Source of the DNA: Sphingosinithalassobacter tenebrarum
GTDB lineage: Bacteria; Pseudomonadota; Alphaproteobacteria; Sphingomonadales; Sphingomonadaceae
Assembly (NCBI RefSeq): GCF_011057975.1
Contig: NZ_CP049109.1
Coordinates: forward strand, 682,001-746,000
Length of the DNA: 64,000 nt
Direction of reading: 5' to 3'
Below, in pieces: positions 1 through 64,000 of this stretch; the first letter of the stretch is position 1, and each line of letters opens with the position of its first letter. Made by a program: the position numbers and the translations under genes. The notes under the pieces were generated by a model that made no database searches, was not told the origin of the DNA, and saw only the letters and a program-made list of their open reading frames with translations.

Positions 1-271
1 GGCCGATCAGGTTCTGGCCGGTATCGCCCTTCATCTTCGACGCGTCTTCATAGGCGCGCTTGAACTGCTTTTCGGTGACGTCGCCGTAATAGCCCTTGAG
101 CTTCTGCTTGGCGCGCAGCTGGATGCCGAAGTCCGACATCTTGCCCTTGCGGCGCTGACCGTGCTGGCCGGGGCCGTATTCGCGCTTGTTGACCGGGCTC
201 TTCGGGCGACCCCAGATGTTTTCGCCCATCCGGCGGTCGAGCTTGTACTTGGCGCTGGAGCGCTTCGACAT
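1..271 (-). CDS. rpsD: 30S ribosomal protein S4, 5' part (gene runs off the left edge)
   Basis: The reverse strand reads [20 protein letters not shown] and continues with [21 protein letters not shown], the typical alphaproteobacterial S4 N-terminus. S4 binds 16S rRNA early in 30S assembly and can act as a translational repressor in some bacteria. Only the first 90 codons lie in the window, so the S4 RNA-binding domain is out of view. The ATG is at 269-271. The 171 bases between this start and the next gene should hold its promoter; I do not recognise a specific operator there. The identification is secure because the residue pattern is diagnostic. Confidence 0.97.
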
Positions 272-442
272 TCTGAATTCCTTACAATTGCCAACAACGT
301 TGACCCGGAGGGTGTGATTCCCGCCTGATCGCGATCCCGGTTTCGCCTGCGATTCCGATATGTTGGAAATGCAGGGCCGCCGCTTCACCGGGGTGCGGGG
401 CCGATTGCGAAGGCGCGCGGGTACGCGGCGCCGCGCGAAAAG

Positions 443-1495
443 TCAACTGCGGCGCTGTTTCTTGCCCTCCAGCGCGGAGAGGACGCCGCGCAGGGTCTTG
501 AGTTCCTGGCTCGACCAGCCGGGCTTTGTCAGCAGCGTGCGCAGCGTGCGTCGGGTGGCGGGCGTGCGTTCGGGCGGATGATAGAAGCCACTGGCTTCGA
601 GCATCGCATCGAGATGCGCGATCATCCCGTCGAGCTCGCCCTGCGGTGCGGGTGGATCATGGTCCTCCAGCGTCGGCTGCACCAGATCGGCTTGTTTCGA
701 CCATTCATAGGCGACGAGGATCACTGCCTGCGCCAGATTGAGCGATCCGAATTCGGCATTGATCGGCACGGTGACGATCGTTCCAGCGACGGCGACGTCG
801 TCGGTCTCCAGCCCCGAGCGTTCGGGACCGAACAGGATGGCGGACTTGCCCGGCGCGGCATGGATCGCCTGGGCGGCCTCGTCGGGTTTCACCACCGGCT
901 TGGTGACGCCGCGCTTGCGCACCGTCGTGGCATAGACATGCGTGCAGTCGGCGACGGCATCGGCGACGCTTTCAAAGATGCGCGCCTTCTCGAGGACGAT
1001 GTCCGCGCCGCTCGCCGCAGGCCCGGCAGAGGGATTGGGCCAGCCATCGCGCGGGGAAACGAGCCGCATTTCGGTCAGCCCGAAATTCAGCATCGCCCGC
1101 GCCGTCTTCCCGATATTCTCGCCGAGCTGCGGACGAACGAGGACGATGGCGGGGGGAGGGGTGCTATTGTCTTCCCCTCCCGTTTGGTTCGAGCGCGCGT
1201 CGAGCGAAGTCGAGACGCGCTGTCGAGAACGCGCAGCGCTGGATACACCTTCCCAATCGCCCCGGATCAGCGCCTCCTTCTTCTTCACCGACCAATCCTT
1301 GATCTGGCGCTCGCGGTTCAATGCCTCGTCACGCGTCTGGAAATATTCGCTGAAGACCAGTTCCACCGGCCGACGCTCGCTGGTGTATCCCGGAAAGGCG
1401 CCAGCATGGTGCTGGGCCATACGCTGATCAAGATCTTCGGTATGGCCTGTGTAATAGCTGCCATCCGAGCAGCGGAGGATATAGACCCAGAACAT
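443..1495 (-). CDS. GIY-YIG endonuclease domain fused in frame to TrmJ-type tRNA 2'-O-methyltransferase
   Basis: Two domains are read in one frame. Residues 1 to about 85 are a compact GIY-YIG nuclease domain of the YhbQ/UPF0213 type (start MFWVYILRCSDGSYYTG, then DQRMAQH, and a conserved E in RERQIKDW). A linker of about 30 residues follows, encoded by a palindromic repeat. From about residue 110 a SpoU/TrmH SPOUT methyltransferase begins (PPPAIVLVRPQLGENIGKTA, GPERSGL, SLNLAQAV), matching TrmJ, which 2'-O-methylates position 32 of tRNAs. No ATG, GTG or TTG precedes the TrmJ part at its usual start, so it appears to be translated only as the fusion. An upstream ATG at 1600 is in frame, but its first 35 residues are encoded by a repeat arm; the ATG at 1495 is the normal GIY-YIG start. 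It lies downstream of nrdR on the same strand. Whether the nuclease is active or merely a passenger is unknown. Confidence 0.85.
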   Translation of the reverse strand: MFWVYILRCSDGSYYTGHTEDLDQRMAQHHAGAFPGYTSERRPVELVFSEYFQTRDEALNRERQIKDWSVKKKEALIRGDWEGVSSAARSRQRVSTSLDARSNQTGGEDNSTPPPAIVLVRPQLGENIGKTARAMLNFGLTEMRLVSPRDGWPNPSAGPAASGADIVLEKARIFESVADAVADCTHVYATTVRKRGVTKPVVKPDEAAQAIHAAPGKSAILFGPERSGLETDDVAVAGTIVTVPINAEFGSLNLAQAVILVAYEWSKQADLVQPTLEDHDPPAPQGELDGMIAHLDAMLEASGFYHPPERTPATRRTLRTLLTKPGWSSQELKTLRGVLSALEGKKQRRS

Positions 1496-1568
1496 CAGCG
1501 GGTTTCCGGGGTTCTCGACCGACGCTTCTCGACAGGCTCGAAGCTGCTCGAATCGAACGGGTGGGAGG
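1176..1568. mobile_element. GIY-YIG gene cassette bounded by inverted palindromic repeat arms
   Basis: The left arm (1176-1230) and the reverse complement of the right arm (1511-1568) both start with CCTCCC, both carry a TTCGAGC block, and both end with GTCGAGAAC. They belong to the same family as the inverted pairs at 2060, 29140 and 53256. Only the GIY-YIG coding part lies between the arms. The cassette sits exactly at the 5' end of the TrmJ coding sequence and seems to have replaced its start codon. The arms show directly in the sequence. Treating the whole as a mobilised unit is my inference. Confidence 0.6.
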
Positions 1569-1580
1569 GGGCAGTCGCGC

Positions 1581-2042
1581 TCACCCTTTCCCCACCTCAT
1601 TTACCGTCCCGGCAAATTCCTCGAAATCGCGCGCCTCGCGGAAATCCTTATAGACGCTGGCGAAGCGGATATAGGCGACTGAATCGAGGCCTTTGAGGCC
1701 TTCCATCACCATTTCGCCGATCCGTTGCGCGGGGATTTCGGGATCGCCCTGCGTTTCGAGCTGGCGCTGGATGCCCGAAACGAGCTTCTCGATCGCAGTC
1801 GGCGCGATCGGGCGCTTGCGGCAGGCGATCGCCACCGAGCGCATCAGCTTGTCGCGCTCGAACGGCTCGCGCCGGTCCTCGGACTTCACGATCGTAAGAT
1901 CGCGCAGCTGGATCCGCTCGAACGTGGTGAAGCGCGCGGCGCATGCCTCGCACTGGCGGCGACGCCGGATCGCATTGCCGTCCTCGGTCGGACGGCTGTC
2001 CTTCACCTGGCTGTCTTCATGGGCGCAGAATGGGCAGCGCAT
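1581..2042 (-). CDS. nrdR: Transcriptional repressor NrdR
   Basis: A 153-residue protein with an N-terminal zinc ribbon (CPFC at 3-6 and CEAC at about 31-34) followed by an ATP-cone domain (about residues 49-139; [16 protein letters not shown]). NrdR senses ATP/dATP and represses ribonucleotide reductase genes by binding paired NrdR boxes. Both expected targets, nrdB (45 kb) and nrdA (48-50 kb), lie in this window. Its length is normal for the family. Its stop lies upstream of the preferred start of the next gene, with which it probably shares a transcript. A repeat separates it from glyA upstream. Confidence 0.97.
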
Positions 2043-2059
2043 CGTTCTTCAATTCCATA

Positions 2060-2138
2060 CCGTTGGGTTCGAGCTTGTCGAGAACCGGTTCTCGACGGAC
2101 GCTTCGCGACTTCGCGCGAAGCTGCTCGAACCGAACGG
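2060..2138. repeat. Inverted pair of the tcgag-family palindromic repeat
   Basis: The sequence starts ccgttgggttcgagcttgtc and ends in the inverted counterpart gctcgaaccgaacgg, with a second palindrome (cttcgcgacttcgcgcgaag) inside. It fills most of the nrdR-glyA gap. It is the same family as the GIY-YIG cassette arms, 600 to 900 bases away. It may act as a transcript-stabilising or terminating hairpin between the two genes. Confidence 0.8.
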
Positions 2139-2154
2139 GTCTTGGTGGTCCTAG

Positions 2155-3462
2155 TCACGCATCCGGGTAGATCGGGAAGCGCGCGCACAGCTTGCGAACG
2201 CGCTCGCGCACATCGGCTTCGACCTGCGGATCGCCGGCCTCGCCCTTTTCGCGCAGCCCGTCGAGCACATCGGCGACCAGGTGGCCGATCTCGCGGAATT
2301 CCTCCGCACCGAAGCCGCGCGTCGTGCCGGCGGGCGAACCCACGCGGATGCCGCTTGTCTTCATCGGCGGCAGCGGATCGTTGGGAATGCCGTTCTTGTT
2401 ACAGGTGATCGCGGAGCGTTCGAGCGCTTCGTCGGCGTCCTTGCCGGTGACACCCAGCGGCGTCAGATCGACCAGCGCGACATGCGTGTCGGTACCGCCC
2501 GAGACCAGATTGCAGCCGCGTTCGGCCAGCGTTTCTGCCAGCACCTTGGCGTTTTCCACCACCGCCGCGATGTAATCCTTATACTCGGGGCGAAGCGCCT
2601 CGCCGAACGCCACTGCCTTGGCCGCGATCACATGCATCAGCGGGCCGCCCTGCAGGCCGGGGAATACCGCCGAGTTGATCTTCTTGGCGATCGCCTCGTC
2701 ATTGGTCATCACCATGCCACCGCGGGGGCCGCGCAGCGTCTTGTGCGTTGTGGTCGTCACGACATGGGCATGATCGAACGGGCTGGGGTGCAGTCCGCCG
2801 GCGACGATGCCCGCGAAATGCGCCATATCGACCATGAACAGCGCGCCGACTTCGTCTGCGATCGCGCGGAACCTGGCGAAATCGATCTGGCGCGGATAGG
2901 CCGAACCGCCCGCGATGATCAGTTTCGGGCTGTGCTCCCTGGCCAGCCGTTCGACCTGATCGAAATCGATCAGATGGGTTTCGGGGTCGACGCCATATTG
3001 CACGGCGTTGAACCACTTGCCGCTCATCGCCGCCTTGGAACCGTGCGTCAGATGGCCGCCCGCATCGAGGCTGAGGCCCATGATCGTGTCGCCCGGCTTG
3101 GTCAGCGCCAGCATGACCGCGCCGTTCGCCTGCGCGCCCGAATGCGGCTGGACGTTCGCGAAATTGCAGCCGAACAGCTTCTTGGCGCGCTCGATCGCCA
3201 GCGTCTCGACTTCGTCCGAGGGGTGGCAGCCCTGATAATAGCGCCTGCCCGGATAGCCTTCGGCATATTTGTTGGTGAAGACGCTGCCCTGCGCTTCGAG
3301 CACTGCCTTGGAAACGATGTTTTCCGAAGCGATCAGCTCGATCTGGTGCTGTTCGCGGTCGAGTTCGTGCGCGACGCCGGCGAAGATTTCGGGATCGCTG
3401 TCGGCCAGGCCGGTGGTGAAGAAACCGGCGGGCTTTACATCCGCAAGTGCGCTCGTGCTCAT
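2155..3462 (-). CDS. glyA: Serine hydroxymethyltransferase
   Basis: The 435-residue protein is full length for this PLP enzyme, which interconverts serine and glycine while loading tetrahydrofolate with a one-carbon unit. The PLP lysine is visible at about K241 in [14 protein letters not shown]. Other family motifs are [14 protein letters not shown] (near residue 67) and [13 protein letters not shown] (near 211). The ATG overlaps the stop of rpiB by 4 bases (ATGA), so the two genes are translationally coupled. The rpiB-glyA-nrdR order is common in sphingomonads as far as I recall. Confidence 0.98.
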
Positions 3463-3911
3463 GCGTTGGTCCTTTCGAATTGGGGGGCGCTCAGCTTGTC
3501 GACGCGGCGCTGATGGCGGCCGCCGGCGAAACTGGTGGCGAGGAAGGTGTCGAGACAGGCGATCGCCATGTCGCTGCCGGTGATGCGCGCGCCCATCGCG
3601 ATGACGTTGGCGTCGTTATGCTGGCGCGCCAGCGCCGCCGAAAGCGGCTCGGAAACCAGCGCGCAGCGGCAGGCCGGGTTGCGGTTCACCGCCATCGAAA
3701 TGCCGAGGCCCGAGCCGCACAGTGCCACTCCGAAATCGGCTTCGCCGTTCGCGATCGCCTGCGCCAGCTTGTAGCCGAAGTCGGGATAGTCGACGCTGTC
3801 CGGGCCGTTGGTGCCCAGATCGACTACGTCATGATCATGCTCGCGCAGCCAGTCGGCAAGGACGGCTTTCAACTCATAAGCGGCATGATCCGCGGCAATG
3901 GCGATTCGCAT
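3459..3911 (-). CDS. rpiB: Ribose-5-phosphate isomerase B
   Basis: The 150-residue protein has the RpiB/LacAB fold signature: [15 protein letters not shown] at the start, [10 protein letters not shown], and [15 protein letters not shown], which carries the catalytic cysteine. It interconverts ribose 5-phosphate and ribulose 5-phosphate in the pentose phosphate pathway. It is first in a cluster with glyA, overlapping it by 4 bases. The region upstream is shared with the divergent btaA gene. Confidence 0.95.
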
Positions 3912-4144
3912 GAAGGCTGCGCGCTCCCGACAATCTCGGTTCTGGAATGGCCGCTACTTAGGCGTTCGCGCCCGCCATTGCCACACCCGATCTGCCGCCA
4001 GGGCGGTTTGTGCGGTGCGGGGCGCGGTTGCGTCGAAACGGGGCATTTGCGCACCGGTGGCCGCGCACGCGGGGCGCGGAAGCGGTATCAAGGGATTGAT
4101 TTCAGCGGCGCCATCGCACAAGTCTGCGCGCAAATATATGGGAT

Positions 4145-4161
4145 GGCCCCCTCCGGGGGCC
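4145..4161 (+). promoter_or_regulatory. GC hairpin in the btaA leader
   Basis: ggccccc-tcc-gggggcc forms a 7-bp perfect stem with a 3-base loop, ending 29 bases before the btaA ATG. A second ccctccggg stretch overlaps the ribosome binding site and could pair with it. This may control translation of the betaine lipid genes. I recognise no known riboswitch class here. Confidence 0.35.
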
Positions 4162-4190
4162 GCCCGTGCGAGCCCCTCCGGGAGTCAGAC

Positions 4191-5435
4191 ATGCGATCAG
4201 TTGCCAAGTCGCCGAAAAACGGCGCCGTGAGCGATGCGGTGCACCGCCACGAACATCTCTCGAAGGAAGGGCTGCTCGAACGCGCCTTCACCTTTGCGTT
4301 CCGCGGTCTCGTCTATGCCCAGATCTGGGAAGATCCCGTGGTCGACATGGAGGCGCTCGAACTCGGCCCCGACCATCATCTCGTCACCATCGCCTCGGGC
4401 GGGTGCAACGCGCAGTCCTATCTGACCGCGAACCCGCGCAAGGTGACTGCGGTCGATCTCAATCCGGCGCATATCGCGCTCAACAAGATGAAGCAGCAGG
4501 CGGCGCTCCACCTGCCCGATTATGACAGCTTTCATCAGCTGTTCGGCCTTGCCGACCATCCCGGCAACGTCCAGCTTTATTACGAGCATATCCGTCCGCA
4601 TCTCGACGAAACCTCGCGCGCCTATTGGGAACATCGCGGCCCCAACGGCCATCGCCGGATCACGGCGTTCAAGCGCGGCTTCTATCATTACGGGCTGCTC
4701 GGCCGGCTGATTGCCTTCGTCCACTGGCTGGCGCATCGCTACAAGATCGATCCGACCGAAATCCTCAAGGCGCGTTCGATGGAAGAACAGCGCGAGATTT
4801 TCGACACGAAATTCTCGCCCTTCTTCGACAAGAAGCTGCTGCGCTGGATGATCGATCAGCCCGCATCGCTGTTCGGCCTCGGCATTCCGCCGGCGCAATA
4901 TGACTTGCTCAAGGCTGACGATCGCGAAGGCATTACCGGCGCGCTGCGCAGCCGCCTGCGCAAGCTCGCCTGCGATTTTCCGATCCAGGACAATTATTTC
5001 GCCTGGCAGGCATTCGGCCGCGGCTATGGCCGCACCCCCGATGCGCCGCTGCCCCCCTATCTCCAGCGCCAGAACTGGGAGACAGTGAAGGCACGCGCCG
5101 ACCGGCTCGAAATCCGCCATCAGAACATGTCGGAATATCTTGAAAACATGCCGGCCCAGTCGATGGACCGTTATATCCTGCTCGACGCGCAGGACTGGAT
5201 GACCGACGCGCAGCTCACGCGCCTCTGGTCGGCGATCACCCGCACCGCAAAGCCCGGCGCGCGCGTCCTCTATCGCACCGCCGCCGTGCCCGATGTGGTG
5301 AAGGGGCATATCCCCGAGGAGATCATGGCGCAGTGGGAATATGCGCCGCAGGACAAGCTCGACGACTGGGTGAAGCGCGACCGCAGCTCGGTCTACGGCG
5401 CGATCCATCTCTGGACGCTGAAGCCGCACGCATGA
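4191..5435 (+). CDS. btaA: S-adenosylmethionine:diacylglycerol 3-amino-3-carboxypropyltransferase (DUF3419)
   Basis: A 414-residue DUF3419-family protein. BtaA moves the 3-amino-3-carboxypropyl group of S-adenosylmethionine to diacylglycerol, the first step in making the betaine lipid DGTS. Family features seen are an N-terminal LVYAQIWEDPVVDMEAL block (about residues 40-55), a Rossmann-like SAM site (TIASGGCNAQSYL, then VTAVDLNPAH near 86-95), and a C-terminal LDAQDWM segment. The ATG is preceded by gggag. The frame stays open far upstream, but that part looks non-coding. The stop overlaps the btaB start, which supports the assignment. Betaine lipids typically replace phospholipids under phosphate limitation. 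I saw no convincing Pho box. Confidence 0.92.
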   Translation: MRSVAKSPKNGAVSDAVHRHEHLSKEGLLERAFTFAFRGLVYAQIWEDPVVDMEALELGPDHHLVTIASGGCNAQSYLTANPRKVTAVDLNPAHIALNKMKQQAALHLPDYDSFHQLFGLADHPGNVQLYYEHIRPHLDETSRAYWEHRGPNGHRRITAFKRGFYHYGLLGRLIAFVHWLAHRYKIDPTEILKARSMEEQREIFDTKFSPFFDKKLLRWMIDQPASLFGLGIPPAQYDLLKADDREGITGALRSRLRKLACDFPIQDNYFAWQAFGRGYGRTPDAPLPPYLQRQNWETVKARADRLEIRHQNMSEYLENMPAQSMDRYILLDAQDWMTDAQLTRLWSAITRTAKPGARVLYRTAAVPDVVKGHIPEEIMAQWEYAPQDKLDDWVKRDRSSVYGAIHLWTLKPHA

Positions 5436-6103
5436 GCGCCGGGGCCGAGACGGGGAACCCGTCCGAACAGAAGAAGCTGATGGATTCCACCTATGGGCTC
5501 CATCGGCATTTCTACGACTTCACCCGCAAATTCTACCTGCTCGGCCGCGACACGCTGATTCGCGAGCTCGATGTGCCCAAGGGCGGGTCGGTGCTCGAAG
5601 TCGGCTGCGGCACCGCGCGCAATCTGATCGTCGCGGCGAAACGCTGGCCCGATGCGCGCTTCTACGGCTTTGACATCAGCGACGCGATGCTCACCCAGGC
5701 GCGCAGCTCGCTCGCCAAACGGGGCCTGAGCGACAAGATGATGCTGGCGCAGGCCGATGCCGGAACGTTTGACGTGTCGCAGCTCTTCGGCCTCGACAAG
5801 GTCGATCGCATCTTCATGAGCTACACCATCTCGATGATCCCGCCCTGGCAGGAAGCGATCGAGCGCGCCGCCGAGCAACTGGCACCGGGCGGCAGCCTCC
5901 ACATCGTCGATTTCGGCCAATATGAGCGACTGCCGAAGCTCGCGAAGAAGCTGCACTTCAAGTCGCTCAACGACTTCCACGTCTATCCCCGCCGCGAATT
6001 GCCGGCGGTGCTCAAGCGCGTGGCGGAAGAGCACGACATGGCGATGGACTTCCGCGCGCTCTGGCGCGGCTATACCTGGCGGGCGACGCTTACCAAGGCA
6101 TGA
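5432..6103 (+). CDS. btaB: Diacylglyceryl-homoserine N-methyltransferase
   Basis: A 223-residue class I SAM methyltransferase with motif I at VLEVGCGTARN (about residues 54-64) and an acidic loop at FYGFDISDAML. BtaB methylates the homoserine head group three times to give DGTS. Family membership alone would not fix the substrate; the 4-base ATGA overlap with btaA and the matching length do. The stop lies 9 bases from the convergent next gene, leaving no room for a separate terminator. Confidence 0.9.
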   Translation: MSAGAETGNPSEQKKLMDSTYGLHRHFYDFTRKFYLLGRDTLIRELDVPKGGSVLEVGCGTARNLIVAAKRWPDARFYGFDISDAMLTQARSSLAKRGLSDKMMLAQADAGTFDVSQLFGLDKVDRIFMSYTISMIPPWQEAIERAAEQLAPGGSLHIVDFGQYERLPKLAKKLHFKSLNDFHVYPRRELPAVLKRVAEEHDMAMDFRALWRGYTWRATLTKA

Positions 6104-6112
6104 TCACGCGGT

Positions 6113-6559
6113 TCAGGCGATCGCGTCCTGAACTTCGCGCAACGCCATCCAGGCGGGATCGTCGAACACCGCGAATTTGAGCGGATAGACCGGCTGGCCG
6201 ACAAGCGCCTCGTTGATGCCTTCCTGAAACCGTTCGGCATCGGGCGTGAAGCAGCGCCATTCGCGCGTTCCGCCAAAGGTGAGGACCGCGACGCACACAC
6301 CCCAGCCGCCCATGTCCATCCCGTCGACCAGCGCTTCCTCGAACGCGACCATCTGCGCCAGCTCATGTTCCTCGGGCATCCGCCCGTCCTCGCTCTCGAA
6401 CGGCCACTGGATCAGCACGAGCGTCGGCAGCTCGGCCTGCATTGCCTCGGTCGGCGGATCGGCGAGGACGCGCAGCAGCATCGGAATCCCCTCGCGCTCG
6501 CCGGTGGCGAAGGTCCAGGGGGTGTCGGGCTGATCGGAGTTGTCGTTGGAGTTGGTCAA
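6113..6559 (-). CDS. DUF695-like protein, function unknown
   Basis: About 148 acidic residues from a TTG start at 6559 preceded by GGAAGG. Visible blocks are PWTFATGEREGIPMLLRV, LIQWPFESEDGRMP and GGTREWRCFTPD. The overall pattern suggests the DUF695 family, whose role is unknown. No signal peptide or membrane segment is evident. The frame stays open to 6700, but the extra N-terminal residues (PPPPGEECVWG) come from the ctccccc repeat at 6599, so the TTG is preferred. It converges on btaB. Confidence 0.6.
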   Translation of the reverse strand: MTNSNDNSDQPDTPWTFATGEREGIPMLLRVLADPPTEAMQAELPTLVLIQWPFESEDGRMPEEHELAQMVAFEEALVDGMDMGGWGVCVAVLTFGGTREWRCFTPDAERFQEGINEALVGQPVYPLKFAVFDDPAWMALREVQDAIA

Positions 6560-6598
6560 GGCGCCTTCCGGTGTTTTGGGAAAGGAGCCCCATACACA

Positions 6599-6624
6599 TT
6601 CCTCCCCCGGAGGGGGAGGTCCCC
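6599..6624. repeat. Solitary copy of the ctccccc/gggggag repeat
   Basis: ttcctcccccggaggggga followed by ggtcccc matches the outer hairpin of the four repeats around the DUF559 gene at 17 kb. It stands between two orphan genes. Confidence 0.75.
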
Positions 6625-6638
6625 TTTTCGAATGGTGG

Positions 6639-7082
6639 CTAAGAGTACTCGGACAGAATGGTCCAAGGCACTCCCGCTTGAACTGGCATCTCGGGAGCAA
6701 TTTTAGCTACTATTAATCCAACCCAGCCGCAGCGTTCATCGTCAAATTGTTGAGCTATTGCTGGCAAATAATCACCCGGAACCCAAATAACTATGTCATC
6801 GGGTCTCAGGTTCTCGCCTCTTTGGGAAGCAGTCAGGGCAAATGTGATGAAGCCACCGTCTTCAGCTGCAACGCGTAACGCTGCCAGCTGGCATCCGTTC
6901 TCCTCCCGCTTCACTGCGACGCTCGTTCCAAATTCCTTGCGGGCATCTAGCACCAAAGCTACGATGCCGAGGCCTTCTTCTAGCCTCGTCCCGCCATATT
7001 TGCACTGGTATTCAAAGAAGCCTTTAGCCGTTTTGAACGGGAGCTTTTCTCGAAGGCTGCTCTTTTTCTTTCGTCCCCACAT
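6639..7082 (-). CDS. Hypothetical protein of unusual base composition
   Basis: A 147-residue protein starting MWGRKKKSSLREKLPFKT. The ATG at 7082 follows a strong GAGGAGG site; an in-frame ATG at 7136 lacks one. I recognise no family. The first 30 residues are basic and the rest is mixed alpha/beta in character (FEYQCKYGGTRLEEGLG, RPDDIVIWVPGDYLP). Its codons are clearly less GC-rich than those of flanking genes, which suggests recent acquisition. It lies between the solitary ctccccc repeat and hemA. Confidence 0.65.
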   Translation of the reverse strand: MWGRKKKSSLREKLPFKTAKGFFEYQCKYGGTRLEEGLGIVALVLDARKEFGTSVAVKREENGCQLAALRVAAEDGGFITFALTASQRGENLRPDDIVIWVPGDYLPAIAQQFDDERCGWVGLIVAKIAPEMPVQAGVPWTILSEYS

Positions 7083-7159
7083 TGCTGCAACCTCCTCAGT
7101 GGCAGTTGAATGTTGAAGGGGTTTAGTGAGGGGCAATCGAGCAACTAACAGACGTTAGC

Positions 7160-8410
7160 TCACGCCGCCTTTTTGAGTTCCAGCTCGAGCCGGCCCCAGA
7201 TTTCGCTCAGCGCCGCGACCAGTTCGGCCATCATCGCTTCATCATGCGCCGGTCCCGGCGTGAAGCGCAGCCGCTCGGTGCCGCGCGGCACGGTGGGGTA
7301 ATTGATCGGCTGGACGTACACGCCGTACTCGGCGAGCAGGATGTCGCTGATCTTCTTGGCCTTCACCGGATCGCCGACCATCAGCGGCACGATGTGCGTG
7401 GTCGTGTCCATCACCGGCAGGCCGGCTTCGCGCATCATCGCCTTGAGCCTGGCGGCAGCCGCCTGCTGGGCGTCGCGCTCTTCGCTCGAGGCCTTCAGAT
7501 GCCGCACGCTCGCCAGCGCGCCCGAAACGAGCACCGGCGAGAGCGAGGTGGTGAAGATGAAGCCCGGGGCATAGCTGCGGATCACGTCGATGATCTGCCT
7601 GTCGGCGGCGATATAGCCGCCCATCACGCCGAATGCCTTGCCCAGCGTGCCTTCGATGATCGTCAGCCGGTGTGCTGCCTCGTCGCGCTCCGAAATCCCG
7701 CCGCCGCGCGCGCCGTACATGCCGACCGCGTGAACCTCGTCGAGATAGGTGAGCGCGTTATACTTGTCGGCCAGATCGCAGATCGCGTGGATCGGAGCGA
7801 CGTCGCCGTCCATCGAATAGACGCTTTCGAACGCGATCAGCTTGGGCAAAGCGGGATCGTCGGCCGCGAGCAGCTCCTCGAGATGCGCGAGATCATTGTG
7901 GCGGAAGACGCGCTTGACGCAGCCCGAATGGCGGATGCCCGCGATCATCGAGGCGTGATTGAGCTCGTCCGAATAGATGATGCAGCCCGGCAGGATCTTC
8001 GCCATCGTCGACAGAGTCGCTTCGTTCGACACATAGCCGGATGTGAAGAGCAAAGCGCCCTGCTTGCCGTGAAGATCGGCGAGTTCATGCTCCAGATCGA
8101 TATGATAATGGGTGTTGCCGCCGATATTGCGCGTGCCACCCGAACCGGCGCCGACATCGTGCAGCGCCTCTTCCATCGCGCCGATAACGGCGGGGTGCTG
8201 GCCCATCGCCAGATAGTCGTTCGAGCACCAGACGGTGATCGGCTTGGGGCCGTTATGGCCCGCGAAGCAGCGCGCATTGGGGAACTTGCCCTTGTTGCGC
8301 AGGATATCGATGAACACGCGATAGCGCCCTTCGGCATGCAGCCGGTCGATCGCGCTGGTGAAGACTTTCGAATAGTCCACCGCGGCGGGCGCTTGTTCGT
8401 TGGTGCTCAT
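7160..8410 (-). CDS. hemA: 5-aminolevulinate synthase
   Basis: The 416-residue protein is full length for the C4-pathway enzyme that condenses glycine and succinyl-CoA to 5-aminolevulinate, the first committed step of heme synthesis. The PLP lysine is at about K258 ([14 protein letters not shown]). Other signatures are [13 protein letters not shown] (near 61) and [19 protein letters not shown] (near 89). I chose the ATG at 8410 (MSTNEQ) over an in-frame ATG 9 codons upstream because conserved sequence starts just after it. Neither has a strong ribosome binding site. This gene is good evidence for an alphaproteobacterial origin. Confidence 0.97.
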
Positions 8411-8796
8411 TCGAAAACCCCGTAACGTCATCGGCAACGAAATACCAGAAGGTTGAATCCCTTAGTCCCCGCCCGGGCCGGCGCCCGCTGCGCCTGTGTG
8501 GCAACGGGCCGATCGGCGCGGTGCGGGACCCGAGCGCCAAGAGCGCCTTCCCGCGCCTCGCCGCAATGCGTAATCCCCCGCATCCGGTTGCTTCAGGCGG
8601 CGTTTCCGGCACGCCTCATAGTCGATTAATGTGTATCAAATTATTGGAAAATAATCGCAAAGTCCCGGTCGCGCTTGGGACGCGGGGGTAGTTCGTGATA
8701 TAAGCGTAATCATCGCGAACGACTCGCACACAACCAGGCACTGTTCGCGACTGAGAGACCAAGAGTGCTCCCGCTTGGGCTGTATTAGGAGCCCAC
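8411..8796. other. Intergenic region between hemA and a small conserved gene
   Basis: About 385 bases without a convincing gene. It should hold the hemA promoter and that of the small gene at 8797. Near 8694-8722 there is an imperfect palindrome (gttcgtgat...atcgcgaac) around an AT-rich core (ataagcgtaatc), a plausible protein-binding site of unknown partner. The stretch at 8630-8655 is AT-rich. Confidence 0.4.
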
Positions 8797-8970
8797 ATGA
8801 GAGCCGCAGACCAAGAATATTATCGCAGACGCGAACGTCAGGAACGCGAAACCGCCGAGCGGACGCGTGACGAGTCGGTTCGCCGCCTCCATCTGGAGAT
8901 GGCGGATCGCTATGTCTCGCTTGCCGAACAGGCTTCGCCTCCGGCCATTCCGATTGCCGCCCGGCCCTGA
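8797..8970 (+). CDS. Small conserved sphingomonad protein, function unknown
   Basis: A 57-residue highly charged protein starting MRAADQEYYRRRERQERE, then LHLEMADRYVSLAEQ. AGGAG lies 7 bases before the ATG. Similar small proteins with YYRRRE and ADRY blocks are common in sphingomonads in my experience, which supports a real gene. The first two thirds are probably a single charged helix. No role is known to me. Confidence 0.7.
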   Translation: MRAADQEYYRRRERQERETAERTRDESVRRLHLEMADRYVSLAEQASPPAIPIAARP

Positions 8971-8997
8971 CCGGGCCGGCGCGCGCAGCCGGGCGCG

Positions 8998-9801
8998 TTA
9001 CAGCGTTTCGATTTCCGACAGGCCGTTTCTCGCGAGGGCGGGGAGCAGGCTTGCGGTGTCGTGCGCGTCCTGTCGCGCGGTAAAGACCGCGCGACCGGGG
9101 ATGACCGTATCGGGCCATTGCTGCCCCTCGGTCAGATAGGCGACTCGCCGCGCAATTCCTTCACCGCCATCGATGAACTGCACCGGACACGGTGCCACTG
9201 CCGCCATTTCCGCCGCGACCAGCGGGAAATGGGTGCAGGCATTGACGATCACGTCGATGGCTTCCCCACCCGGCTGATCGAAAAGCCCCGCCAGCACCGC
9301 GCGTAGGCGTTCGGGCGGCGGCGGCGTGCCGCGCAATGAAGCTTCGGCAAGGTCGACCAGCTCGGCCGATCCGTGACGCAGCACCGTGCACCCGGCCGCG
9401 AATCGTGCGGCAAGATCGTCGACATAGGGCTGACGCACGGTCGCCGCTGTTCCAAGCACGCCGATCGTGCCGGTTTTCGTCATCGCGGCGGCCGGCTTGA
9501 TCGCCGGGACCGTGCCGACGATCGGCAGGTCGAGCGCGGTGCGCACCGCGGGTAGCGCGATAGTGGAAGCCGTGTTGCATGCCATTACGATGAGGCGGGG
9601 CCGATAGCGTTCGACCAGCCGGCCGAGCAATGCGGGAACCCGCGCGGCGATCTCGGCCTCGCTGCGGGTGCCGTAGGGATAGCCGGCATTGTCCGCGGCA
9701 TAGACGACCGGCGCATGCGGCAGCAGCGCGCGGGTCGGCGCAAGGATCGAAAGCCCTCCGACACCGGAATCGAAGAACAGCAGGGGGCGGGTATCTGGCA
9801 T
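8998..9801 (-). CDS. murI: Glutamate racemase
   Basis: A 267-residue protein with both catalytic cysteines of the Asp/Glu racemase family: C75 in MACNTAST and C189 in NACTHFP. The N-terminal FFDSGVGGLSIL block is diagnostic. It supplies D-glutamate for peptidoglycan. It is divergent from plsY. The open frame extends far upstream, but MPDTRPLLFFDSG is the normal family start. Confidence 0.96.
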   Translation of the reverse strand: MPDTRPLLFFDSGVGGLSILAPTRALLPHAPVVYAADNAGYPYGTRSEAEIAARVPALLGRLVERYRPRLIVMACNTASTIALPAVRTALDLPIVGTVPAIKPAAAMTKTGTIGVLGTAATVRQPYVDDLAARFAAGCTVLRHGSAELVDLAEASLRGTPPPPERLRAVLAGLFDQPGGEAIDVIVNACTHFPLVAAEMAAVAPCPVQFIDGGEGIARRVAYLTEGQQWPDTVIPGRAVFTARQDAHDTASLLPALARNGLSEIETL

Positions 9802-9882
9802 TGCGGACTTTTTTGAAGGTCGCCTGTTATTGCACCGGCTTAGGGGAGCGCCTAGCTTGCTGGCAAGCAGGAGGGGGGATCC

Positions 9883-10485
9883 TTGAACGGCGAATTGCTC
9901 TGGCTCGGGCCGGTTGCCGCATTGGTGCTGGGCTATTTTCTGGGTTCGATTCCCTTTGGCGTGCTGATTACACGCGCTGCCGGTGCCGGCGATTTGCGCC
10001 AGATCGGCTCGGGCAATATCGGCGCGACCAATGTGCTTCGCACGGGGCGCAAGGGACTGGCGGCGGCTACGCTGCTGCTCGACCTGCTCAAGGGCTGGCT
10101 CGCCGTTTTCCTCGTCTCGCTGGCGTTTCCCGGCAATGAAGTGTTTGCAGCGGCGGGCGCCTTTGTCGGCCATTGTTATCCGGTGTGGCTGCGCTTTCGC
10201 GGCGGCAAGGGCGTTGCGACGCTCATGGGTATCGTACTCGCGCTCCACTGGCCCTGTGGTCTCGTCTATGCAGTGGTCTGGCTCGCGCTGCTTGCGGGTC
10301 TGCGCATTTCCTCGCTCTCGGGCATGGCGGCGGCGATTTCCGCGCCGGTCAGCGCGGCTTTTTTCGGTCAGTTCGACTATGTCCTGCCGCTGCTGGCGCT
10401 CGCGCTGATCGTCTTGTGGAAACACCGCACCAATATCGATCGCCTGCTTGCCGGCACCGAACCCAGGGTGGGCTCGCGCAAGTGA
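9883..10485 (+). CDS. plsY: Glycerol-3-phosphate acyltransferase PlsY
   Basis: A 200-residue inner-membrane protein with about five membrane segments. PlsY motifs are present: GSIPFG near the start, GSGNIGATNVLRTG (about 43-56) and WLRFRGGKGVAT (about 102-113). It moves acyl groups from acyl phosphate to glycerol 3-phosphate, the first step in phospholipid synthesis. The start is TTG, 6 bases after a long AGGAGGGGGG run. Its stop overlaps the GTG start of dprA. Confidence 0.96.
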   Translation: MNGELLWLGPVAALVLGYFLGSIPFGVLITRAAGAGDLRQIGSGNIGATNVLRTGRKGLAAATLLLDLLKGWLAVFLVSLAFPGNEVFAAAGAFVGHCYPVWLRFRGGKGVATLMGIVLALHWPCGLVYAVVWLALLAGLRISSLSGMAAAISAPVSAAFFGQFDYVLPLLALALIVLWKHRTNIDRLLAGTEPRVGSRK

Positions 10486-11567
10486 GTGGCGAGGCGGCGC
10501 TGTTCGCGCAGCTTCGGCTGTTGCGCAGCGCCAATGTCGGCCCGGTCACCTGGCGGCAGTTGATCGCCCGGTTCGGCGACGCGCAGTCTGCGCTCGAAGC
10601 GCTGCCGATGCTCGCCGCGCGCGGAGGCGGCGGCAAACCGCGTATCGCCGACGAATCGAAGGTCCGGCGCGAGATCGCAGCCGTCGAAAGGCTGCGCGCA
10701 CGCTATTGCTTCCTCGACGATCCCGACTATCCGCCGCTGCTTGCCGAACTGGAAAGCGCGCCACCGGCGCTGATCGTGCGCGGCGACTTGTCGCTCGCGC
10801 AGCGGACCTGCGTGGCGATGGTCGGCGCGCGCAATGCCTCGGCCGCCGCCTGCCGCTTCGCGCGTCAGATCGCGCAGGGGCTGGCGGCGGAGGGTGTGAC
10901 GGTCGTGTCCGGCCTTGCGCGCGGCGTTGATACCGCCAGCCATGTCGGCGCGCTGCCCGGCGCCACGATCGGCGTGATCGCCAGCGGCATCGACATCGCC
11001 TTTCCGCCCGAAAATGCCGAGCTGCAGGAACGCGTCGCGACCGAAGCGCTGCTGCTCGCCGAACAGCCGCCCGGAACCGAGCCGCTCGCGCGCTTCTTTC
11101 CCTCGCGCAATCGCATCATCGCCGGGCTGTCGCTCGGCACGGTGGTGGTCGAGGCGGCGCCGCGCTCGGGCAGCCTGATCACCGCGCGCATCGCCGCCGA
11201 GGCGGGGCGCGAAGTGATGGCTGTCCCCGGCAGCCCGCTCGACCCGCGCGCGCAGGGCTGCAATCTGCTGATCCGCGACGGCGCGACGCTGATCCAGAAT
11301 GTAGAGGATATTCTCGAAGCGATCCGCCCGATCGACATGCGCGCGGTGCGCGCGCCCGGCGCGGGCTATGCGGGGCCGCCGCCGCAGGATGCGAGCGACG
11401 GCGATCGCGCGCGCCTCACCGACCTGCTCGGCCCGGTGCCGGTGGCGGTCGATGAACTCATCCGCCAGTCGGAGCTGATGCCTGCCGTGGTGCAGACGGT
11501 GCTGCTCGAACTGGAGCTTGCCGGGCGGCTGGAGCGGCATGCGGGCGGGCGCGTGAGCTTGCGATGA
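10482..11567 (+). CDS. dprA: DNA processing protein DprA
   Basis: A 361-residue protein from a GTG overlapping plsY (GTGA). It has a helical N-terminal domain, then the Rossmann-like DprA/Smf domain (MVGARNASAAACRFA, SGLARGVDTASHVGAL, FPSRNRIIAGLS, EAAPRSGSLITA) and a C-terminal winged-helix region (from about 310). DprA loads RecA onto incoming single-stranded DNA during transformation, though it is widespread in species not known to be competent. Coupling to plsY is common in alphaproteobacteria. Confidence 0.95.
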   Translation: MSGEAALFAQLRLLRSANVGPVTWRQLIARFGDAQSALEALPMLAARGGGGKPRIADESKVRREIAAVERLRARYCFLDDPDYPPLLAELESAPPALIVRGDLSLAQRTCVAMVGARNASAAACRFARQIAQGLAAEGVTVVSGLARGVDTASHVGALPGATIGVIASGIDIAFPPENAELQERVATEALLLAEQPPGTEPLARFFPSRNRIIAGLSLGTVVVEAAPRSGSLITARIAAEAGREVMAVPGSPLDPRAQGCNLLIRDGATLIQNVEDILEAIRPIDMRAVRAPGAGYAGPPPQDASDGDRARLTDLLGPVPVAVDELIRQSELMPAVVQTVLLELELAGRLERHAGGRVSLR

Positions 11568-11944
11568 TCGCAACACTCGTCGGTATCCTGCTCTACGGCG
11601 CGACGCCTGGCGAGCATGCGCCGTGCATTCGTCGCGACGATTATGGCGCTATGGACGGCGAACACCTGACTCTCGATATTTCGATCATACAGGCGGGGGT
11701 GCACGACAGCATCGAAGCGCGTCAGAGCGATTGCCCGGGCGCGGCGCCGATCACGCTATATGCGAACGGGCCTGCGCTTCGGAAGCTGCTCGATGCCCAT
11801 ATCGGCAGAGGCAACGGCATGGCGCATGCGCGGGTCACCGGGATCGTGCGCCTGCTGCCGGCGCCGCCGGGCGGGGAAGCGCGGCTTGCCCTGCGCTTGA
11901 TCCGCGTCGAATCGGCCTGGGTCGCGGCGGCCGCCACCCCATAA
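11564..11944 (+). CDS. Small hypothetical protein, possibly exported
   Basis: 126 residues, starting MIATLVGILLYGATPGEHAP, with an ATGA overlap onto dprA. The short hydrophobic start could be a weak signal peptide. The two internal cysteines (C21 and C57) could form a disulfide. The rest (TLDISIIQAGVHDS, HARVTGIVRLLPAP) looks like a small beta-rich domain. I recognise no family. Tight coupling to dprA supports expression. Confidence 0.6.
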   Translation: MIATLVGILLYGATPGEHAPCIRRDDYGAMDGEHLTLDISIIQAGVHDSIEARQSDCPGAAPITLYANGPALRKLLDAHIGRGNGMAHARVTGIVRLLPAPPGGEARLALRLIRVESAWVAAAATP

Positions 11945-11961
11945 GGCCGCCGCGCTGCGCC

Positions 11962-12447
11962 CTATTCAGAAACGCCCAGATAGGTCCGCGCGAATGCATC
12001 CTCCGCGGCGTCGGGGACGTGCATGTAAATGACCTGCAGGCTGTGCAGCGCGCCCGATTCGCGTTCGACGGAGAGATAGAGGAACAGCGGGATGCCGGTG
12101 CCTGCGATATCCCGGCACGTGATCTTGGCGATCAGCGGCCCGTCTTCGCCACCATCGGCAAGCATCGTTCGCGTCGGCTTGGCACAATCCTTCTGTAGTC
12201 GCTCTTCGGCCGCGTCGATCATGTCTTCGGGCGTCAGGAAAAGGCCGATGCTGGGAAGGTGCATTTCCTTGATTTCGCTGCGTAATTCATCGTGCGGCGC
12301 GCCTTCGATGGTCAGCGTCCGCGTGCGACCCAAGGCATCAGTCTTTTCGCCGTCCGCCACCCAACCGGCAGGAACCGGAGCCCACAGGTCCTGCACGGCC
12401 AGCTGCGAAAACGAAAGCAACGCAAGGGCAAAACTTTGAAAGACCAT
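11962..12447 (-). CDS. Hypothetical secreted protein
   Basis: 161 residues with an N-terminal signal-like segment (MVFQSFALALLSFSQLAVQ) and a soluble remainder with a cysteine pair (DCAKPTRT, KITCRDIAG). I recognise no family. It converges on the small gene behind dprA with 17 bases between the stops. The start has only a weak ribosome binding site. Confidence 0.55.
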   Translation of the reverse strand: MVFQSFALALLSFSQLAVQDLWAPVPAGWVADGEKTDALGRTRTLTIEGAPHDELRSEIKEMHLPSIGLFLTPEDMIDAAEERLQKDCAKPTRTMLADGGEDGPLIAKITCRDIAGTGIPLFLYLSVERESGALHSLQVIYMHVPDAAEDAFARTYLGVSE

Positions 12448-12624
12448 GCTATCTTACTTTCGATGCGCAGCGGGCGCAGCAAGGCTAGCGCGCGGCGCAG
12501 GGCTTGACCATAGCGCACACCCGTCCGGTGGCTTGCCGATGGCAAAGCGAAACTATCGCGCGGGCGCTGGCGAGCCGGGAACGATTCCCTACATCGCGTG
12601 CACAGCGCAACCGGAGTAAGCATA

Positions 12625-13524
12625 ATGGCCGACAGCGATCCCGCGAACAATCAACCCCCGGGCTATGTCCCGCCCAGGGTCTGGGAATGGAATCCCGGAA
12701 ACGGCGGCCAGTTCGCCAATATCAACCGCCCGGTCTCCGGCGCGACGCACGACAAGGAACTGCCGGTCGGCGATCATCCCTTCCAGCTCTATTCGCTCGG
12801 CACGCCCAACGGGCAGAAAGCCTCGATCTTGTTCGAGGAACTGCTCGCTGCGGGCCATTCGGGTGCCGAATATGACGCCTGGCTGATCAATATCGGCGAA
12901 GGCGACCAGTTCGGCAGCGGTTTCGTCGACATCAATCCCAATTCGAAGATCCCCGCCTTGGTCGATCGTTCGGGCGCCGAGCCGTTCAACATCTTCGAAA
13001 GCGGCGCGATCCTCGTCCATCTCGCTGAGAAATTCGGGGCCTTTCTGCCCACCGATCCCGAAAAGCGCGCGACGGTGATGAGCTGGCTGATGTGGCAGAT
13101 GGGCGCCGGCCCGTTCCTCGGCGGCGGCTTCGGCCATTTCTATCACTATGCGCCGTTCAAGATCGAATACGCCATCGATCGCTATGCGATGGAAGTGAAG
13201 CGCCAGTTCCACGTCCTCGACACCCAGCTCGGCAAGCATGAATATATCGCGGGCGACGAATTCACCATCGCCGATATCGCCATCTGGCCCTGGTACGGCA
13301 CGGTCGCGCGCGGCGACGCATATGGCGATGCGGCGCGGTTCCTGTCGGCGCACGAATACAAGAACCTGCTCCGCTGGACCGAGCAGGTCGGCGCGCGCGA
13401 AGGCGTGCGGCGCGGCCGCATCGTCAATCGCAACCCGACCGACGAAAATCCGGCGCTGCTTCCCGAACGCCACAGCGCGGCGGATATCGACGCGGTGCTG
13501 GCGAAGGCGAAGCAGCCCGCCTGA
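12625..13524 (+). CDS. yghU: Glutathione S-transferase family protein, YghU type
   Basis: 299 residues. An N-terminal extension with GYVPPRVWEWNPGNGG is followed by a thioredoxin-like GST domain (PFQLYSLGTPNGQKASILFEEL, near 50) and an all-helical C-terminal domain (WLMWQMGAGPFLGGGFGHF). These are features of the YghU/Nu class, which has GSH-dependent disulfide reductase and peroxidase activity. I chose the ATG at 12625 with ggag upstream; an in-frame ATG lies 9 codons earlier. Confidence 0.93.
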   Translation: MADSDPANNQPPGYVPPRVWEWNPGNGGQFANINRPVSGATHDKELPVGDHPFQLYSLGTPNGQKASILFEELLAAGHSGAEYDAWLINIGEGDQFGSGFVDINPNSKIPALVDRSGAEPFNIFESGAILVHLAEKFGAFLPTDPEKRATVMSWLMWQMGAGPFLGGGFGHFYHYAPFKIEYAIDRYAMEVKRQFHVLDTQLGKHEYIAGDEFTIADIAIWPWYGTVARGDAYGDAARFLSAHEYKNLLRWTEQVGAREGVRRGRIVNRNPTDENPALLPERHSAADIDAVLAKAKQPA

Positions 13525-13538
13525 AAACCCCGTCCGTT

Positions 13539-14084
13539 TCAGAGCAGCATTTCGGGCCGGAACCGTTCGCGCTTGCTGACGGTCCGGCCCGACAGCAGAA
13601 ATTCCCCGTCGCCCAGATAATGCGCGGTCTGCGGCCGCTCGCCGGGCACCGCGCGGATCGCGACCACATCGAAGACGAACAGATCATAGCGCTCGATCAG
13701 CGCGGGATCGGTGATCCGGCAATCGAGCTGCGCCCAGCATTGCGCGATCCCCGGTGCGTCGACTTGCGCCGTTTCACGCTCCAGCCCGAAGCGCGCGAAC
13801 TTGTCGGTATCCGCGCCCGAACAATTGCCGATGTCGACCAGCGTATCGAGCATGTCGGCGGCGGGCACGTTGATCACCGCGACGCCGCTCTCCCGGATCA
13901 TCGCGTGGCTATGGTTTGCCGGGGAGATCAGGCAACTCATGCGCGACCATCCCAGCATCTGATGCCAGCCGCAGGTCATGACATTGACGGTGCCACCGTA
14001 TCGCGAGGAAATGAGGACCACGGGTCCGGGCTCGAGATAGTGCCGGGCGAGGCGGTGGATTTGGTCATGCTGGACAGAAGTCAT
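13539..14084 (-). CDS. Flavin reductase family protein (FMN-binding split barrel)
   Basis: 181 residues with the flavin reductase-like pattern: PGPVVLISSRYGGTVNVMT, then SRMSCLISPANHSHAMIRES, and VINVPAADMLDTL. Such proteins bind FMN and may supply reduced flavin or act as flavoredoxins. The substrate cannot be told. An in-frame ATG at 14108 is also possible. It is convergent with yghU. Confidence 0.8.
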   Translation of the reverse strand: MTSVQHDQIHRLARHYLEPGPVVLISSRYGGTVNVMTCGWHQMLGWSRMSCLISPANHSHAMIRESGVAVINVPAADMLDTLVDIGNCSGADTDKFARFGLERETAQVDAPGIAQCWAQLDCRITDPALIERYDLFVFDVVAIRAVPGERPQTAHYLGDGEFLLSGRTVSKRERFRPEMLL

Positions 14085-14163
14085 GTCGCTGGCGCAAGTT
14101 CCCGCCATCGGCGCGGGCTGCTGTTAGACGCGCGCGCGGATCGGTGAAAAGGGGAGCGGCGCT

Positions 14164-14991
14164 GTGGCGTTTCAGCCATTCGGCTATCGGTTTGCGATCG
14201 CGTCCCGGCTGACGCCGGACCAGGCGCGATCCGCGATTCGCAAGAAGCGGCGCGGCTGGTTCGACATGGCCGTCGGCCCGCGAGGCTGGACCGTCGGCCC
14301 GTTTCTGTGCCTGTGGCTCAGCGCCTTTGATCGTCACGGCCCCATCCTGATCGGCATGATACGACGCGACCGGGAAACGGTTCGTGTTGTGGGCCGGGCG
14401 GGGTCCGATCTCAACGGCATGATCGCGTTCATCCTGTTGATCCCGGTAATGGCTTGGACCGTGACCATGGCGCATCGCTCGGGGCAGTATTTCACGCCGC
14501 TGGGATATCTGACGATCTTTCTCCTTTTCGGTGCGGGGCTTCCCTGGATGCTCTGGTACCATCACCGGCATCGTAAAGATGCGGCACCTTTGGTTCGCTT
14601 CGTTCAGGACGCGATCACGGATTCTTCGGCGAAATTGCGGCGGATGATGTCGTCCACGGCTTTCGATGAATCGCTGCGGCTCGATATAGGAGGCGTTGCG
14701 CATGGCGGCCCGTGCAACGGGGAGGACGTCTACAATGGTCTGTTGCGCGGCGATTTCGTGATCCTGTCTCGTGACGACGACCACTTTTTCCAGACAATTC
14801 CGCACGGCGGTGGATATCGTGTGGAAATGCGCGAAGGACGGGAAGCTCCGCTGTTGCGCGCTTGGCGCGCGGATTCACCGGGAGCGGCAGGCGAGATATT
14901 TGCGCTCGCTCACACGTTGGATGCGATGGTGGCCTATGGCTCTGGCCGGCCGCTTCCCGAATTTCTCGTCTGGAAGGAAATCGCGATCTGA
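14164..14991 (+). CDS. Hypothetical membrane protein
   Basis: 275 residues from a GTG start preceded by aggggag. The N-terminal soluble part (FGYRFAIASRLTPDQARS) is followed by two membrane segments (about residues 84-102 and 110-130), then a cytoplasmic C-terminal domain with YNGLLRGDFVILSRDDDHFF. I do not recognise the family. It converges on the ABC-F gene with only 6 bases between the stops. Confidence 0.65.
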   Translation: MAFQPFGYRFAIASRLTPDQARSAIRKKRRGWFDMAVGPRGWTVGPFLCLWLSAFDRHGPILIGMIRRDRETVRVVGRAGSDLNGMIAFILLIPVMAWTVTMAHRSGQYFTPLGYLTIFLLFGAGLPWMLWYHHRHRKDAAPLVRFVQDAITDSSAKLRRMMSSTAFDESLRLDIGGVAHGGPCNGEDVYNGLLRGDFVILSRDDDHFFQTIPHGGGYRVEMREGREAPLLRAWRADSPGAAGEIFALAHTLDAMVAYGSGRPLPEFLVWKEIAI

Positions 14992-14997
14992 GCGCCG

Positions 14998-16869
14998 CTA
15001 CGCCGCTTCGCCCTCCAGCGCCTCGCTCGCTTCCACCCAGGTCAGCTCCGCCGCCTCGATCTTCTCGACCACATCGGCGCGGCGTTTCATGAGATCCGTC
15101 ATGGTCAGCCTGGCCAGCGCCGGATCGGCCTTGTCGGGCTCTGCCATCGCGCGGTCGATCGCGGTGCGCTGGGCGTTGAGCTTTTCGAGTGCCTTCTCCG
15201 CTTCCTGCGCCGCCTTGCGCAGCGCCTTGCTCTTTTCGCGCGCGTCGGCGGCGGCCTTGCGCGCGTCCTTCTTGCTCAGCTTGCTGGTCGACTTGCCTTC
15301 GCCCGGCGCTTCCTTGGCCAGCACGAAGGCGATGTAATCGTCCATCGATCCGTCATATTCGGCCGCCGTGCCGTCATGGACGAGCACCAGCCGGTCGGCG
15401 GTCATTTCGATCATGTGGCGATCATGGCTGACGATCAGCACCGCGCCCGAATAGGCGTTGAGCGCCTGGATCAGCGCCTCGCGCGCATCGACGTCGAGAT
15501 GGTTGGTCGGTTCGTCGAGGATCAGCATGTGCGGCGCGTCGCGCGTGATCAGCGCCAGTGCCAGCCGCGCGCGCTCGCCGCCCGAAAGCTTGCCGACCTG
15601 CGTCAGCGCCTTGTCCCCGGCAAAGCCGAACCGCCCGAGCTGCGCGCGCACCGCGGCGGGCTTCACATCGGGCATCAGCGCCTGCAGGTGATCGAGCGGG
15701 GTATCGCCGCTGCGCAGTTCCTCGACCTGATACTGCGTGAAATAGCCGACGCGCATCTTGCCCGACGCATTCATGTCGCCGTCCATCGGCTTCAATTGCG
15801 CCGCGAGCAGCCGGGCGAGCGTCGTCTTGCCGTTGCCGTTCCGCCCGAGCAGCGCGACGCGATCGTCGGGATCGATCCGCAGATTGAGCCGCTGCAACAC
15901 CGTCTTCTCGCCATAGCCCACGCTCGCCATGTCGAGCGTGATCAGCGGCGGGCGCAATTCGTCGGGATCGGGGAAGGCGAAGCTCAGCGTCGGATCTTCG
16001 ACCACTGCCGCGATCGGCTGCATCTTGGCCAGCGCCTTGGCGCGGCTCTGCGCCTGTTTGGCGGTCGACGCACGCGCCGAATTGCGCGCGACATAATCCT
16101 GCAGCTTGGCGCGCTCGGCGTCCTGCTTGGCCTTGGCGGCGGCCAGCTGCGCCAGCCGCTCGGCGCGTTGCTTTTCGAACGCGTCATAGCCGCCGGGATA
16201 GAGCGTCAGCTTGCCGCGCTCCAGGTGCAGCATGTGATCGCAGACATTGTTGAGGAAGTCGCGCTCATGGCTGACCAGCAGGATCGTCGCCGGATAGGAT
16301 TTGAGGAAATCCTCGAGCCACAGCACCGCTTCCAGATCGAGATGGTTCGACGGTTCGTCGAGCAGCAGCACATCGGGCGCCGAAAACAGCAACGCGGCGA
16401 GCGCCACGCGCATCCGCCAGCCGCCCGAAAAGCTCTCCAGCGCGCGATGCTGCGCCTCTTCGTCGAACCCCAGCCCGTTGAGGATGCGCGAGGCGCGCGC
16501 CGGTGCCGAATGCGCCTGGATCGCGTTCAGTCGCTCGTGAATATCGGCGATGCGCTCGGGATCGGTCGCCGTCTCGCTCTCGGCCATCAGCGCGTCGCGC
16601 TCTTCGTCGGCGGCGAGCACCGTCTCGAACGGCGTCGCGGACCCGGCGGGCGCCTCCTGCGCGACATAGCCGAGCTTGGTCGCCTTGGGCATTTCGACGG
16701 CGCCGGTATCTGCCTCAAGATCGCCCGAGATCACCTTGACCAGCGTCGACTTGCCCGCCCCGTTGCGCCCGATCAGCCCCACGCGCGAACGCGGCGGCAG
16801 CGCGGCGCTCGCACCGTCAATGATCGTGCGCCCGCCCAGGCGAACGGTGATGTCCTGCAAGTTCAGCAT
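14998..16869 (-). CDS. ABC-F family ATPase (Uup/EttA-like)
   Basis: 623 residues with two ABC domains and no membrane segments. Domain 1 has GRNGAGKST, FSGGWRMRVALA and LLDEPSNHLD. Domain 2 has GRNGNGKTT, LSGGERARLALA and ILDEPTNHLD. A charged linker lies between them, and a lysine/alanine-rich tail (KSTSKLSKKDARKAAADARE) resembles the coiled coil of Uup. ABC-F proteins act on ribosomes or replication intermediates rather than in transport. The start is at MLNLQDITV; the frame upstream runs through the ctccccc repeats and is not coding. Confidence 0.93.
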   Translation of the reverse strand: MLNLQDITVRLGGRTIIDGASAALPPRSRVGLIGRNGAGKSTLVKVISGDLEADTGAVEMPKATKLGYVAQEAPAGSATPFETVLAADEERDALMAESETATDPERIADIHERLNAIQAHSAPARASRILNGLGFDEEAQHRALESFSGGWRMRVALAALLFSAPDVLLLDEPSNHLDLEAVLWLEDFLKSYPATILLVSHERDFLNNVCDHMLHLERGKLTLYPGGYDAFEKQRAERLAQLAAAKAKQDAERAKLQDYVARNSARASTAKQAQSRAKALAKMQPIAAVVEDPTLSFAFPDPDELRPPLITLDMASVGYGEKTVLQRLNLRIDPDDRVALLGRNGNGKTTLARLLAAQLKPMDGDMNASGKMRVGYFTQYQVEELRSGDTPLDHLQALMPDVKPAAVRAQLGRFGFAGDKALTQVGKLSGGERARLALALITRDAPHMLILDEPTNHLDVDAREALIQALNAYSGAVLIVSHDRHMIEMTADRLVLVHDGTAAEYDGSMDDYIAFVLAKEAPGEGKSTSKLSKKDARKAAADAREKSKALRKAAQEAEKALEKLNAQRTAIDRAMAEPDKADPALARLTMTDLMKRRADVVEKIEAAELTWVEASEALEGEAA

Positions 16870-16919
16870 GGGGAGCGCCGTTAGCAGGGTGTGGGGCGCT
16901 TGGGGAGGCCCTGAAATTA

Positions 16920-17524
16920 CTCCCCCGGCGGGGGCGGGGGACCGCCGCGAAGCGGTGGTGGAGGGGTATTGGCCGCAAACGCGGCGCTCGCGGCTAGCTA
17001 CCCCCCCCACCAGCCTGCGGCTGGTCCCCCTCCCCTGCGAGGGGAGGAACTGGTAGACTTCCTTCATGCTTCACGGCCCGAAACCGACGCAGCGCCGGGC
17101 GGCGAAACTCCGCCGCGAAATGACGCTGCCCGAGGGGCTGCTCTGGCGCGAATTGCGCAAACGCCCGGCTGGCCTCCGCTTCCGTCGCCAGCACCCGGCG
17201 GGGCGCTATGTCCTTGATTTCTTTTGCCCCGCCGCGCGTCTGGCGGTTGAAATCGACGGCGAGGCGCATGATCGTGGAAACAATCCCCGACGCGATGCCG
17301 CTCGCGACGATTGGCTGAAGGCGCAAGGCATTTGCGTACTCCGTATCCCAGCGCGGGAGGTGCTGAACGATCTCGATGCGGTGATGCGCTACATCACCGA
17401 CACCGCGAGCCGCCGATACCCCTCCACCGCCTGCGGCGGTCCCCCTCCCCCTCCGGGGGAGGAATAGATCGAAGTTCCTCCCCCGGAGGGGGAGGGGGAC
17501 CATGCGCAGCATGGTGGAGGGGTA
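16920..17524. mobile_element. DUF559 nuclease gene enclosed by four ctccccc-family repeats
   Basis: Repeat copies lie at 16920-16968, 16999-17049, 17417-17464 and 17475-17524. Each has an outer hairpin (ctccccc...gggggag) and an inner hairpin next to ggtggaggggta. Their orientations are A, B, gene, B, A, so each flank is an inverted pair. The gene starts 17 bases after the second copy, and its stop codon lies at the end of the third. A single further copy is at 6599. The arrangement is directly visible. That it moves or is maintained as a unit is inferred. Confidence 0.65.
17066..17467 (+). CDS. DUF559 (VSR-like fold) endonuclease domain protein
   Basis: 133 residues with the DUF559 pattern: RREMTLPEGLLWRELRKR, LRFRRQHPAGRYVLDFFCP and LAVEIDGEAHD. 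The acidic D and E residues of the second and third blocks match the PD-(D/E)XK/VSR-type site. Substrates of the family are not established to my knowledge. The last 16 or so residues (YPSTACGGPPPPPGEE) are translated from the repeat, whose outer hairpin contains the stop. The same kind of tail is frequent in alphaproteobacterial DUF559 proteins as I recall. Confidence 0.85.
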   Translation: MLHGPKPTQRRAAKLRREMTLPEGLLWRELRKRPAGLRFRRQHPAGRYVLDFFCPAARLAVEIDGEAHDRGNNPRRDAARDDWLKAQGICVLRIPAREVLNDLDAVMRYITDTASRRYPSTACGGPPPPPGEE

Positions 17525-17576
17525 GTCGCGCCGGGTGCTGCGCTTGCAGACTCAGTAAGAGCGGCCTCTGCTGACT

Positions 17577-18155
17577 TTAGCGTTCTGCCAGCGGAATTCC
17601 CTTCTGTGCCGCGATTCCATCGAGAAACGTGCAAATGATCCGATCTTCGGTAGGACTTTCAAAAGTCCGCTCAGGAGGTGCGTGAGTCTTTGCCGAGCGC
17701 TGTTTTCCATCGATGAGCGCTTTCACTTCGTTCGCACAGACCGACGCGAAAACAGTCGATTCTATGCAGCGACGGAGGAACGCTGCTTCGAACGTTGTGG
17801 TCCGTGCGTCGAGATATTCTGCCACGCTTTCCAGATAGCGGTCATCGATCTGTTCGCCTCGCCAAATATCGAGGCTCATGTAGTTGCTCCACGCTGTTTC
17901 CCCGGCGCGATCGTTCGGGAGTAACTCGTCCGGCTTGTCATAGCCACACTCAGCCGGGCTGGGCATAACGATTGATAATAGCAGCAGCATGGGCTCGAGC
18001 GTGGACCGATATGCGTCGAGCAATTGCCGTGCTTCCTTTGCCTGCGCCTGTTCGGTATTTTCGACCATCGCGCTTTGCGCTGCCGCCACAAGCACCGGGC
18101 CGAAAACGGCACCGGTGGCGAGCAGTAGCAGCGAGACCAATATTCGGCGCAGCAA
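17577..18155 (-). CDS. Hypothetical exported protein
   Basis: 192 residues from a TTG start at 18155, preceded by GGGGGA. The N-terminus (LLRRILVSLLLLATGAVFG) is a signal peptide or anchor. The soluble part has four or five cysteines (AECGYDK, RRCIES, SVCANE, IICTFLD). I recognise no family. The frame is open to 18422 with other ATGs, but those lack good ribosome binding sites. Base composition is less GC-rich than in its neighbours. Confidence 0.55.
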   Translation of the reverse strand: MLRRILVSLLLLATGAVFGPVLVAAAQSAMVENTEQAQAKEARQLLDAYRSTLEPMLLLLSIVMPSPAECGYDKPDELLPNDRAGETAWSNYMSLDIWRGEQIDDRYLESVAEYLDARTTTFEAAFLRRCIESTVFASVCANEVKALIDGKQRSAKTHAPPERTFESPTEDRIICTFLDGIAAQKGIPLAER

Positions 18156-18444
18156 CGTATCCCCCGACAATATTGTGTTACAAAGTAACATGGCTTGTAT
18201 TGCGGGGCTACGTGCAATTGTCCCTGTCCTACACGCCCCAAATCTGCCACGCCCTCCCGCATGGCACACCACGCCAACCCGCTTCGCACCCCTTCGCAAA
18301 CCCACGAACCACTCCCGCAGAGGCGAAGTCATACGGGACGTGGTGTCTCTTTTGCCTCTTTTCACATCCCCGCGACATCTTGACGGCACTGGCACCGGCT
18401 CCCCATCCTCGTACGCGCACACGTAAGGACGCCTTTAAAATCCC

Positions 18445-20985
18445 ATGCAGCTCGTCATCGTAGAATCGCCGGCCAAGGCGAAGACCATCGAGAAATATCT
18501 CGGCAAGGACTATCGCGTCCTCGCCTCCTACGGCCATGTCCGCGATCTGCCGCCCAAGGACGGGTCGGTGAACCCGGACGAGGGTTTCGCGATGGAGTGG
18601 GAGCCCTATGCGGACAAGTCCAAGCAATTGAAGGCCATCGCCGACGAGGCGAAGAAGGCCGACCGCCTGATCCTCGCGACCGACCCCGATCGCGAGGGCG
18701 AGGCGATTTCGTGGCATGTGCAGGAACTGCTCGCGAAGAAGAAGGCGCTGCCCTCCGACGTGCAGCGCGTGACGTTCAATGCGATCACCAAGGCCGCCGT
18801 CACCAAGGCTATGGGCGAGCCGCGCCAGCTCGATACCGATCTGATCGACGCCTATCGCGCGCGCCGCGCGCTCGATTATCTGGTCGGCTTCACGCTCTCG
18901 CCGGTGCTGTGGCGGAAATTGCCCGGCGCCAAATCGGCGGGCCGCGTCCAGTCGGTCGCGCTGCGGCTGATCGTCGAGCGCGAGCGCGAGATCGAAGGGT
19001 TCACGCCGCAGGAATATTGGTCGGTAACGGCCGATATGGAGCAGGACGGCACCGGCTTTCAGACGCGGATGGTGAAGTGGAAGGGCGACAAGCTCGATCG
19101 CCTCAGCATCGGCAATGAAGGCGATGCGATGGCCGCCAAAAAGGCCGTCGAGGAAGGGCGCTTCAGCGTCGTCCGCGTCGAGACCAAGCCCGCGACGCGC
19201 AACCCGGCGCCGCCCTTCACCACCTCGACGCTGCAGCAGGAGGCCGCGCGCAAGCTCGGCTTCTCCGCCAGCCACACGATGCGGATCGCGCAGGCGCTCT
19301 ACGAAGACGGTGCGATCACCTATATGCGTACCGACGGCGTCCAGATGGACGGTGCGGCGATCCAGGCGGCGCGCAAGGCCGTCGCCGATCGCTATGACGG
19401 GTCCTATGTGCCCGACAAGCCGCGCATGTATCAGACCAAGGCGAAGAATGCGCAGGAAGCGCACGAAGCGATCCGCCCGACCGATTTTTCGAAGGATCGC
19501 GCCGGTTCGGGCGATCACGCCCGCCTCTATGACCTGATCTACAAGCGCGCGCTGGCGAGCCAGATGGCCTCGGCCCGGATGGAACGCACCACGATCGACC
19601 TCGAAGACGCGACCGGCCAGCACGGGCTGCGCGCCACGGGTCAGGTGGTGCTCTTCCCCGGCTATCTCGCGCTCTATGAAGAGGGCAAGGACGACAGCGA
19701 GGACGAGGACGGCCGCCGCCTGCCGAAGATGAGCGAAGGCGACAGCCCGGCGAAAAAGGCGGTCAACGCCGAACAGCATTTCACCCAGCCGCCGCCGCGT
19801 TTTTCCGAAGCCTCTTTGGTGAAACGGCTTGAGGAACTCGGCATCGGCCGCCCGTCGACCTATGCCTCGATCATTCAGGTGCTCAAGGACCGCGCCTATG
19901 TTCGGGTCGAGAAGAACCGCTTCTTCGCCGAGGAGAGCGGGCGACTGCTGACGGCGTTCCTCGAACGCTTCTTCGCCAAATATGTGAGTTACGACTACAC
20001 CGCCGAGCTTGAGGAAGAGCTGGACGATGTTTCGGGCGGGCGTGCCGGCTGGCAGGCGGTGCTCGACGAATTCTGGCGCGATTTCAAACCGCGCACCAGC
20101 GACGTGATGGAACAGAAGCCGTCGGATATCACCGCCGAGCTCGACAAGTTCCTCGAACCCTATCTCTTTCCGAAGAAAGCGGACGGCAGCGATCCGCGTG
20201 CCTGCCCGGCCTGCGCCGACGGCAAGCTGGCGCTGCGTGGCGGGCGCTATGGCGCGTTCGTCGCCTGCTCCAACTACCCCGAGTGCAAGTTCACCCGCCG
20301 GTTCGCCCAGCCGGGCGGCGCGGAAGAGGATACCGGGCCGGAATCGCTTGGCCAGGACCCGGAAACGGGACTCGAAGTCGAGCGCAAAACGGGGCGGTTC
20401 GGTCCCTATATCCAGCTCGGCGAGGGCAAGGAGGCCAAGCGCGCCTCGATCCCCAAGGACTTGCCGGGCGAGCTCGACCTGGAAATGGCGCTGAAGCTGC
20501 TGTCATTGCCGCGCGTGATCGGCGATCACCCCGAAACCGGCCAGCCGATCGAAGCGGCGATCGGGCGCTATGGCCCCTATCTCAAGCATGACGGCAAATA
20601 TGCGCGGCTGGATTCGACCGCCGAAGTATTCGAAACCGGCATGAACGCGGCCGTGGTCAAGCTTGCCGAAGCCGCCGAAAAGGGCGGTCGCGGCCGAGGC
20701 GCGGCGCGCGAGCCGCTCAAGACCTTCGGCCCGCATCCGACGAGCGGCGGCGAAATGAAGCTGATGGAAGGGCGCTACGGCCCCTATGTCACCGACGGCA
20801 CCACCAATGCGACGCTGCCCAAGACGGCGGACAAGGACGCGCTGACTGCCGAGGAAGCCGCCGCGCTGATCGACGCCAAGGTCGCCAAGGGTCCTGCCAA
20901 GGGCAAGAAGAAGGCGCCGGCGAAGAAAAAGGCTCCGGCGAAGAAGAAGGCACCGGCCAAGAAGGCTGCGGCGAAGAAGGAGTAA
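18445..20985 (+). CDS. topA: DNA topoisomerase I
   Basis: 846 residues, type IA. The TOPRIM domain starts MQLVIVESPAKAKTIEKYLG with the metal motif ATDPDREGEAISWH; the active-site tyrosine is Y293 in TYMRTDGVQMDG. After the core, a zinc-finger-like block (CPACADGKL...FVACSNYPECKF, about residues 588-615) is followed by several GRYGPY repeats. A basic KKAPAKK-type tail ends the protein, as in many alphaproteobacteria. The enzyme relaxes negative supercoils. It is first in its own unit after a roughly 290-base intergenic region. Confidence 0.97.
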   Translation: MQLVIVESPAKAKTIEKYLGKDYRVLASYGHVRDLPPKDGSVNPDEGFAMEWEPYADKSKQLKAIADEAKKADRLILATDPDREGEAISWHVQELLAKKKALPSDVQRVTFNAITKAAVTKAMGEPRQLDTDLIDAYRARRALDYLVGFTLSPVLWRKLPGAKSAGRVQSVALRLIVEREREIEGFTPQEYWSVTADMEQDGTGFQTRMVKWKGDKLDRLSIGNEGDAMAAKKAVEEGRFSVVRVETKPATRNPAPPFTTSTLQQEAARKLGFSASHTMRIAQALYEDGAITYMRTDGVQMDGAAIQAARKAVADRYDGSYVPDKPRMYQTKAKNAQEAHEAIRPTDFSKDRAGSGDHARLYDLIYKRALASQMASARMERTTIDLEDATGQHGLRATGQVVLFPGYLALYEEGKDDSEDEDGRRLPKMSEGDSPAKKAVNAEQHFTQPPPRFSEASLVKRLEELGIGRPSTYASIIQVLKDRAYVRVEKNRFFAEESGRLLTAFLERFFAKYVSYDYTAELEEELDDVSGGRAGWQAVLDEFWRDFKPRTSDVMEQKPSDITAELDKFLEPYLFPKKADGSDPRACPACADGKLALRGGRYGAFVACSNYPECKFTRRFAQPGGAEEDTGPESLGQDPETGLEVERKTGRFGPYIQLGEGKEAKRASIPKDLPGELDLEMALKLLSLPRVIGDHPETGQPIEAAIGRYGPYLKHDGKYARLDSTAEVFETGMNAAVVKLAEAAEKGGRGRGAAREPLKTFGPHPTSGGEMKLMEGRYGPYVTDGTTNATLPKTADKDALTAEEAAALIDAKVAKGPAKGKKKAPAKKKAPAKKKAPAKKAAAKKE

Positions 20986-21000
20986 GCCGCGACAATTGCC

Positions 21001-21130
21001 GTCGCCCCTGCGAAGGCAGGGGCCTATCGCTGCTTCGTCCAGATAACCGGCTGACACAGGGGCGTGCTGACTGTGTCAGGGGCCGGGGTGCAAGGCGACA
21101 GACATGAGCCCCTGCCTTCGCAGGGGCGAC
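21001..21130. repeat. Inverted pair of the gtcgcccctgc repeat
   Basis: gtcgcccctgcgaaggcagg at the left and its inverted counterpart ctgccttcgcaggggcgac at the right enclose about 85 bases that contain a further cacaggggcgtg...tgtcagggg half-palindrome. Each arm is itself a hairpin. The same family forms the pair at 48033. It lies between topA and the convergent Sel1-like gene and could serve as a terminator for both. Confidence 0.85.
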
Positions 21131-21141
21131 GCTGTTGCGAT

Positions 21142-21438
21142 TTACGCCACCCGGCGGCTCGTCGCGCCGATCCAGGCCCGTGCGGCCTTCTGCGCCTCGA
21201 TGATTTCGCGGGCGCTCATGTCCTCGGCAATTTCCGCGCGGCATTCCTGCGCATGTTCGTTGCCCGACATGGCTGCCAGATTGAACCATTTATGCGCTTC
21301 GATCAGGTCGATATCGACTCCGTCCGAACCGCTCGAATACACGATACCCAAATCGTAACAGGCTTGCGCATTTCCCGTGGCCGCATCCCGCAGCCGACTT
21401 TCGATCAGGAAACGCGCGCTCTTGAGGCTGTTGCCCAT
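21142..21438 (-). CDS. Sel1-repeat-like small protein
   Basis: 98 residues with one clear Sel1/TPR-like unit (GNAQACYDLGIVYSSGSDG, then DLIEAHKWFNLAAMSGNEHA). Such helical repeats mediate protein contacts. There is no signal peptide. It is a recurrent small protein in sphingomonads as I recall; its partner is unknown. Confidence 0.75.
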   Translation of the reverse strand: MGNSLKSARFLIESRLRDAATGNAQACYDLGIVYSSGSDGVDIDLIEAHKWFNLAAMSGNEHAQECRAEIAEDMSAREIIEAQKAARAWIGATSRRVA

Positions 21439-21513
21439 GCCGCTACCCCTTTTCCACGATCCACTCGCGATTCAGGGTTTTGCGGGGCAAGTCCGAACAA
21501 ATGGTTAACGGTG

Positions 21514-22356
21514 TTAACCGTCCCCGTTTACCGGGACGTTGTCGATCAGCCGAGTTCCGTGGATTTTGGCGGCTGCGAGCAGGCGGCGGGGTTTTCCCGC
21601 TACGGGTTCGCCCAGGGTCTCCGAATCCACCAGGGCGACATAATCGATCTCGAATCCGGCGGCGGTCAGGATCTCGCGTGCCTGCTCCAGCGCAGCCTGC
21701 GGATCGCGTCCTTCGCTGATCGCACGCTCGGCGACGCCCAGTGCACGCGGCATCGCGACGGCGGCCTTGCGATCCTCCTCGACCAGATATCCGTTGCGCG
21801 ACGACATGGCGAGACCGTCGTCCTCGCGCTGGGTGAGCATGCCGATGATCGTGACCGGCATGTCCAGATCGGCGACCATGCGGCGGATCACCGCCAGTTG
21901 CTGGAAATCCTTTTCGCCGAAGATCGCGGCATCGGGCTGGACCTGATTGAGCAGCTTGGCCACCACGGTCGCCACGCCGTCGAAATGCCCCGGCCGGTGC
22001 GCGCCTTCAAGCGGCTCGCTGACGCCCGACATGACGATGCTGGTAGCGAAGTCGGCGGGATACATCACTTCAGCGGGCGGCATCCAGAGCAGGTCCACGC
22101 CAGCTTCCGACAGCATCCGGGCGTCACGATGTTCCTGGCGCGGATAGCGGCTGAAATCCTCACCCGGAGCGAATTGCCTGGGGTTGACGAAAATCGAGAC
22201 GACCACGCGGTCGCCATGCCGCCTGGCAGTGTCGACCAGCGCCATGTGCCCGGCGTGCAGCGCTCCCATCGTCGGAACGAGCACGATTCGCTCGCCTGCG
22301 GCACGAAAGCCACGCACGCTTTCGCGCAGTGCATCGAGTTGGCGAATGGTTTGCAC
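21514..22356 (-). CDS. panC: Pantothenate synthetase
   Basis: 280 residues from a GTG start with gaggg upstream. PanC motifs are VPTMGALHAGHMALV (about 25-39), IFVNPRQF, GEKDFQQL and the KMSKS-like MSSRNGYL. It ligates pantoate and beta-alanine to pantothenate on the way to coenzyme A. It is divergent from the MipZ-like gene with 80 bases between the starts. Confidence 0.96.
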   Translation of the reverse strand: MQTIRQLDALRESVRGFRAAGERIVLVPTMGALHAGHMALVDTARRHGDRVVVSIFVNPRQFAPGEDFSRYPRQEHRDARMLSEAGVDLLWMPPAEVMYPADFATSIVMSGVSEPLEGAHRPGHFDGVATVVAKLLNQVQPDAAIFGEKDFQQLAVIRRMVADLDMPVTIIGMLTQREDDGLAMSSRNGYLVEEDRKAAVAMPRALGVAERAISEGRDPQAALEQAREILTAAGFEIDYVALVDSETLGEPVAGKPRRLLAAAKIHGTRLIDNVPVNGDG

Positions 22357-22436
22357 GCTGTAACACCCTCGGATACAAAAGGAGCGCGGCCTTCTATGGG
22401 GGGCGGGCGCGGGGATCAACAAAGGAAGTTACGGAT

Positions 22437-23231
22437 TTGTCTGACGCAGCGCATCGACTGCACGTCGTTGTCTTCGCCAACGAAAAGGGCGGTACCGGCA
22501 AATCCACCACCGCGGTCCATGTCGCGATCGCGCTGGCGGCCAAGGGCGCGCGAGTCGCGTGCTTCGATCTCGACCATCGCCAACGCACGATGGGGCGCTA
22601 TCTCGACAATCGCCTCGCGACCATCCAGCGCACGGGGCGCGAGCTGCCGATGCCGAAATACGAAACCCATGACGGCGAGACGATGGCGAAATTCTCCGCA
22701 TCGCTCGACCGGTTGAGCATGGATGTCGATTTCCTGGTGATCGACACGCCCGGCCGCGACGACAAGTTCGCGCGTATCGCCGTCACCAACGCCGATACGC
22801 TGGTGACGCCGATGAACGACAGTTTTGTCGATTTCGACCTGATCGGCCAAGTCGATCCCGAAACCTTCCGGGTTAAGCGCCCCAGCTTCTATTCCGAGCT
22901 GATCTGGGAATCGCGCAAGCGCCGCGCCAAGGCCGATGGCGAGACGATCGACTGGGTCGTGCTGCGCAATCGCATGCAGCATATCGAGGCACGCAACATG
23001 AAGCGCGTTTCCGACGCGATCGACCAGCTTTCCAAGCGCGTCGGCTTTCGCGTGATTTCGGGCCTTTCCGAGCGCGTCATCTATCGCGAGCTTTTCCCGC
23101 AGGGGCTGACGATGCTCGACAGCCGCGAATTCGGCGAGATGGGCCTGGCTCATGTCGCCGCGCGGCAGGAACTGCGCGAGATGATGGCGGGGCTGGCGCT
23201 GCCCGAACCGGCGCTGCCGCTGTTCGCATGA
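22437..23231 (+). CDS. MipZ/ParA-family division-site ATPase
   Basis: 264 residues from a TTG start after AAGGAAG. The deviant Walker A motif NEKGGTGKSTTAVH lies near residues 15-28, followed by CFDLDHRQRT and LVIDTPGRDD (Walker B-like). The overall pattern fits MipZ, which forms a pole-to-centre gradient and inhibits FtsZ in alphaproteobacteria. A plasmid-type ParA is unlikely because there is no parB and the setting is chromosomal. Confidence 0.88.
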   Translation: MSDAAHRLHVVVFANEKGGTGKSTTAVHVAIALAAKGARVACFDLDHRQRTMGRYLDNRLATIQRTGRELPMPKYETHDGETMAKFSASLDRLSMDVDFLVIDTPGRDDKFARIAVTNADTLVTPMNDSFVDFDLIGQVDPETFRVKRPSFYSELIWESRKRRAKADGETIDWVVLRNRMQHIEARNMKRVSDAIDQLSKRVGFRVISGLSERVIYRELFPQGLTMLDSREFGEMGLAHVAARQELREMMAGLALPEPALPLFA

Positions 23232-23238
23232 CAGCGGC

Positions 23239-23553
23239 GTGATCTGGAAATTCCTTACCGCCGTTGCAGTCGTCTATTTCAGCTGGCGGCTGTGGCATGG
23301 GCGCAGGCGATTGCCCGGTTCGCCGATCCCAGCCGAGCCCCGCGGCGGCCCGGCGCGCGGTTCCAGCGCCGAAGCGCGCGCGCTGCTCGGCGTGTCTGCC
23401 GGCGCGGATGCCGAAACCGTTCGCACCGCGCACCGCAAGCTGATCGCGCGGGTCCATCCCGATCACGGCGGTAACGCCGAACTGACGCGGCAGGTAAACG
23501 CGGCGCGTGACTTGCTGTTGCAAGAATTGGAGGGCAGCAGCGCGCGGCATTGA
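23239..23553 (+). CDS. Membrane-anchored J-domain protein
   Basis: 104 residues from a GTG, 7 bases after the MipZ stop. An N-terminal membrane segment ([18 protein letters not shown]) is joined by a glycine/arginine-rich linker to a C-terminal J-domain. The HPD motif is in [13 protein letters not shown]. This architecture resembles Tim14/DjlC-type J-proteins that recruit DnaK to the membrane. It is probably cotranscribed with the MipZ-like gene and the phosphomutase. Confidence 0.85.
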
Positions 23554-23602
23554 ACTTTTCGTGCGCCTGGGGGATGAGGGCGCGGATATTATCGGAGGCA
23601 GT

Positions 23603-24985
23603 ATGACGCACCAGTTCGATCCCACATCGCTTCGTGAATATGACATCCGCGGAATTGTCGGGAAGACGCTGGGTCCAGACGATGCCCGAGCGATCGGGCG
23701 CGGTTTCGCCACGCTGTTGCGTCGCGAGGGTGGACATCGCGTGGCCGTCGGCCGCGACGGTCGCGCTTCCTCGCCGGAAATGGAAGCGGCGCTGGTCGAG
23801 GGGCTGACTGCTTCGGGCTGCGACGTGGTGCGCGTCGGCCTCGGCCCGACGCCGATGCTCTATTATGCCGAAGCGACGCTAGAAGTGGATGGCGGCATTC
23901 AGATAACCGGCAGCCACAATCCCGCCGACTATAATGGCTTCAAGATGGTGTTTCAGCACCGTCCCTTTTTCGGCGACGATATTCAGAAGCTGGGCACGCT
24001 TGCCGCCAGCGGCGATTGGTACGAAGGCGAAGGCAAGGTCACCGACGCCGACATCATGGAGGCCTATGTCGGCCGGCTGCTCGCCGGCTATGCGGGCGGT
24101 GCGTTCCGCATCGGCTGGGACGCGGGCAACGGCGCCGCCGGGCCGGTGATCGAGAAGCTCGTCAAGCTGCTCCCGGGTGAGCATTACACGCTCTTCACCG
24201 ATGTGGACGGCAATTTCCCCAACCATCATCCCGATCCTACCGATGAGAAGAACCTTGCCGATCTGAAGGCGCTGGTCGCGGAAAAGCAGCTCGATTTCGG
24301 ACTGGCGTTCGATGGCGATGGCGATCGGATCGGCGCAATCGACGGCGAGGGTCGCGTGATCTGGGGCGATCAGCTTCTCTCCATTTTGGCCGAGCCCGTG
24401 CTGAAAATCGTGCCCGGCGCACCGATCATCGCTGATGTGAAGGCCAGCCAGATGCTGTTTGACCGTATCGCCGAACTGGGCGGCGAGCCGATCATGTGGA
24501 AAACCGGGCACAGCCTGATCAAGACGAAGATGAAGGAAACCGGTGCGCCGCTTGCCGGCGAAATGAGCGGCCACATCTTTTTCGCGCAGGACTATTACGG
24601 GTATGACGACGCGCAGTATGCAGCGGTGCGCCTGATCCAGGCGGTGCATGTCATCGGCAAGTCGCTCACCGAAATCCGCGGCAGTATGCCTGAATTCTTC
24701 AACACCCCCGAAATGCGCTTCCAGGTCGATGAGAGCCGCAAGTTCGCGATCGTCGATGAAGTGCTCGCGCGGCTTAAGGAGGAAGGCGCCGATGTGAACG
24801 GAACCGACGGCGCGCGCGTCAACACGCCCGACGGCTGGTGGCTGCTGCGCGCGTCGAACACGCAGGACGTGCTTGTCGCCCGCGCCGAGGCGAAGACTCA
24901 GGAAGGCCTCGATCGGCTGATGGCGCTGCTCGACGCACAGCTTGCCCAGAGCGGTGTCGAACGTGGGGAGAGCATCGGGCACTGA
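23603..24985 (+). CDS. Phosphomannomutase/phosphoglucomutase
   Basis: 460 residues, full length for the alpha-D-phosphohexomutase family. The phosphoserine loop is [14 protein letters not shown] (near 100-113), the metal loop [11 protein letters not shown] (near 236-246), the sugar loop GEMSGHIFF, and the phosphate loop near RASNTQDVL. It interconverts hexose 6- and 1-phosphates for exopolysaccharide or LPS precursors. The ATG at 23603 follows ggagg. Confidence 0.95.
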
Positions 24986-24998
24986 CCCTGCAACGACG

Positions 24999-25228
24999 TT
25001 GCCCGCAGGGTATCGGCTGGCCGAGGATATAGCCTCGGTCGCCGATTATTGCCGGCTACAATCGTCGCTCACCTTGTCGGCCGGCTGCGTGCGCGCGTGC
25101 CGGCGGAGGCCTATGTCAGCCTGATGGCAGATGGCGAGGCCTGGCGGCTCTACGCCCGATACGGCCTTGAGCCGACTGCCCCGGCATCGATCGGGATGGC
25201 GCAATGGCTGGGGCGGGCACTGCCCTGA
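24999..25228 (+). pseudogene. Broken GNAT acetyltransferase gene (internal deletion and frame change)
   Basis: The first part, in one frame, reads LPAGYRLAEDIASVADYCRL, typical of the start of a GNAT protein. From about 25070 the next frame reads LVGRLRARVPAEAYVSLMAD followed by GEAWRLYARYGLEPTAPASIG and a stop, typical of the end of such a protein. The middle, including the acetyl-CoA binding motif (Q/RxxGxG/A), is missing. An intact homologue would be about 130-145 residues; only about 75 remain across two frames. This is an acetyltransferase remnant behind the phosphomutase. Confidence 0.75.
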
Positions 25229-25298
25229 TCCCCGGCAATTCGCCTTTGTGACCGGAAAGGGGCTGGCAATCGGCAGTGCAAAGGGCCACTTGAAGGAG

Positions 25299-26057
25299 AT
25301 GCACCAGTCGCGCGAGATTGTCCGAGTCATCGATCTTGAAACCACCGGATCGGCGCCTCCCGCCCATGCCGTGATCGAGATCGGCTGGCAGGACGTGGCG
25401 CTGGGCGAGGACGGGCGCTGGGATCTTTACGAGGAGGGCGGCTCTACGCTCGTCAATCCGGGGCGCCCCATCCCGCCGCTGACTCAGGCGGTCCATCATA
25501 TCCTCGACGAGCAGGTCGCCGAGGCGCCCTGGTGGCATGATGTCGCGCGACAGGCGCTCGATCCCTGGCCGCGCCGCGTCGCGCTTGCCGCGCATCGCGC
25601 CGATTTCGAACAGCAATATTGCACCCCCGCGCTGACCCGCGGTGCCGACTGGATCTGCACCTGGAAATGTGCGCTGCGGCTGTGGCCCGAATCGGCGGGC
25701 TTTTCGAATCAGTATCTGCGCTATTGGCGCAGGCCCGAGGGGATGGAACATGAGCGCGGGCTGCCCGCGCACCGCGCCTTTCCCGATGCCTATGTGACGG
25801 CTTTTCATCTGCGCGACATGCTCAATGAAGCGCCGCTGGCGCAGCTGATCGAATGGTCGTCGCTGCCGGGCCTACTGCCGCGCGTCAATCATGGTCCCGA
25901 TCGCGGGAAGGACTGGGCTGAACTCGAGGAGGAAACGCTGGTCGCCTTTCTGGGCGATCGCAGCGAAGACGTCCGCTATACTGCCGAGCAGGAGTTGGAA
26001 CGCCGCCACGGTTCGGGCCCCGGTGCACGGACTGCCGCGGAGCGCCTGCTGCTCTGA
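25299..26057 (+). CDS. DEDD-family 3'-5' exonuclease-like protein
   Basis: 252 residues. Exonuclease motif I is VIDLETTG (near residue 10), with ALAAHRADFEQQY as motif II-like and a later HRAFPDAYVTAF block (motif III, H...D). It resembles the RNase T/DNA polymerase III epsilon superfamily. The exact substrate is unknown. The start is uncertain: aggag touches the ATG directly, and a GTG at 25248 is an alternative. The C-terminal 60 residues are acidic and outside the nuclease fold. Confidence 0.75.
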   Translation: MHQSREIVRVIDLETTGSAPPAHAVIEIGWQDVALGEDGRWDLYEEGGSTLVNPGRPIPPLTQAVHHILDEQVAEAPWWHDVARQALDPWPRRVALAAHRADFEQQYCTPALTRGADWICTWKCALRLWPESAGFSNQYLRYWRRPEGMEHERGLPAHRAFPDAYVTAFHLRDMLNEAPLAQLIEWSSLPGLLPRVNHGPDRGKDWAELEEETLVAFLGDRSEDVRYTAEQELERRHGSGPGARTAAERLLL

Positions 26058-26079
26058 TCGGGCCGAGCCGGACCGCGCC

Positions 26080-27021
26080 TCAATATTCGACGCGCGTCGC
26101 GGTCAGTCCATGTTCGCGGGACAGGAAGTTCTGTACGCTGTCGTCCCCGGCAAGGTGCCCAGCGCCAACCGCCACGAAAACCGTGCCGGGCCGGTCCATG
26201 CGATCGTCGATCCAGTTCGCCCAGTTCTGGTTGCGTTTGACGAGCAGCCACGACGCGATGCCAGGCGTCTCGCGCATATTCTCGTTCATCAGCGCGCCGA
26301 GGTTGCCGGAATTGCCCGCGGCCCATTGCCGGACGACCTTTTCCAGCGACGTACCAAGATCGGCATAATTGTCGAGAAGCGCCTCAAGATACGCGATTTG
26401 CAGCGCTTCGGGTATCGAATCGAAGAATCCCAGCTGCTGATCGACCGTTTCGAGACCCGAGATCGTCTTGCCTTCGCGCGTCGCCGTCTCGGTCAGCACA
26501 TATTCGGCGCCGCTTTCAGGGTCATAGCCGTATTTGATCACCAGCGGCAGCACCGCCAGCGTCATCGTCGCGAACCAGGGTTCGACGCGATCGAAGCTCT
26601 GCTTCGGCTGCCCGAGATCGTCCAGGACCGTTTCGAGCGTCTCGCGATAGTCGTCCGACAGCTTTTCGCGCAGCGACGGCCCGCTCGTCGCAACCGCATA
26701 TTCGACCACCTTGGCAGTCATTTCGCTTTTGTCGGGCTGGACCATTTCGAGCACCAGCTCGTCGCTGCGGTCAAATGCCTCGCGCACGGCTTCGTCGAAC
26801 CAGCTCAGGCCGGGCTTGAGGAAATGGACGGTGCCGAAAAGATAGATGGTGGTATCCGCGTCGCGCAGCACCCAGAGCGCGGGGTCGGCATCCTGCGTGG
26901 CCGTCGGTGCGGCTGCCGGCGCGGTGGCCGCCACGGGCTCGGCTTCTTGCGCAAACCCCTGAACCGGGAGCATCGCCAGCGCCAGGGCGGCACTCGCGCG
27001 GAACATCGTCTTGAGTACCAT
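26080..27021 (-). CDS. TraB/GumN family exported protein
   Basis: 313 residues with a signal peptide (ALALAMLPVQGFAQEA; cleavage near 25) and the TraB/GumN/PrgY pattern: ALWVLRDADTTIYLFGTVHF with the GxxH motif, and FVAVGAGHLAGDDSV near the end. TraB-family proteins are suspected metalloproteases, but their role in Gram-negative bacteria is unsettled. The ATG follows agggag. It converges on the exonuclease gene. Confidence 0.85.
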   Translation of the reverse strand: MVLKTMFRASAALALAMLPVQGFAQEAEPVAATAPAAAPTATQDADPALWVLRDADTTIYLFGTVHFLKPGLSWFDEAVREAFDRSDELVLEMVQPDKSEMTAKVVEYAVATSGPSLREKLSDDYRETLETVLDDLGQPKQSFDRVEPWFATMTLAVLPLVIKYGYDPESGAEYVLTETATREGKTISGLETVDQQLGFFDSIPEALQIAYLEALLDNYADLGTSLEKVVRQWAAGNSGNLGALMNENMRETPGIASWLLVKRNQNWANWIDDRMDRPGTVFVAVGAGHLAGDDSVQNFLSREHGLTATRVEY

Positions 27022-27083
27022 GATCAAACTCCCTCTGGTCGCAAAGCCGGGGAAGCGCCCCAGGCTTTCGCGCCGGTGCGCGC

Positions 27084-28307
27084 TCAGCCGAGCATTTCCT
27101 TGAGCGGCGTATCGGTGTCGGCCAGCCGCTCGGGCGCCACTTCGGCGCGTTCGAGCACCAGCTTGCGGCCCTGGACATAATCCTTGGTCGCATTGACGCA
27201 ATCGAGCGCGATGACATGGCCGTTCTTCAAATAGACGACCGAGAAGCTGCGGGTGGCCGGATCGCCGCGCAGCACCGCCTGGTCGAAGCCGATCGAGAGC
27301 CCCACCGTCTGCAGCTTGATGTCGTACTGATTCGACCAGAACCAGGGTACCGAGTCATAGCTCGCATCGAGCCCGGCGATGTTCTTGGCGACGACGGTCG
27401 CCTGGTCGTTGGCGTTCTGCACCGATTCGAGGCGGATCGTGTCGCCGTCGGCGAAGCGGTTGGGATGCCGCGCGCAATCGCCGATAGCATAGATATCGGG
27501 CAGGCTGGTTTGGCCCTTCGCGTCGACATCGACGCCATTGCCGCCCGTCGCACCCGCCGCGATCAGTGGTTCGACCGGGGGAATGATGCCGATCCCGACG
27601 ATCACCATTTCGCACGGGATGACTTCGCCGTCGGCCATGCGGACGCCGGTGACATGGCTGTCGCCGAGGATGCAGTCGACCTTGGCGCCGAGGCGCACAT
27701 CGACGCCGTGAGACCGATGTTCCTCCTCGAAGAAGCGCGAGAGCGGTTCGCCGGCGACGCGCGCCAGCACGCGATCGAGCGCTTCGAGCAGCACCACTTT
27801 CTTGTCGAACTTGGTGAGGACGGCGGCCGCTTCGAGCCCGATATAGCCGCCGCCGATCACCACCGCCTGCTGCACATTGGGCAGCTCGCTCATCATCCGG
27901 TCCGCGTCCGCACGCGTACGCACCGTGTGGAGGCCGGTCAGATGATGCCCTTCGCAGACCAGGCGGCGCGGCGATCCGCCGGTCGCCCAGACCAGCTTGC
28001 CATAGCCATAGGTCTCGCCGGCTTCGGTCGTCACGGTGTGCGCCTGCGGGTCGACGCTGGCGACGCGCTGGCCGAGCAGCATCGTGATGTCGCGCTCTTC
28101 CCAGAAATTTTCGGTGCGGATCAGCAGCCGTTCGAGCGGCTTTTCGCCCTGCAGATACTCCTTGGAAAGCGGCGGGCGCTCATAGGGCAGGTCGGGTTCG
28201 TCGCCGATCATCGCGACGCTGCCTTCAAACTTGTTCTGCCGCAGCGCGATCGCTGCCTGGGCGCCGCCATGCCCGGCGCCGACGATGATGACGTCGAATT
28301 TCTTCAT
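27084..28307 (-). CDS. FAD-dependent NAD(P)H:ferredoxin reductase-type oxidoreductase
   Basis: 407 residues with two Rossmann sites: FAD binding at [14 protein letters not shown] (residues 6-19) and NAD binding at [14 protein letters not shown] (about 145-158). The second FAD block is [12 protein letters not shown]. This is the layout of putidaredoxin or rhodocoxin reductases, which pass electrons from NADH to a [2Fe-2S] ferredoxin for P450s or ring-hydroxylating oxygenases. No ferredoxin or P450 gene is adjacent, so the partner is unknown. Confidence 0.9.
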
Positions 28308-28435
28308 GCCCGTATCCCGCTCCCTTGCCCCAGCTCTTTGGGCGCATTTCGACCAGCTAACGCATTTGCCGTGGCGATCAACATCTGCGGGACAGGCTAA
28401 CGGCGGAGCGATACGGGATTTCCGCAGGCGGCAAA

Positions 28436-28510
28436 TGGTGCTGCTGGAGAGGATTGAACTCTCGACCTCACCCTTACCAAGGGTGCGCTCTACCACTGAG
28501 CTACAGCAGC
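28436..28510 (-). tRNA. tRNA-Thr (anticodon GGT)
   Basis: On the minus strand the acceptor arms gctgctg/cagcagc pair perfectly. The D-arm gctc-agtggta-gagc, the anticodon stem caccc/gggtg with loop ttggtaa (anticodon ggt), and the T-arm gagag-ttcaatc-ctctc are all complete. The 3' end has a discriminator A and an encoded CCA. It reads the ACC and ACU threonine codons. Confidence 0.97.
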
Positions 28511-28597
28511 CCGCCTTGCTCCCGTCGAGCGGGAGGGGCCTATGTGCTTGGGGGCACCCGATTGTCAAGCCGGGGACTTCCGGTTTATCGCGGAACG

Positions 28598-28753
28598 ATG
28601 GCCGAAAAAGACGACAAGAAGGCGCGGCTCGCCGAACAATTGCGTGCCAATCTGCGCCGCCGCAAGGCGCAGGCTCGCGAATTGCGCGCGCAGGACCGGC
28701 AGGAGGGGGCGGCCGTCAGCGCGGACGATGCTGAGTCCCCTGACCGGACGTGA
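28598..28753 (+). CDS. Small conserved charged protein, function unknown
   Basis: 51 residues, starting [20 protein letters not shown] and ending in an acidic tail. It is almost entirely charged and probably helical. Close relatives occur throughout sphingomonads in my experience. Its last 38 bases overlap the 3' end of the convergent cupin gene. Confidence 0.7.
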
Positions 28754-29108
28754 TGAACAGCGCGGTTGCCGAATCGCCGTCGATATCGGCGGTGTGCCAT
28801 GTCCCGCGCGGATTGATCGCATAATCGCCGCGATCGAGCGTGATGCGGTTGGTCGTGCCGTCAGCCAGTTCCTGATGCAGCGTCAGGCCGCCCTCGACAC
28901 AGATCACCATTTCCTCGCCCTCGGGATGCATTTCCCACGAATCCCAGCTCTCCGTGAAGTTGTGGAGGCTGACGAGCCGACCTTCGGCGCCGTCCGCCGC
29001 AGTGCGTTCGGCATAGGCGGCATACCATTCCATCCCGGTAATTTCGGGCTGGGCGGTGATCGCGGCGCCGAGGCCGAGATGCGCGGGATGGGTGAACAGC
29101 GACGGCAT
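28716..29108 (-). CDS. Cupin domain protein
   Basis: 130 residues with a single beta-barrel cupin: WEMHPEGEEMVICVEGG (metal motif 1, H and E) and GDYAINPRGTWHTADI (motif 2, H). Substrates vary widely in this family and cannot be predicted. There is no signal peptide. Confidence 0.8.
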   Translation of the reverse strand: MPSLFTHPAHLGLGAAITAQPEITGMEWYAAYAERTAADGAEGRLVSLHNFTESWDSWEMHPEGEEMVICVEGGLTLHQELADGTTNRITLDRGDYAINPRGTWHTADIDGDSATALFITSGQGTQHRPR

Positions 29109-29139
29109 TTTGAGACATCTCCCCGATGAATCCCTACCG

Positions 29140-29226
29140 CCGTTGGCACTGAGCTTGTCGAAGTGCCGTTCTTCTTCTCCGGCGGTAAGAAGAAGAACAG
29201 GGCTTCGACAAGCTCAGCCCAAACGG
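29140..29226. repeat. Inverted pair of the tcgag-family repeat
   Basis: ccgttggcactgagcttgtcg on the left and its inverted counterpart cttcgacaagctcagccc on the right enclose an inner hairpin (ttcttcttctccggcggtaag on one side, aagaagaac on the other). It is the same family as those at 1176, 2060 and 53256. It lies between the aminopeptidase and cupin genes, downstream of the former. Confidence 0.85.
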
Positions 29227-29248
29227 ATTTGGGTTACTCTCGACACGA

Positions 29249-31042
29249 TCAAAGCGGCGCGCACTTGGCCTTGAGCCAGGCGAGATCCTCGCCGTCCATC
29301 TGCGGACCGAGAAGTTCCTCGACCTTGGCGTGATAGGCATCGAGCCACGCAATCTCTTCGGCGGTCATCAGCGACTTGTCGATCAGCGTGCGTTCGATCG
29401 GCACGAAGGTGAGCGTTTCGAAGCCGAGCATCGGCAATTCGGCGCCCGGAATATCCTTTGCCACCGCCAGCACGAGGTTCTCGATGCGGATGCCGTACTC
29501 GCCCGCCTTGTAATAGCCCGGCTCGTTCGAAAGGATCATGCCGGCGCGCAGCGGTTCGTTGGGGCCGCCGCCGGGATAGTTGGGCGCGGCGATGCGCTGC
29601 GGCCCTTCATGCACCGACAGATAGCTGCCGACGCCGTGTCCGGTGCCGTGCGGATAATCGAGCCCCGCATCCCAGAGCGGCTTTCGCGCGAAACTGTCGA
29701 GCTGACCGCCGACGGTGCCGTCGGGGAAGATCGCCATGTCGAGTGCGATATGGCCCTTGAGCACGCGCGTGAAGCGGTCCTTCATCTCTGCGGTCGGCTC
29801 GCCGATCGGCATGACGCGCGTGATGTCGGTGGTGCCCGCTTCATACTGCCCGCCCGAATCGACCAGATAGAGGCTGCCGACCTCGAGCGGCAGGCTCGAT
29901 TCCTCGGTCACGCGGTAATGCGGGATCGCGCCATGCTTGCCATAGCCCGAAATCGTCTCGAACGAAGTGTCCTTGAGCCCGCCCAGTGCCTCGCGGAATT
30001 CGAGCAGCTTGGCGGCGGCGGAAAGCTCGGTGATGCCGCCCTTGGGGGCTTCTTCCTCGATCCAGCGCAGGAAACGGACCACGGCGACACCGTCCTGCGC
30101 CTGCGCGGCGCGATGCCCGGCGATTTCGCGGGGGTTCTTCAGCGCCTTTGCAAGAATGGCGGGGTCGCGCACCGCCAGCGGCTTGGCGCCGCCTTCGTCG
30201 AGCATGTCGAAAATCGCGGCGACGGCGCGCTCGGGATCGGCGGCGACGCGCTTGCCCGAAAAGCTGCGCAGCGCCGGCGCGAAGGCATCGCGCGGCTGGA
30301 CGCGAACCGCGTTGCCAAGATGCTTGGTCACGTCGTCAGTCACCTTGTCGGGCTCCACGAACAGATCGGCGGTACCGTCGGCATGGACGATCGCATAGGC
30401 GAGCGCGACCGGCGTGTGGATCACGTCCTTGCCGCGCACATTGAAGGTCCAGGCGATCGAATCGAGCGCGGAGAGGACGACGGCATCGGCCTTGCGCGTT
30501 TCCAGCCATTCGGCGATTTCGGCGCGCTTTGCGGCCGAGGACTGGCCCGCTGCCTCGTCCGACTGCACGACCAGCTTGGCGTCGGAAGGCTGCGGCTTGT
30601 CGGCCCAGATCGCGTCGACCGGATTGGCGGTGACGGGGACGAGTTCGGCGCCGCGTTCGGCGAGCGCTTTGGTCGCCTCGACAACCCAGGCGCGGGTGTG
30701 CAGCCAGGGATCATAGCCGATGCGGCCGCCCTCCGGCGCATGCTCGCCCAGCCAGTCGGCGATGCTCGTATCGGGGATTTTGACATACTGATAATCGCTG
30801 CCGTCGACCTGTTCGCGCACCTGCAGCGTGTAGCGCCCGTCGACGAACATCGCGGCCTCCTGCGGCAGCACGACGGCGCTGCCCTGCGACCCCTGGAAAC
30901 CGGTGAGCCAGGCAAGCCGCTGGGCATAGTCGCCGACATATTCGCTCATATGCTCGTCGGTGAGCGGCACGACGAACCCGTCGAGCTGCTGCGATTTCAG
31001 CTGGTCGCGAAGTGCCTTGAGGCGATCGGCATAGGTGGACAT
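29249..31042 (-). CDS. Xaa-Pro aminopeptidase (M24B)
   Basis: 597 residues, the long form with two creatinase-like N-terminal domains and a C-terminal pita-bread domain. Metal ligands are visible: D in YLVDSGGQYEAGTTDITR (two Asp), H in HGTGHGVGSYLSVHEGP, E in LSNEPGYYKAGEYG, and E in IRIENLVL. It removes N-terminal residues ahead of proline. The reading start MSTYADRLKALRDQLK matches the family. Confidence 0.95.
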   Translation of the reverse strand: MSTYADRLKALRDQLKSQQLDGFVVPLTDEHMSEYVGDYAQRLAWLTGFQGSQGSAVVLPQEAAMFVDGRYTLQVREQVDGSDYQYVKIPDTSIADWLGEHAPEGGRIGYDPWLHTRAWVVEATKALAERGAELVPVTANPVDAIWADKPQPSDAKLVVQSDEAAGQSSAAKRAEIAEWLETRKADAVVLSALDSIAWTFNVRGKDVIHTPVALAYAIVHADGTADLFVEPDKVTDDVTKHLGNAVRVQPRDAFAPALRSFSGKRVAADPERAVAAIFDMLDEGGAKPLAVRDPAILAKALKNPREIAGHRAAQAQDGVAVVRFLRWIEEEAPKGGITELSAAAKLLEFREALGGLKDTSFETISGYGKHGAIPHYRVTEESSLPLEVGSLYLVDSGGQYEAGTTDITRVMPIGEPTAEMKDRFTRVLKGHIALDMAIFPDGTVGGQLDSFARKPLWDAGLDYPHGTGHGVGSYLSVHEGPQRIAAPNYPGGGPNEPLRAGMILSNEPGYYKAGEYGIRIENLVLAVAKDIPGAELPMLGFETLTFVPIERTLIDKSLMTAEEIAWLDAYHAKVEELLGPQMDGEDLAWLKAKCAPL

Positions 31043-33613
<2,571 letters not shown>

Positions 33614-33639
33614 TCGGTATTCGATCGAGGCCTGATGGT

Positions 33640-33663
33640 GCCGGGGCGGGCAACCGCTCCGGC
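33640..33663 (+). terminator. Hairpin terminator after katG
   Basis: gccggggcgg-gcaa-ccgctccggc forms a 10-bp stem (one G-U pair) with a gcaa loop, followed by gctttcgt. It lies between the convergent katG and permease genes, so it can end transcripts from both sides. The U-tract is short. Confidence 0.6.
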
Positions 33664-33672
33664 GCTTTCGTG

Positions 33673-34884
33673 TCAACCGCCCGGACCCAGCACCAGCCGC
33701 GCGCCGAGGCCCCCGGCGAGCCAGAAAAAGGCGATGAACGAGGCCACGCGCAGGATGCGTTCGCTGAGGCTGTCGGTATCGCTCGCCATGAATCCCGCTG
33801 TCTTCGCCTTCCACGCCAGAAACGCCCCACTGACGATCACGAAGATCAGGTTGAGGAACAGCGTGTAATCGACCGCGAAGAAGCTGCGCTGGGTGATGTC
33901 GGTGGCGGCGCTGGCGTCGGGCAGCAGTCCGGCTGCCGCAAAGCCGTAGTGGAGGATCAGCGCGGCGGCGACGAGGATGACGAGGAACACGGCGAGGATG
34001 TAGAGCGCCATCTTCCACCCGTAATATTTCGCCTGGATGCGTAGCACCGGCAGCACGACGAGATCGGAAAAGATGAACGCCATGATCCCGGCGAATGCGA
34101 CGCCGTTGCCGTACAGCACGGCCGCCAGGGGAATGTTACCCATCGATCCGATGAAGGTGAAGAAGGCCGCGATCGGCCCGACCAGCGCCTGCGCCAGCAG
34201 CGCGAAGAGACCCGGATCGCTGCTGCCCGATCCCACGAACAGCGTGCGGAAGAAGCTTTGCGGGACGAAGGCGGCGATGATCCCCGCGACGGTGAAGCCG
34301 ACGGTCACGTCTTTCCACACCATCCGCCATTCCATGACATAGCGGTTGGCGACTTTCTGCCAGCCCTCGCGGCTGCGGATCAGCTTGCGCCAGTCCGGGA
34401 TTTCGCCGCTCTGATCCTCGTCGGCGGTTTGCCGGGCATGTTCGCGCGCCTGCTTGATCAGCTTGTCGGGGCGGGTGAGGCGCACCACAAGCCACATCAG
34501 CAGGATCAGCAATATCCCGCCGACATATTCGGCGACGACGAATTGCCAGGTGAGGAAGACGGCGATCACGATGCCGAGCTCGACCACAAGATTGGTCGAT
34601 GCGAGCAGAAAGGCGAGCGCCGGGATGAACCCCGCCCCCTTGGTGAACAGCGAGCGCGTCGTCGCCAGCGCGGCGAAGGAGCAGGAGGAAGAGATGAACC
34701 CGAACCCGGTGCCGAGCGCGACGCTCTTCGCGCCGGCATCGCCCATCGCTTTCTGCATGCGCTCGCGCGTCACGAAGACCTGGATCATCGAGGAAATGAG
34801 ATAGCCGAACCCGAATGCCCAGAAGGCCATCCAGAACAGGCCGAGCGAGGTATAGGCGGCTTCGCCCCAGCTTTGCAGAAACAT
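33673..34884 (-). CDS. ArsP/DUF318-type permease
   Basis: About 403 residues with eight or more membrane segments. The DUF318 signature is the SSSCSFAALATTRSLFTKGA segment followed by PALAFLLASTNLVVELG in the first half, and a related GSMGNIPLAAVLYGNG in the second. Some relatives (ArsP) export organoarsenicals; others are uncharacterised, and no ars gene is nearby. The ATG at 34884 is well spaced from gggga; one at 34890 is in frame. It overlaps no neighbour, and the antiporter is upstream on the same strand. Confidence 0.8.
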   Translation of the reverse strand: MFLQSWGEAAYTSLGLFWMAFWAFGFGYLISSMIQVFVTRERMQKAMGDAGAKSVALGTGFGFISSSCSFAALATTRSLFTKGAGFIPALAFLLASTNLVVELGIVIAVFLTWQFVVAEYVGGILLILLMWLVVRLTRPDKLIKQAREHARQTADEDQSGEIPDWRKLIRSREGWQKVANRYVMEWRMVWKDVTVGFTVAGIIAAFVPQSFFRTLFVGSGSSDPGLFALLAQALVGPIAAFFTFIGSMGNIPLAAVLYGNGVAFAGIMAFIFSDLVVLPVLRIQAKYYGWKMALYILAVFLVILVAAALILHYGFAAAGLLPDASAATDITQRSFFAVDYTLFLNLIFVIVSGAFLAWKAKTAGFMASDTDSLSERILRVASFIAFFWLAGGLGARLVLGPGG

Positions 34885-34925
34885 GTCCATTCCCCGCCAA
34901 CGGCGAAGCTGCGGTAAGGTTGCGG

Positions 34926-36239
34926 TTAGCCGGTTGTCTTCGACTTTGCGTCGCCGCGATACTCGCGGTTGAGCAAGCACATCGCGGGGGTTACGAAAAT
35001 GCCGTGCATCAGGATGGACGCAACGATGATCAGCCCCAGCGTTCCCCACAGATTATATTCGTAATCGAACGCGCCGTGGTTGAAGCCGTAGCTGAGATAA
35101 TAGACCGACCCCAATCCGCGGATGCCGAAAAAGGCAATGATCGCGCGTTCGGTGAATGACCGGCGAAAGCCGATCAGGCTGATCATTCCGGCCAGCGGGC
35201 GTATGAACAGCAGCATCGCAGCGGCAAAGGCGCATTCGCGCCAACCGATATCGTCGAGCAGGCCCGCCGCGATCATGCCGCCGAACATCAGCAGCAGCAG
35301 CATCATCAACAGCCGTTCGGATTCGTCGGCAAAGTCGTGAAGCCTGCGGTTGAATTCGTGGCCGCGCGCCGCCTGGCGGATCATCAGGCCAGCAACGAAC
35401 ACCGCCAGAAATCCGTAGCCATGCACAAATTCGGCGGAGGTATAGACGATCAGGGTCGCGCCCAGCGCGATGAACCCGTCGCCGGAGCGCGACAGCCGTG
35501 TGCCGTGCGGCAAGCGATAAATTGTCCAGCCGATCGCCCAGCCAAGTGCCGCCCCCACGGCAAGCCCGGCGGCGAGCCGCCAAGCCACGTCTTCGAGCAC
35601 CCAACTGGTGAAAAGCGATGCGCTGAACCCGCCCGCAAGTGCCATTGCGACGGCCAGATGGATAAAGGGAAAGGCGAGCGCATCGTTCAGCCCGGCCTCG
35701 CTGGTCAGCGCGAACTTGGCCTCGGGCGGATTTTCGCTCTCGTCATGCGCCACTTGCACATCGCCCGCCAGCACCGGATCTGTCGGTGCCAGCGAACCGG
35801 CGAGCAGCAGTGCAGTTGCCGCGCCCAGCCCCAGCAGCTGATTGCCCGCCACCATCACAAGCAGGATGGTCAGCGGCATCGCGATGCCCAGCAACCGCCA
35901 GGTGACGTTCCATCGCCGCCACCCTGGGCGGCGCTCCATCTTCAGGCCAGCGCCCATCAGCGAGACGATCACGATCAGCTCGGTCGCGCGTTCGACCAGC
36001 CCCGGCGTCTTGTCAGGATGCGGCGCCCAGACGGCAAAGGGATCGACCGAAAACACCCCGAAGCCCAGCAACACGCATATGATGGGAAGCGACAGCGGCA
36101 GCTTGCGCAGCGCAATCGGCAGCCACGCGACGAGCAGGATCATAGCGCCGAGCCCGAACAATATCTCGAAATAAAACTGTCCTATGCGCGGCGCTTCTTC
36201 GGCAAGCGCCGCGGCCTCGGCGCCGGCGGTCGCGGTCAT
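34926..36239 (-). CDS. Cation/proton antiporter (CPA1, NhaP type)
   Basis: 437 residues with about twelve membrane segments. Family blocks are SLAPTDPVLAGDVQVA (the ion-binding region), FALTSEAGLNDALAFPFIHL and FFGIRGLGSVYYLSYG. It probably exchanges Na+ or K+ for protons. There is no large cytoplasmic C-terminal domain, so it belongs to the short form. It precedes the permease by about 40 bases and may be cotranscribed. Confidence 0.9.
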   Translation of the reverse strand: MTATAGAEAAALAEEAPRIGQFYFEILFGLGAMILLVAWLPIALRKLPLSLPIICVLLGFGVFSVDPFAVWAPHPDKTPGLVERATELIVIVSLMGAGLKMERRPGWRRWNVTWRLLGIAMPLTILLVMVAGNQLLGLGAATALLLAGSLAPTDPVLAGDVQVAHDESENPPEAKFALTSEAGLNDALAFPFIHLAVAMALAGGFSASLFTSWVLEDVAWRLAAGLAVGAALGWAIGWTIYRLPHGTRLSRSGDGFIALGATLIVYTSAEFVHGYGFLAVFVAGLMIRQAARGHEFNRRLHDFADESERLLMMLLLLMFGGMIAAGLLDDIGWRECAFAAAMLLFIRPLAGMISLIGFRRSFTERAIIAFFGIRGLGSVYYLSYGFNHGAFDYEYNLWGTLGLIIVASILMHGIFVTPAMCLLNREYRGDAKSKTTG

Positions 36240-36349
36240 CGCGAAGGAGAAGGGCGGGGCGGGCACGCGTGGAGAACCGCCAGCATCGCAGCACGTTCCC
36301 TGCCGGCGCAATGCCTTCTCTTTGTCGACGACAACGCTAGATAGGGGCG

Positions 36350-38416
36350 ATGACCGAAACTTCCGTTCCGCCGCCCGTTGCCGCCACGCGCCCGCACAGC
36401 TTCACGCATCACGGTATCACCGTTGAAGATCCTTGGGCATGGCTGCGCGCGCCAGGCTATCCCGCTCCGGTCGAGGATCGCGACGTGCTCGATTATCTCG
36501 AGACCGAGAATGCCTATTTCGAAAGCGTGATGGCGCCTCTGAAGCCGCTCGCCGAGACGCTGTTCACCGAGATGCGCGGGCGGATCAAGGAAGACGATGC
36601 GACGGTTCCGCAAAAGGACGGAAACTGGCTCTATTGGAGCGATTTCGAACAGGGCGGCGAATATCGCCGCTGGTGGCGCAAGCCCGTCGGCGGGGGAGAG
36701 GATCAGTTGATCCTCGACGAGCCCAAGCTTGCCGAGGGCAAGGAATATTTCCGACTCGGTGCGCTCAGCATCAGCCCGGACGGCAAACTGCTCGCCTATG
36801 CCATCGACGACAACGGATCGGAGCGATTCGTCGCACGGGTCAAGGATCTGGAAACGGGCGAGCTGCTGCCCGACACCATCCCCGGCACGCTTTCGGAGCT
36901 GATCTGGACGGCGGATTCGAAGGGCTTTCTCTATGCGCTGGTCAACGAACATTGGCGCACCGATCGTATCCGTTGGCACAAGCTCGGCGAGCCGGTCGAA
37001 AGCGATGTCGAACTCTATCACGAAGCCGACGACGGCTACCGCGTGGGTGTCGGCGAGACCCAGTCGCGCCGCTATCTGATCCTGTCGACCGGCGATCATG
37101 TGACGAGCGAGATCCGCCTCGTCCCCGCCGACAATCCTGCCGCCGACCCGATCCTTGTCGCGCCGCGGCAGACGGGGCGCGAATATGATGTGGAGGAGCA
37201 TGACGACACGCTCTTCATCCATACCAACGACACGCACACCAACTGGCGGCTGGTGACCGCGCCGATCGCGAACCCGACCGAATGGACCGAGTTGATCGCG
37301 CCGTCGGATCATTTCTACATGACCGGGATCGACATCTTCGCCGATTTCTTTGTCGTCGAGGGGCGCGAGGACGGGCTCGATCAAGTCGAGCTCCACTGGT
37401 ATGACGGCCGCCCGCCGCGCCGCCTGCAATTCCCCGAAGCGAGCTATGTCGCGGGAGTCGGCGACAATCCCGAATATGCGATTCAAACGCTGCGGCTCGG
37501 CTATGAATCGATGGTCACGCCGGGGACGGTGTTCGATTATCACATCGCCGAGGACCGGCTGGAGACGCTCAAGGTCCAGGAGATCCCGAGCGGCTATGAT
37601 GCCAGCAAATACGCCACCGAGCGGCTGAAGATCACCGCGCGTGACGGCACCGAAGTTCCCGTGTCGATCGTCTATCCGGCAGGCTTCCCCAAGGATGGAT
37701 CGGGCAAGCTCTATCTCTATGCCTATGGCGCTTACGGCCACGCCATTCCGCCGGGATTTTCGACGAGCCGCATGTCGTTTCTCGATCGCGGCATGGCCTT
37801 TGCCATCGCGCATATCCGCGGCGGCGACGATCTCGGTCAGCAATGGTATCTCGACGGCAAGCTCGAAAAGCGGACCAATACGTTCACCGATTTCGTCGAT
37901 GTCGCGAAGGGGCTGATCGATCTCGGCTTTACCAGCGCCGGCAATATTGCGATCGCTGGGCGCTCGGCAGGCGGTGAGCTGATGGGCGCGGTGGTCAATT
38001 CCGATCCCGAATTGTGGGGCGCGGTGATCGCCGATGTGCCGTTCGTCGACGTGCTCAACACGATGCTCGACGAGACGCTGCCGCTGACGCCTGGCGAATG
38101 GCCCGAATGGGGCAATCCGATCGAGGACAAGGCGGCGTTCGAGCTTATCCGCAGCTATTCGCCCTATGACAATGTGGAGGCGCAGGATTATCCGCCGCTG
38201 TTCATTTCGGGGGGGCTCAACGATCCGCGCGTCACCTATTGGGAGCCGGCCAAATGGGCCGCGCGCCTCCGTGCGACCAAGACCGACGACAATGTCCTGC
38301 TGCTCAAGACCAATATGGGCGCCGGTCATGGCGGCAAATCGGGCCGCTGGGAAAGCCTGCGCGAAGCCGCCGACGAAATGGCGTTCGTGCTCTGGCAGCT
38401 GGGGCTGGCGGACTGA
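36350..38416 (+). CDS. S9A prolyl oligopeptidase family (oligopeptidase B-like)
   Basis: 688 residues. An N-terminal beta-propeller (from HGITVEDPWAWLR) is followed by an alpha/beta-hydrolase domain with the nucleophile in GRSAGGELMGAV and the histidine in NMGAGHGGKSGRW. The start pattern and length match oligopeptidase B, which cuts after basic residues in peptides. There is no signal peptide, so it is cytoplasmic. Confidence 0.93.
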   Translation: MTETSVPPPVAATRPHSFTHHGITVEDPWAWLRAPGYPAPVEDRDVLDYLETENAYFESVMAPLKPLAETLFTEMRGRIKEDDATVPQKDGNWLYWSDFEQGGEYRRWWRKPVGGGEDQLILDEPKLAEGKEYFRLGALSISPDGKLLAYAIDDNGSERFVARVKDLETGELLPDTIPGTLSELIWTADSKGFLYALVNEHWRTDRIRWHKLGEPVESDVELYHEADDGYRVGVGETQSRRYLILSTGDHVTSEIRLVPADNPAADPILVAPRQTGREYDVEEHDDTLFIHTNDTHTNWRLVTAPIANPTEWTELIAPSDHFYMTGIDIFADFFVVEGREDGLDQVELHWYDGRPPRRLQFPEASYVAGVGDNPEYAIQTLRLGYESMVTPGTVFDYHIAEDRLETLKVQEIPSGYDASKYATERLKITARDGTEVPVSIVYPAGFPKDGSGKLYLYAYGAYGHAIPPGFSTSRMSFLDRGMAFAIAHIRGGDDLGQQWYLDGKLEKRTNTFTDFVDVAKGLIDLGFTSAGNIAIAGRSAGGELMGAVVNSDPELWGAVIADVPFVDVLNTMLDETLPLTPGEWPEWGNPIEDKAAFELIRSYSPYDNVEAQDYPPLFISGGLNDPRVTYWEPAKWAARLRATKTDDNVLLLKTNMGAGHGGKSGRWESLREAADEMAFVLWQLGLAD

Positions 38417-38612
38417 AGCGGCGTTCAGCCGAGTCCTGCACCGGTCACCGTTGCGCTGGGGCGAATGGCGACCAGGCTGTTGAAGACGGGGAAGGCGAGC
38501 GACAATATGCCGAACTCGACCCTTCCCGCCTGGCGACGCGTTGGCGGCGGGCACTGCGATCAATGCCATTCCGGTGAGTCGCCAGCTGGGCCGAAAATTG
38601 TCGGTGACAATA

Positions 38613-38801
38613 TCAGCGCGAGGCGTTCCGGGCGGTCAGACGCGTCTCGCGATGACAGAGATGGCAAAATGCGAAATCGAAGATGTCGCAAAGCACCCAT
38701 GTCTGTGCCGTGACGTTCCATTCCGCCCAGGCCTCGCGCGTCACGGCGGTGCCGCCGCAAGTGGCGCAGATATATTCGATCCGATCGGCTTCTTCCCCCA
38801 A
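38613..38801 (-). CDS. Small zinc-ribbon-like protein
   Basis: 62 residues from a TTG start. Two CxxC pairs (ICATCGG and FCHLCHRE) suggest one zinc site. The block DAWAxW-like (REAWAEWNVTAQTWVL) recurs in small sphingomonad proteins I recall. Function unknown. Confidence 0.65.
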   Translation of the reverse strand: MGEEADRIEYICATCGGTAVTREAWAEWNVTAQTWVLCDIFDFAFCHLCHRETRLTARNASR

Positions 38802-39015
38802 CGTGCCAGCCCCTGTCGCGTCCCCGCTGCGACCCTAGCCTGGAAAATCCGCAATGGAGCGGCACCTGATCCGTTTCGGATCGAACTGGGCGCGCCGGGG
38901 GACAGCGCGGGTTCATTGCGCCGCTGCTACCTCCGCAAAGCCCCCGAACCGCAGAATCCCGGAATGGCCGATGGTTAACGATGCGGCAATGAAGGCAAGC
39001 GGAAGGAGTTTCTCC

Positions 39016-40062
39016 ATGCACGACTGCATCAAGCGACGGCTGCTTTATGCATGCACCCAGGCCTATGATCCCGATCTCGAAACCTGGCGCCGCGGTGTCG
39101 GCTGGGTTGGGCGTCCCGAAAGCGTGACGCGCGACGTCGAATTCTGGAACGTGCCGATCGATCATGCGCTGGTGGGTCGCGTCGCGGAAGGCATTGTCGT
39201 GGCATTTCGCGGGTCGCTGCCGCCTTTCGGCCGGACCGCTGCCGATGGCTGGTCGGTGCTGTTCGACTGGCTCAACGACAGTTTTTCGGTGTGTCGTCGC
39301 GATGCCGATTATGCCGGCGCATCGGTGCATTGGGGCTTTGCCGAATCGATGCGTCGTCTGTGGCATGACGGCCCCGACGGCCCGGGCATCGCGACGCAGA
39401 TCGAGGCGCTGCTGGCGCAGGGCGCGCCGCGTCGCATCTGGTTCACCGGCCACAGCAAGGGCGGCGCGCTCGCCAATCTCGCCGCGTTCCGTGCCTCGCA
39501 AAACCCCGAATGGCGCGACACCACCATCCGCGTGCTGACGGTTGCGGCGGCACGACCGGGCGATGCCGCATTCGCCCGCGCCTATGCCAGAACGCGGATC
39601 GCCTGCCTGCGCTACGAACTGGCCTATGACCCCGTCCCGCATCTTCCCCCCGGTCCGCAAACGCCGCGCTGGGCGGCGCGCCTGCTGCAGCTGGTGGCGC
39701 CGGGATCGGTGCCCTGCGCCGAGTATCATCCCGTCGGCCACGTCGTCCGCGGCGCCGGGGCCGACAGCGACTGGCTGCGCAGCTGGCTCGGTCGGACCGG
39801 CGGATTGCTGGGTGCGGCGGCGCGCGATCCCGAGGGACTGATCGCCGCGGCGCTGAGCGCCCACGGCATCGCGCCGCACTCCGCCTATGACCGGCTGATC
39901 TGCCACGGCGAGCCTGATTGTTCGCACGGCCATCCGCCCAAAGTACCTCCGCGACGCCACGAAAGCGAGCCGACGCGCTCCCCCCGCCGCACGATTCGCG
40001 CCACCGAAATGGCGCCCGAGCCCTCCGCCCGCCCCGCCAGGCGGCACGGCGGCAGGCGCTAG
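39016..40062 (+). CDS. Lipase class 3 family protein
   Basis: 348 residues with the lipase motif GHSKGGALANLAAF (nucleophile Ser) and an upstream AFRGS oxyanion block (IVVAFRGSLPP). The acid and His residues cannot be fixed, but YHPVGHVV is a candidate. There is no signal peptide. The ATG at 39016 follows ggaaggag; an upstream frame extension to 38854 is not supported. The C-terminus is arginine/proline-rich and probably disordered. Confidence 0.8.
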   Translation: MHDCIKRRLLYACTQAYDPDLETWRRGVGWVGRPESVTRDVEFWNVPIDHALVGRVAEGIVVAFRGSLPPFGRTAADGWSVLFDWLNDSFSVCRRDADYAGASVHWGFAESMRRLWHDGPDGPGIATQIEALLAQGAPRRIWFTGHSKGGALANLAAFRASQNPEWRDTTIRVLTVAAARPGDAAFARAYARTRIACLRYELAYDPVPHLPPGPQTPRWAARLLQLVAPGSVPCAEYHPVGHVVRGAGADSDWLRSWLGRTGGLLGAAARDPEGLIAAALSAHGIAPHSAYDRLICHGEPDCSHGHPPKVPPRRHESEPTRSPRRTIRATEMAPEPSARPARRHGGRR

Positions 40063-40066
40063 CAAT

Positions 40067-40480
40067 TCAGGTCTCACCCGGAAACATGCGGATCAGTCGC
40101 GATGTCTGCACGCCCGCCCGGCGATGGGCGGCGGCCTCGCGATATTCGGGATCGGCGAGCATCGCCAGGAACGCGCGCGCATCGGGGTAGCGCGCGACGA
40201 AGGCCATGTCCCATGCCTCCGCGTCGGGACCGATCACCACCAGTTGCGGTTCTCCCTTCCACACGATCTCGCCGCCGTGCCGTGCGAAGATCGGGGCGCT
40301 GGCGATCATGTACCGGCGATAAGCCTCCGCCCCGAACAGTCCCGCGGACGCGCAGGCGTGATCGTCTGGATATTCCGCCAGGTCGCGATAGCGGATCAGG
40401 TTGAGCATCTCGATCGGATCGTCGATCGGCAGCGCCCGAAATGCCTCCAGCTGCCCCCTGTCGGGGTCGACATATTGCAT
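40067..40480 (-). CDS. DUF1330 family protein
   Basis: 137 residues, starting MQYVDPDRGQLEAFRALPID. The IEMLNLIRYRDLAEY and YPDARAFLAMLADPEYREA blocks identify the dimeric alpha/beta-barrel DUF1330 family. A good ribosome binding site (GGAGAGG) precedes the ATG. It converges on the lipase gene with 4 bases between them. Role unknown. Confidence 0.85.
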   Translation of the reverse strand: MQYVDPDRGQLEAFRALPIDDPIEMLNLIRYRDLAEYPDDHACASAGLFGAEAYRRYMIASAPIFARHGGEIVWKGEPQLVVIGPDAEAWDMAFVARYPDARAFLAMLADPEYREAAAHRRAGVQTSRLIRMFPGET

Positions 40481-40564
40481 CGCCGAATCCTCTCCAAACT
40501 GCCACTGTCGCAGGTTCGGCGGGTGTAGGAAAGCGGAGAGGCGCGGCTTTGCGACCGGCCGTAT

Positions 40565-40984
40565 TCAGGATGCGGCGGCCTCGCGCGGGGCCATGGATCG
40601 CGCCATGCGGCCGAGCGTATCTTTCATCTTTTCAGCGATTTGCGGCGGAACGCGCGGTTCCGAGTCGATCGACCGCGCCATCGCATCGGCCCATTGCCCG
40701 GCAGTGCGATGATCGATCGGCACTGCGCCGTGCAGGCTGAAGATGCATCCGCGCCCGCTTTCGAACCAGTCGCGCGGCCCGCCCAGCCAGCCGCTGAGAA
40801 AGCCGGCGAGCGAATCGGCGATCGGCGCCAGTTCGGGGCCGTGCAGCGCCCGCAATTCGGCATAGGCGGGGTCGCTTCCGACCAGATCGTAAAAGCGATG
40901 CGCCAGCGCCCGGACCGTTTCGGCGCCGCCCATCGCCGCATAGGGCGTTTCGGGCGAAGTCTGGGGTGCGGTTTCGTCAGCCAT
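40565..40984 (-). CDS. Group II truncated hemoglobin
   Basis: 139 residues. The truncated globin fold is indicated by TPYAAMGGAETVRALAHRFYD at the start, FLSGWLGGPRDWF, and LHGAVPID, where the His aligns with the proximal heme ligand. The usual RHxPFxI context is changed, so the protein is divergent. These globins bind O2 or handle NO and peroxide. The ATG at 40984 replaces an in-frame ATG far upstream. Confidence 0.8.
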   Translation of the reverse strand: MADETAPQTSPETPYAAMGGAETVRALAHRFYDLVGSDPAYAELRALHGPELAPIADSLAGFLSGWLGGPRDWFESGRGCIFSLHGAVPIDHRTAGQWADAMARSIDSEPRVPPQIAEKMKDTLGRMARSMAPREAAAS

Positions 40985-41154
40985 GCCGGCATCATGCAGG
41001 CGATCCCGCGCCGCGAAATTGACCGGAGTCAAACCTGCCGGCGCGGGCCGCGATACTCCCGAACCGGTGAAATCGGGGCGCGCGACCGGGAGCATGGGTC
41101 GCGCGGCCAGCGGCGGGGCATTCGGGGGAAGCCCCGCCGCATCTTCGCCGCCGA

Positions 41155-41550
41155 TCAATCGTCGCGCGCTTCGATCATCGCGACTTCCTCGACCGTCACG
41201 GTGCCGGTGGGCGTCATATCCTCGTCACGGATCAGCACGCCGCGCTCGGCCATTTCCTTGCGGAAATCGTGCCGCGCATCGGCGACTTCGCGCTCATATT
41301 CGGCATAGGCATCGACACGATCATCGGCGTCATGCGCGCGGCGCAGATCGCTGCGCAGTTCGCGGCGTGCCTCGCTGAGATCGGTCTGATAGTCGCGCCA
41401 GTGCGAATTCTCCTCGGTGAACACGATCGGGCTTGCCGCGGCATCGGCGCGGCTTTCGGCCGATATGGCGACCGAGGACTGGGCCATTGCCGGCGCACCG
41501 GCGAAAAGTGCCGCACCGGCGGCGGCGAACGCAAACAGGGTCTTGGACAT
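41155..41550 (-). CDS. Hypothetical exported protein
   Basis: 131 residues with a clear signal peptide (MSKTLFAFAAAGAALFAGAP ending AMAQ near 24). The mature part is very charged (AYAEYEREVADARHDFRKEM) and probably a helical hairpin. AAGGGAG precedes the ATG. It probably acts in the periplasm; no family is recognised. Confidence 0.7.
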   Translation of the reverse strand: MSKTLFAFAAAGAALFAGAPAMAQSSVAISAESRADAAASPIVFTEENSHWRDYQTDLSEARRELRSDLRRAHDADDRVDAYAEYEREVADARHDFRKEMAERGVLIRDEDMTPTGTVTVEEVAMIEARDD

Positions 41551-41799
41551 GGGGACATCTCCCTTTCCGTTGTGAACCGGGTCCAAGAACGGGCGGCCCC
41601 CGCGATCGGTTTCGGCGGCGCGGCCCTCCCTCGCGCCTGCTCGCGCGTAGGGCGGGGCAGGGCGTGCGGGGGAAGCGGCAGGGCGAAGCCGATCGCCGCC
41701 TCCGCCGCCTGAACCCCGGCTTAACCGCGGCGTTGCGGGCTGTACGCGCCATGAACGGCGGCGCGGTTCACCGCGTCGCCCCGCCGCCGGAAGCGGAGC

Positions 41800-42303
41800 C
41801 TAGGGCGCCGCGGCGGCCGCATCGTCGCCAAGATGATATTGCGCGCGCAGCGCGGCGACTTCGGCATCGGTCTGCGCCTTGGACTGTTTCACGTCGGCGC
41901 GATAATGTTCGATCGCCCAATCCGCCGATACCGTGCGGCAATTGACGCGGAACGCCCAGCTTTCGCATTCGAACTCGGCGTCGGGATCGTTGGTCGGATG
42001 GATTTTGAGCAGCGCGCTCTGCGCGCCGTAGCCGTTATAGAAAATCTCGAACGAATAGACCTGGAAATGCGTGTGGCCGGTGGCACGCGTGACCACTCCG
42101 GCCTTGTAGAGCGCCATCGCTTCGCCGGCCTTGCTCCCCGCATAGCCATTGCCCGCGGCATCGATCTGCCAGCTGTTCTCGTCGATCCGCTCGGCATGCT
42201 GCCCGCCTGTCATGCCCAGGAAATTGCCGCCGCCATAGGTCGTCGCGCACCCGCCGGTAGCCAGAAACGCTGTAATAATCCCCGTTTGCAGTAGCTTGCG
42301 CAT
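41800..42303 (-). CDS. Predicted lipoprotein, CC0125/CC1285-like
   Basis: 167 residues with a lipobox (FLATGGC, Cys near 19) after a hydrophobic signal, then a GG-rich start (TTYGGGNFLGMTGGQHAERI). GGGGGA precedes the ATG. The pattern suggests the CC0125 lipoprotein family of alphaproteobacteria, whose role is unknown. Its leader contains the second gtcgcaac-headed GC element. Confidence 0.7.
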   Translation of the reverse strand: MRKLLQTGIITAFLATGGCATTYGGGNFLGMTGGQHAERIDENSWQIDAAGNGYAGSKAGEAMALYKAGVVTRATGHTHFQVYSFEIFYNGYGAQSALLKIHPTNDPDAEFECESWAFRVNCRTVSADWAIEHYRADVKQSKAQTDAEVAALRAQYHLGDDAAAAAP

Positions 42304-42456
42304 TTGATTCCCCCCGTTTCGAACGCGCAACTATTGGCGCCAAAATCCTTGAAAAGGCAAGATTGCGCCGATGCGACACGGGCCGATCGCCGCCGCGATG
42401 CGATGGCGTTGCGCGGTTCGCCAAACCCGCGCTTTTGCGTGCAAAGTTCGCACTGA

Positions 42457-42550
42457 GTCGCAACGCAACATGCGCGCGCCCGCGTGCGTGCCCGCGTGCG
42501 TATGCGCGCGTACGTACGCGAGCGCGCACGCGCGGGCGCACGCGGCGGCG
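42457..42550. repeat. gtcgcaac-headed GC-alternating element, copy 2
   Basis: gtcgcaacgcaac is followed by about 80 bases of nearly pure alternating G and C (gcgcgcccgcgtgcgtgc and so on) that can fold back imperfectly (cgcccgcgtgcg against cgcacgcgcgggcg). Copy 1 is at 31098. Long alternating stretches can adopt left-handed DNA. Confidence 0.65.
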
Positions 42551-42563
42551 TGCATCGCGCGGC

Positions 42564-43103
42564 TCATTCGGCATCGAATTGCGGGATCAGGCCGTGGGCG
42601 AAATGCTCCTCGCGCAGCGGCTCGGCCTCGGCTTCGCTGTCGGTCAGGTCTTCGGCCAGATCGGAAAAGGCGGCGCGCGCGCTGTCGCGCGGATTGGGCA
42701 CGTCGGCGGGCATCAGCCCCGAAAGGCGCCCGAAGCGCATCGGATCGAGATGGCGCAGCAGGAACATCAGCAGCCGATCGGGGGGCACGCGCTCCTCGCC
42801 GATCACTTCGCCGCGCTGCCACACCTGGCGGATATTGCCATAGACGGCGCGCTCATAGGCCATGGTGAGCAGGCGATTGCTGGCGAGCGTGAGCGCCGCG
42901 TCCCACGCCCGATGAAAGCTCTCCGCCTCGGGCCGCAGCCGCAGGCGATAGGCCGAACGCGGGGTGAGCCCGACGGCGGCGGCGGCATCGGAAACGCAGC
43001 CGGTTTCGGCGAGAATATCGATGAACTTGCGCTGCCGCTGTGCGGTCCAGCCGGTCGTGCGGCTGGTGGGGACGGGGGTGAAATCGGTCGGTTCGTCGGA
43101 CAT
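42564..43103 (-). CDS. Helix-turn-helix protein, terminase-small-subunit-like
   Basis: 179 residues. A helix-turn-helix near the N-terminus (RQRKFIDILAETGCVSDAAA, then VGLTPRSAYRLR) resembles phage terminase small subunits or resolvase-type DNA-binding domains. The remainder is an acidic helical tail. No other phage genes are near, so it is probably a chromosomal DNA-binding protein. AGGGAG precedes the ATG. Confidence 0.65.
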   Translation of the reverse strand: MSDEPTDFTPVPTSRTTGWTAQRQRKFIDILAETGCVSDAAAAVGLTPRSAYRLRLRPEAESFHRAWDAALTLASNRLLTMAYERAVYGNIRQVWQRGEVIGEERVPPDRLLMFLLRHLDPMRFGRLSGLMPADVPNPRDSARAAFSDLAEDLTDSEAEAEPLREEHFAHGLIPQFDAE

Positions 43104-43169
43104 GGTTTCGGCTCCCTGTGGTTCGCGGAGCCGAGTCATATAACCATATTGGTTCGTGTAGGACAGGGT

Positions 43170-44726
43170 CTATGACATCAGTTCGGCCGCCAATTCGATA
43201 AGCGCCTCAGTGCGTGCCGCTCGAAATTTGTCATAATCATCATCATCAAAATCTTCGGGGATTATCGCCCTTTCCAGATAATCAGATCGGCTGACTGCGG
43301 GCATATCTTTTGCGTAAACAGAAGGTGCTTTTGCTTTAATGTAATTATTATCCTGACGTGTGAGAAAGCAGATATTCGCGAGGACGTTTATATCTCTCCG
43401 GTCATAGCCAGCGACGCCCAAATGCCGTTGCGGATAAATGTGATGAAACTCATGCTTCATGCCGCGCTTTAGGACCTTATCCAGTTCAATAACTGCGCCG
43501 CTTATCAACGACTTGGGAGATTTCTGCGCAAGCATGCAAATCAGTGTTTTTGAATTTGCACTAGACGCAAGAAAGTTAGCTTTATCAAACTCGACTTTTA
43601 GCTCTGCCGCCGGCTGCTTCACTTGATACTGCGGGTTGTTTTTGAGTTTATTAAATTCATTGATGTCTGCTGCCTGTTTTGAGTTAACGTCAGACGAGTA
43701 GCGCCGTGAAAAAGCTGTCCGCCAGAACCATCTGATTAGTTCTTCTCTTTGATGAGCTTCATATCGCACACCCTCATCACGATCAGTAGAAAAAAAGCAA
43801 CTAAGCGGAATAAGCATGCCGGGAAAGGGCAGCATGGCGAAATGCCTTACGGATAGCTCGCGTTTCAAAAAATCTATCGCGCCGGTGATGCCGTTTCGAA
43901 TTTCGCCAAAGCGATTACGAATCTCTTCACCACTTAAACTCATTATTTTCTCTGGCGAAGTTTCTTCGGTTATTACACCCGCACAAATTCTAAGTTGTAG
44001 ATCTTGCTCTTTTGAAAGATCGCCGTAACCGTGCTCTTCTATATCGTCTTGTAGATCTGAAAATTTCTCGGTAAGATCAAAGTCATCGGACCAGCTCCAA
44101 GCGGATAGCAACTCGAAGACTTTTAGCTCTGTACCGGCGCGATTTATTCGTTCAAAAACGATGGCAACTTTATTTCTATCATCGGTTTCGAAAGTTTGAG
44201 TTTGAACATCGTACTCTTTGAATCGCTCTTGAATGCTATCTAGCTTAACAATCTGGTCGGCTGGCCTACCATCGCATGCCTTGCGGTATTCAATGGGACT
44301 GTAGAATGTTTTCACAGGGAAGTGTCGCTCTGGGTCCACCTCGCCTTCGGAGAGCGGCTTGAAAACGGACTCTTGAAGACTCTCTTCCGAAAACAAATCG
44401 AAGTAAATATCAGTCCATTGATTATCTTCCGGCTGCAATTCTGTCTGAAAAACAGAGAATATACTCGTCAGCCTCTGTTGCCCGTCGAGGACATAGTTTA
44501 CTGGATAGTCCTTTTTAGGGTCGGGGAGAACGAAGGAGCCAAGGTTCTTTTCAAACTCTAGTCGCTCATCCGTTTGCCAAAGAACTACCGTGCCAATTGG
44601 AAATCCCTTGTATATGCTGTCGAGCAAAAAGGCAGCTTGCTCCGGTTCCCAAACATATCCCCGTTGAAAAGCCGGTATGCGAATGTCACCGCTCGAAATG
44701 CGCTCGATTATTTGTCGAATGAACAT
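43170..44726 (-). CDS. DUF262/DUF1524 nuclease (GmrSD-like)
   Basis: 518 residues in two domains. The N-terminal DUF262 has IPAFQRGYVWEPEQ and the motif DGQQRLTSIF (residues 81-90). The C-terminal DUF1524 carries an HNH-type HHIYPQRHL near residue 426. This is the fusion seen in GmrSD type IV restriction enzymes and other defence nucleases that cut modified DNA. Codons are far more AT-rich than around it. It begins 3 bases after the nrdB stop, with its own GGAG, so it is read from the nrdB transcript. No methyltransferase or other defence gene is adjacent. Confidence 0.85.
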   Translation of the reverse strand: MFIRQIIERISSGDIRIPAFQRGYVWEPEQAAFLLDSIYKGFPIGTVVLWQTDERLEFEKNLGSFVLPDPKKDYPVNYVLDGQQRLTSIFSVFQTELQPEDNQWTDIYFDLFSEESLQESVFKPLSEGEVDPERHFPVKTFYSPIEYRKACDGRPADQIVKLDSIQERFKEYDVQTQTFETDDRNKVAIVFERINRAGTELKVFELLSAWSWSDDFDLTEKFSDLQDDIEEHGYGDLSKEQDLQLRICAGVITEETSPEKIMSLSGEEIRNRFGEIRNGITGAIDFLKRELSVRHFAMLPFPGMLIPLSCFFSTDRDEGVRYEAHQREELIRWFWRTAFSRRYSSDVNSKQAADINEFNKLKNNPQYQVKQPAAELKVEFDKANFLASSANSKTLICMLAQKSPKSLISGAVIELDKVLKRGMKHEFHHIYPQRHLGVAGYDRRDINVLANICFLTRQDNNYIKAKAPSVYAKDMPAVSRSDYLERAIIPEDFDDDDYDKFRAARTEALIELAAELMS

Positions 44727-44729
44727 AAA

Positions 44730-45782
44730 TCACTCCGCCGCAACCCCGGAGCCCGAGAACATGTCCGCGCCGTCCTCGTCCTCGTTGGCCGGCTTTTCCG
44801 CCTTGGCCTTCTGGCGCTTGTCGAAGCTGTCCCACACGTCGTTCCACTGGCCGCGCGTTGCGCCCTTCGAATATTCCGTCGCGCGGGTTTCGAAGAAATT
44901 GGCGTGTTCGACGCCGTTGAGCAGCGGCGTGAGCCAGGGCAGCGGGTGTTCGTCGATCATGTAGATCGGCTTGAAGCCGAGCTGGCCCAGCCGCCAGTCG
45001 GCGACATAGCGGATATATTTCTTGATTTCCTTGGGCGTCATGCCCGGCACGGGGCCCTGTTCGAAGGCGAGATCGATGAACGCGTCTTCCAGCCGCACGG
45101 TCGTCTGGCACACGTCCATGATGTCGTCGCGCACGGCCTTGGTCAGGCAGTCGCGTTCCTTGCAGAAGGCGTGGAACAGCGTGGTGATGCCTTCGCAATG
45201 CAGGCTTTCGTCGCGCACGCTCCAGCTGACGATCTGGCCCATGCCCTTCATCTTGTTGAAGCGCGGGAAGTTCATCAGCATCGCGAAGCTGGCGAAGAGC
45301 TGAAGCCCTTCGGTAAAGCCGCCGAACATCGCGAGCGTCTTGGCGATATCCTCGTCGGTATCGACGCCGAAACGCTGCAGATAATCGTGCTTGTCCTTCA
45401 TCTCGCTATATTCGAGGAACATGCCGTATTCGCTTTCGGGCATGCCGATCGTATCGAGCAGGTGGCTGTACGCCGCGATATGGATCGTCTCCATGTTGCT
45501 GAACGCGGCCAGCATCATCTTGACTTCGGTCGGCTTGAACACGCGGCCATATTTCTCGTGGTAGCAATCCTGCACCTCGACGTCCGCCTGGGTGAAGAAG
45601 CGGAAGATCTGCGTCAGCAGGTTGCGCTCGTGGTCGGAAAGCTTCTGCGCCCAGTCGCGGCAATCCTCGCCCAGCGGCACTTCCTCGGGCATCCAGTGGA
45701 CCTGCTGCTGGCGCTTCCAATATTCATAGGCCCAGGGATATTCGAAGGGCTTGTAGGTCTTGCGGGCTTCGAGAAGGGACAT
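44730..45782 (-). CDS. nrdB: Ribonucleotide reductase class Ia small subunit
   Basis: 350 residues. Ferritin-like fold with metal ligands in YHEKYGRVF and METIHIAAYSHLL; the Tyr of the latter block is the expected radical site. With NrdA it reduces ribonucleoside diphosphates. There is no N-terminal ATP-cone. A strong AAGGAGT site precedes the ATG. It follows four small membrane-protein genes on the same strand. Confidence 0.97.
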   Translation of the reverse strand: MSLLEARKTYKPFEYPWAYEYWKRQQQVHWMPEEVPLGEDCRDWAQKLSDHERNLLTQIFRFFTQADVEVQDCYHEKYGRVFKPTEVKMMLAAFSNMETIHIAAYSHLLDTIGMPESEYGMFLEYSEMKDKHDYLQRFGVDTDEDIAKTLAMFGGFTEGLQLFASFAMLMNFPRFNKMKGMGQIVSWSVRDESLHCEGITTLFHAFCKERDCLTKAVRDDIMDVCQTTVRLEDAFIDLAFEQGPVPGMTPKEIKKYIRYVADWRLGQLGFKPIYMIDEHPLPWLTPLLNGVEHANFFETRATEYSKGATRGQWNDVWDSFDKRQKAKAEKPANEDEDGADMFSGSGVAAE

Positions 45783-45806
45783 GGGCTTACTCCTTGGGCG
45801 AATGCG

Positions 45807-46025
45807 TTAAACGTTGCCGGTGGCAAAAATGATGGCGATGGAAATGGCGAGTACGGCCAGCGTACCGAGCGCGATCAGGGCAATGCCGAAACGGCGCACG
45901 CCCTGCGTCGTGCGCAGCGGGGCGGTGCCGCGTCCGAGATAGACGCGCGGCTGCAGCACCATGTGCGTTCCGGCGGCTACAAGCACGAAAAGCCCGATAG
46001 CGAGCGCGTTGGCGACGATGGTCAT
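45807..46025 (-). CDS. Small membrane protein 4 of the nrdB-upstream cluster
   Basis: 72 residues with two membrane segments (IVANALAIGLFVLVAAGTHM and FGIALIALGTLAVLAISIAI) joined by a short basic loop. It shares an ATGA overlap with the gene before it and is 24 bases from nrdB. No family recognised. Confidence 0.65.
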   Translation of the reverse strand: MTIVANALAIGLFVLVAAGTHMVLQPRVYLGRGTAPLRTTQGVRRFGIALIALGTLAVLAISIAIIFATGNV

Positions 46026-46249
46026 CCCGCGCCTCCGCTGGCTATGGCGAACATATTGGCGAAGCCCGCGCAGAACAAGGACGCGGCGAAGAGCATGGCG
46101 CCGGCGATGCGCAGCGCATAGGTCGCCTCCTCGCTGTCGGCGATGCGCAGCGCGCGGCGGGCGAGCGCGGGCTTCACCAGCAGCGTCAGGCCGCCTGCCG
46201 CGAGGATCACGGCGGCGCCGTTGGCAAGGAGCAGGCCGCGGCTCACCAC
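46022..46249 (-). CDS. Small membrane protein 3 of the nrdB-upstream cluster
   Basis: 75 residues with two membrane segments (LLLANGAAVILAAGGLTLLV and AGAMLFAASLFCAGFANMFA). It overlaps both neighbours by 4 to 7 bases. No family recognised. Confidence 0.65.
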   Translation of the reverse strand: MVSRGLLLANGAAVILAAGGLTLLVKPALARRALRIADSEEATYALRIAGAMLFAASLFCAGFANMFAIASGGAG

Positions 46250-46806
46250 AAGCTCTCCAGCGCGGCGAACATCGCGTCGGTGTCACGCAGCATCAGCCAG
46301 GCGAGGAAGACGGGAACAACGGCCGTCGCGAGCGTGCCGGCGATCTTGCCCGCCAGCTTGCGCCGCTCGGCGCGCGCGGTGGTGTCGTGACGCGCGGGCG
46401 ACATGATCATGCCGCGCGGATCGGGCTGCGCCTCGCGCCAGGTCCGCCAGCCCTGCACCGCGGTGATCGGCAGCACCATGACCGCGAAGATCAGATTGAC
46501 CAGCGGCATCAGCGCTTCGGGAAGATTGAAGACGAGCGCGGCGCCGCCGCCGACCCACAGCCCCGCCAGAATCGCCTGGCCCACCGTCGCGGCCGAAATT
46601 CCCGTATCGGCGTCACCGCCATAGCCTTCGAGCTCGCGGCGTTCCTCGAAATAGCGCTGGGTGGCCCCGCCGCGCAGCTCGGCGAGGCGTTGCTGGCGGC
46701 GGCGCGCGAACAGCGGCACGCTCAGCATGAGCGCCGCGGTGCCCAGCCCGGCAGCGACCGGCCAGAAGATGTTGGGGGCAAGACCAAGGGGCATGGCGGC
46801 GCTCAT
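46243..46806 (-). CDS. Membrane protein 2 of the nrdB-upstream cluster
   Basis: 187 residues with about four membrane segments: one at the N-terminus, two in the middle (AILAGLWVGGGAALVFNLP and LVNLIFAVMVLPITAV) and one near the C-terminus (AGTLATAVVPVFLAWLML). Loops are arginine-rich and would be cytoplasmic. It overlaps both neighbours. No family recognised. Confidence 0.65.
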   Translation of the reverse strand: MSAAMPLGLAPNIFWPVAAGLGTAALMLSVPLFARRRQQRLAELRGGATQRYFEERRELEGYGGDADTGISAATVGQAILAGLWVGGGAALVFNLPEALMPLVNLIFAVMVLPITAVQGWRTWREAQPDPRGMIMSPARHDTTARAERRKLAGKIAGTLATAVVPVFLAWLMLRDTDAMFAALESLW

Positions 46807-47147
46807 TCGTTCTCGATCACCGTGCCGCGCTTCGCCGGCCGGTCGCGATAGACAGTGCGGGTGCGGTATACGGTGCGGCTGCCGTGCGAACCGACGCCGA
46901 AGAACATGATCCCGACGAAAAAGCCGAAGTCATACCAGCCGCCATTGTTCGGCACGGCATAGATGGCGATGTCCGGCACGAAGAGCGAGAAGATCCAGGC
47001 GACCGGGAAGATGAAGCCGTGCCACAGGCCGAGGAGGAAGCCGGGGCTGCCCGCTTCGACGCCGCTCGAAACCTGATGCGCGCAGGCCGAGAGCAACGTG
47101 AGCGCGGCAAGCGCGGCGATGGTTGCAGGGGCGCGGAAACGGCTCAT
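46803..47147 (-). CDS. Lipoprotein-like membrane protein 1 of the nrdB-upstream cluster
   Basis: 114 residues. A lipobox-like LLSACAHQVSS ends the signal segment; membrane-type segments (GFLLGLWHGFIFPVAWIFSL, FGFFVGIMFFGVGSHG) follow, and the tail is basic (RTVYRTRTVYRDRP). It starts the cluster of five overlapping or near-touching genes that ends with nrdB. The PxxAWxxSLF pattern is one I have seen in unannotated lipoproteins, but I cannot name the family. Confidence 0.65.
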   Translation of the reverse strand: MSRFRAPATIAALAALTLLSACAHQVSSGVEAGSPGFLLGLWHGFIFPVAWIFSLFVPDIAIYAVPNNGGWYDFGFFVGIMFFGVGSHGSRTVYRTRTVYRDRPAKRGTVIENE

Positions 47148-47272
47148 GCGGAAATCCCTGATTGTTGCGCGCGCGACATGAGCGCAGGGCGGTTGCGACG
47201 ACGCGCGGTGGAGCCGCCACGGCGGCCGTGCGTTGAGGAAACAGTATCGCGTATCAAAGGAAAGGATGTTTC

Positions 47273-47530
47273 ATGACCGATCTGTCGCAAGTCCGCGAGC
47301 ATATGAATGTCGTCGGCGCCGACGGCGTGCATCTGGGCACGGTCGACCATGCCACTGGCCACCGCATCAAGCTGACCAAGGCGGACAGCCCGCAGACCAG
47401 GGACGGGCAGGGCGCCAGGCATCACTATATCCCCGCCGGCCTGGTGGCGGAAATCGAAGGCGACACGGTGCGCCTTTCCGCCAACGCAGCGGTGGCGCAG
47501 GAAATGTTCGAAACGACCACGGACGACTGA
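47273..47530 (+). CDS. DUF2171 family protein
   Basis: 85 residues, starting MTDLSQVREHMNVVGADGVH and resembling the DUF2171/PRC-barrel-like small proteins (VDHATGHRIKLTK, HHYIPAGLVAEIEGDTVRLS). Role unknown; relatives are often stress-related. A strong terminator follows. Confidence 0.85.
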   Translation: MTDLSQVREHMNVVGADGVHLGTVDHATGHRIKLTKADSPQTRDGQGARHHYIPAGLVAEIEGDTVRLSANAAVAQEMFETTTDD

Positions 47531-47550
47531 CCCCCCCGGACGTCCGCAGG

Positions 47551-47582
47551 CGGCGCTCGCGCGGTGCGCGGGCGCCGTTTTT
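47551..47582 (+). terminator. Intrinsic terminator
   Basis: A 12-bp stem (cggcgctcgcgc against gcgcgggcgccg, one G-U pair) with a 3-base loop is followed by tttttg. It ends the DUF2171 gene and also faces the convergent small gene. Confidence 0.85.
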
Positions 47583-47589
47583 GCGTCTG

Positions 47590-47868
47590 CTAGTCCATAT
47601 AGGGCTGCGCCTGCGTCACGGCGTTCGCCGCGCCGTTCCATGCGGTCCATTCGATTGCGACCGCGCTGATCCAGCCGATGTTGAACAGGATCAGCATCAC
47701 GATGGTGGTGCCGCGCGGGGCGCGCTTCCTGCCCGGGCCGGGTTCGATATCCGGTACGCCGCGAAACAGCGCCGCGACCGAACGCGCGTTGAGCAGCAGC
47801 CAGATGCCGGTCACGGCCGTGACGAGGATCGCGATGACCAGCAACAGCGGAAAGCCTGTAGTCGTCAT
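47590..47868 (-). CDS. Small two-segment membrane protein
   Basis: 92 residues with two membrane segments (PLLLVIAILVTAVTGIWLLL and TTIVMLILFNIGWISAVAIE) around a basic loop. GGAGG precedes the ATG. No family recognised. Confidence 0.65.
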   Translation of the reverse strand: MTTTGFPLLLVIAILVTAVTGIWLLLNARSVAALFRGVPDIEPGPGRKRAPRGTTIVMLILFNIGWISAVAIEWTAWNGAANAVTQAQPYMD

Positions 47869-48032
47869 GAGCTTGGTCCTCCGGTGTTTCATCGGACCAA
47901 TGATTCCCGGCGGTTGCCGGTTCCCTGAGGCCGCGCACCAGCCGCGCCGCTCCGCCGGGTACGACCATTGCCGCGTCGAAGCGCGTGCACTGGTCGTTCC
48001 GGGCAATGGCGTTGCGCACCTGCATCGTTCCA

Positions 48033-48123
48033 CGTCGCCCCTGCGCAGGCAGGGGCCTATCGCTGTGCCGCGAGCGAGGCGTTCGCGGCGAAAGGCATGA
48101 ACCCTGCCTGCGCAGGGGCGACG
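48033..48123. repeat. Inverted pair of the gtcgcccctgc repeat
   Basis: cgtcgcccctgcgcaggcag at the left and ctgcctgcgcaggggcgacg at the right enclose about 50 bases with a further palindrome (cgcgagcgaggcgttcgcgg). It is the same family as at 21001, here placed just downstream of the nrdA stop. Confidence 0.85.
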
Positions 48124-48135
48124 GCCGGCGTCAGA

Positions 48136-50046
48136 TCACTGACAGGCCAGGCATTCGTCGTAATCGGTCGACGGCAGCTCGTATTTCGCGAGTTCCGAGG
48201 TGTTGTCGACTTCGACGCCGCCCGCGAAGCCGGCGCGCTGCACCGATTTGGAGCGGAGATAATAGAGCGATTTGATGCCCAGCTCCCAGGCGCGATAGTG
48301 GAGCATCAGCAGGTCCCACTTGTCGCAATCGGCGGGGATGAACAGGTTGAGCGACTGCGCCTGATCGATGAACGGCGCGCGATCGCCCGCAAGTTCGAGG
48401 ATCCAGCGCTGGTCGATCTCGAAGCTGGTCTTGTAGCAGTCCTTTTCCTCCTGAGTGAGGAAGTCGAGATGCTGGACCGAGCCGCCATGTTCGAGGATCG
48501 TGTTCCACACCGCGTCGCTGTTCTTCGCCTTTTCGATCAGCAGCTTTTCGAGATGCGGATTGCGCACCACGAAGCTGCCCGACAGCGTCTTGTGGGTGTA
48601 GATGTTCGCCGGGATCGGCTCGATGCACGCGCTGGTGCCGCCGCAGATGATGCTGATCGACGCGGTCGGCGCGATTGCCATCTTGCAGCTGAACCGTTCC
48701 ATCACGCCCATTTCGGCCGCGTCGGGGCACGGCCCGCGCTCGACCGCGAGCTGCATCGAGGCTTCGTTCACCGCCGCGTTGACATGTTTGAAGATGTTGC
48801 GGTTCCAGCTCTTGGCCATCGGCCCTTCGAACGGCAGGCCGCGCGCCTGAAGGAAGCTGTGGAAGCCCATCACGCCGAGGCCGACCGAGCGTTCGCGCTC
48901 CGCCGAATATTTGGCGCGCGCCATTTCGTCGGGCGCCCGCTCGATATAGTCAGTGAGCACATTGTCGAGGAAGCGCATCACGTCCTCGATGAACCGCTTG
49001 TCCTTGCTCCATTCGTCCCAGGTTTCGAGGTTGAGCGAGGAGAGGCAGCAGACCGCGGTACGGTCATTGCCGAGATGGTCGTATCCGGTCGGCAGCGTGA
49101 TTTCGCTGCACAGGTTCGACGTCGAGACCTTGAGCCCCAGATCGCGATGATGCTTGGGCATGTTGTCGTTCACATGGTCGGAGAAGACGATGTAGGGCTC
49201 GCCGGTGGCAAGCCGCGTCTCGACCAGCTTCTGGAACAGCGCGCGCGCGTTCACCGTGCCGCGAACGCTGTCGTCCTTGGGCGACTTGAGTTCCCAGTCG
49301 GTGCCGTCGCGCACCGCTTCCATGAACGCGTCGGGAATCAGCACGCCGTGGTGCAGATTGAGCGCCTTGCGGTTGAAGTCGCCCGAGGGTTTGCGGATTT
49401 CGAGGAATTCCTCGATTTCCGGGTGGCTGATGTCGAGATAGCAGGCCGCCGAACCGCGCCGCAGCGAACCCTGCGAAATCGCGAGCGTGAGGCTGTCCAT
49501 CACGCGGACGAAGGGAATGATGCCGCTGGTCTTGCCGTTGAGGCCGACCGGCTCGCCGATGCCGCGGACATTGCCCCAATAGGTGCCGATGCCGCCGCCG
49601 CGCGAGGCGAGCCAGACATTCTCGTTCCAGGTGTCGACAATGCCGTCGAGGCTGTCGGGAACCGAGTTGAGATAGCAGCTGATCGGCAGGCCGCGCCCGG
49701 TGCCGCCGTTCGAAAGCACCGGCGTCGCCGGCATGAACCACAACCGCGAGATATAGTCGTAGAGCCGCTGGGCATGTTCGGCATCGTCGGCATAGGCCGA
49801 TGCGACGCGCACGAAGAGATCCTGATAGCTTTCGCCGGGCAGGAGATAGCGGTCCTTCAGCGTTTCCTTGCCGAATTCGGTGAGAAGCTCGTCACGCGAA
49901 TGATCGACTTCGACCGGGAAGGGACTCGGGTCGATGGTCTTCGAATCGCCCTTGGCCTTCTTCGTCTTTTCCGGCTTCGTCGCAGGCGCGACGGCGGTTT
50001 CGGTGTCGGTGTCGTTCACGTTCGATTCCGTGTCCCTGAATTCCAT
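48136..50046 (-). CDS. nrdA: Ribonucleotide reductase class Ia large subunit
   Basis: 636 residues. The ten-stranded reductase barrel starts near residue 90; active-site cysteines lie in ISCYLNS and SNLCSEITLPT, and the C-terminal CLACQ shuttles electrons from thioredoxin or glutaredoxin. It is shorter than the E. coli protein because the N-terminal ATP-cone is absent; a lysine-rich leader of about 40 residues takes its place. AGGGGG precedes the ATG. Expression is probably controlled by NrdR. Confidence 0.97.
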   Translation of the reverse strand: MEFRDTESNVNDTDTETAVAPATKPEKTKKAKGDSKTIDPSPFPVEVDHSRDELLTEFGKETLKDRYLLPGESYQDLFVRVASAYADDAEHAQRLYDYISRLWFMPATPVLSNGGTGRGLPISCYLNSVPDSLDGIVDTWNENVWLASRGGGIGTYWGNVRGIGEPVGLNGKTSGIIPFVRVMDSLTLAISQGSLRRGSAACYLDISHPEIEEFLEIRKPSGDFNRKALNLHHGVLIPDAFMEAVRDGTDWELKSPKDDSVRGTVNARALFQKLVETRLATGEPYIVFSDHVNDNMPKHHRDLGLKVSTSNLCSEITLPTGYDHLGNDRTAVCCLSSLNLETWDEWSKDKRFIEDVMRFLDNVLTDYIERAPDEMARAKYSAERERSVGLGVMGFHSFLQARGLPFEGPMAKSWNRNIFKHVNAAVNEASMQLAVERGPCPDAAEMGVMERFSCKMAIAPTASISIICGGTSACIEPIPANIYTHKTLSGSFVVRNPHLEKLLIEKAKNSDAVWNTILEHGGSVQHLDFLTQEEKDCYKTSFEIDQRWILELAGDRAPFIDQAQSLNLFIPADCDKWDLLMLHYRAWELGIKSLYYLRSKSVQRAGFAGGVEVDNTSELAKYELPSTDYDECLACQ

Positions 50047-50510
50047 TACGCACCCCCTGAAGGTTCACTACCAGCGCGACTCAAGGGGCAGGATCCGATG
50101 GTATCACCGGAATGGCGGGACGCGAGAACAAAAAGTGACCACACGACCCGTCGCGGGCACAAACAGGCCTGTTCCGCAACATAGGGTCGCGGTCTGCTGC
50201 CTACCAGTGCTTGAGCTTGCCCCTCAATGCAACCACTACAGATTGTGCCCAAATGACTCCGGGCACAAGATGGTAAATGGTTAACGAAAGACTCGATTCA
50301 CCGCTAAAATGACTCGGTTCACGGCGCCCGGCGGACGGGTGCGATGCAGCGACGCACGGACTTTCCCCGGCTTCGCGAAAAGCAAGACCGGCAACGCCCG
50401 TTCATAAAAAAAGAATAAAAAATCTGTGGATCGCCGCGCGGGACCACAAGCGCTTGTGGTCAGGGGTGGTCATTACGGTGTCATAATGTCTTTCCCGCCC
50501 TGTGGACGAA
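50047..50510 (-). promoter_or_regulatory. nrdA upstream region
   Basis: 464 bases with no gene. It contains several cttgtg/cacaag half-sites: within ccactacagattgtgccc (50233-50250), which is close to the known NrdR box consensus, in ttgtgccc...gggcacaa (50243-50268), and in the perfect palindrome at 50443-50460. A run of A/T (aaaaaaagaataaaaaat) at 50406-50423 may be a promoter UP-type element. The NrdR assignment is a hypothesis. Confidence 0.5.
50443..50460. promoter_or_regulatory. Perfect 18-bp palindrome
   Basis: accacaagcgcttgtggt is a perfect 18-bp inverted repeat with no loop. It could be an NrdR operator for nrdA or the stem of a terminator for the gene at 50511 (a T-rich run follows about 20 bases later on the minus strand). 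Confidence 0.5.
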
Positions 50511-51791
50511 TCACTCGGGCGTCTGGACGGCATAGCGGACCGGCATGTCGGGCAGCATCAGCATGCCCGGCGCTTCGCCCGCAGTGACCAGCAGCTGATC
50601 GACCGGGATCGCGGCATCGCCTTCGGTGGCGACGAATGCCTGAATCAGCACGGTGCCGGTTTCGGGAAGCAGCTCGGCCGGCACCGGCGTGGGCGTGCGA
50701 TGAAGCAGCGCGGGAATCCAGCCGGGACGATCGCCGACGCGCGGCAGATCGGGATGGACGACCTGAAGATCGACCAGCCCGGCATATCTGCCGATTACCA
50801 GCGGCGATCCATCGGGCGAGAGGAAAACGACCGAGCGGCCCTGCGCCCGCGCCGTGGCGGCATCGACCAGCGCATCGGATCGCGCCGCAGCGCCGCTGCG
50901 CATCAGCGTCGTCTGGTCGATCGTCAGCGGATCGATGCCGGTCATCGCCTTGATCCGCGCGGCGAGCCATCGCAGCGCGACGCCGTCGGGCTCCTGCGTC
51001 TCCTCGGTGGCATGGCTGAAGCCGACATAGACGAGCAGCTTCGCGCCCGGATTGCGATTGACCACGCGGTTGAGAAGATAATCGGCCTGCGCCTGCTCGC
51101 GCTTGGGGATCGAGAGTTCGGGATCGGTGGTGCGCAGATCGGGCGTCTGTTCATAGGCGGCGAGCCGATAGCCGGCGGCCATCGCCTGGCGGAGGAAGTC
51201 CGCGAAGACCGGGTCGTGCGTGTAATAGCCGCTGTCGCGCCGGATATAGCCGTCGGCGTTGATCGCGGCGATCCGGGAGTCGACCGTGTCGAGATCGGCG
51301 TCGTTCTGCAGCGTTTCGACCGCGAGAATCGTGTAGCCGAGCGGGCGCAGCGCCTCGGCGACCTGCAGGCCGAAGGCGCGGCTGCGCGGGACGCCGTGAT
51401 CCTCGTTGAGGAAGACGATGCTGGTATGCCGCGCGCGCTCGACGATTTCGGCGATCGCGTCGCGGGTATCAGCGTCGGCGATCGCGGCGAGATATTCGGC
51501 GCGCGCGGTACGGCCATCGGGCTCGCGGGCAGGCGGCTCGCCGGTCATCAGCGTCATTGCCTCGGCCCAGCTCGAATAGATGAAGCCGTCGACGGGATTG
51601 CCCTCGGCATCGAAGGCATGGGGGCGCAGCAGTTCCTCGGCGCGGAGATAGTCGCCCTGTTGCAGCGCGCGATAGGACCGGGTGTTGGCTTCGCGTGCGG
51701 CGTCGCTCATTGCGGGCCCTTGCGCAGCGGCGGCCAGCGCCAGCGTGACGCATAGGGTCAGCGCCAGCGCGCGCAACAGCGGACGGAACAT
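50511..51791 (-). CDS. Exported ChaN/TraB-like protein, function unknown
   Basis: 426 residues with a signal peptide (LLRALALTLCVTLALAAAAQ). The core (HTSIVFLNEDHGVPRSRAFG, with an ND-H motif, then ILAVETLQND and LLVYVGFSHATEE) resembles the haem-binding ChaN-like or EreA-type erythromycin esterase superfamily. No substrate can be proposed. GGGGAG precedes the ATG. Confidence 0.6.
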   Translation of the reverse strand: MFRPLLRALALTLCVTLALAAAAQGPAMSDAAREANTRSYRALQQGDYLRAEELLRPHAFDAEGNPVDGFIYSSWAEAMTLMTGEPPAREPDGRTARAEYLAAIADADTRDAIAEIVERARHTSIVFLNEDHGVPRSRAFGLQVAEALRPLGYTILAVETLQNDADLDTVDSRIAAINADGYIRRDSGYYTHDPVFADFLRQAMAAGYRLAAYEQTPDLRTTDPELSIPKREQAQADYLLNRVVNRNPGAKLLVYVGFSHATEETQEPDGVALRWLAARIKAMTGIDPLTIDQTTLMRSGAAARSDALVDAATARAQGRSVVFLSPDGSPLVIGRYAGLVDLQVVHPDLPRVGDRPGWIPALLHRTPTPVPAELLPETGTVLIQAFVATEGDAAIPVDQLLVTAGEAPGMLMLPDMPVRYAVQTPE

Positions 51792-51855
51792 CACTTTCTC
51801 CCCTTGTGGCCCGCGAACGCTTAGGAAGCGATCCGGGCGCAATTGCGGCATCGGC

Positions 51856-52674
51856 TCAATCGAACCAGCCGGCGTCGCGCAGCGCGGGATAGAAGGAGCG
51901 GCTGACCGGGGCAGTGACGCCGCCGGGCAGGGTGAGCTCGGCGCGGCCGTCGCCGCGTTCGACCGAGCGGATCGCGTCGCGTGCGACCCACCAGCTGCGA
52001 TGCGTGCGCGCGCCCTCGATACCGTCGAGTTCGACGATCGCATCGGTGAGGCGCAAGAGGATGAGGTCCGAGCCCGCATCGGTATGGACGCGCAGATAAT
52101 GATCCTCGGCGGCGACGGCGTGGATGTCCGCGCCGCGCAGATGCGGGGGCAGGCGATCGGCAAGGCGCGGGCGGACCGGATGCTGCTGCTCGGGCTCGGC
52201 GGGGAGCGGGGCGTCGGGCTCCGCCTGGCCGCCGATCGCGTAATTGACCGCCGTGATGACTGCAGTGATCGCCAGCACCATCACGAACTGGAACGCGACG
52301 GTTTGCGGACCGATCCGGCCGCCGCCGCCGAAAAAGGCAATCGAACAGCCGATCACGACCAGGGTCAGCGGCAGCGCGATGGCGACGCTGATGATGCTGC
52401 CTTCGATCCAGGGGCGGTGCGCGAAGCGGCCCCAGCCGACGATCATCGCCGTGACGCCGATTCCGATCATCGCGCCCGACACCATGATGATCATCCAATA
52501 GGCAAGGCGCGGCAGGATCGGCACTTCGTGCGTGCCGAATGCGCCGGTGATCGTCATCAGCAGCGCGGCGACGCCGACGATGACGAAGCCGCGCCGCTGG
52601 CGCGTCGCCGCATCGGGCCGCGCCCGCTCCGCCATTCGCGAAGCGCCAGTGGCGAATCGCTGCATCTCACGCAT
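51856..52674 (-). CDS. LytTR-domain transcriptional regulator with membrane N-terminus
   Basis: 272 residues. Four membrane segments (about 28-150) are followed by a linker and a C-terminal LytTR DNA-binding domain (AVAAEDHYLRVHTDAGSDL, THRSWWVARDAI, LPGGVTAPVSRSFYPAL). This one-protein sensor/regulator layout is common in sphingomonads. GGAGGG precedes the start. It is divergent from the DUF2141 gene. Confidence 0.88.
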   Translation of the reverse strand: MREMQRFATGASRMAERARPDAATRQRRGFVIVGVAALLMTITGAFGTHEVPILPRLAYWMIIMVSGAMIGIGVTAMIVGWGRFAHRPWIEGSIISVAIALPLTLVVIGCSIAFFGGGGRIGPQTVAFQFVMVLAITAVITAVNYAIGGQAEPDAPLPAEPEQQHPVRPRLADRLPPHLRGADIHAVAAEDHYLRVHTDAGSDLILLRLTDAIVELDGIEGARTHRSWWVARDAIRSVERGDGRAELTLPGGVTAPVSRSFYPALRDAGWFD

Positions 52675-52764
52675 TCGCGCCCTCCGTTCGCGCAGTTCGG
52701 GATGACGGGGGAAGCATAGCCGCGTCATGGCTTGGCCGTCGAACCCGATTAGGAGATTTTTGCA

Positions 52765-53229
52765 ATGCTTCGCTCGCTGCCCTTTTCCCGCACCCTGATC
52801 ACGCTGGCGCTGATCGCGCCGCTGCCTCTGCTTGCGCCGGTCGCGGCGCCGCCCGCGATGGCGCAGCCCGCCGGTGCGACGCTGACGATTCATTTCGAGG
52901 GCATCACCCGGGCCGAGGGCAAGGTGATGGTCGCGGTGTTCGATGCCGATGGCTGGAATGGCGGCGCGCCGGTAGGCGTGGCGATGGTCGACGCCGCGAT
53001 CGGCGGCGTCGACGCGACCGTGTCGGGGCTCGCGCCGGGCCGCTATGCGGTGCGTGCCTTTCAGGATGTCGACGGCGACATGAAGTTCGGGACCAATCCC
53101 TTCGGCATGCCGATCGAGCCGTTCGGCTTTTCGAACGACGCGATCGGCGCGGGCGGGCCGCCGAGCTTCGAGGATGCCGCGTTCACCGTCGGTGATAGCG
53201 CCGTCAGCCAGACGATCACGCTGCGCTGA
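52765..53229 (+). CDS. DUF2141 exported protein
   Basis: 154 residues with a signal peptide ending near residue 33 (PPAMAQPAG) and the DUF2141 pattern: TIHFEGITRAEGKVMVAVFD, GRYAVRAFQDVDGD and FGFSNDA. A periplasmic or outer-membrane beta protein of unknown role. Its start lies 90 bases from the LytTR gene, which may regulate it. Confidence 0.85.
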   Translation: MLRSLPFSRTLITLALIAPLPLLAPVAAPPAMAQPAGATLTIHFEGITRAEGKVMVAVFDADGWNGGAPVGVAMVDAAIGGVDATVSGLAPGRYAVRAFQDVDGDMKFGTNPFGMPIEPFGFSNDAIGAGGPPSFEDAAFTVGDSAVSQTITLR

Positions 53230-53255
53230 GGGGCGCTATTCGAGAATATACGTCA

Positions 53256-53333
53256 CCGTTCGTGTCGAGCGAAGTCGAGACACGCATGCGCGATGCGCGC
53301 CGCATGTCCCTCGACTTCGCTCGGGACGAACGG
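53256..53333. repeat. Inverted pair of the tcgag-family repeat
   Basis: ccgttcgtgtcgagcgaagt on the left and its inverted form cttcgctcgggacgaacgg on the right surround gcatgcgcgatgcgcgccgc. It ends 18 bases before the carotenoid oxygenase start, so it sits in the leader. Confidence 0.85.
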
Positions 53334-53351
53334 AAGTTCAGGAGAAGACAG

Positions 53352-54815
53352 ATGCTCAATCGTCGAGCCTTTCTGGGAACCGGCCTGATCGGTGCCGGGC
53401 TGTGTGCCGGTGCCGCGATCCTGCCGCCGGAGAAACTCTATGCCACGATGCTGCCCGCCGACTGGACGCTGGGGGCGCGCGATATCGAAGCCGATGTCGC
53501 GCCGCATGCGATGCGGCTGGTGGCGGGGCGTGCGCCCGACGGCTTCAAAGGCGTGCTGTATCGCAATGGCCCCGCCAAGTTCCGCCGTCCGGGGGGATCG
53601 GCGACGCACTGGTTCGACGGCGACGGCATGGTGCGCCGCTTCGCGATCGATCGCGGCGAGGCGCGGATGGCCGCGCGGTTCGTGGCGACCGAGAAGCGGC
53701 GGCAGGATGCCGCGGCGGGCGCGATGGTGATGCCCGGCTTCGGTTCGCCCGCGCGCGACGGCGCGGTGCTGACCAGCACCGACAGCGCGAACGCCGCCAA
53801 TACCAGCGTGCTGCTATCCGGCGGCGACCTGCTCGCGCTGTGGGAGCCGGGCTCGCCCTATCGGCTCGATCCCGAAACGCTCGCGACGCGGGGGCTCAAG
53901 ACGTTTCGCGACGATCTGGCGCATATGCCCTTCCTTGCCCATCCGCGCGTCGAGCCTGACGGGACGGTGTGGAATCTCGGCGTCGCGGGCAAGCGCGCGA
54001 TCGTCTGGAAATTGTCGGCGGGCGGCGCGCTGGCCGATACGAAGATCATCGACTTGCCGCGCGCGAGCTATATCCATGATTTCTCCGCGACGGCGCGACA
54101 TCTGGTGATCGTGCTCCAGCCCTGGGTGTATGAACGCAACACGATCCCGGCGATCGAGGGCATGGCCTGGCAGCCCGAAACCGGCACACAGATCCTGGTG
54201 ATCGACAAGGACGATTTCACGCAGCGGCGGCTGTATGAAGTGCCCGCCTTCTTCGCCTTCCACATGGACGACGCCTGGGAAGAGGCCGATGGTACGATCC
54301 GGTTCGGTATCTGCGTTACGCCCGAGCCCAAATTCGTGATGGAGGAGGCGCGGCTGCTGCTGCTGGGGCAGGAAGTGGAAACGCCGCTGCCGATCCTGTC
54401 GATGATCACGCTGCACCCCGACGGGCGCACGTCGCTCGATCGGACCGGGGTGTCGGCGGAGTTTCCGCAGAATGACCGGACGCGCTCCGGGCTGCCGCGA
54501 TCGCTGACGGTGCATACCGGCATGTACGGCAGCGGGCGGCCCTTCCCGCGCGCGGTGGGCGTTTACGACTGGGCGCGCCAGACCAATGCCGAGTTCGATT
54601 TCGGCGCCGGGCATCTGGTCGAGGAATTCCTCTATGTCCCGCGCGGCAGCGAGGAAGGCGATGGCTGGCTGGTTGGCACCACGCTCAACCTCGCCGAGCG
54701 GGCGACCGAGCTGCATGTGCTCGACGCGCGCCATGTGGCCGCCGGGCCGGTGGCGAGCTGGCGCGGCGATGTCGCGCTGCCGGTGACGTTTCACGGGACG
54801 TTCGCGGCCGGGTGA
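53352..54815 (+). CDS. Carotenoid cleavage oxygenase (RPE65 family)
   Basis: 487 residues. All four iron-binding histidines are visible: H197 (AHPRVEPDGTVW), H242 (YIHDFSATARH), H304 (FAFHMDDAWEE) and H481 (VTFHGTF). The N-terminus (LNRRAFLGTGLIGAGLC) is Tat-like, so the protein may be exported; this is unusual for the family. Sphingomonad members cleave carotenoids or lignostilbenes. A TonB-dependent receptor gene converges on it. aggagaag precedes the ATG. Confidence 0.88.
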   Translation: MLNRRAFLGTGLIGAGLCAGAAILPPEKLYATMLPADWTLGARDIEADVAPHAMRLVAGRAPDGFKGVLYRNGPAKFRRPGGSATHWFDGDGMVRRFAIDRGEARMAARFVATEKRRQDAAAGAMVMPGFGSPARDGAVLTSTDSANAANTSVLLSGGDLLALWEPGSPYRLDPETLATRGLKTFRDDLAHMPFLAHPRVEPDGTVWNLGVAGKRAIVWKLSAGGALADTKIIDLPRASYIHDFSATARHLVIVLQPWVYERNTIPAIEGMAWQPETGTQILVIDKDDFTQRRLYEVPAFFAFHMDDAWEEADGTIRFGICVTPEPKFVMEEARLLLLGQEVETPLPILSMITLHPDGRTSLDRTGVSAEFPQNDRTRSGLPRSLTVHTGMYGSGRPFPRAVGVYDWARQTNAEFDFGAGHLVEEFLYVPRGSEEGDGWLVGTTLNLAERATELHVLDARHVAAGPVASWRGDVALPVTFHGTFAAG

Positions 54816-54840
54816 CTGCCCGGCGGTGCCGCAAACGGCA

Positions 54841-54873
54841 ACGGCCCGCCCCCCGGGACAGGGAGCGGGCCGT
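54841..54873 (+). terminator. Hairpin between convergent oxygenase and receptor genes
   Basis: acggcccgc and gcgggccgt form a 9-bp perfect stem around a 15-base loop. It lies between the two convergent stops and may end both transcripts. A clear U-tract is missing. Confidence 0.5.
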
Positions 54874-54946
54874 CGCTGTGGCGCATCGCGCGGGGCGGCA
54901 CACCGGGCGCGACGGCGGCCGGGGAAGGCCGCCGCCGACAGGGAAC

Positions 54947-57268
54947 TCAGTAACGGACGGTGAGCTGGACGCCGTAGAAGCGCGGCTCGGCCGGAATGAA
55001 GGTCGGATAGCCGAACGCGCCACCGGTATTGCCCGCGTCGAGGAGATAGTCCTCGTCGGTAAGGTTGCGGGCATAGCCGGCGATTTCATACCGGCCCTCG
55101 GCAAGGCTGACGCCCGCGCGCAGATTGACCAGCGTGATCGGCCCCTGCGAGATGGCGATGTTGTTCGGCACTTCGAAATAGATGCGGCTGCGATGCGTGA
55201 CGCTGGGCGTGGCGAAGAAATCGATGCCGTTGCCGATCGGCGCGTCGATCGAGAAGCCGGCCGATGCCTGCCATTCGGGCTGAAGGCGGAAGCGGTTGCC
55301 GGCATAGACGCCGTTCGACGCCTCGTCGTTGATGCCGCCATCGATCCACGCCGCGTTGCCGAACAGGGTCAGCCACGGAGTCGGGCGCAGCTGCACGTCG
55401 GCCTCGATGCCAAGATTGCTTGCCGAACCGGCGCTTTCGGTCAGGCTCGAGCCGACCGGCAAACCCGAAGGGTCGTTGGGATCGGTGATGTTCCGGGTGA
55501 TCTGGAAGTTCGAATAGTCCTGGTAATAGACGGCGAACGAGCCCGAGAAGATCCCCGCGCTGCCCTTGATGCCGGCTTCATAGTTCCAGACGACTTCCTC
55601 GGGCACCAGGTTGGTGGTGGTCGCGCTCTGGCTCACGGTCGGCGAGCGACGGCCCTTCGACACAGTGACATAGGCGTTGACTGCGTCCGAGAAGCGATAC
55701 AGCGCATTGAAACGCGGCAGCACCGCCGAGAAGCTGTCTTCCGATTCGATCGTCTGGCCGCCGGTATCGGTCTGGCCGGGGATCAGCGATCCCGGCGCGC
55801 CCGAAAGCGTCAGCAACAGGCTGTCGGGCACCGTGGCCGAAAAGCCCGACTGGCGGTCCTCGAACAGCACCCGGACGCCGGCGGTCAGTTCGAGCTGCGG
55901 CGTCGCGGTCCAGCGCACGTCACCGAACAGCGAGTAGCTGCTGTTCACGCCTTCGTTCTGATAGACCGAGGTATAGGGAATTTCAGTGAACGCGCCGCCG
56001 GTCAGCAGCGCGGTGGCCTGCGCCGCCGACACCGAACCGTCGGGCGCGATGCAGCCCAGCCCCGGTATTAGCCCGGCCGAGCACTGCAGGAAGATGCCTT
56101 CCTCGCTCGAAAAGGGTACGCGCTGGAAACTGTCTTCGTGGAAGAAATTCCAGCCGAAGCTCGCGCGGACATGTTCGTCCTCATAGGCGAAGCGCGATTC
56201 ATGGCTCGCCTGCCAGCCCTGCGCGTCTTCGGTGAATTCCAGATACCAGGCCGCCGTGCCGTCGGCGTCGAAGACTTCCTGGCTGTCGAATTCGCGATAG
56301 CCGTTGACCGTCGTGAAGTTCCAGCCGTCGGCGAAATCATAGCTGGCGGTCAGGTTGATGTCATAGACTTCGCGGCGCAGGCCCAGGTCGTCGCTGCCCA
56401 GGATCGCTTCGGAAATGCCCGCGGGGGCACCCGACAGATTGGCGTCGCCGAACGGATCGGCCGGACCCGAAGCGGTCGGGAAATTGCCCGAGATGAACGG
56501 CGTGCCGCCGTTGCGCTGCTGGTCATAGGTGCCGATGAGATCGACCGTCAGATCGGTGGTCGGCGTGAAGCGCAGCGATGCGCGCAGGCCGAACTGGTCC
56601 TGCGAATACAGGTCGTCCTGCCGGTTCGACAGGTTGTTGACATAGCCGTCGCGCTTTTTCCATTCGCCGGCGATGCGGCCCGCGATCACATCGTTGCCGA
56701 TGTTGATATGGCCGCCCAGCATCGTTGCGTCGTAATTGCCGTATCCGCCGGTCAGCTCGGCCGAAACGCCCGGCTTGGGGCGCGCCGAGATGATGCTGAT
56801 CGCGCCGATCGTCGAAGCGGTGCCGAACAGAGTCGCCTGCGGGCCCTTGATCACTTCGATCCGGTCGACGTCGTAGATCGCCTGATACGAACCGCGCGAG
56901 CGCGAAATGTCGATGCCGTTGTAATAGAGCGTAACGCGCGCCGCCTGCTGCGAGGAGCCGCTGTCCGATGTGATGCCGCGGATGACGATGCCGGGATTGT
57001 TCGCGCTCTGCTCCTGGATGTTGAGGCCGGGAACATAGTTGGAAAGCTCGTCGAGGTCCGACACGCCCAGATCGCGCATCCGCTCGCCGGTCACGGCCGA
57101 AAGCGTGACGGGCACGTCGATCAGCCGCTGCTCTTCCTTCTGCGCGGTGACGATGATCTCGTCGTCCCAGGCGACGGGCGCGGTCTGCGTCGCGTCCTGT
57201 GCCCAGGCGGCGGGTGCGGTGCCGACCAGCAGGGCGGCGGTGGCGGTACGGATGGCGATGTGGTTCAT
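54947..57268 (-). CDS. TonB-dependent outer-membrane receptor
   Basis: 773 residues. Signal peptide to about 23 (PAAWAQDA), then a TonB box-like DEIIVTAQKEEQ, the plug domain (LDELSNYVPGLNIQEQ, IEVIKGPQATLFG) and a 22-strand barrel ending LTVRY with a terminal aromatic residue. The substrate is unknown; the neighbouring carotenoid or lignostilbene oxygenase suggests uptake of a hydrophobic aromatic or isoprenoid compound. It is divergent from the amidase. Confidence 0.93.
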   Translation of the reverse strand: MNHIAIRTATAALLVGTAPAAWAQDATQTAPVAWDDEIIVTAQKEEQRLIDVPVTLSAVTGERMRDLGVSDLDELSNYVPGLNIQEQSANNPGIVIRGITSDSGSSQQAARVTLYYNGIDISRSRGSYQAIYDVDRIEVIKGPQATLFGTASTIGAISIISARPKPGVSAELTGGYGNYDATMLGGHINIGNDVIAGRIAGEWKKRDGYVNNLSNRQDDLYSQDQFGLRASLRFTPTTDLTVDLIGTYDQQRNGGTPFISGNFPTASGPADPFGDANLSGAPAGISEAILGSDDLGLRREVYDINLTASYDFADGWNFTTVNGYREFDSQEVFDADGTAAWYLEFTEDAQGWQASHESRFAYEDEHVRASFGWNFFHEDSFQRVPFSSEEGIFLQCSAGLIPGLGCIAPDGSVSAAQATALLTGGAFTEIPYTSVYQNEGVNSSYSLFGDVRWTATPQLELTAGVRVLFEDRQSGFSATVPDSLLLTLSGAPGSLIPGQTDTGGQTIESEDSFSAVLPRFNALYRFSDAVNAYVTVSKGRRSPTVSQSATTTNLVPEEVVWNYEAGIKGSAGIFSGSFAVYYQDYSNFQITRNITDPNDPSGLPVGSSLTESAGSASNLGIEADVQLRPTPWLTLFGNAAWIDGGINDEASNGVYAGNRFRLQPEWQASAGFSIDAPIGNGIDFFATPSVTHRSRIYFEVPNNIAISQGPITLVNLRAGVSLAEGRYEIAGYARNLTDEDYLLDAGNTGGAFGYPTFIPAEPRFYGVQLTVRY

Positions 57269-57431
57269 GGATGCGTCCCCCTTGTTTCCTGGCGCGCCCA
57301 TGAGCCGGGTGTGTTGCGCCCGCGCGAAGCTTTGATGACGGTTTCGCTGCAAACGGTGCTGCGCCGCGTCAAGCTTGTACGGGCAACCATTTCTGCATAG
57401 CGTCGTGACAAATCGGCCACGGGGGACACGC

Positions 57432-59066
57432 ATGCTGAAATTGTTGCCGGCACTGGCTCTGGCGATCGGTGCGCCGCAGGATGTGCCCCCGCCGCCGCAG
57501 GATGCAAGTGTTTCGACCGCCGCCGCCGCGCAGGCGCCCGCGCCGCAACCGTTCGACATAACTGAAATGTCTGTCGCGCAGCTGCAGGCGGGGATGGCCG
57601 ACGGCAGCCTGACCAGCGAAGCGATCACGCGCGCCTATATCGCGCGCATCGCCGAAATCGACCGCCAGGGTCCGACGCTGCGGTCGGTGATCGCGGTCAG
57701 CCCGGACGCGATCGCGCAGGCGCGGCTGCTCGACGAGGAGCGCGCGATGGGCCGCACGCGCGGGCCGCTTCACGGCATTCCGGTGCTGGTGAAGGACAAT
57801 ATCGAAACCCGCGAACTGCCGACCACGGCGGGCAGCCTCGCGCTCGCCGACAACCGCACCTATCGCGACGCGCCGGTGGTGGCGCGGCTGCGCGACGCGG
57901 GGATGGTGGTGCTCGGCAAGACCAACCTGTCCGAATGGGCCAATATCCGCTCGACCGCTTCGATGAGCGGGTGGAGCGCGGTCGGCGGGCTGGTGCGCAA
58001 TCCCTATGCGCTCGATCGCACCGCCTGCGGCTCATCGAGCGGATCGGGCGTCGCGGTGGCGGCGAGCCTGACCGCCGTCGCGCTCGGCACCGAAACCGAC
58101 GGATCGGTGGTCTGCCCCGCGTCGATGAACGGCATTGTCGGCCTCAAGCCCACCATCGGGCTGGTCAGCCGCACGCATATCGTGCCGATCAGCCACAGCC
58201 AGGATACGGCCGGACCGATGGGGCGGGGCGTGCGCGACGTTGCGCTGCTCTTTTCGGCGATGATCGGGACGGATCCCGCCGATGCGGTGACTGCGGACGC
58301 CGATTCGCACCAGCGCGACTATGCCGCGAACCTGTCGCCGCGCGCGCTGCAGGGGGTGCGGATCGGCGTGCTGCGGCCCGACATGTCGGCCGATCTCGAA
58401 GCGAAATATGACGAAGCGCTGCAGCAGCTCGTGGCCGCCGGCGCGGTGCTGGTCGAAGTGACGCCGCCCGATCATCCCGATCTCGACGAAGACGAGTTCC
58501 ACGTTCTGCTGGTCGAGCTGAAGGCCGATCTCGACGCCTATCTGGCGACGACGCCGTCGACCGTGACGACTCGGACGCTGGCCGAGGTGATGGCGTTCAA
58601 CGAAGACAATGCCGAGGCCGAAATGCCCTATTTCGCGCAGGAAATCTTCGCGATGGCCGCCGATACCAGGGGGCTGGACGACGAAGGCTATCGCGCCGCG
58701 CGCGAGCGATCGGCGCGCATGAGCGGGCCGGAAGGGATCGACGTGATGCTGGCGCAGGGCGATGTCGCGCTGCTGGTATCGCCCACCTACGGCCTGCCCT
58801 GGCTGAGCGATCCGGTGCATGGTGACCAGTTCGACGGCCCGTCGGCGAGCATGTGGCCGGCGGTGTCGGGCTATCCGCACCTCACCGTGCCGATGGGGCT
58901 GGTCCACGGCCTGCCCGCCGGGCTGAGCTTTATCGGCACCGCCTATAGCGAAGCGACGCTGCTCGAAGCGGGCTATGCCTATGAGCAGCAGGCGCAGGCG
59001 CGGGTGGTGCCGGAATATCTGCCGACGGTCGATGCCGGGGCGGGAATTGAGGGAGTGTTGCCTTAG
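57432..59066 (+). CDS. Amidase signature family enzyme, exported
   Basis: 544 residues with a signal-like start (MLKLLPALALAIGAP) and the amidase Ser-cisSer-Lys triad: K121 (VLVKDNIE), S202 (GSSSGSGV) and S225 (ETDGSVVCPAS). The typical glycine-rich GGSSGG and TDTGGS motifs are modified here but recognisable. Such periplasmic amidases hydrolyse amides of unknown origin. GGGGGA precedes the ATG. Confidence 0.92.
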   Translation: MLKLLPALALAIGAPQDVPPPPQDASVSTAAAAQAPAPQPFDITEMSVAQLQAGMADGSLTSEAITRAYIARIAEIDRQGPTLRSVIAVSPDAIAQARLLDEERAMGRTRGPLHGIPVLVKDNIETRELPTTAGSLALADNRTYRDAPVVARLRDAGMVVLGKTNLSEWANIRSTASMSGWSAVGGLVRNPYALDRTACGSSSGSGVAVAASLTAVALGTETDGSVVCPASMNGIVGLKPTIGLVSRTHIVPISHSQDTAGPMGRGVRDVALLFSAMIGTDPADAVTADADSHQRDYAANLSPRALQGVRIGVLRPDMSADLEAKYDEALQQLVAAGAVLVEVTPPDHPDLDEDEFHVLLVELKADLDAYLATTPSTVTTRTLAEVMAFNEDNAEAEMPYFAQEIFAMAADTRGLDDEGYRAARERSARMSGPEGIDVMLAQGDVALLVSPTYGLPWLSDPVHGDQFDGPSASMWPAVSGYPHLTVPMGLVHGLPAGLSFIGTAYSEATLLEAGYAYEQQAQARVVPEYLPTVDAGAGIEGVLP

Positions 59067-59067
59067 C

Positions 59068-59106
59068 GCTAATTCCTCCCCGAGCTCGTCTCGGGGAGGA
59101 ATTAGC
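59068..59106 (+). terminator. 17-bp perfect hairpin after the amidase
   Basis: gctaattcctccccgag and ctcggggaggaattagc form a perfect 17-bp stem with a 5-base loop. It lies right after the amidase stop and overlaps the last bases of the convergent DUF4345 gene. The ttcctcccc/ggggaggaa core also resembles the outer hairpin of the ctccccc family. Confidence 0.75.
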
Positions 59107-59494
59107 TGCGTCTCGCCACGCGCGCCTGCCACAGCATCAGCAGCGGGACGACGCCCAGCTCCATGACGAGCCCGGCGGCATGGCCCGCCGAGGGCAGGCC
59201 GATGCTCAGTGCCGACACCAGCCGCGCGAGGCCGCCCGCGACGACCATCGCGCCGAGCAGCCGGAACCGCCCGCCGTTGCGCTCGATTCCCGGGATGCAA
59301 CTCGCAAAGGCGATTCCGAGCGCCAGGAAGATGCCCGAAAGATAGCGGAAATGGCTGTCGAGATCGGCGGGCACTTCGCCCGGAGTCAGCCATGCGGCGC
59401 CGCGCACGATGCCGATACCCGCCGTGACCAGCGGCACCGCCACCGCGACGCACAGCGCGGCCTGCAGCAATCGCCGTTCCGCCGCGGGGGTCAC
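59102..59494 (-). CDS. DUF4345 membrane protein
   Basis: 130 residues with four membrane segments; LSGIFLALGIAFASCIPGIE and AMVVAGGLARLVSALSIGLP match DUF4345. The GTG start overlaps the stop of the DUF2721 gene (GTGA). Role unknown. Confidence 0.8.
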   Translation of the reverse strand: MTPAAERRLLQAALCVAVAVPLVTAGIGIVRGAAWLTPGEVPADLDSHFRYLSGIFLALGIAFASCIPGIERNGGRFRLLGAMVVAGGLARLVSALSIGLPSAGHAAGLVMELGVVPLLMLWQARVARRS

Positions 59495-59949
59495 GTATCG
59501 TGTTCGAGCAATTCGCTGCGGATGCGGATCGCGCCGAGCGACATCTGCACTTCGACCAGGAAATGCACCAGCCCGGCCACCAGCAGCAGCATCGACGTGA
59601 TGAAGGCGCTGGCGACGAAAACGCCGAAATGCAGGTCGATCAGTTCGGAAACGAACATCAGCGCGACGACCAGACAGATCGCGATCGCGCTCGACACGCA
59701 CAGGAAGATCGCGCGGTTGATCACCGAAATGCGGCGATTGATGAGCCGCAACTCCCGGACTTGGCGGTCATGCTCGACGCCGATCGAATCGGAATGGAGC
59801 TTCTCGATCGTCCGCGCGCGATCGACGATGCGCGCCAGCCGTCCGACCATTACATTGAGAATCCCGCCGATCCCGGCGAGCAGGAACACCGGAGCGACTG
59901 CCGTGCGAATCGTTTCGGCCACGGTAGAAAGATGCGGAAAGCTTTCCAT
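59491..59949 (-). CDS. DUF2721 membrane protein
   Basis: 152 residues: an N-terminal membrane segment (VAPVFLLAGIGGILNVMVGR), a basic helical stretch (RARTIEKLHSDS, RELRLINRRISVINRAI), and two C-terminal membrane segments. This is the DUF2721 pattern. Role unknown; coupled to DUF4345. Confidence 0.8.
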   Translation of the reverse strand: MESFPHLSTVAETIRTAVAPVFLLAGIGGILNVMVGRLARIVDRARTIEKLHSDSIGVEHDRQVRELRLINRRISVINRAIFLCVSSAIAICLVVALMFVSELIDLHFGVFVASAFITSMLLLVAGLVHFLVEVQMSLGAIRIRSELLEHDT

Positions 59950-59976
59950 TTCCGTTCGTTATGCCTCATATCGTCA

Positions 59977-60372
59977 ATGCTGCAAGCGAAGGATGGGCTA
60001 TTGCTGACGTTCGACAAGGACGCGACTGCCGGAGTGATCGAATTCACCGTCGACGGCGAGATCGGCGCCGGCGAATATGACGCCGTGATCGCCGCGCTCG
60101 AGGAACAGATCGCGCGGCACGGCCGGGTCAGCGTCGTCGAAGTGATCAGGAGCTTCACCGGCATGGCGCCGTCGCTGTGGTGGAAGGACGTGACCTGGGG
60201 TTTCAGTCATCTCGACTGCTTCGCCCGCGCTGCGGTGGTCACCGACCGCGGCTGGATCGGTCCGGTGTCGCGCGCGGTCGGCGCGCTGATGCCGGCGGAA
60301 ATCCGTGCGTTTCAGCTTGAGGAAATCAATGCCGCGCGCGAATGGGTGCGCGAAACCCCGCCCGGCGAATAG
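59977..60372 (+). CDS. SpoIIAA-like (STAS) domain protein
   Basis: 131 residues with the SpoIIAA-like pattern (GVIEFTVDGEIGAGEYDAVI, VSVVEVIRSFTGM, WWKDVTWGFSHL, AAVVTDRGWIG). These small proteins resemble STAS folds, sometimes bind lipids, and have unknown roles. The first ATG has no strong binding site; it is divergent from DUF2721. Confidence 0.82.
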   Translation: MLQAKDGLLLTFDKDATAGVIEFTVDGEIGAGEYDAVIAALEEQIARHGRVSVVEVIRSFTGMAPSLWWKDVTWGFSHLDCFARAAVVTDRGWIGPVSRAVGALMPAEIRAFQLEEINAAREWVRETPPGE

Positions 60373-60437
60373 GCCGCGTCGCCGCGCAGGCAAAACGTCC
60401 ACGGCTTGGTAACCGCTTTGCCGTACCAGAGGCGGCG

Positions 60438-61538
60438 ATGACCAGGGCCATGCCGCTATCCGAATTTCCAAAGCTGCCGCCGGCGCTGTCGCTGGAGGTG
60501 GTCGAAGGGCTGTCGGCGGCGATCGATACGGTCGCCGAACGCGCGGCGCCGACGCATCGCTTCCTGCGCTATGGCTGGTTCGCCGCCGCGCTTGCCGCCT
60601 ATGGCGGGCATGCGCGGACGATCCTCGCCTTGCGCGAGAACGAGCCGGTGGCGGCGCTTCCGCTGATCGCGACCGGCCCCGAATGGCTGCGACTGGCGAG
60701 CGTGCCGGGTTGCTACTGGCCGTTCCGCAGTTTCCCGATTCGCGAGGATGCCGGCGCCGAATGCACCGAATTGCTGCTCGACCGGCTGGGGCGGGAAGTG
60801 AACGCGCTGCGTATCGGCCCGGTCTATGACGGCGATCCGGGCCTGGAGATGCTGCGCGCCGCGGCGGCCGCGCGCGGCTGGACCGTGATCGACCGGACAA
60901 TCGCGCAGAGCTTCCTGCTCGATATGGGCGCGCTGCGCGCCGAGGGCACCTGGCCGCGCAGTTCGACGCTGCGCAGGAACCGCAATCACGAAAAGCATCT
61001 CGGTGAAATGGGCGCGCTCGACTGGCGCTTCGTGTCGGGCCCGGCATGGAACGAAGCGGTGTTCGACGATCTCGCCGCGATCGAGGAGAAGAGCTGGATC
61101 GCCGAACGCACCGACGGCAGCGACGCCAAGTTCACGCGTGAGGGGCACGGCGCCTTCTGGCGCGCGGCAGCCGCCGATCCGGTGCTGGCGCAGATGATGG
61201 CGGCGGCGGTGCTTACCATCGGCGGCGAACCGGCGGCCTTTTCGTTGGACGTCAATGCAGGCGACCTGAAATATGCGGTCGCCAACAGCTATGATCCGCA
61301 GTTCGGCAAGCATTCGCCGGGGAAACTCCTCTATTACCGCAATCTCGTTCAGGCGCTCGATCACGGCATCAGGCGAGTCGACTGGGGCGCGGGCGACAGC
61401 GGCTACAAGCGCGTGGTCGGCGCGCAAGGCGGTCCGATGATCCGCGACTGGCTGTTCGTGCGGCCCGGCCCGCCGGGCATGGCGGCGAAGCTGGCGCGCG
61501 GCCTGTGGCGGCGCAGCGGGAACGACGTGGCGGACTGA
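60438..61538 (+). CDS. GNAT family protein (BioF2/CelD-like)
   Basis: 366 residues. The C-terminal half has the peptidoglycan/polysaccharide N-acyltransferase pattern of BioF2/CelD proteins (GEPAAFSLDVNAGDLKYAVA, YDPQFGKHSPGKLLYYRNL, WGAGDSGYKRVVG). Such enzymes are often linked to polysaccharide synthesis, but no such cluster is adjacent. agagg precedes the ATG. Confidence 0.8.
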   Translation: MTRAMPLSEFPKLPPALSLEVVEGLSAAIDTVAERAAPTHRFLRYGWFAAALAAYGGHARTILALRENEPVAALPLIATGPEWLRLASVPGCYWPFRSFPIREDAGAECTELLLDRLGREVNALRIGPVYDGDPGLEMLRAAAAARGWTVIDRTIAQSFLLDMGALRAEGTWPRSSTLRRNRNHEKHLGEMGALDWRFVSGPAWNEAVFDDLAAIEEKSWIAERTDGSDAKFTREGHGAFWRAAAADPVLAQMMAAAVLTIGGEPAAFSLDVNAGDLKYAVANSYDPQFGKHSPGKLLYYRNLVQALDHGIRRVDWGAGDSGYKRVVGAQGGPMIRDWLFVRPGPPGMAAKLARGLWRRSGNDVAD

Positions 61539-61570
61539 GGAGGATACTCCCTTCCCAAATCATCCCCTTG

Positions 61571-61597
61571 TCATCCCGGACCTGATCCGGGGATCTG
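61571..61597. repeat. tcatcccggacctgatccgggg repeat, single copy
   Basis: This 27-base palindromic element (cccgga-cctga-tccggg) belongs to a family common in alphaproteobacterial intergenic DNA as I recall. It directly abuts the IS3 remnant. Confidence 0.65.
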
Positions 61598-61717
61598 CGC
61601 GACAAGCTGCGCGAGCTGGCCTGCCCGCGGGGGCGGTTCGGATATCGACGTTTGCATATCCTGCTGCGCCGAGAGGGGGCGATGATCGACTGCGAGAAGA
61701 CCCGGCGAGCGTATCGT
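61592..61717 (+). pseudogene. IS3-family transposase remnant
   Basis: One frame reads LRELACPRGRFGYRRLHILL, then RREGAMIDCEKTRRAYR. This matches the N-terminal part of IS3-type OrfB transposases, where GYRRLHILLRREG-type sequence precedes the DDE core. About 42 residues remain; the rest is gone. No terminal inverted repeats are visible. The remnant marks the junction where the MFS/LysR pair begins. Confidence 0.75.
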
Positions 61718-61753
61718 TGGGTAGGCACATTGCGCCCAGGATGCCTGCATCGC

Positions 61754-62968
61754 TCATCCCGGGAAACCGTGGCGGCGCGCGTTGAGGGCTACGGCGAAAC
61801 AGATGATGAGCAATGCGATCATCGTCGGGGCAAAGGCTCCGGCGCCGAACCGATCAAGCAGCACCCCGCCGATCACGCCTCCGCCGGCGATCGCCATGTT
61901 CCATGCCGTGACCAGCATCGATTGCGCGAGATCCGCCGCCGGCCCGGCCGTTTTCGCACTCGCGGTCTGAAATAGCGTGGCGCAACCGCCGAAAGCCAGC
62001 CCCCATAGAGCGGTGGCACCGTAAATGGCCAAGGGGCCATCGCCTCCGATCCAGAAGGCGATGGACGCGAGACCAAAGAGCATGGTGCTCCCAAGTGTCA
62101 GTGCGCGCAGCCGGCGATCGATCAGAACCCCGACCACCCAGATGCCGATCAGCGACGCAATGCCGAACATCAGCAGGACCGTATCGACCTGTTCCTCGAT
62201 CCCGGCACCGGCCAGAAACGGGGCGATGTAGGTGTACAGAATATTGTGAGCGACGACGAAGGTGAGCACGACAAGAAGCACCGGGCGGATCCCGGGGCGC
62301 ATGAGGACGCTCTTTACCGATCGGCGGGCAGATCCGGGCTCTCCCGCGAAGTCCGGCACGGTGGCAAGCACCCAGACGAGGAGAATGACGGTCATGCCGC
62401 TCATCAGTCCGAAACAGGCTCGCCAACCGATCCATGCCCCCAGGAAGGTGCCTGCAGGTACCCCGAATGAGAGCGCCAACGGCGTGCCGGCCATTGCAAT
62501 CGCGATTGCCCGCCCCTTGAGATGCTCCGGCGCCATGCGGGCGGCATAGCCGGCGGCGAGCGCCCAAAGCAGGCCGGCCGAAATTCCGGCGATGAAGCGC
62601 GCGACCAATGTGAGCGTATAGTCCGGTGAAACGGCCGTGATCGTATTGGCCACAAGAAAGCCGGCAATCGCGGCGAGCAGAAGCGGGCGGCGGCGGATAC
62701 CCTGTGTAAATGTCGTGAGGGGAATCGCGGCGACAAGCGAGCCGACGGCATAGACCGTCACGAGCTGCCCGGCGGCCGCCTCCGACACACCGAGGCCGCT
62801 GCTGATCAGAGGCAGCAGCCCCGCGGGTAGCGCCTCGGTCAGAATGGTGATGAACGCCGCCAGGGAAAGCGCCAGCAAGCCACCCCAGGGGAGATGGTCT
62901 GACGGGCGCGATATTGCGCCGGTCTGCATGGCTGCAGAAGGCTGCGGGCTCTTCATCCTCCCGCTCAT
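61754..62968 (-). CDS. MFS transporter, DHA1 drug-efflux type
   Basis: 404 residues with twelve membrane segments. AAGQLVTVYAVGSLVAAIPL resembles motif A of DHA1 exporters, and ARFIAGISAGLLWALAAGYA the motif C region. It probably exports small toxic compounds or sugars. It is divergent from a LysR regulator, which likely controls it. The first of two close ATGs is used; the second is 4 codons later. Confidence 0.9.
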   Translation of the reverse strand: MSGRMKSPQPSAAMQTGAISRPSDHLPWGGLLALSLAAFITILTEALPAGLLPLISSGLGVSEAAAGQLVTVYAVGSLVAAIPLTTFTQGIRRRPLLLAAIAGFLVANTITAVSPDYTLTLVARFIAGISAGLLWALAAGYAARMAPEHLKGRAIAIAMAGTPLALSFGVPAGTFLGAWIGWRACFGLMSGMTVILLVWVLATVPDFAGEPGSARRSVKSVLMRPGIRPVLLVVLTFVVAHNILYTYIAPFLAGAGIEEQVDTVLLMFGIASLIGIWVVGVLIDRRLRALTLGSTMLFGLASIAFWIGGDGPLAIYGATALWGLAFGGCATLFQTASAKTAGPAADLAQSMLVTAWNMAIAGGGVIGGVLLDRFGAGAFAPTMIALLIICFAVALNARRHGFPG

Positions 62969-63091
62969 GACGTCAGGGACCTGTCGATCACGGCACGGGC
63001 GGAGCGGAAAGCGGGGGACATAGGCACCTCATCTGAGCATTGCACGCAGCTCAAATGGCAGGATGCTCATTGCGGAAAAACAGGCTGTAAT

Positions 63092-63106
63092 TCCGATCAA
63101 TTCGGA
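63092..63106. promoter_or_regulatory. Candidate LysR operator
   Basis: tccga-tcaat-tcgga is a 15-base palindrome of the T-N11-A type in the 155-base gap between the MFS and LysR starts, 18 bases from the LysR ATG. Position and form fit autoregulation. Confidence 0.5.
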
Positions 63107-63123
63107 CTAAACTGTCCGCTATT

Positions 63124-64000
63124 ATGACCCAAGCGATGGAGAGCCTCGGCTCGCTCGGCGTTTTCGTCCAGGCGGCGGAAGCATGCAGCTTCACCCTGGC
63201 TGGTCAGCGGCTGGGCATCTCCTCATCCGCTGTCGGCAAGGCCGTGGCGCGGCTGGAGCAGCGGTTGGGCGTCAGGCTGTTCCATCGCTCGACACGCGCC
63301 ATAACGCTCACGCCGGAAGGCCGCATGTTCGTTGTCCGTTGCCGCCATATCCTGCGCGAGATGGAGGCGGCGGAACTGGAATTGTCGCAGACACAGGAGG
63401 CGCCGACCGGAGTGCTTCGTGTCAGCATGCCGCTGGTCGGGATGCTGATGATGCCGACGCTTGCGGCGTTCCTGGAGGCTTGGCCCGATATCGAGCTCGA
63501 TATCGATTTCACCGATCGGGTCGTCGACGTGATCGAAGAGGGGTTCGATGCGGTGATCCGCACGGGTGAAGTCAGCGATTCACGGTTGATGACACGCACG
63601 CTCGGAAACGTCCGCTTCAAACTTGTCGGCACCCCGGCCTATTTCGAGCGCTACGGGATTCCTGGCGATGCGACGGACCTCACCGGCCATCGTTGCCTGC
63701 TTCACCGCTATCCTTCGACCGGCAAGCTGGAGCGATGGTTCTCGGGCGATGGTGCAGGCGTTGCGGTGGACAGTTTGCCGAAGGCGGCCGTCTCGAATGC
63801 TATCGAGCCTCTGCTGGAAATGACGAAGTCCGGGCTGGGCATCGCTTGCCTGCCGGACTTCTCGGTCAATGCGTATCTTGAACAGGGCAGGTTGATCAGT
63901 GTGCTCGAGGATGCGGTAAAGCACTCGGCGACGTTCCGGCTTCTCTGGCCCTCGAACCGCTTTCTATCTCCCAAACTGCGGGTTTTCCTGGATTATCTGA
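63124..64000 (+). CDS. LysR family regulator, 3' end outside the window
   Basis: At least 292 residues are visible. Winged helix-turn-helix: FVQAAEACSFTLAGQRLGIS, then VGKAVARLEQRLGVRLFHRS. The periplasmic-binding-like effector domain follows from about 90 (GVLRVSMPLVGMLMMPTLAA, FDAVIRTGEVSDSRL). It probably activates or represses the divergent MFS gene. The reading frame is open at the window edge. Confidence 0.93.
   Translation, partial: MTQAMESLGSLGVFVQAAEACSFTLAGQRLGISSSAVGKAVARLEQRLGVRLFHRSTRAITLTPEGRMFVVRCRHILREMEAAELELSQTQEAPTGVLRVSMPLVGMLMMPTLAAFLEAWPDIELDIDFTDRVVDVIEEGFDAVIRTGEVSDSRLMTRTLGNVRFKLVGTPAYFERYGIPGDATDLTGHRCLLHRYPSTGKLERWFSGDGAGVAVDSLPKAAVSNAIEPLLEMTKSGLGIACLPDFSVNAYLEQGRLISVLEDAVKHSATFRLLWPSNRFLSPKLRVFLDYL

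Follow-up and report, generated by a model that had tools for sequence, protein, structure and literature searches.

The stretch of DNA analysed here (the window) is a 64-kb part of a 3.86-Mb chromosome present as a single contig. On its minus strand, glyA and nrdR are followed by one open frame of 385 codons in which a GIY-YIG nuclease domain is joined to TrmJ (Table 1). The GIY-YIG part lies between two inverted arms of a REP-like repeat, as the original prediction had it: the arms align in inverted orientation over 57 columns with a score of 45. The arm on the trmJ side was also proposed to be translated as a linker, which agrees with the open frame running from the GIY-YIG domain through the arm into TrmJ. 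The trmJ gene of the window indeed has no start codon of its own; its frame enters from the nuclease through one REP arm, and ATG, GTG and TTG are all absent in frame from the linker. The likely start of the fusion is the ATG at position 1495, giving a product of about 350 amino acids and about 38 kDa (38.4 kDa when computed with one extra N-terminal residue), close to the 39 kDa or so expected earlier.

Table 1. Positions of the genes and repeats discussed (window numbering, except for the last line).
Feature	Position	Strand	Remarks
Fusion ORF	443..1600	-	GIY-YIG PF01541 + SpoU/TrmJ PF00588
GIY-YIG nuclease domain	1247..1495	-	PF01541, E 6.7e-19
REP arm, nrdR side (upstream of GIY-YIG)	1511..1565	-	CCCGTTCG at outer end
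REP arm, trmJ side, read through as linker	1175..1230	+	CCCGTTTG at outer end
REP-encoded linker	1157..1246	-	without in-frame start codon, predicted disordered
TrmJ part of fusion	443..1156	-	PF00588, TIGR00050
nrdR, upstream neighbour at insertion site	1581..2042	-	PF22811, PF03477
Gene-less inverted REP pair between nrdR and glyA	2060..2138		fold z -6.9
DUF559 nuclease gene	17066..17467	+	PF04480, E 2.4e-28
DUF559 arms, inverted copies of a different palindromic repeat family	~16916-17051, ~17409-17543
Gene-less inverted REP pair	29140..29226		fold z -8.4
Gene-less inverted REP pair	53256..53333		fold z -5.4
L003, third own short GIY-YIG gene, another subfamily	G000:C1:3511839-3512063		framed by CGTC REPs

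At an E value of 0.001 the fusion matches PF01541 and PF00588 only, with no match to NUMOD or another DNA-binding domain. The conserved Tyr, Tyr, Arg and Glu of the GIY-YIG domain are present; in an alignment of 21 GIY-YIG sequences R, H and E are invariant in all and the motif tyrosines nearly so. The nearest solved relatives of this domain by sequence profile are the UPF0213 proteins BH0048 (1zg2) and EF2693 (1ywl), both deposited as hypothetical proteins. The TrmJ part scores 164.5 bits against TIGR00050, just below the cut-off of 167.15, and the best solved match to the fusion (Foldseek) is the TrmJ of Zymomonas mobilis (5gra, 69% identity). In the predicted model the two domains are folded and the REP-encoded linker between them is disordered (mean pLDDT 75, pTM 0.48; pLDDT below 50 at residues 91-111, in the linker). 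The best-matching named proteins are from Sphingomonas and close genera, and both domains occur in all of the best 120 of at least 8000 protein matches, own protein included.

As a control for the arms, a geometry of 250 bases before and 350 bases after a 219-base core was slid over the window (1227 placements). The median score was 20, and 45 was reached in six placements, all at 17201-17451, where a DUF559 nuclease gene lies between inverted repeats; this gene gives the only arm signal in the window stronger than that of the GIY-YIG locus. The trmJ-side arm matches the REP pattern with one mismatch (at G000:C1:683180). The tag of the window arms is CCGTTCG and not the CGTC of the CGTC REP superfamily. 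The three gene-less inverted pairs noticed earlier are real, folding as single-stranded DNA far better than their shuffles (the fold z of Table 1); by the same measure the single arms at the window GIY-YIG gene fold no better than shuffles (z 1.0 and -0.5). Elsewhere on the chromosome a gene-less REP array (L043, G000:C1:1272959-1273045) translates into a sequence that shares 69% identity with residues 2-30 (the upstream arm) of the ORF in the window, and is possibly a cassette minus its gene.

Among 121 genomes of the genus that were searched, the interval upstream of trmJ was read at 109 loci; 12 genomes fall outside this count, having no match or a partial one, or not having been fetched. 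The cassette is present at 53 of the 109 loci and absent from 56, by which we reject the idea of a unique accident. Nuclease and TrmJ share one frame at 50 of the 53 filled loci, 47 of these being open fusions without a stop in between; these are not counts of independent events, because the loci share ancestry. Where nrdR was read as well (52 filled loci), linker length takes 31 values between 84 and 252 nt, and 28 of these, found at 49 loci, keep the frame. As a control, the stretch separating nrdR from the GIY-YIG domain was measured in that same set; it is distributed over the three frames as 24, 15 and 13 loci. In 28 of the 47 fusions a start codon lies within 20 codons of TrmJ, and these loci may therefore yield other products besides the fusion. 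In the other 19, ATG, GTG and TTG are all absent from the last 20 codons before TrmJ, and in seven of the 47, the window included, from the whole linker.

At the loci that lack the cassette, a mechanical search found an in-frame start no more than 90 nt from the conserved TrmJ start in all 50 with nrdR read (GTG 24, ATG 17, TTG 9), and in 42 of these 50 the conserved TrmJ start lies 3-33 nt past the mapped nrdR end. These starts, along with the frame kept at 50 of 53 filled loci, support the proposal that an insertion captured trmJ. It had been predicted that related sphingomonads would lack the cassette and carry an uninterrupted trmJ with its own ATG: an own start is indeed found at all 50 cassette-free loci with nrdR read, in 17 of them an ATG, but the cassette itself recurs at 53 of 109 loci. 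Fusions without the repeat, which would have told against an insertion, are not the rule, the arm score being at least 30 at 44 of the 53 filled loci and lower at nine. It is plausible, as had been suggested for this locus, that tRNA methylation depends on the fusion. One cassette-free locus (L156, genome G177) has an nrdR-trmJ interval of about 400 nt and a trmJ with its own start. Four fusions (L009, L021, L023 and L132) have a second REP copy in the linker, again in frame; the copy appears to have entered the linker.

Both parts of the fusion are under constraint: dN/dS over ten close pairs, picked by hand, comes to 0.08 in the nuclease and 0.07 in TrmJ, and in the eight of those pairs with equal linker length it is 0.43 for the linker. 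A pseudogene or a sequencing artefact is rejected on the low nuclease value and on the occurrence of both domains throughout the best 120 of the at least 8000 protein matches.

The cassette can vary far more than what lies around it. In the 45 pairs with TrmJ identity of at least 95%, identity of the nuclease ranges from 45 to 99%; the values of 45-48% all involve L143, whose nuclease frame seems broken, and the next lowest is 56%. In one pair (L008/L117) TrmJ is 99.6% identical as protein and the nuclease 63%, with arms and linker differing as well; as DNA, identity is 97.5% in nrdR, 95.4% in trmJ and 72.1% in the nuclease. When this pair and L131/L173 are compared base by base, identity falls at the nrdR stop and recovers near the first conserved TrmJ codons. 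Eleven pairs were picked by hand: a drop is seen in eight (nuclease DNA 67-76%, flanks 86-98%) and none in three (nuclease 89-93%). The own locus and its nearest relative, L010, are one of the eight (92.4% for TrmJ and 65.5% for the nuclease, as protein). Since near-identical flanks can hold very different cassettes, the cassette has been exchanged as a block; where the site is fixed, ordinary homologous recombination could account for such an exchange. Mapped on the TrmJ tree, the distribution of the cassette takes 17 changes between presence and absence, and well-supported branches force at least four of these.

The same type of GIY-YIG gene is found at other sites of the genus. Of 31 distinct copies read away from trmJ (L036 and L203 being one copy), 14 are at the rnc-era junction, 16 at yqeY-dnaG (in two of these yqeY stands alone on the contig) and one elsewhere (L306). 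Altogether 83 of the 84 genus copies read occupy three junctions, nrdR-trmJ, rnc-era and yqeY-dnaG; six further listed copies, two of them adjoining trmJ, were not fetched and are outside the 84. At rnc-era and yqeY-dnaG all 30 copies run the same way as the genes beside them. Two loci from another family of the order (L041, L042) have GIY-YIG copies at other sites. A tree of the nuclease, which has 85 rows, few columns and many unresolved forks, groups largely by site, with nine site changes (least possible 3; shuffled mean 30.5). Being at 53 of 109 trmJ loci, and with the same GIY-YIG type at two other junctions, the cassette is a recurrent element. Fixed sites, patchy presence and exchange between strains are found together here, as they are in homing endonucleases, and the three-site pattern is the trace that a site-specific, homing-like element would be expected to leave, though taken alone it is no proof of cutting.

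The chromosome of the window has three short GIY-YIG genes with arms: the fusion, one at rnc-era (L002) and one of another subfamily (L003). The arms of the last are CGTC REPs, with a CGTC tag, a stem of 8-9 bp starting AT and a CCA tail. With two loop positions left free, the 28-base REP has 18 exact copies on the chromosome and 22 with one mismatch. Three of those copies are at the gene itself, and two pairs form dimers that face outward as at the gene, their starts 68 bases apart. Across the genus, the number of REP matches minus that of a control pattern has a median of 43 in the 75 genomes with the GIY-YIG type vs. 6 in the 46 without it (p 2.7e-7). When independent pairs of the TrmJ tree are compared, the link is without significance: the direction is the same at thresholds of 15 and 20, and at 30 the effect is gone. 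At least 20 matches occur in 12 of the 46 genomes without the nuclease, and fewer than 10 in 12 of the 75 with it. Of 25 genus genomes searched for Y1_Tnp, the domain of RAYTs, 23 gave no match, the own genome among them, and one copy is present in each of the other two; as mover of these repeats in most of the genus, RAYT is rejected on that account.

Beyond the genus copies at trmJ, the association of arms with short GIY-YIG genes was scored at several depths. Arms beat every local control in all five other own-genus copies and in 18 of 20 further genus copies. A class-level survey took 52 short GIY-YIG genes and eight uvrC controls from matches in 58 genomes, leaving out six short hits that were read separately and six short or weak ones. 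The arms beat every local control at 23 of the 52 genes and at none of the eight uvrC; two of the 23 are marginal (L071, 24 vs. 23; L086, 29 vs. 26), and at 29 of the 52 the arms do not beat the local controls. Many class-level arms are CGTC-tagged REPs, with CGTC, a stem starting AT and a CCA tail, the tag pointing outward. In two genomes (L081, L062) the arms around GIY-YIG genes belong to a different type of palindrome, which ends in GAAGCAATCCA.

Named genomes were scanned for the subfamily with an alignment of 14 GIY-YIG proteins, and the best 80 of the matches listed are considered here. As 13 of the 14 query proteins had arms beating their controls, this set is enriched for the subfamily. 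By their titles the loci are from Alpha-, Beta-, Gamma- and Deltaproteobacteria, Chloroflexi, Bacteroidetes, Planctomycetes, Omnitrophus, Patescibacteria, Bipolaricaulota and others; metagenome bins are numerous among these records, and a title there may be wrong for the contig. At 67 of the 80 the arms outscore every local control (L275, L298, L260 and L264 marginally, and with a low-complexity arm at L300). A score of at least 40 is reached at 54 of the 80, vs. 0.04% of 4551 control placements, and a score of at least 30 at 50 of 77 GIY-YIG genes vs. three of 169 other ORFs of at least 100 codons in the same loci. A strict CGTC hairpin is present beside the gene in 72 of the 80 loci, and 49 have such hairpins on both sides, against a background of 0.09 per 600 bases in those loci. 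Many arms contain more than one REP, and only in 28 of the 80 do the nearest hairpins of the two sides both face outward. A chance inverted repeat is rejected on the control comparisons made in the window, genus, class and subfamily sets.

The DUF559 gene shares the architecture of the GIY-YIG cassette. In genomes of the class an arm score of at least 30 was obtained at 17 of 30 loci tested (of 43 places listed). All 17 are among the 22 strong family matches, none among the eight weak partial ones, and no local control exceeded 30.

The most likely reading, in which we have considerable confidence, is that of a REP-bounded, homing-like GIY-YIG cassette that works much as a REPtron does with an unrelated nuclease. 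From the patterns described above, we infer both cutting by the nuclease and movement of the cassette. Cleavage by the nuclease would follow its recognition of the empty junction or of the REPs at the cassette ends, and alleles that are empty or hold a rival would then receive a copy of the cassette through repair or recombination. The gene-less REP dimers may be internally deleted derivatives of the cassette moved in trans, in the way proposed for REPINs and RAYTs. Neither cutting nor excision was observed, and neither was a target-site duplication or a new insertion. At the trmJ site the insertion separates a core gene from its start. The frame across the REP arm therefore has to remain open, TrmJ being made as a GIY-linker-TrmJ fusion, and this would also guard the cassette against loss by frameshift. 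We lean, somewhat less firmly, towards a wider proposal: across bacteria, short GIY-YIG nucleases would be the dedicated enzymes of CGTC- and CCGTTCG-tagged REPs, and so the enzyme that a report of 2013 found lacking (PMC3733652). They would fall within a broader class of repeat-bounded nucleases that also takes in DUF559 with its own palindrome family, and REP dimers would be the gene-less derivatives of such cassettes.

The nuclease could instead be a passenger, a housekeeping or repair enzyme exchanged by ordinary recombination, with REPs that spread by other means and tend to flank it. That REP matches far outnumber GIY-YIG genes in many genomes fits this, as do the 29 of 52 class-level genes that do not beat their controls and the loss of significance of the REP-nuclease co-distribution once kinship is corrected for. 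We nevertheless consider it unlikely: at 67 of the best 80 loci every local control is beaten by inverted arms on both sides, whereas this holds for none of the eight uvrC genes, scores of at least 30 single out the GIY-YIG genes (50 of 77) from other ORFs (three of 169), and the search for RAYT gave no match in 23 of 25 genus genomes. Rather less credible still is a single ancestral insertion at each junction, followed by vertical descent, many losses and fast divergence, with no mobility at present. It would account for a nuclease tree that groups largely by site and for three junctions holding 83 of the 84 genus copies read. It does not sit well with nuclease identities of 56 to 99% beside TrmJ proteins at least 95% identical (L143 set aside), with the sharp block edges in both pairs aligned, or with the 17 presence changes on the TrmJ tree, of which at least four are forced by well-supported branches.

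In the remaining alternative the fusion itself is what has been selected, the GIY-YIG domain having been recruited to act on RNA alongside TrmJ, a role suggested in 2006 for a single Erythrobacter fusion (PMC1564403, from the accessible part of the text). The strong constraint on the nuclease in the fusions (dN/dS 0.08) and the frame kept at 50 of 53 loci are what such a function would require. The same type of nuclease also precedes era and dnaG, however, 56 of 109 loci do without it, and both its type and the linker vary beside near-identical TrmJ, making a functional fusion very improbable as the explanation of the locus. It is the homing-like cassette that we compare below with known systems.

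Short repeats of the REP type occur widely in bacterial genomes, and the present results would give the CGTC superfamily a testable candidate enzyme in many groups. They would extend the principle of a REP with its enzyme to an unrelated nuclease fold, and offer a simple origin for REP dimers. In the trmJ case, the element would tie itself to a core gene as a translated protein start, with a repeat arm as the linker. No paper linking GIY-YIG with REPs was among the best-ranked results of a literature search, most subscription papers and preprints being outside its coverage.

The closest parallel is the REPtron, a RAYT (TnpA-REP) gene with GTAG REPs. The likeness lies in a small nuclease-type gene between inverted REPs, and in gene-less inverted dimers of the same REP family elsewhere in the genome, as in REPINs. 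The differences are that the enzyme here is a GIY-YIG one, unrelated to the HUH/Y1 transposase (PF01797), for which the search of the own genome gave no match; that the tags are CCGTTCG or CGTC, not GTAG; and that the cassette resides at a few core-gene junctions. The cassette is REPtron-like but not a REPtron, since neither its enzyme nor its tags are those of one. The accessible text of a further article (PMC12306157) mentions no RAYT, transposase or nuclease.

CGTC-tagged REPs were reported in 2013 without a dedicated transposase or other enzyme, as far as the accessible portion of that report goes, and dRS3 and RPE-4/RPE-6 were placed among them (Di Nocera, PMC3733652). The repeats that frame L003 and many of the best 80 subfamily loci, with their CGTC tag, AT-stem and CCA tail, are of this kind. 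Unlike the REPs of that portion of the report, which names no dedicated enzyme, those described here have a GIY-YIG gene inside, and the tag in the window is CCGTTCG (PMC3733652).

With GIY-YIG homing endonucleases of the I-TevI type the cassette shares the catalytic domain, fixed sites, patchy presence and block exchange. It differs in having no intron or intein host, no matched NUMOD, and inverted REP ends. A survey of 2006, in its accessible part, gave no GIY-YIG homing endonuclease in Alphaproteobacteria and asked whether other GIY-YIG proteins are molecular parasites (PMC1564403). The same part describes a GIY-YIG/SPOUT fusion in Erythrobacter litoralis, a single instance of the same kind of domain pair, which we can compare by its description only; repeats, recurrence, block exchange and conservation of frame do not figure in that account (PMC1564403). 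Mobility of the kind proposed here may explain how that fusion, reported as a single instance, came about (PMC1564403, to the extent of the accessible text).
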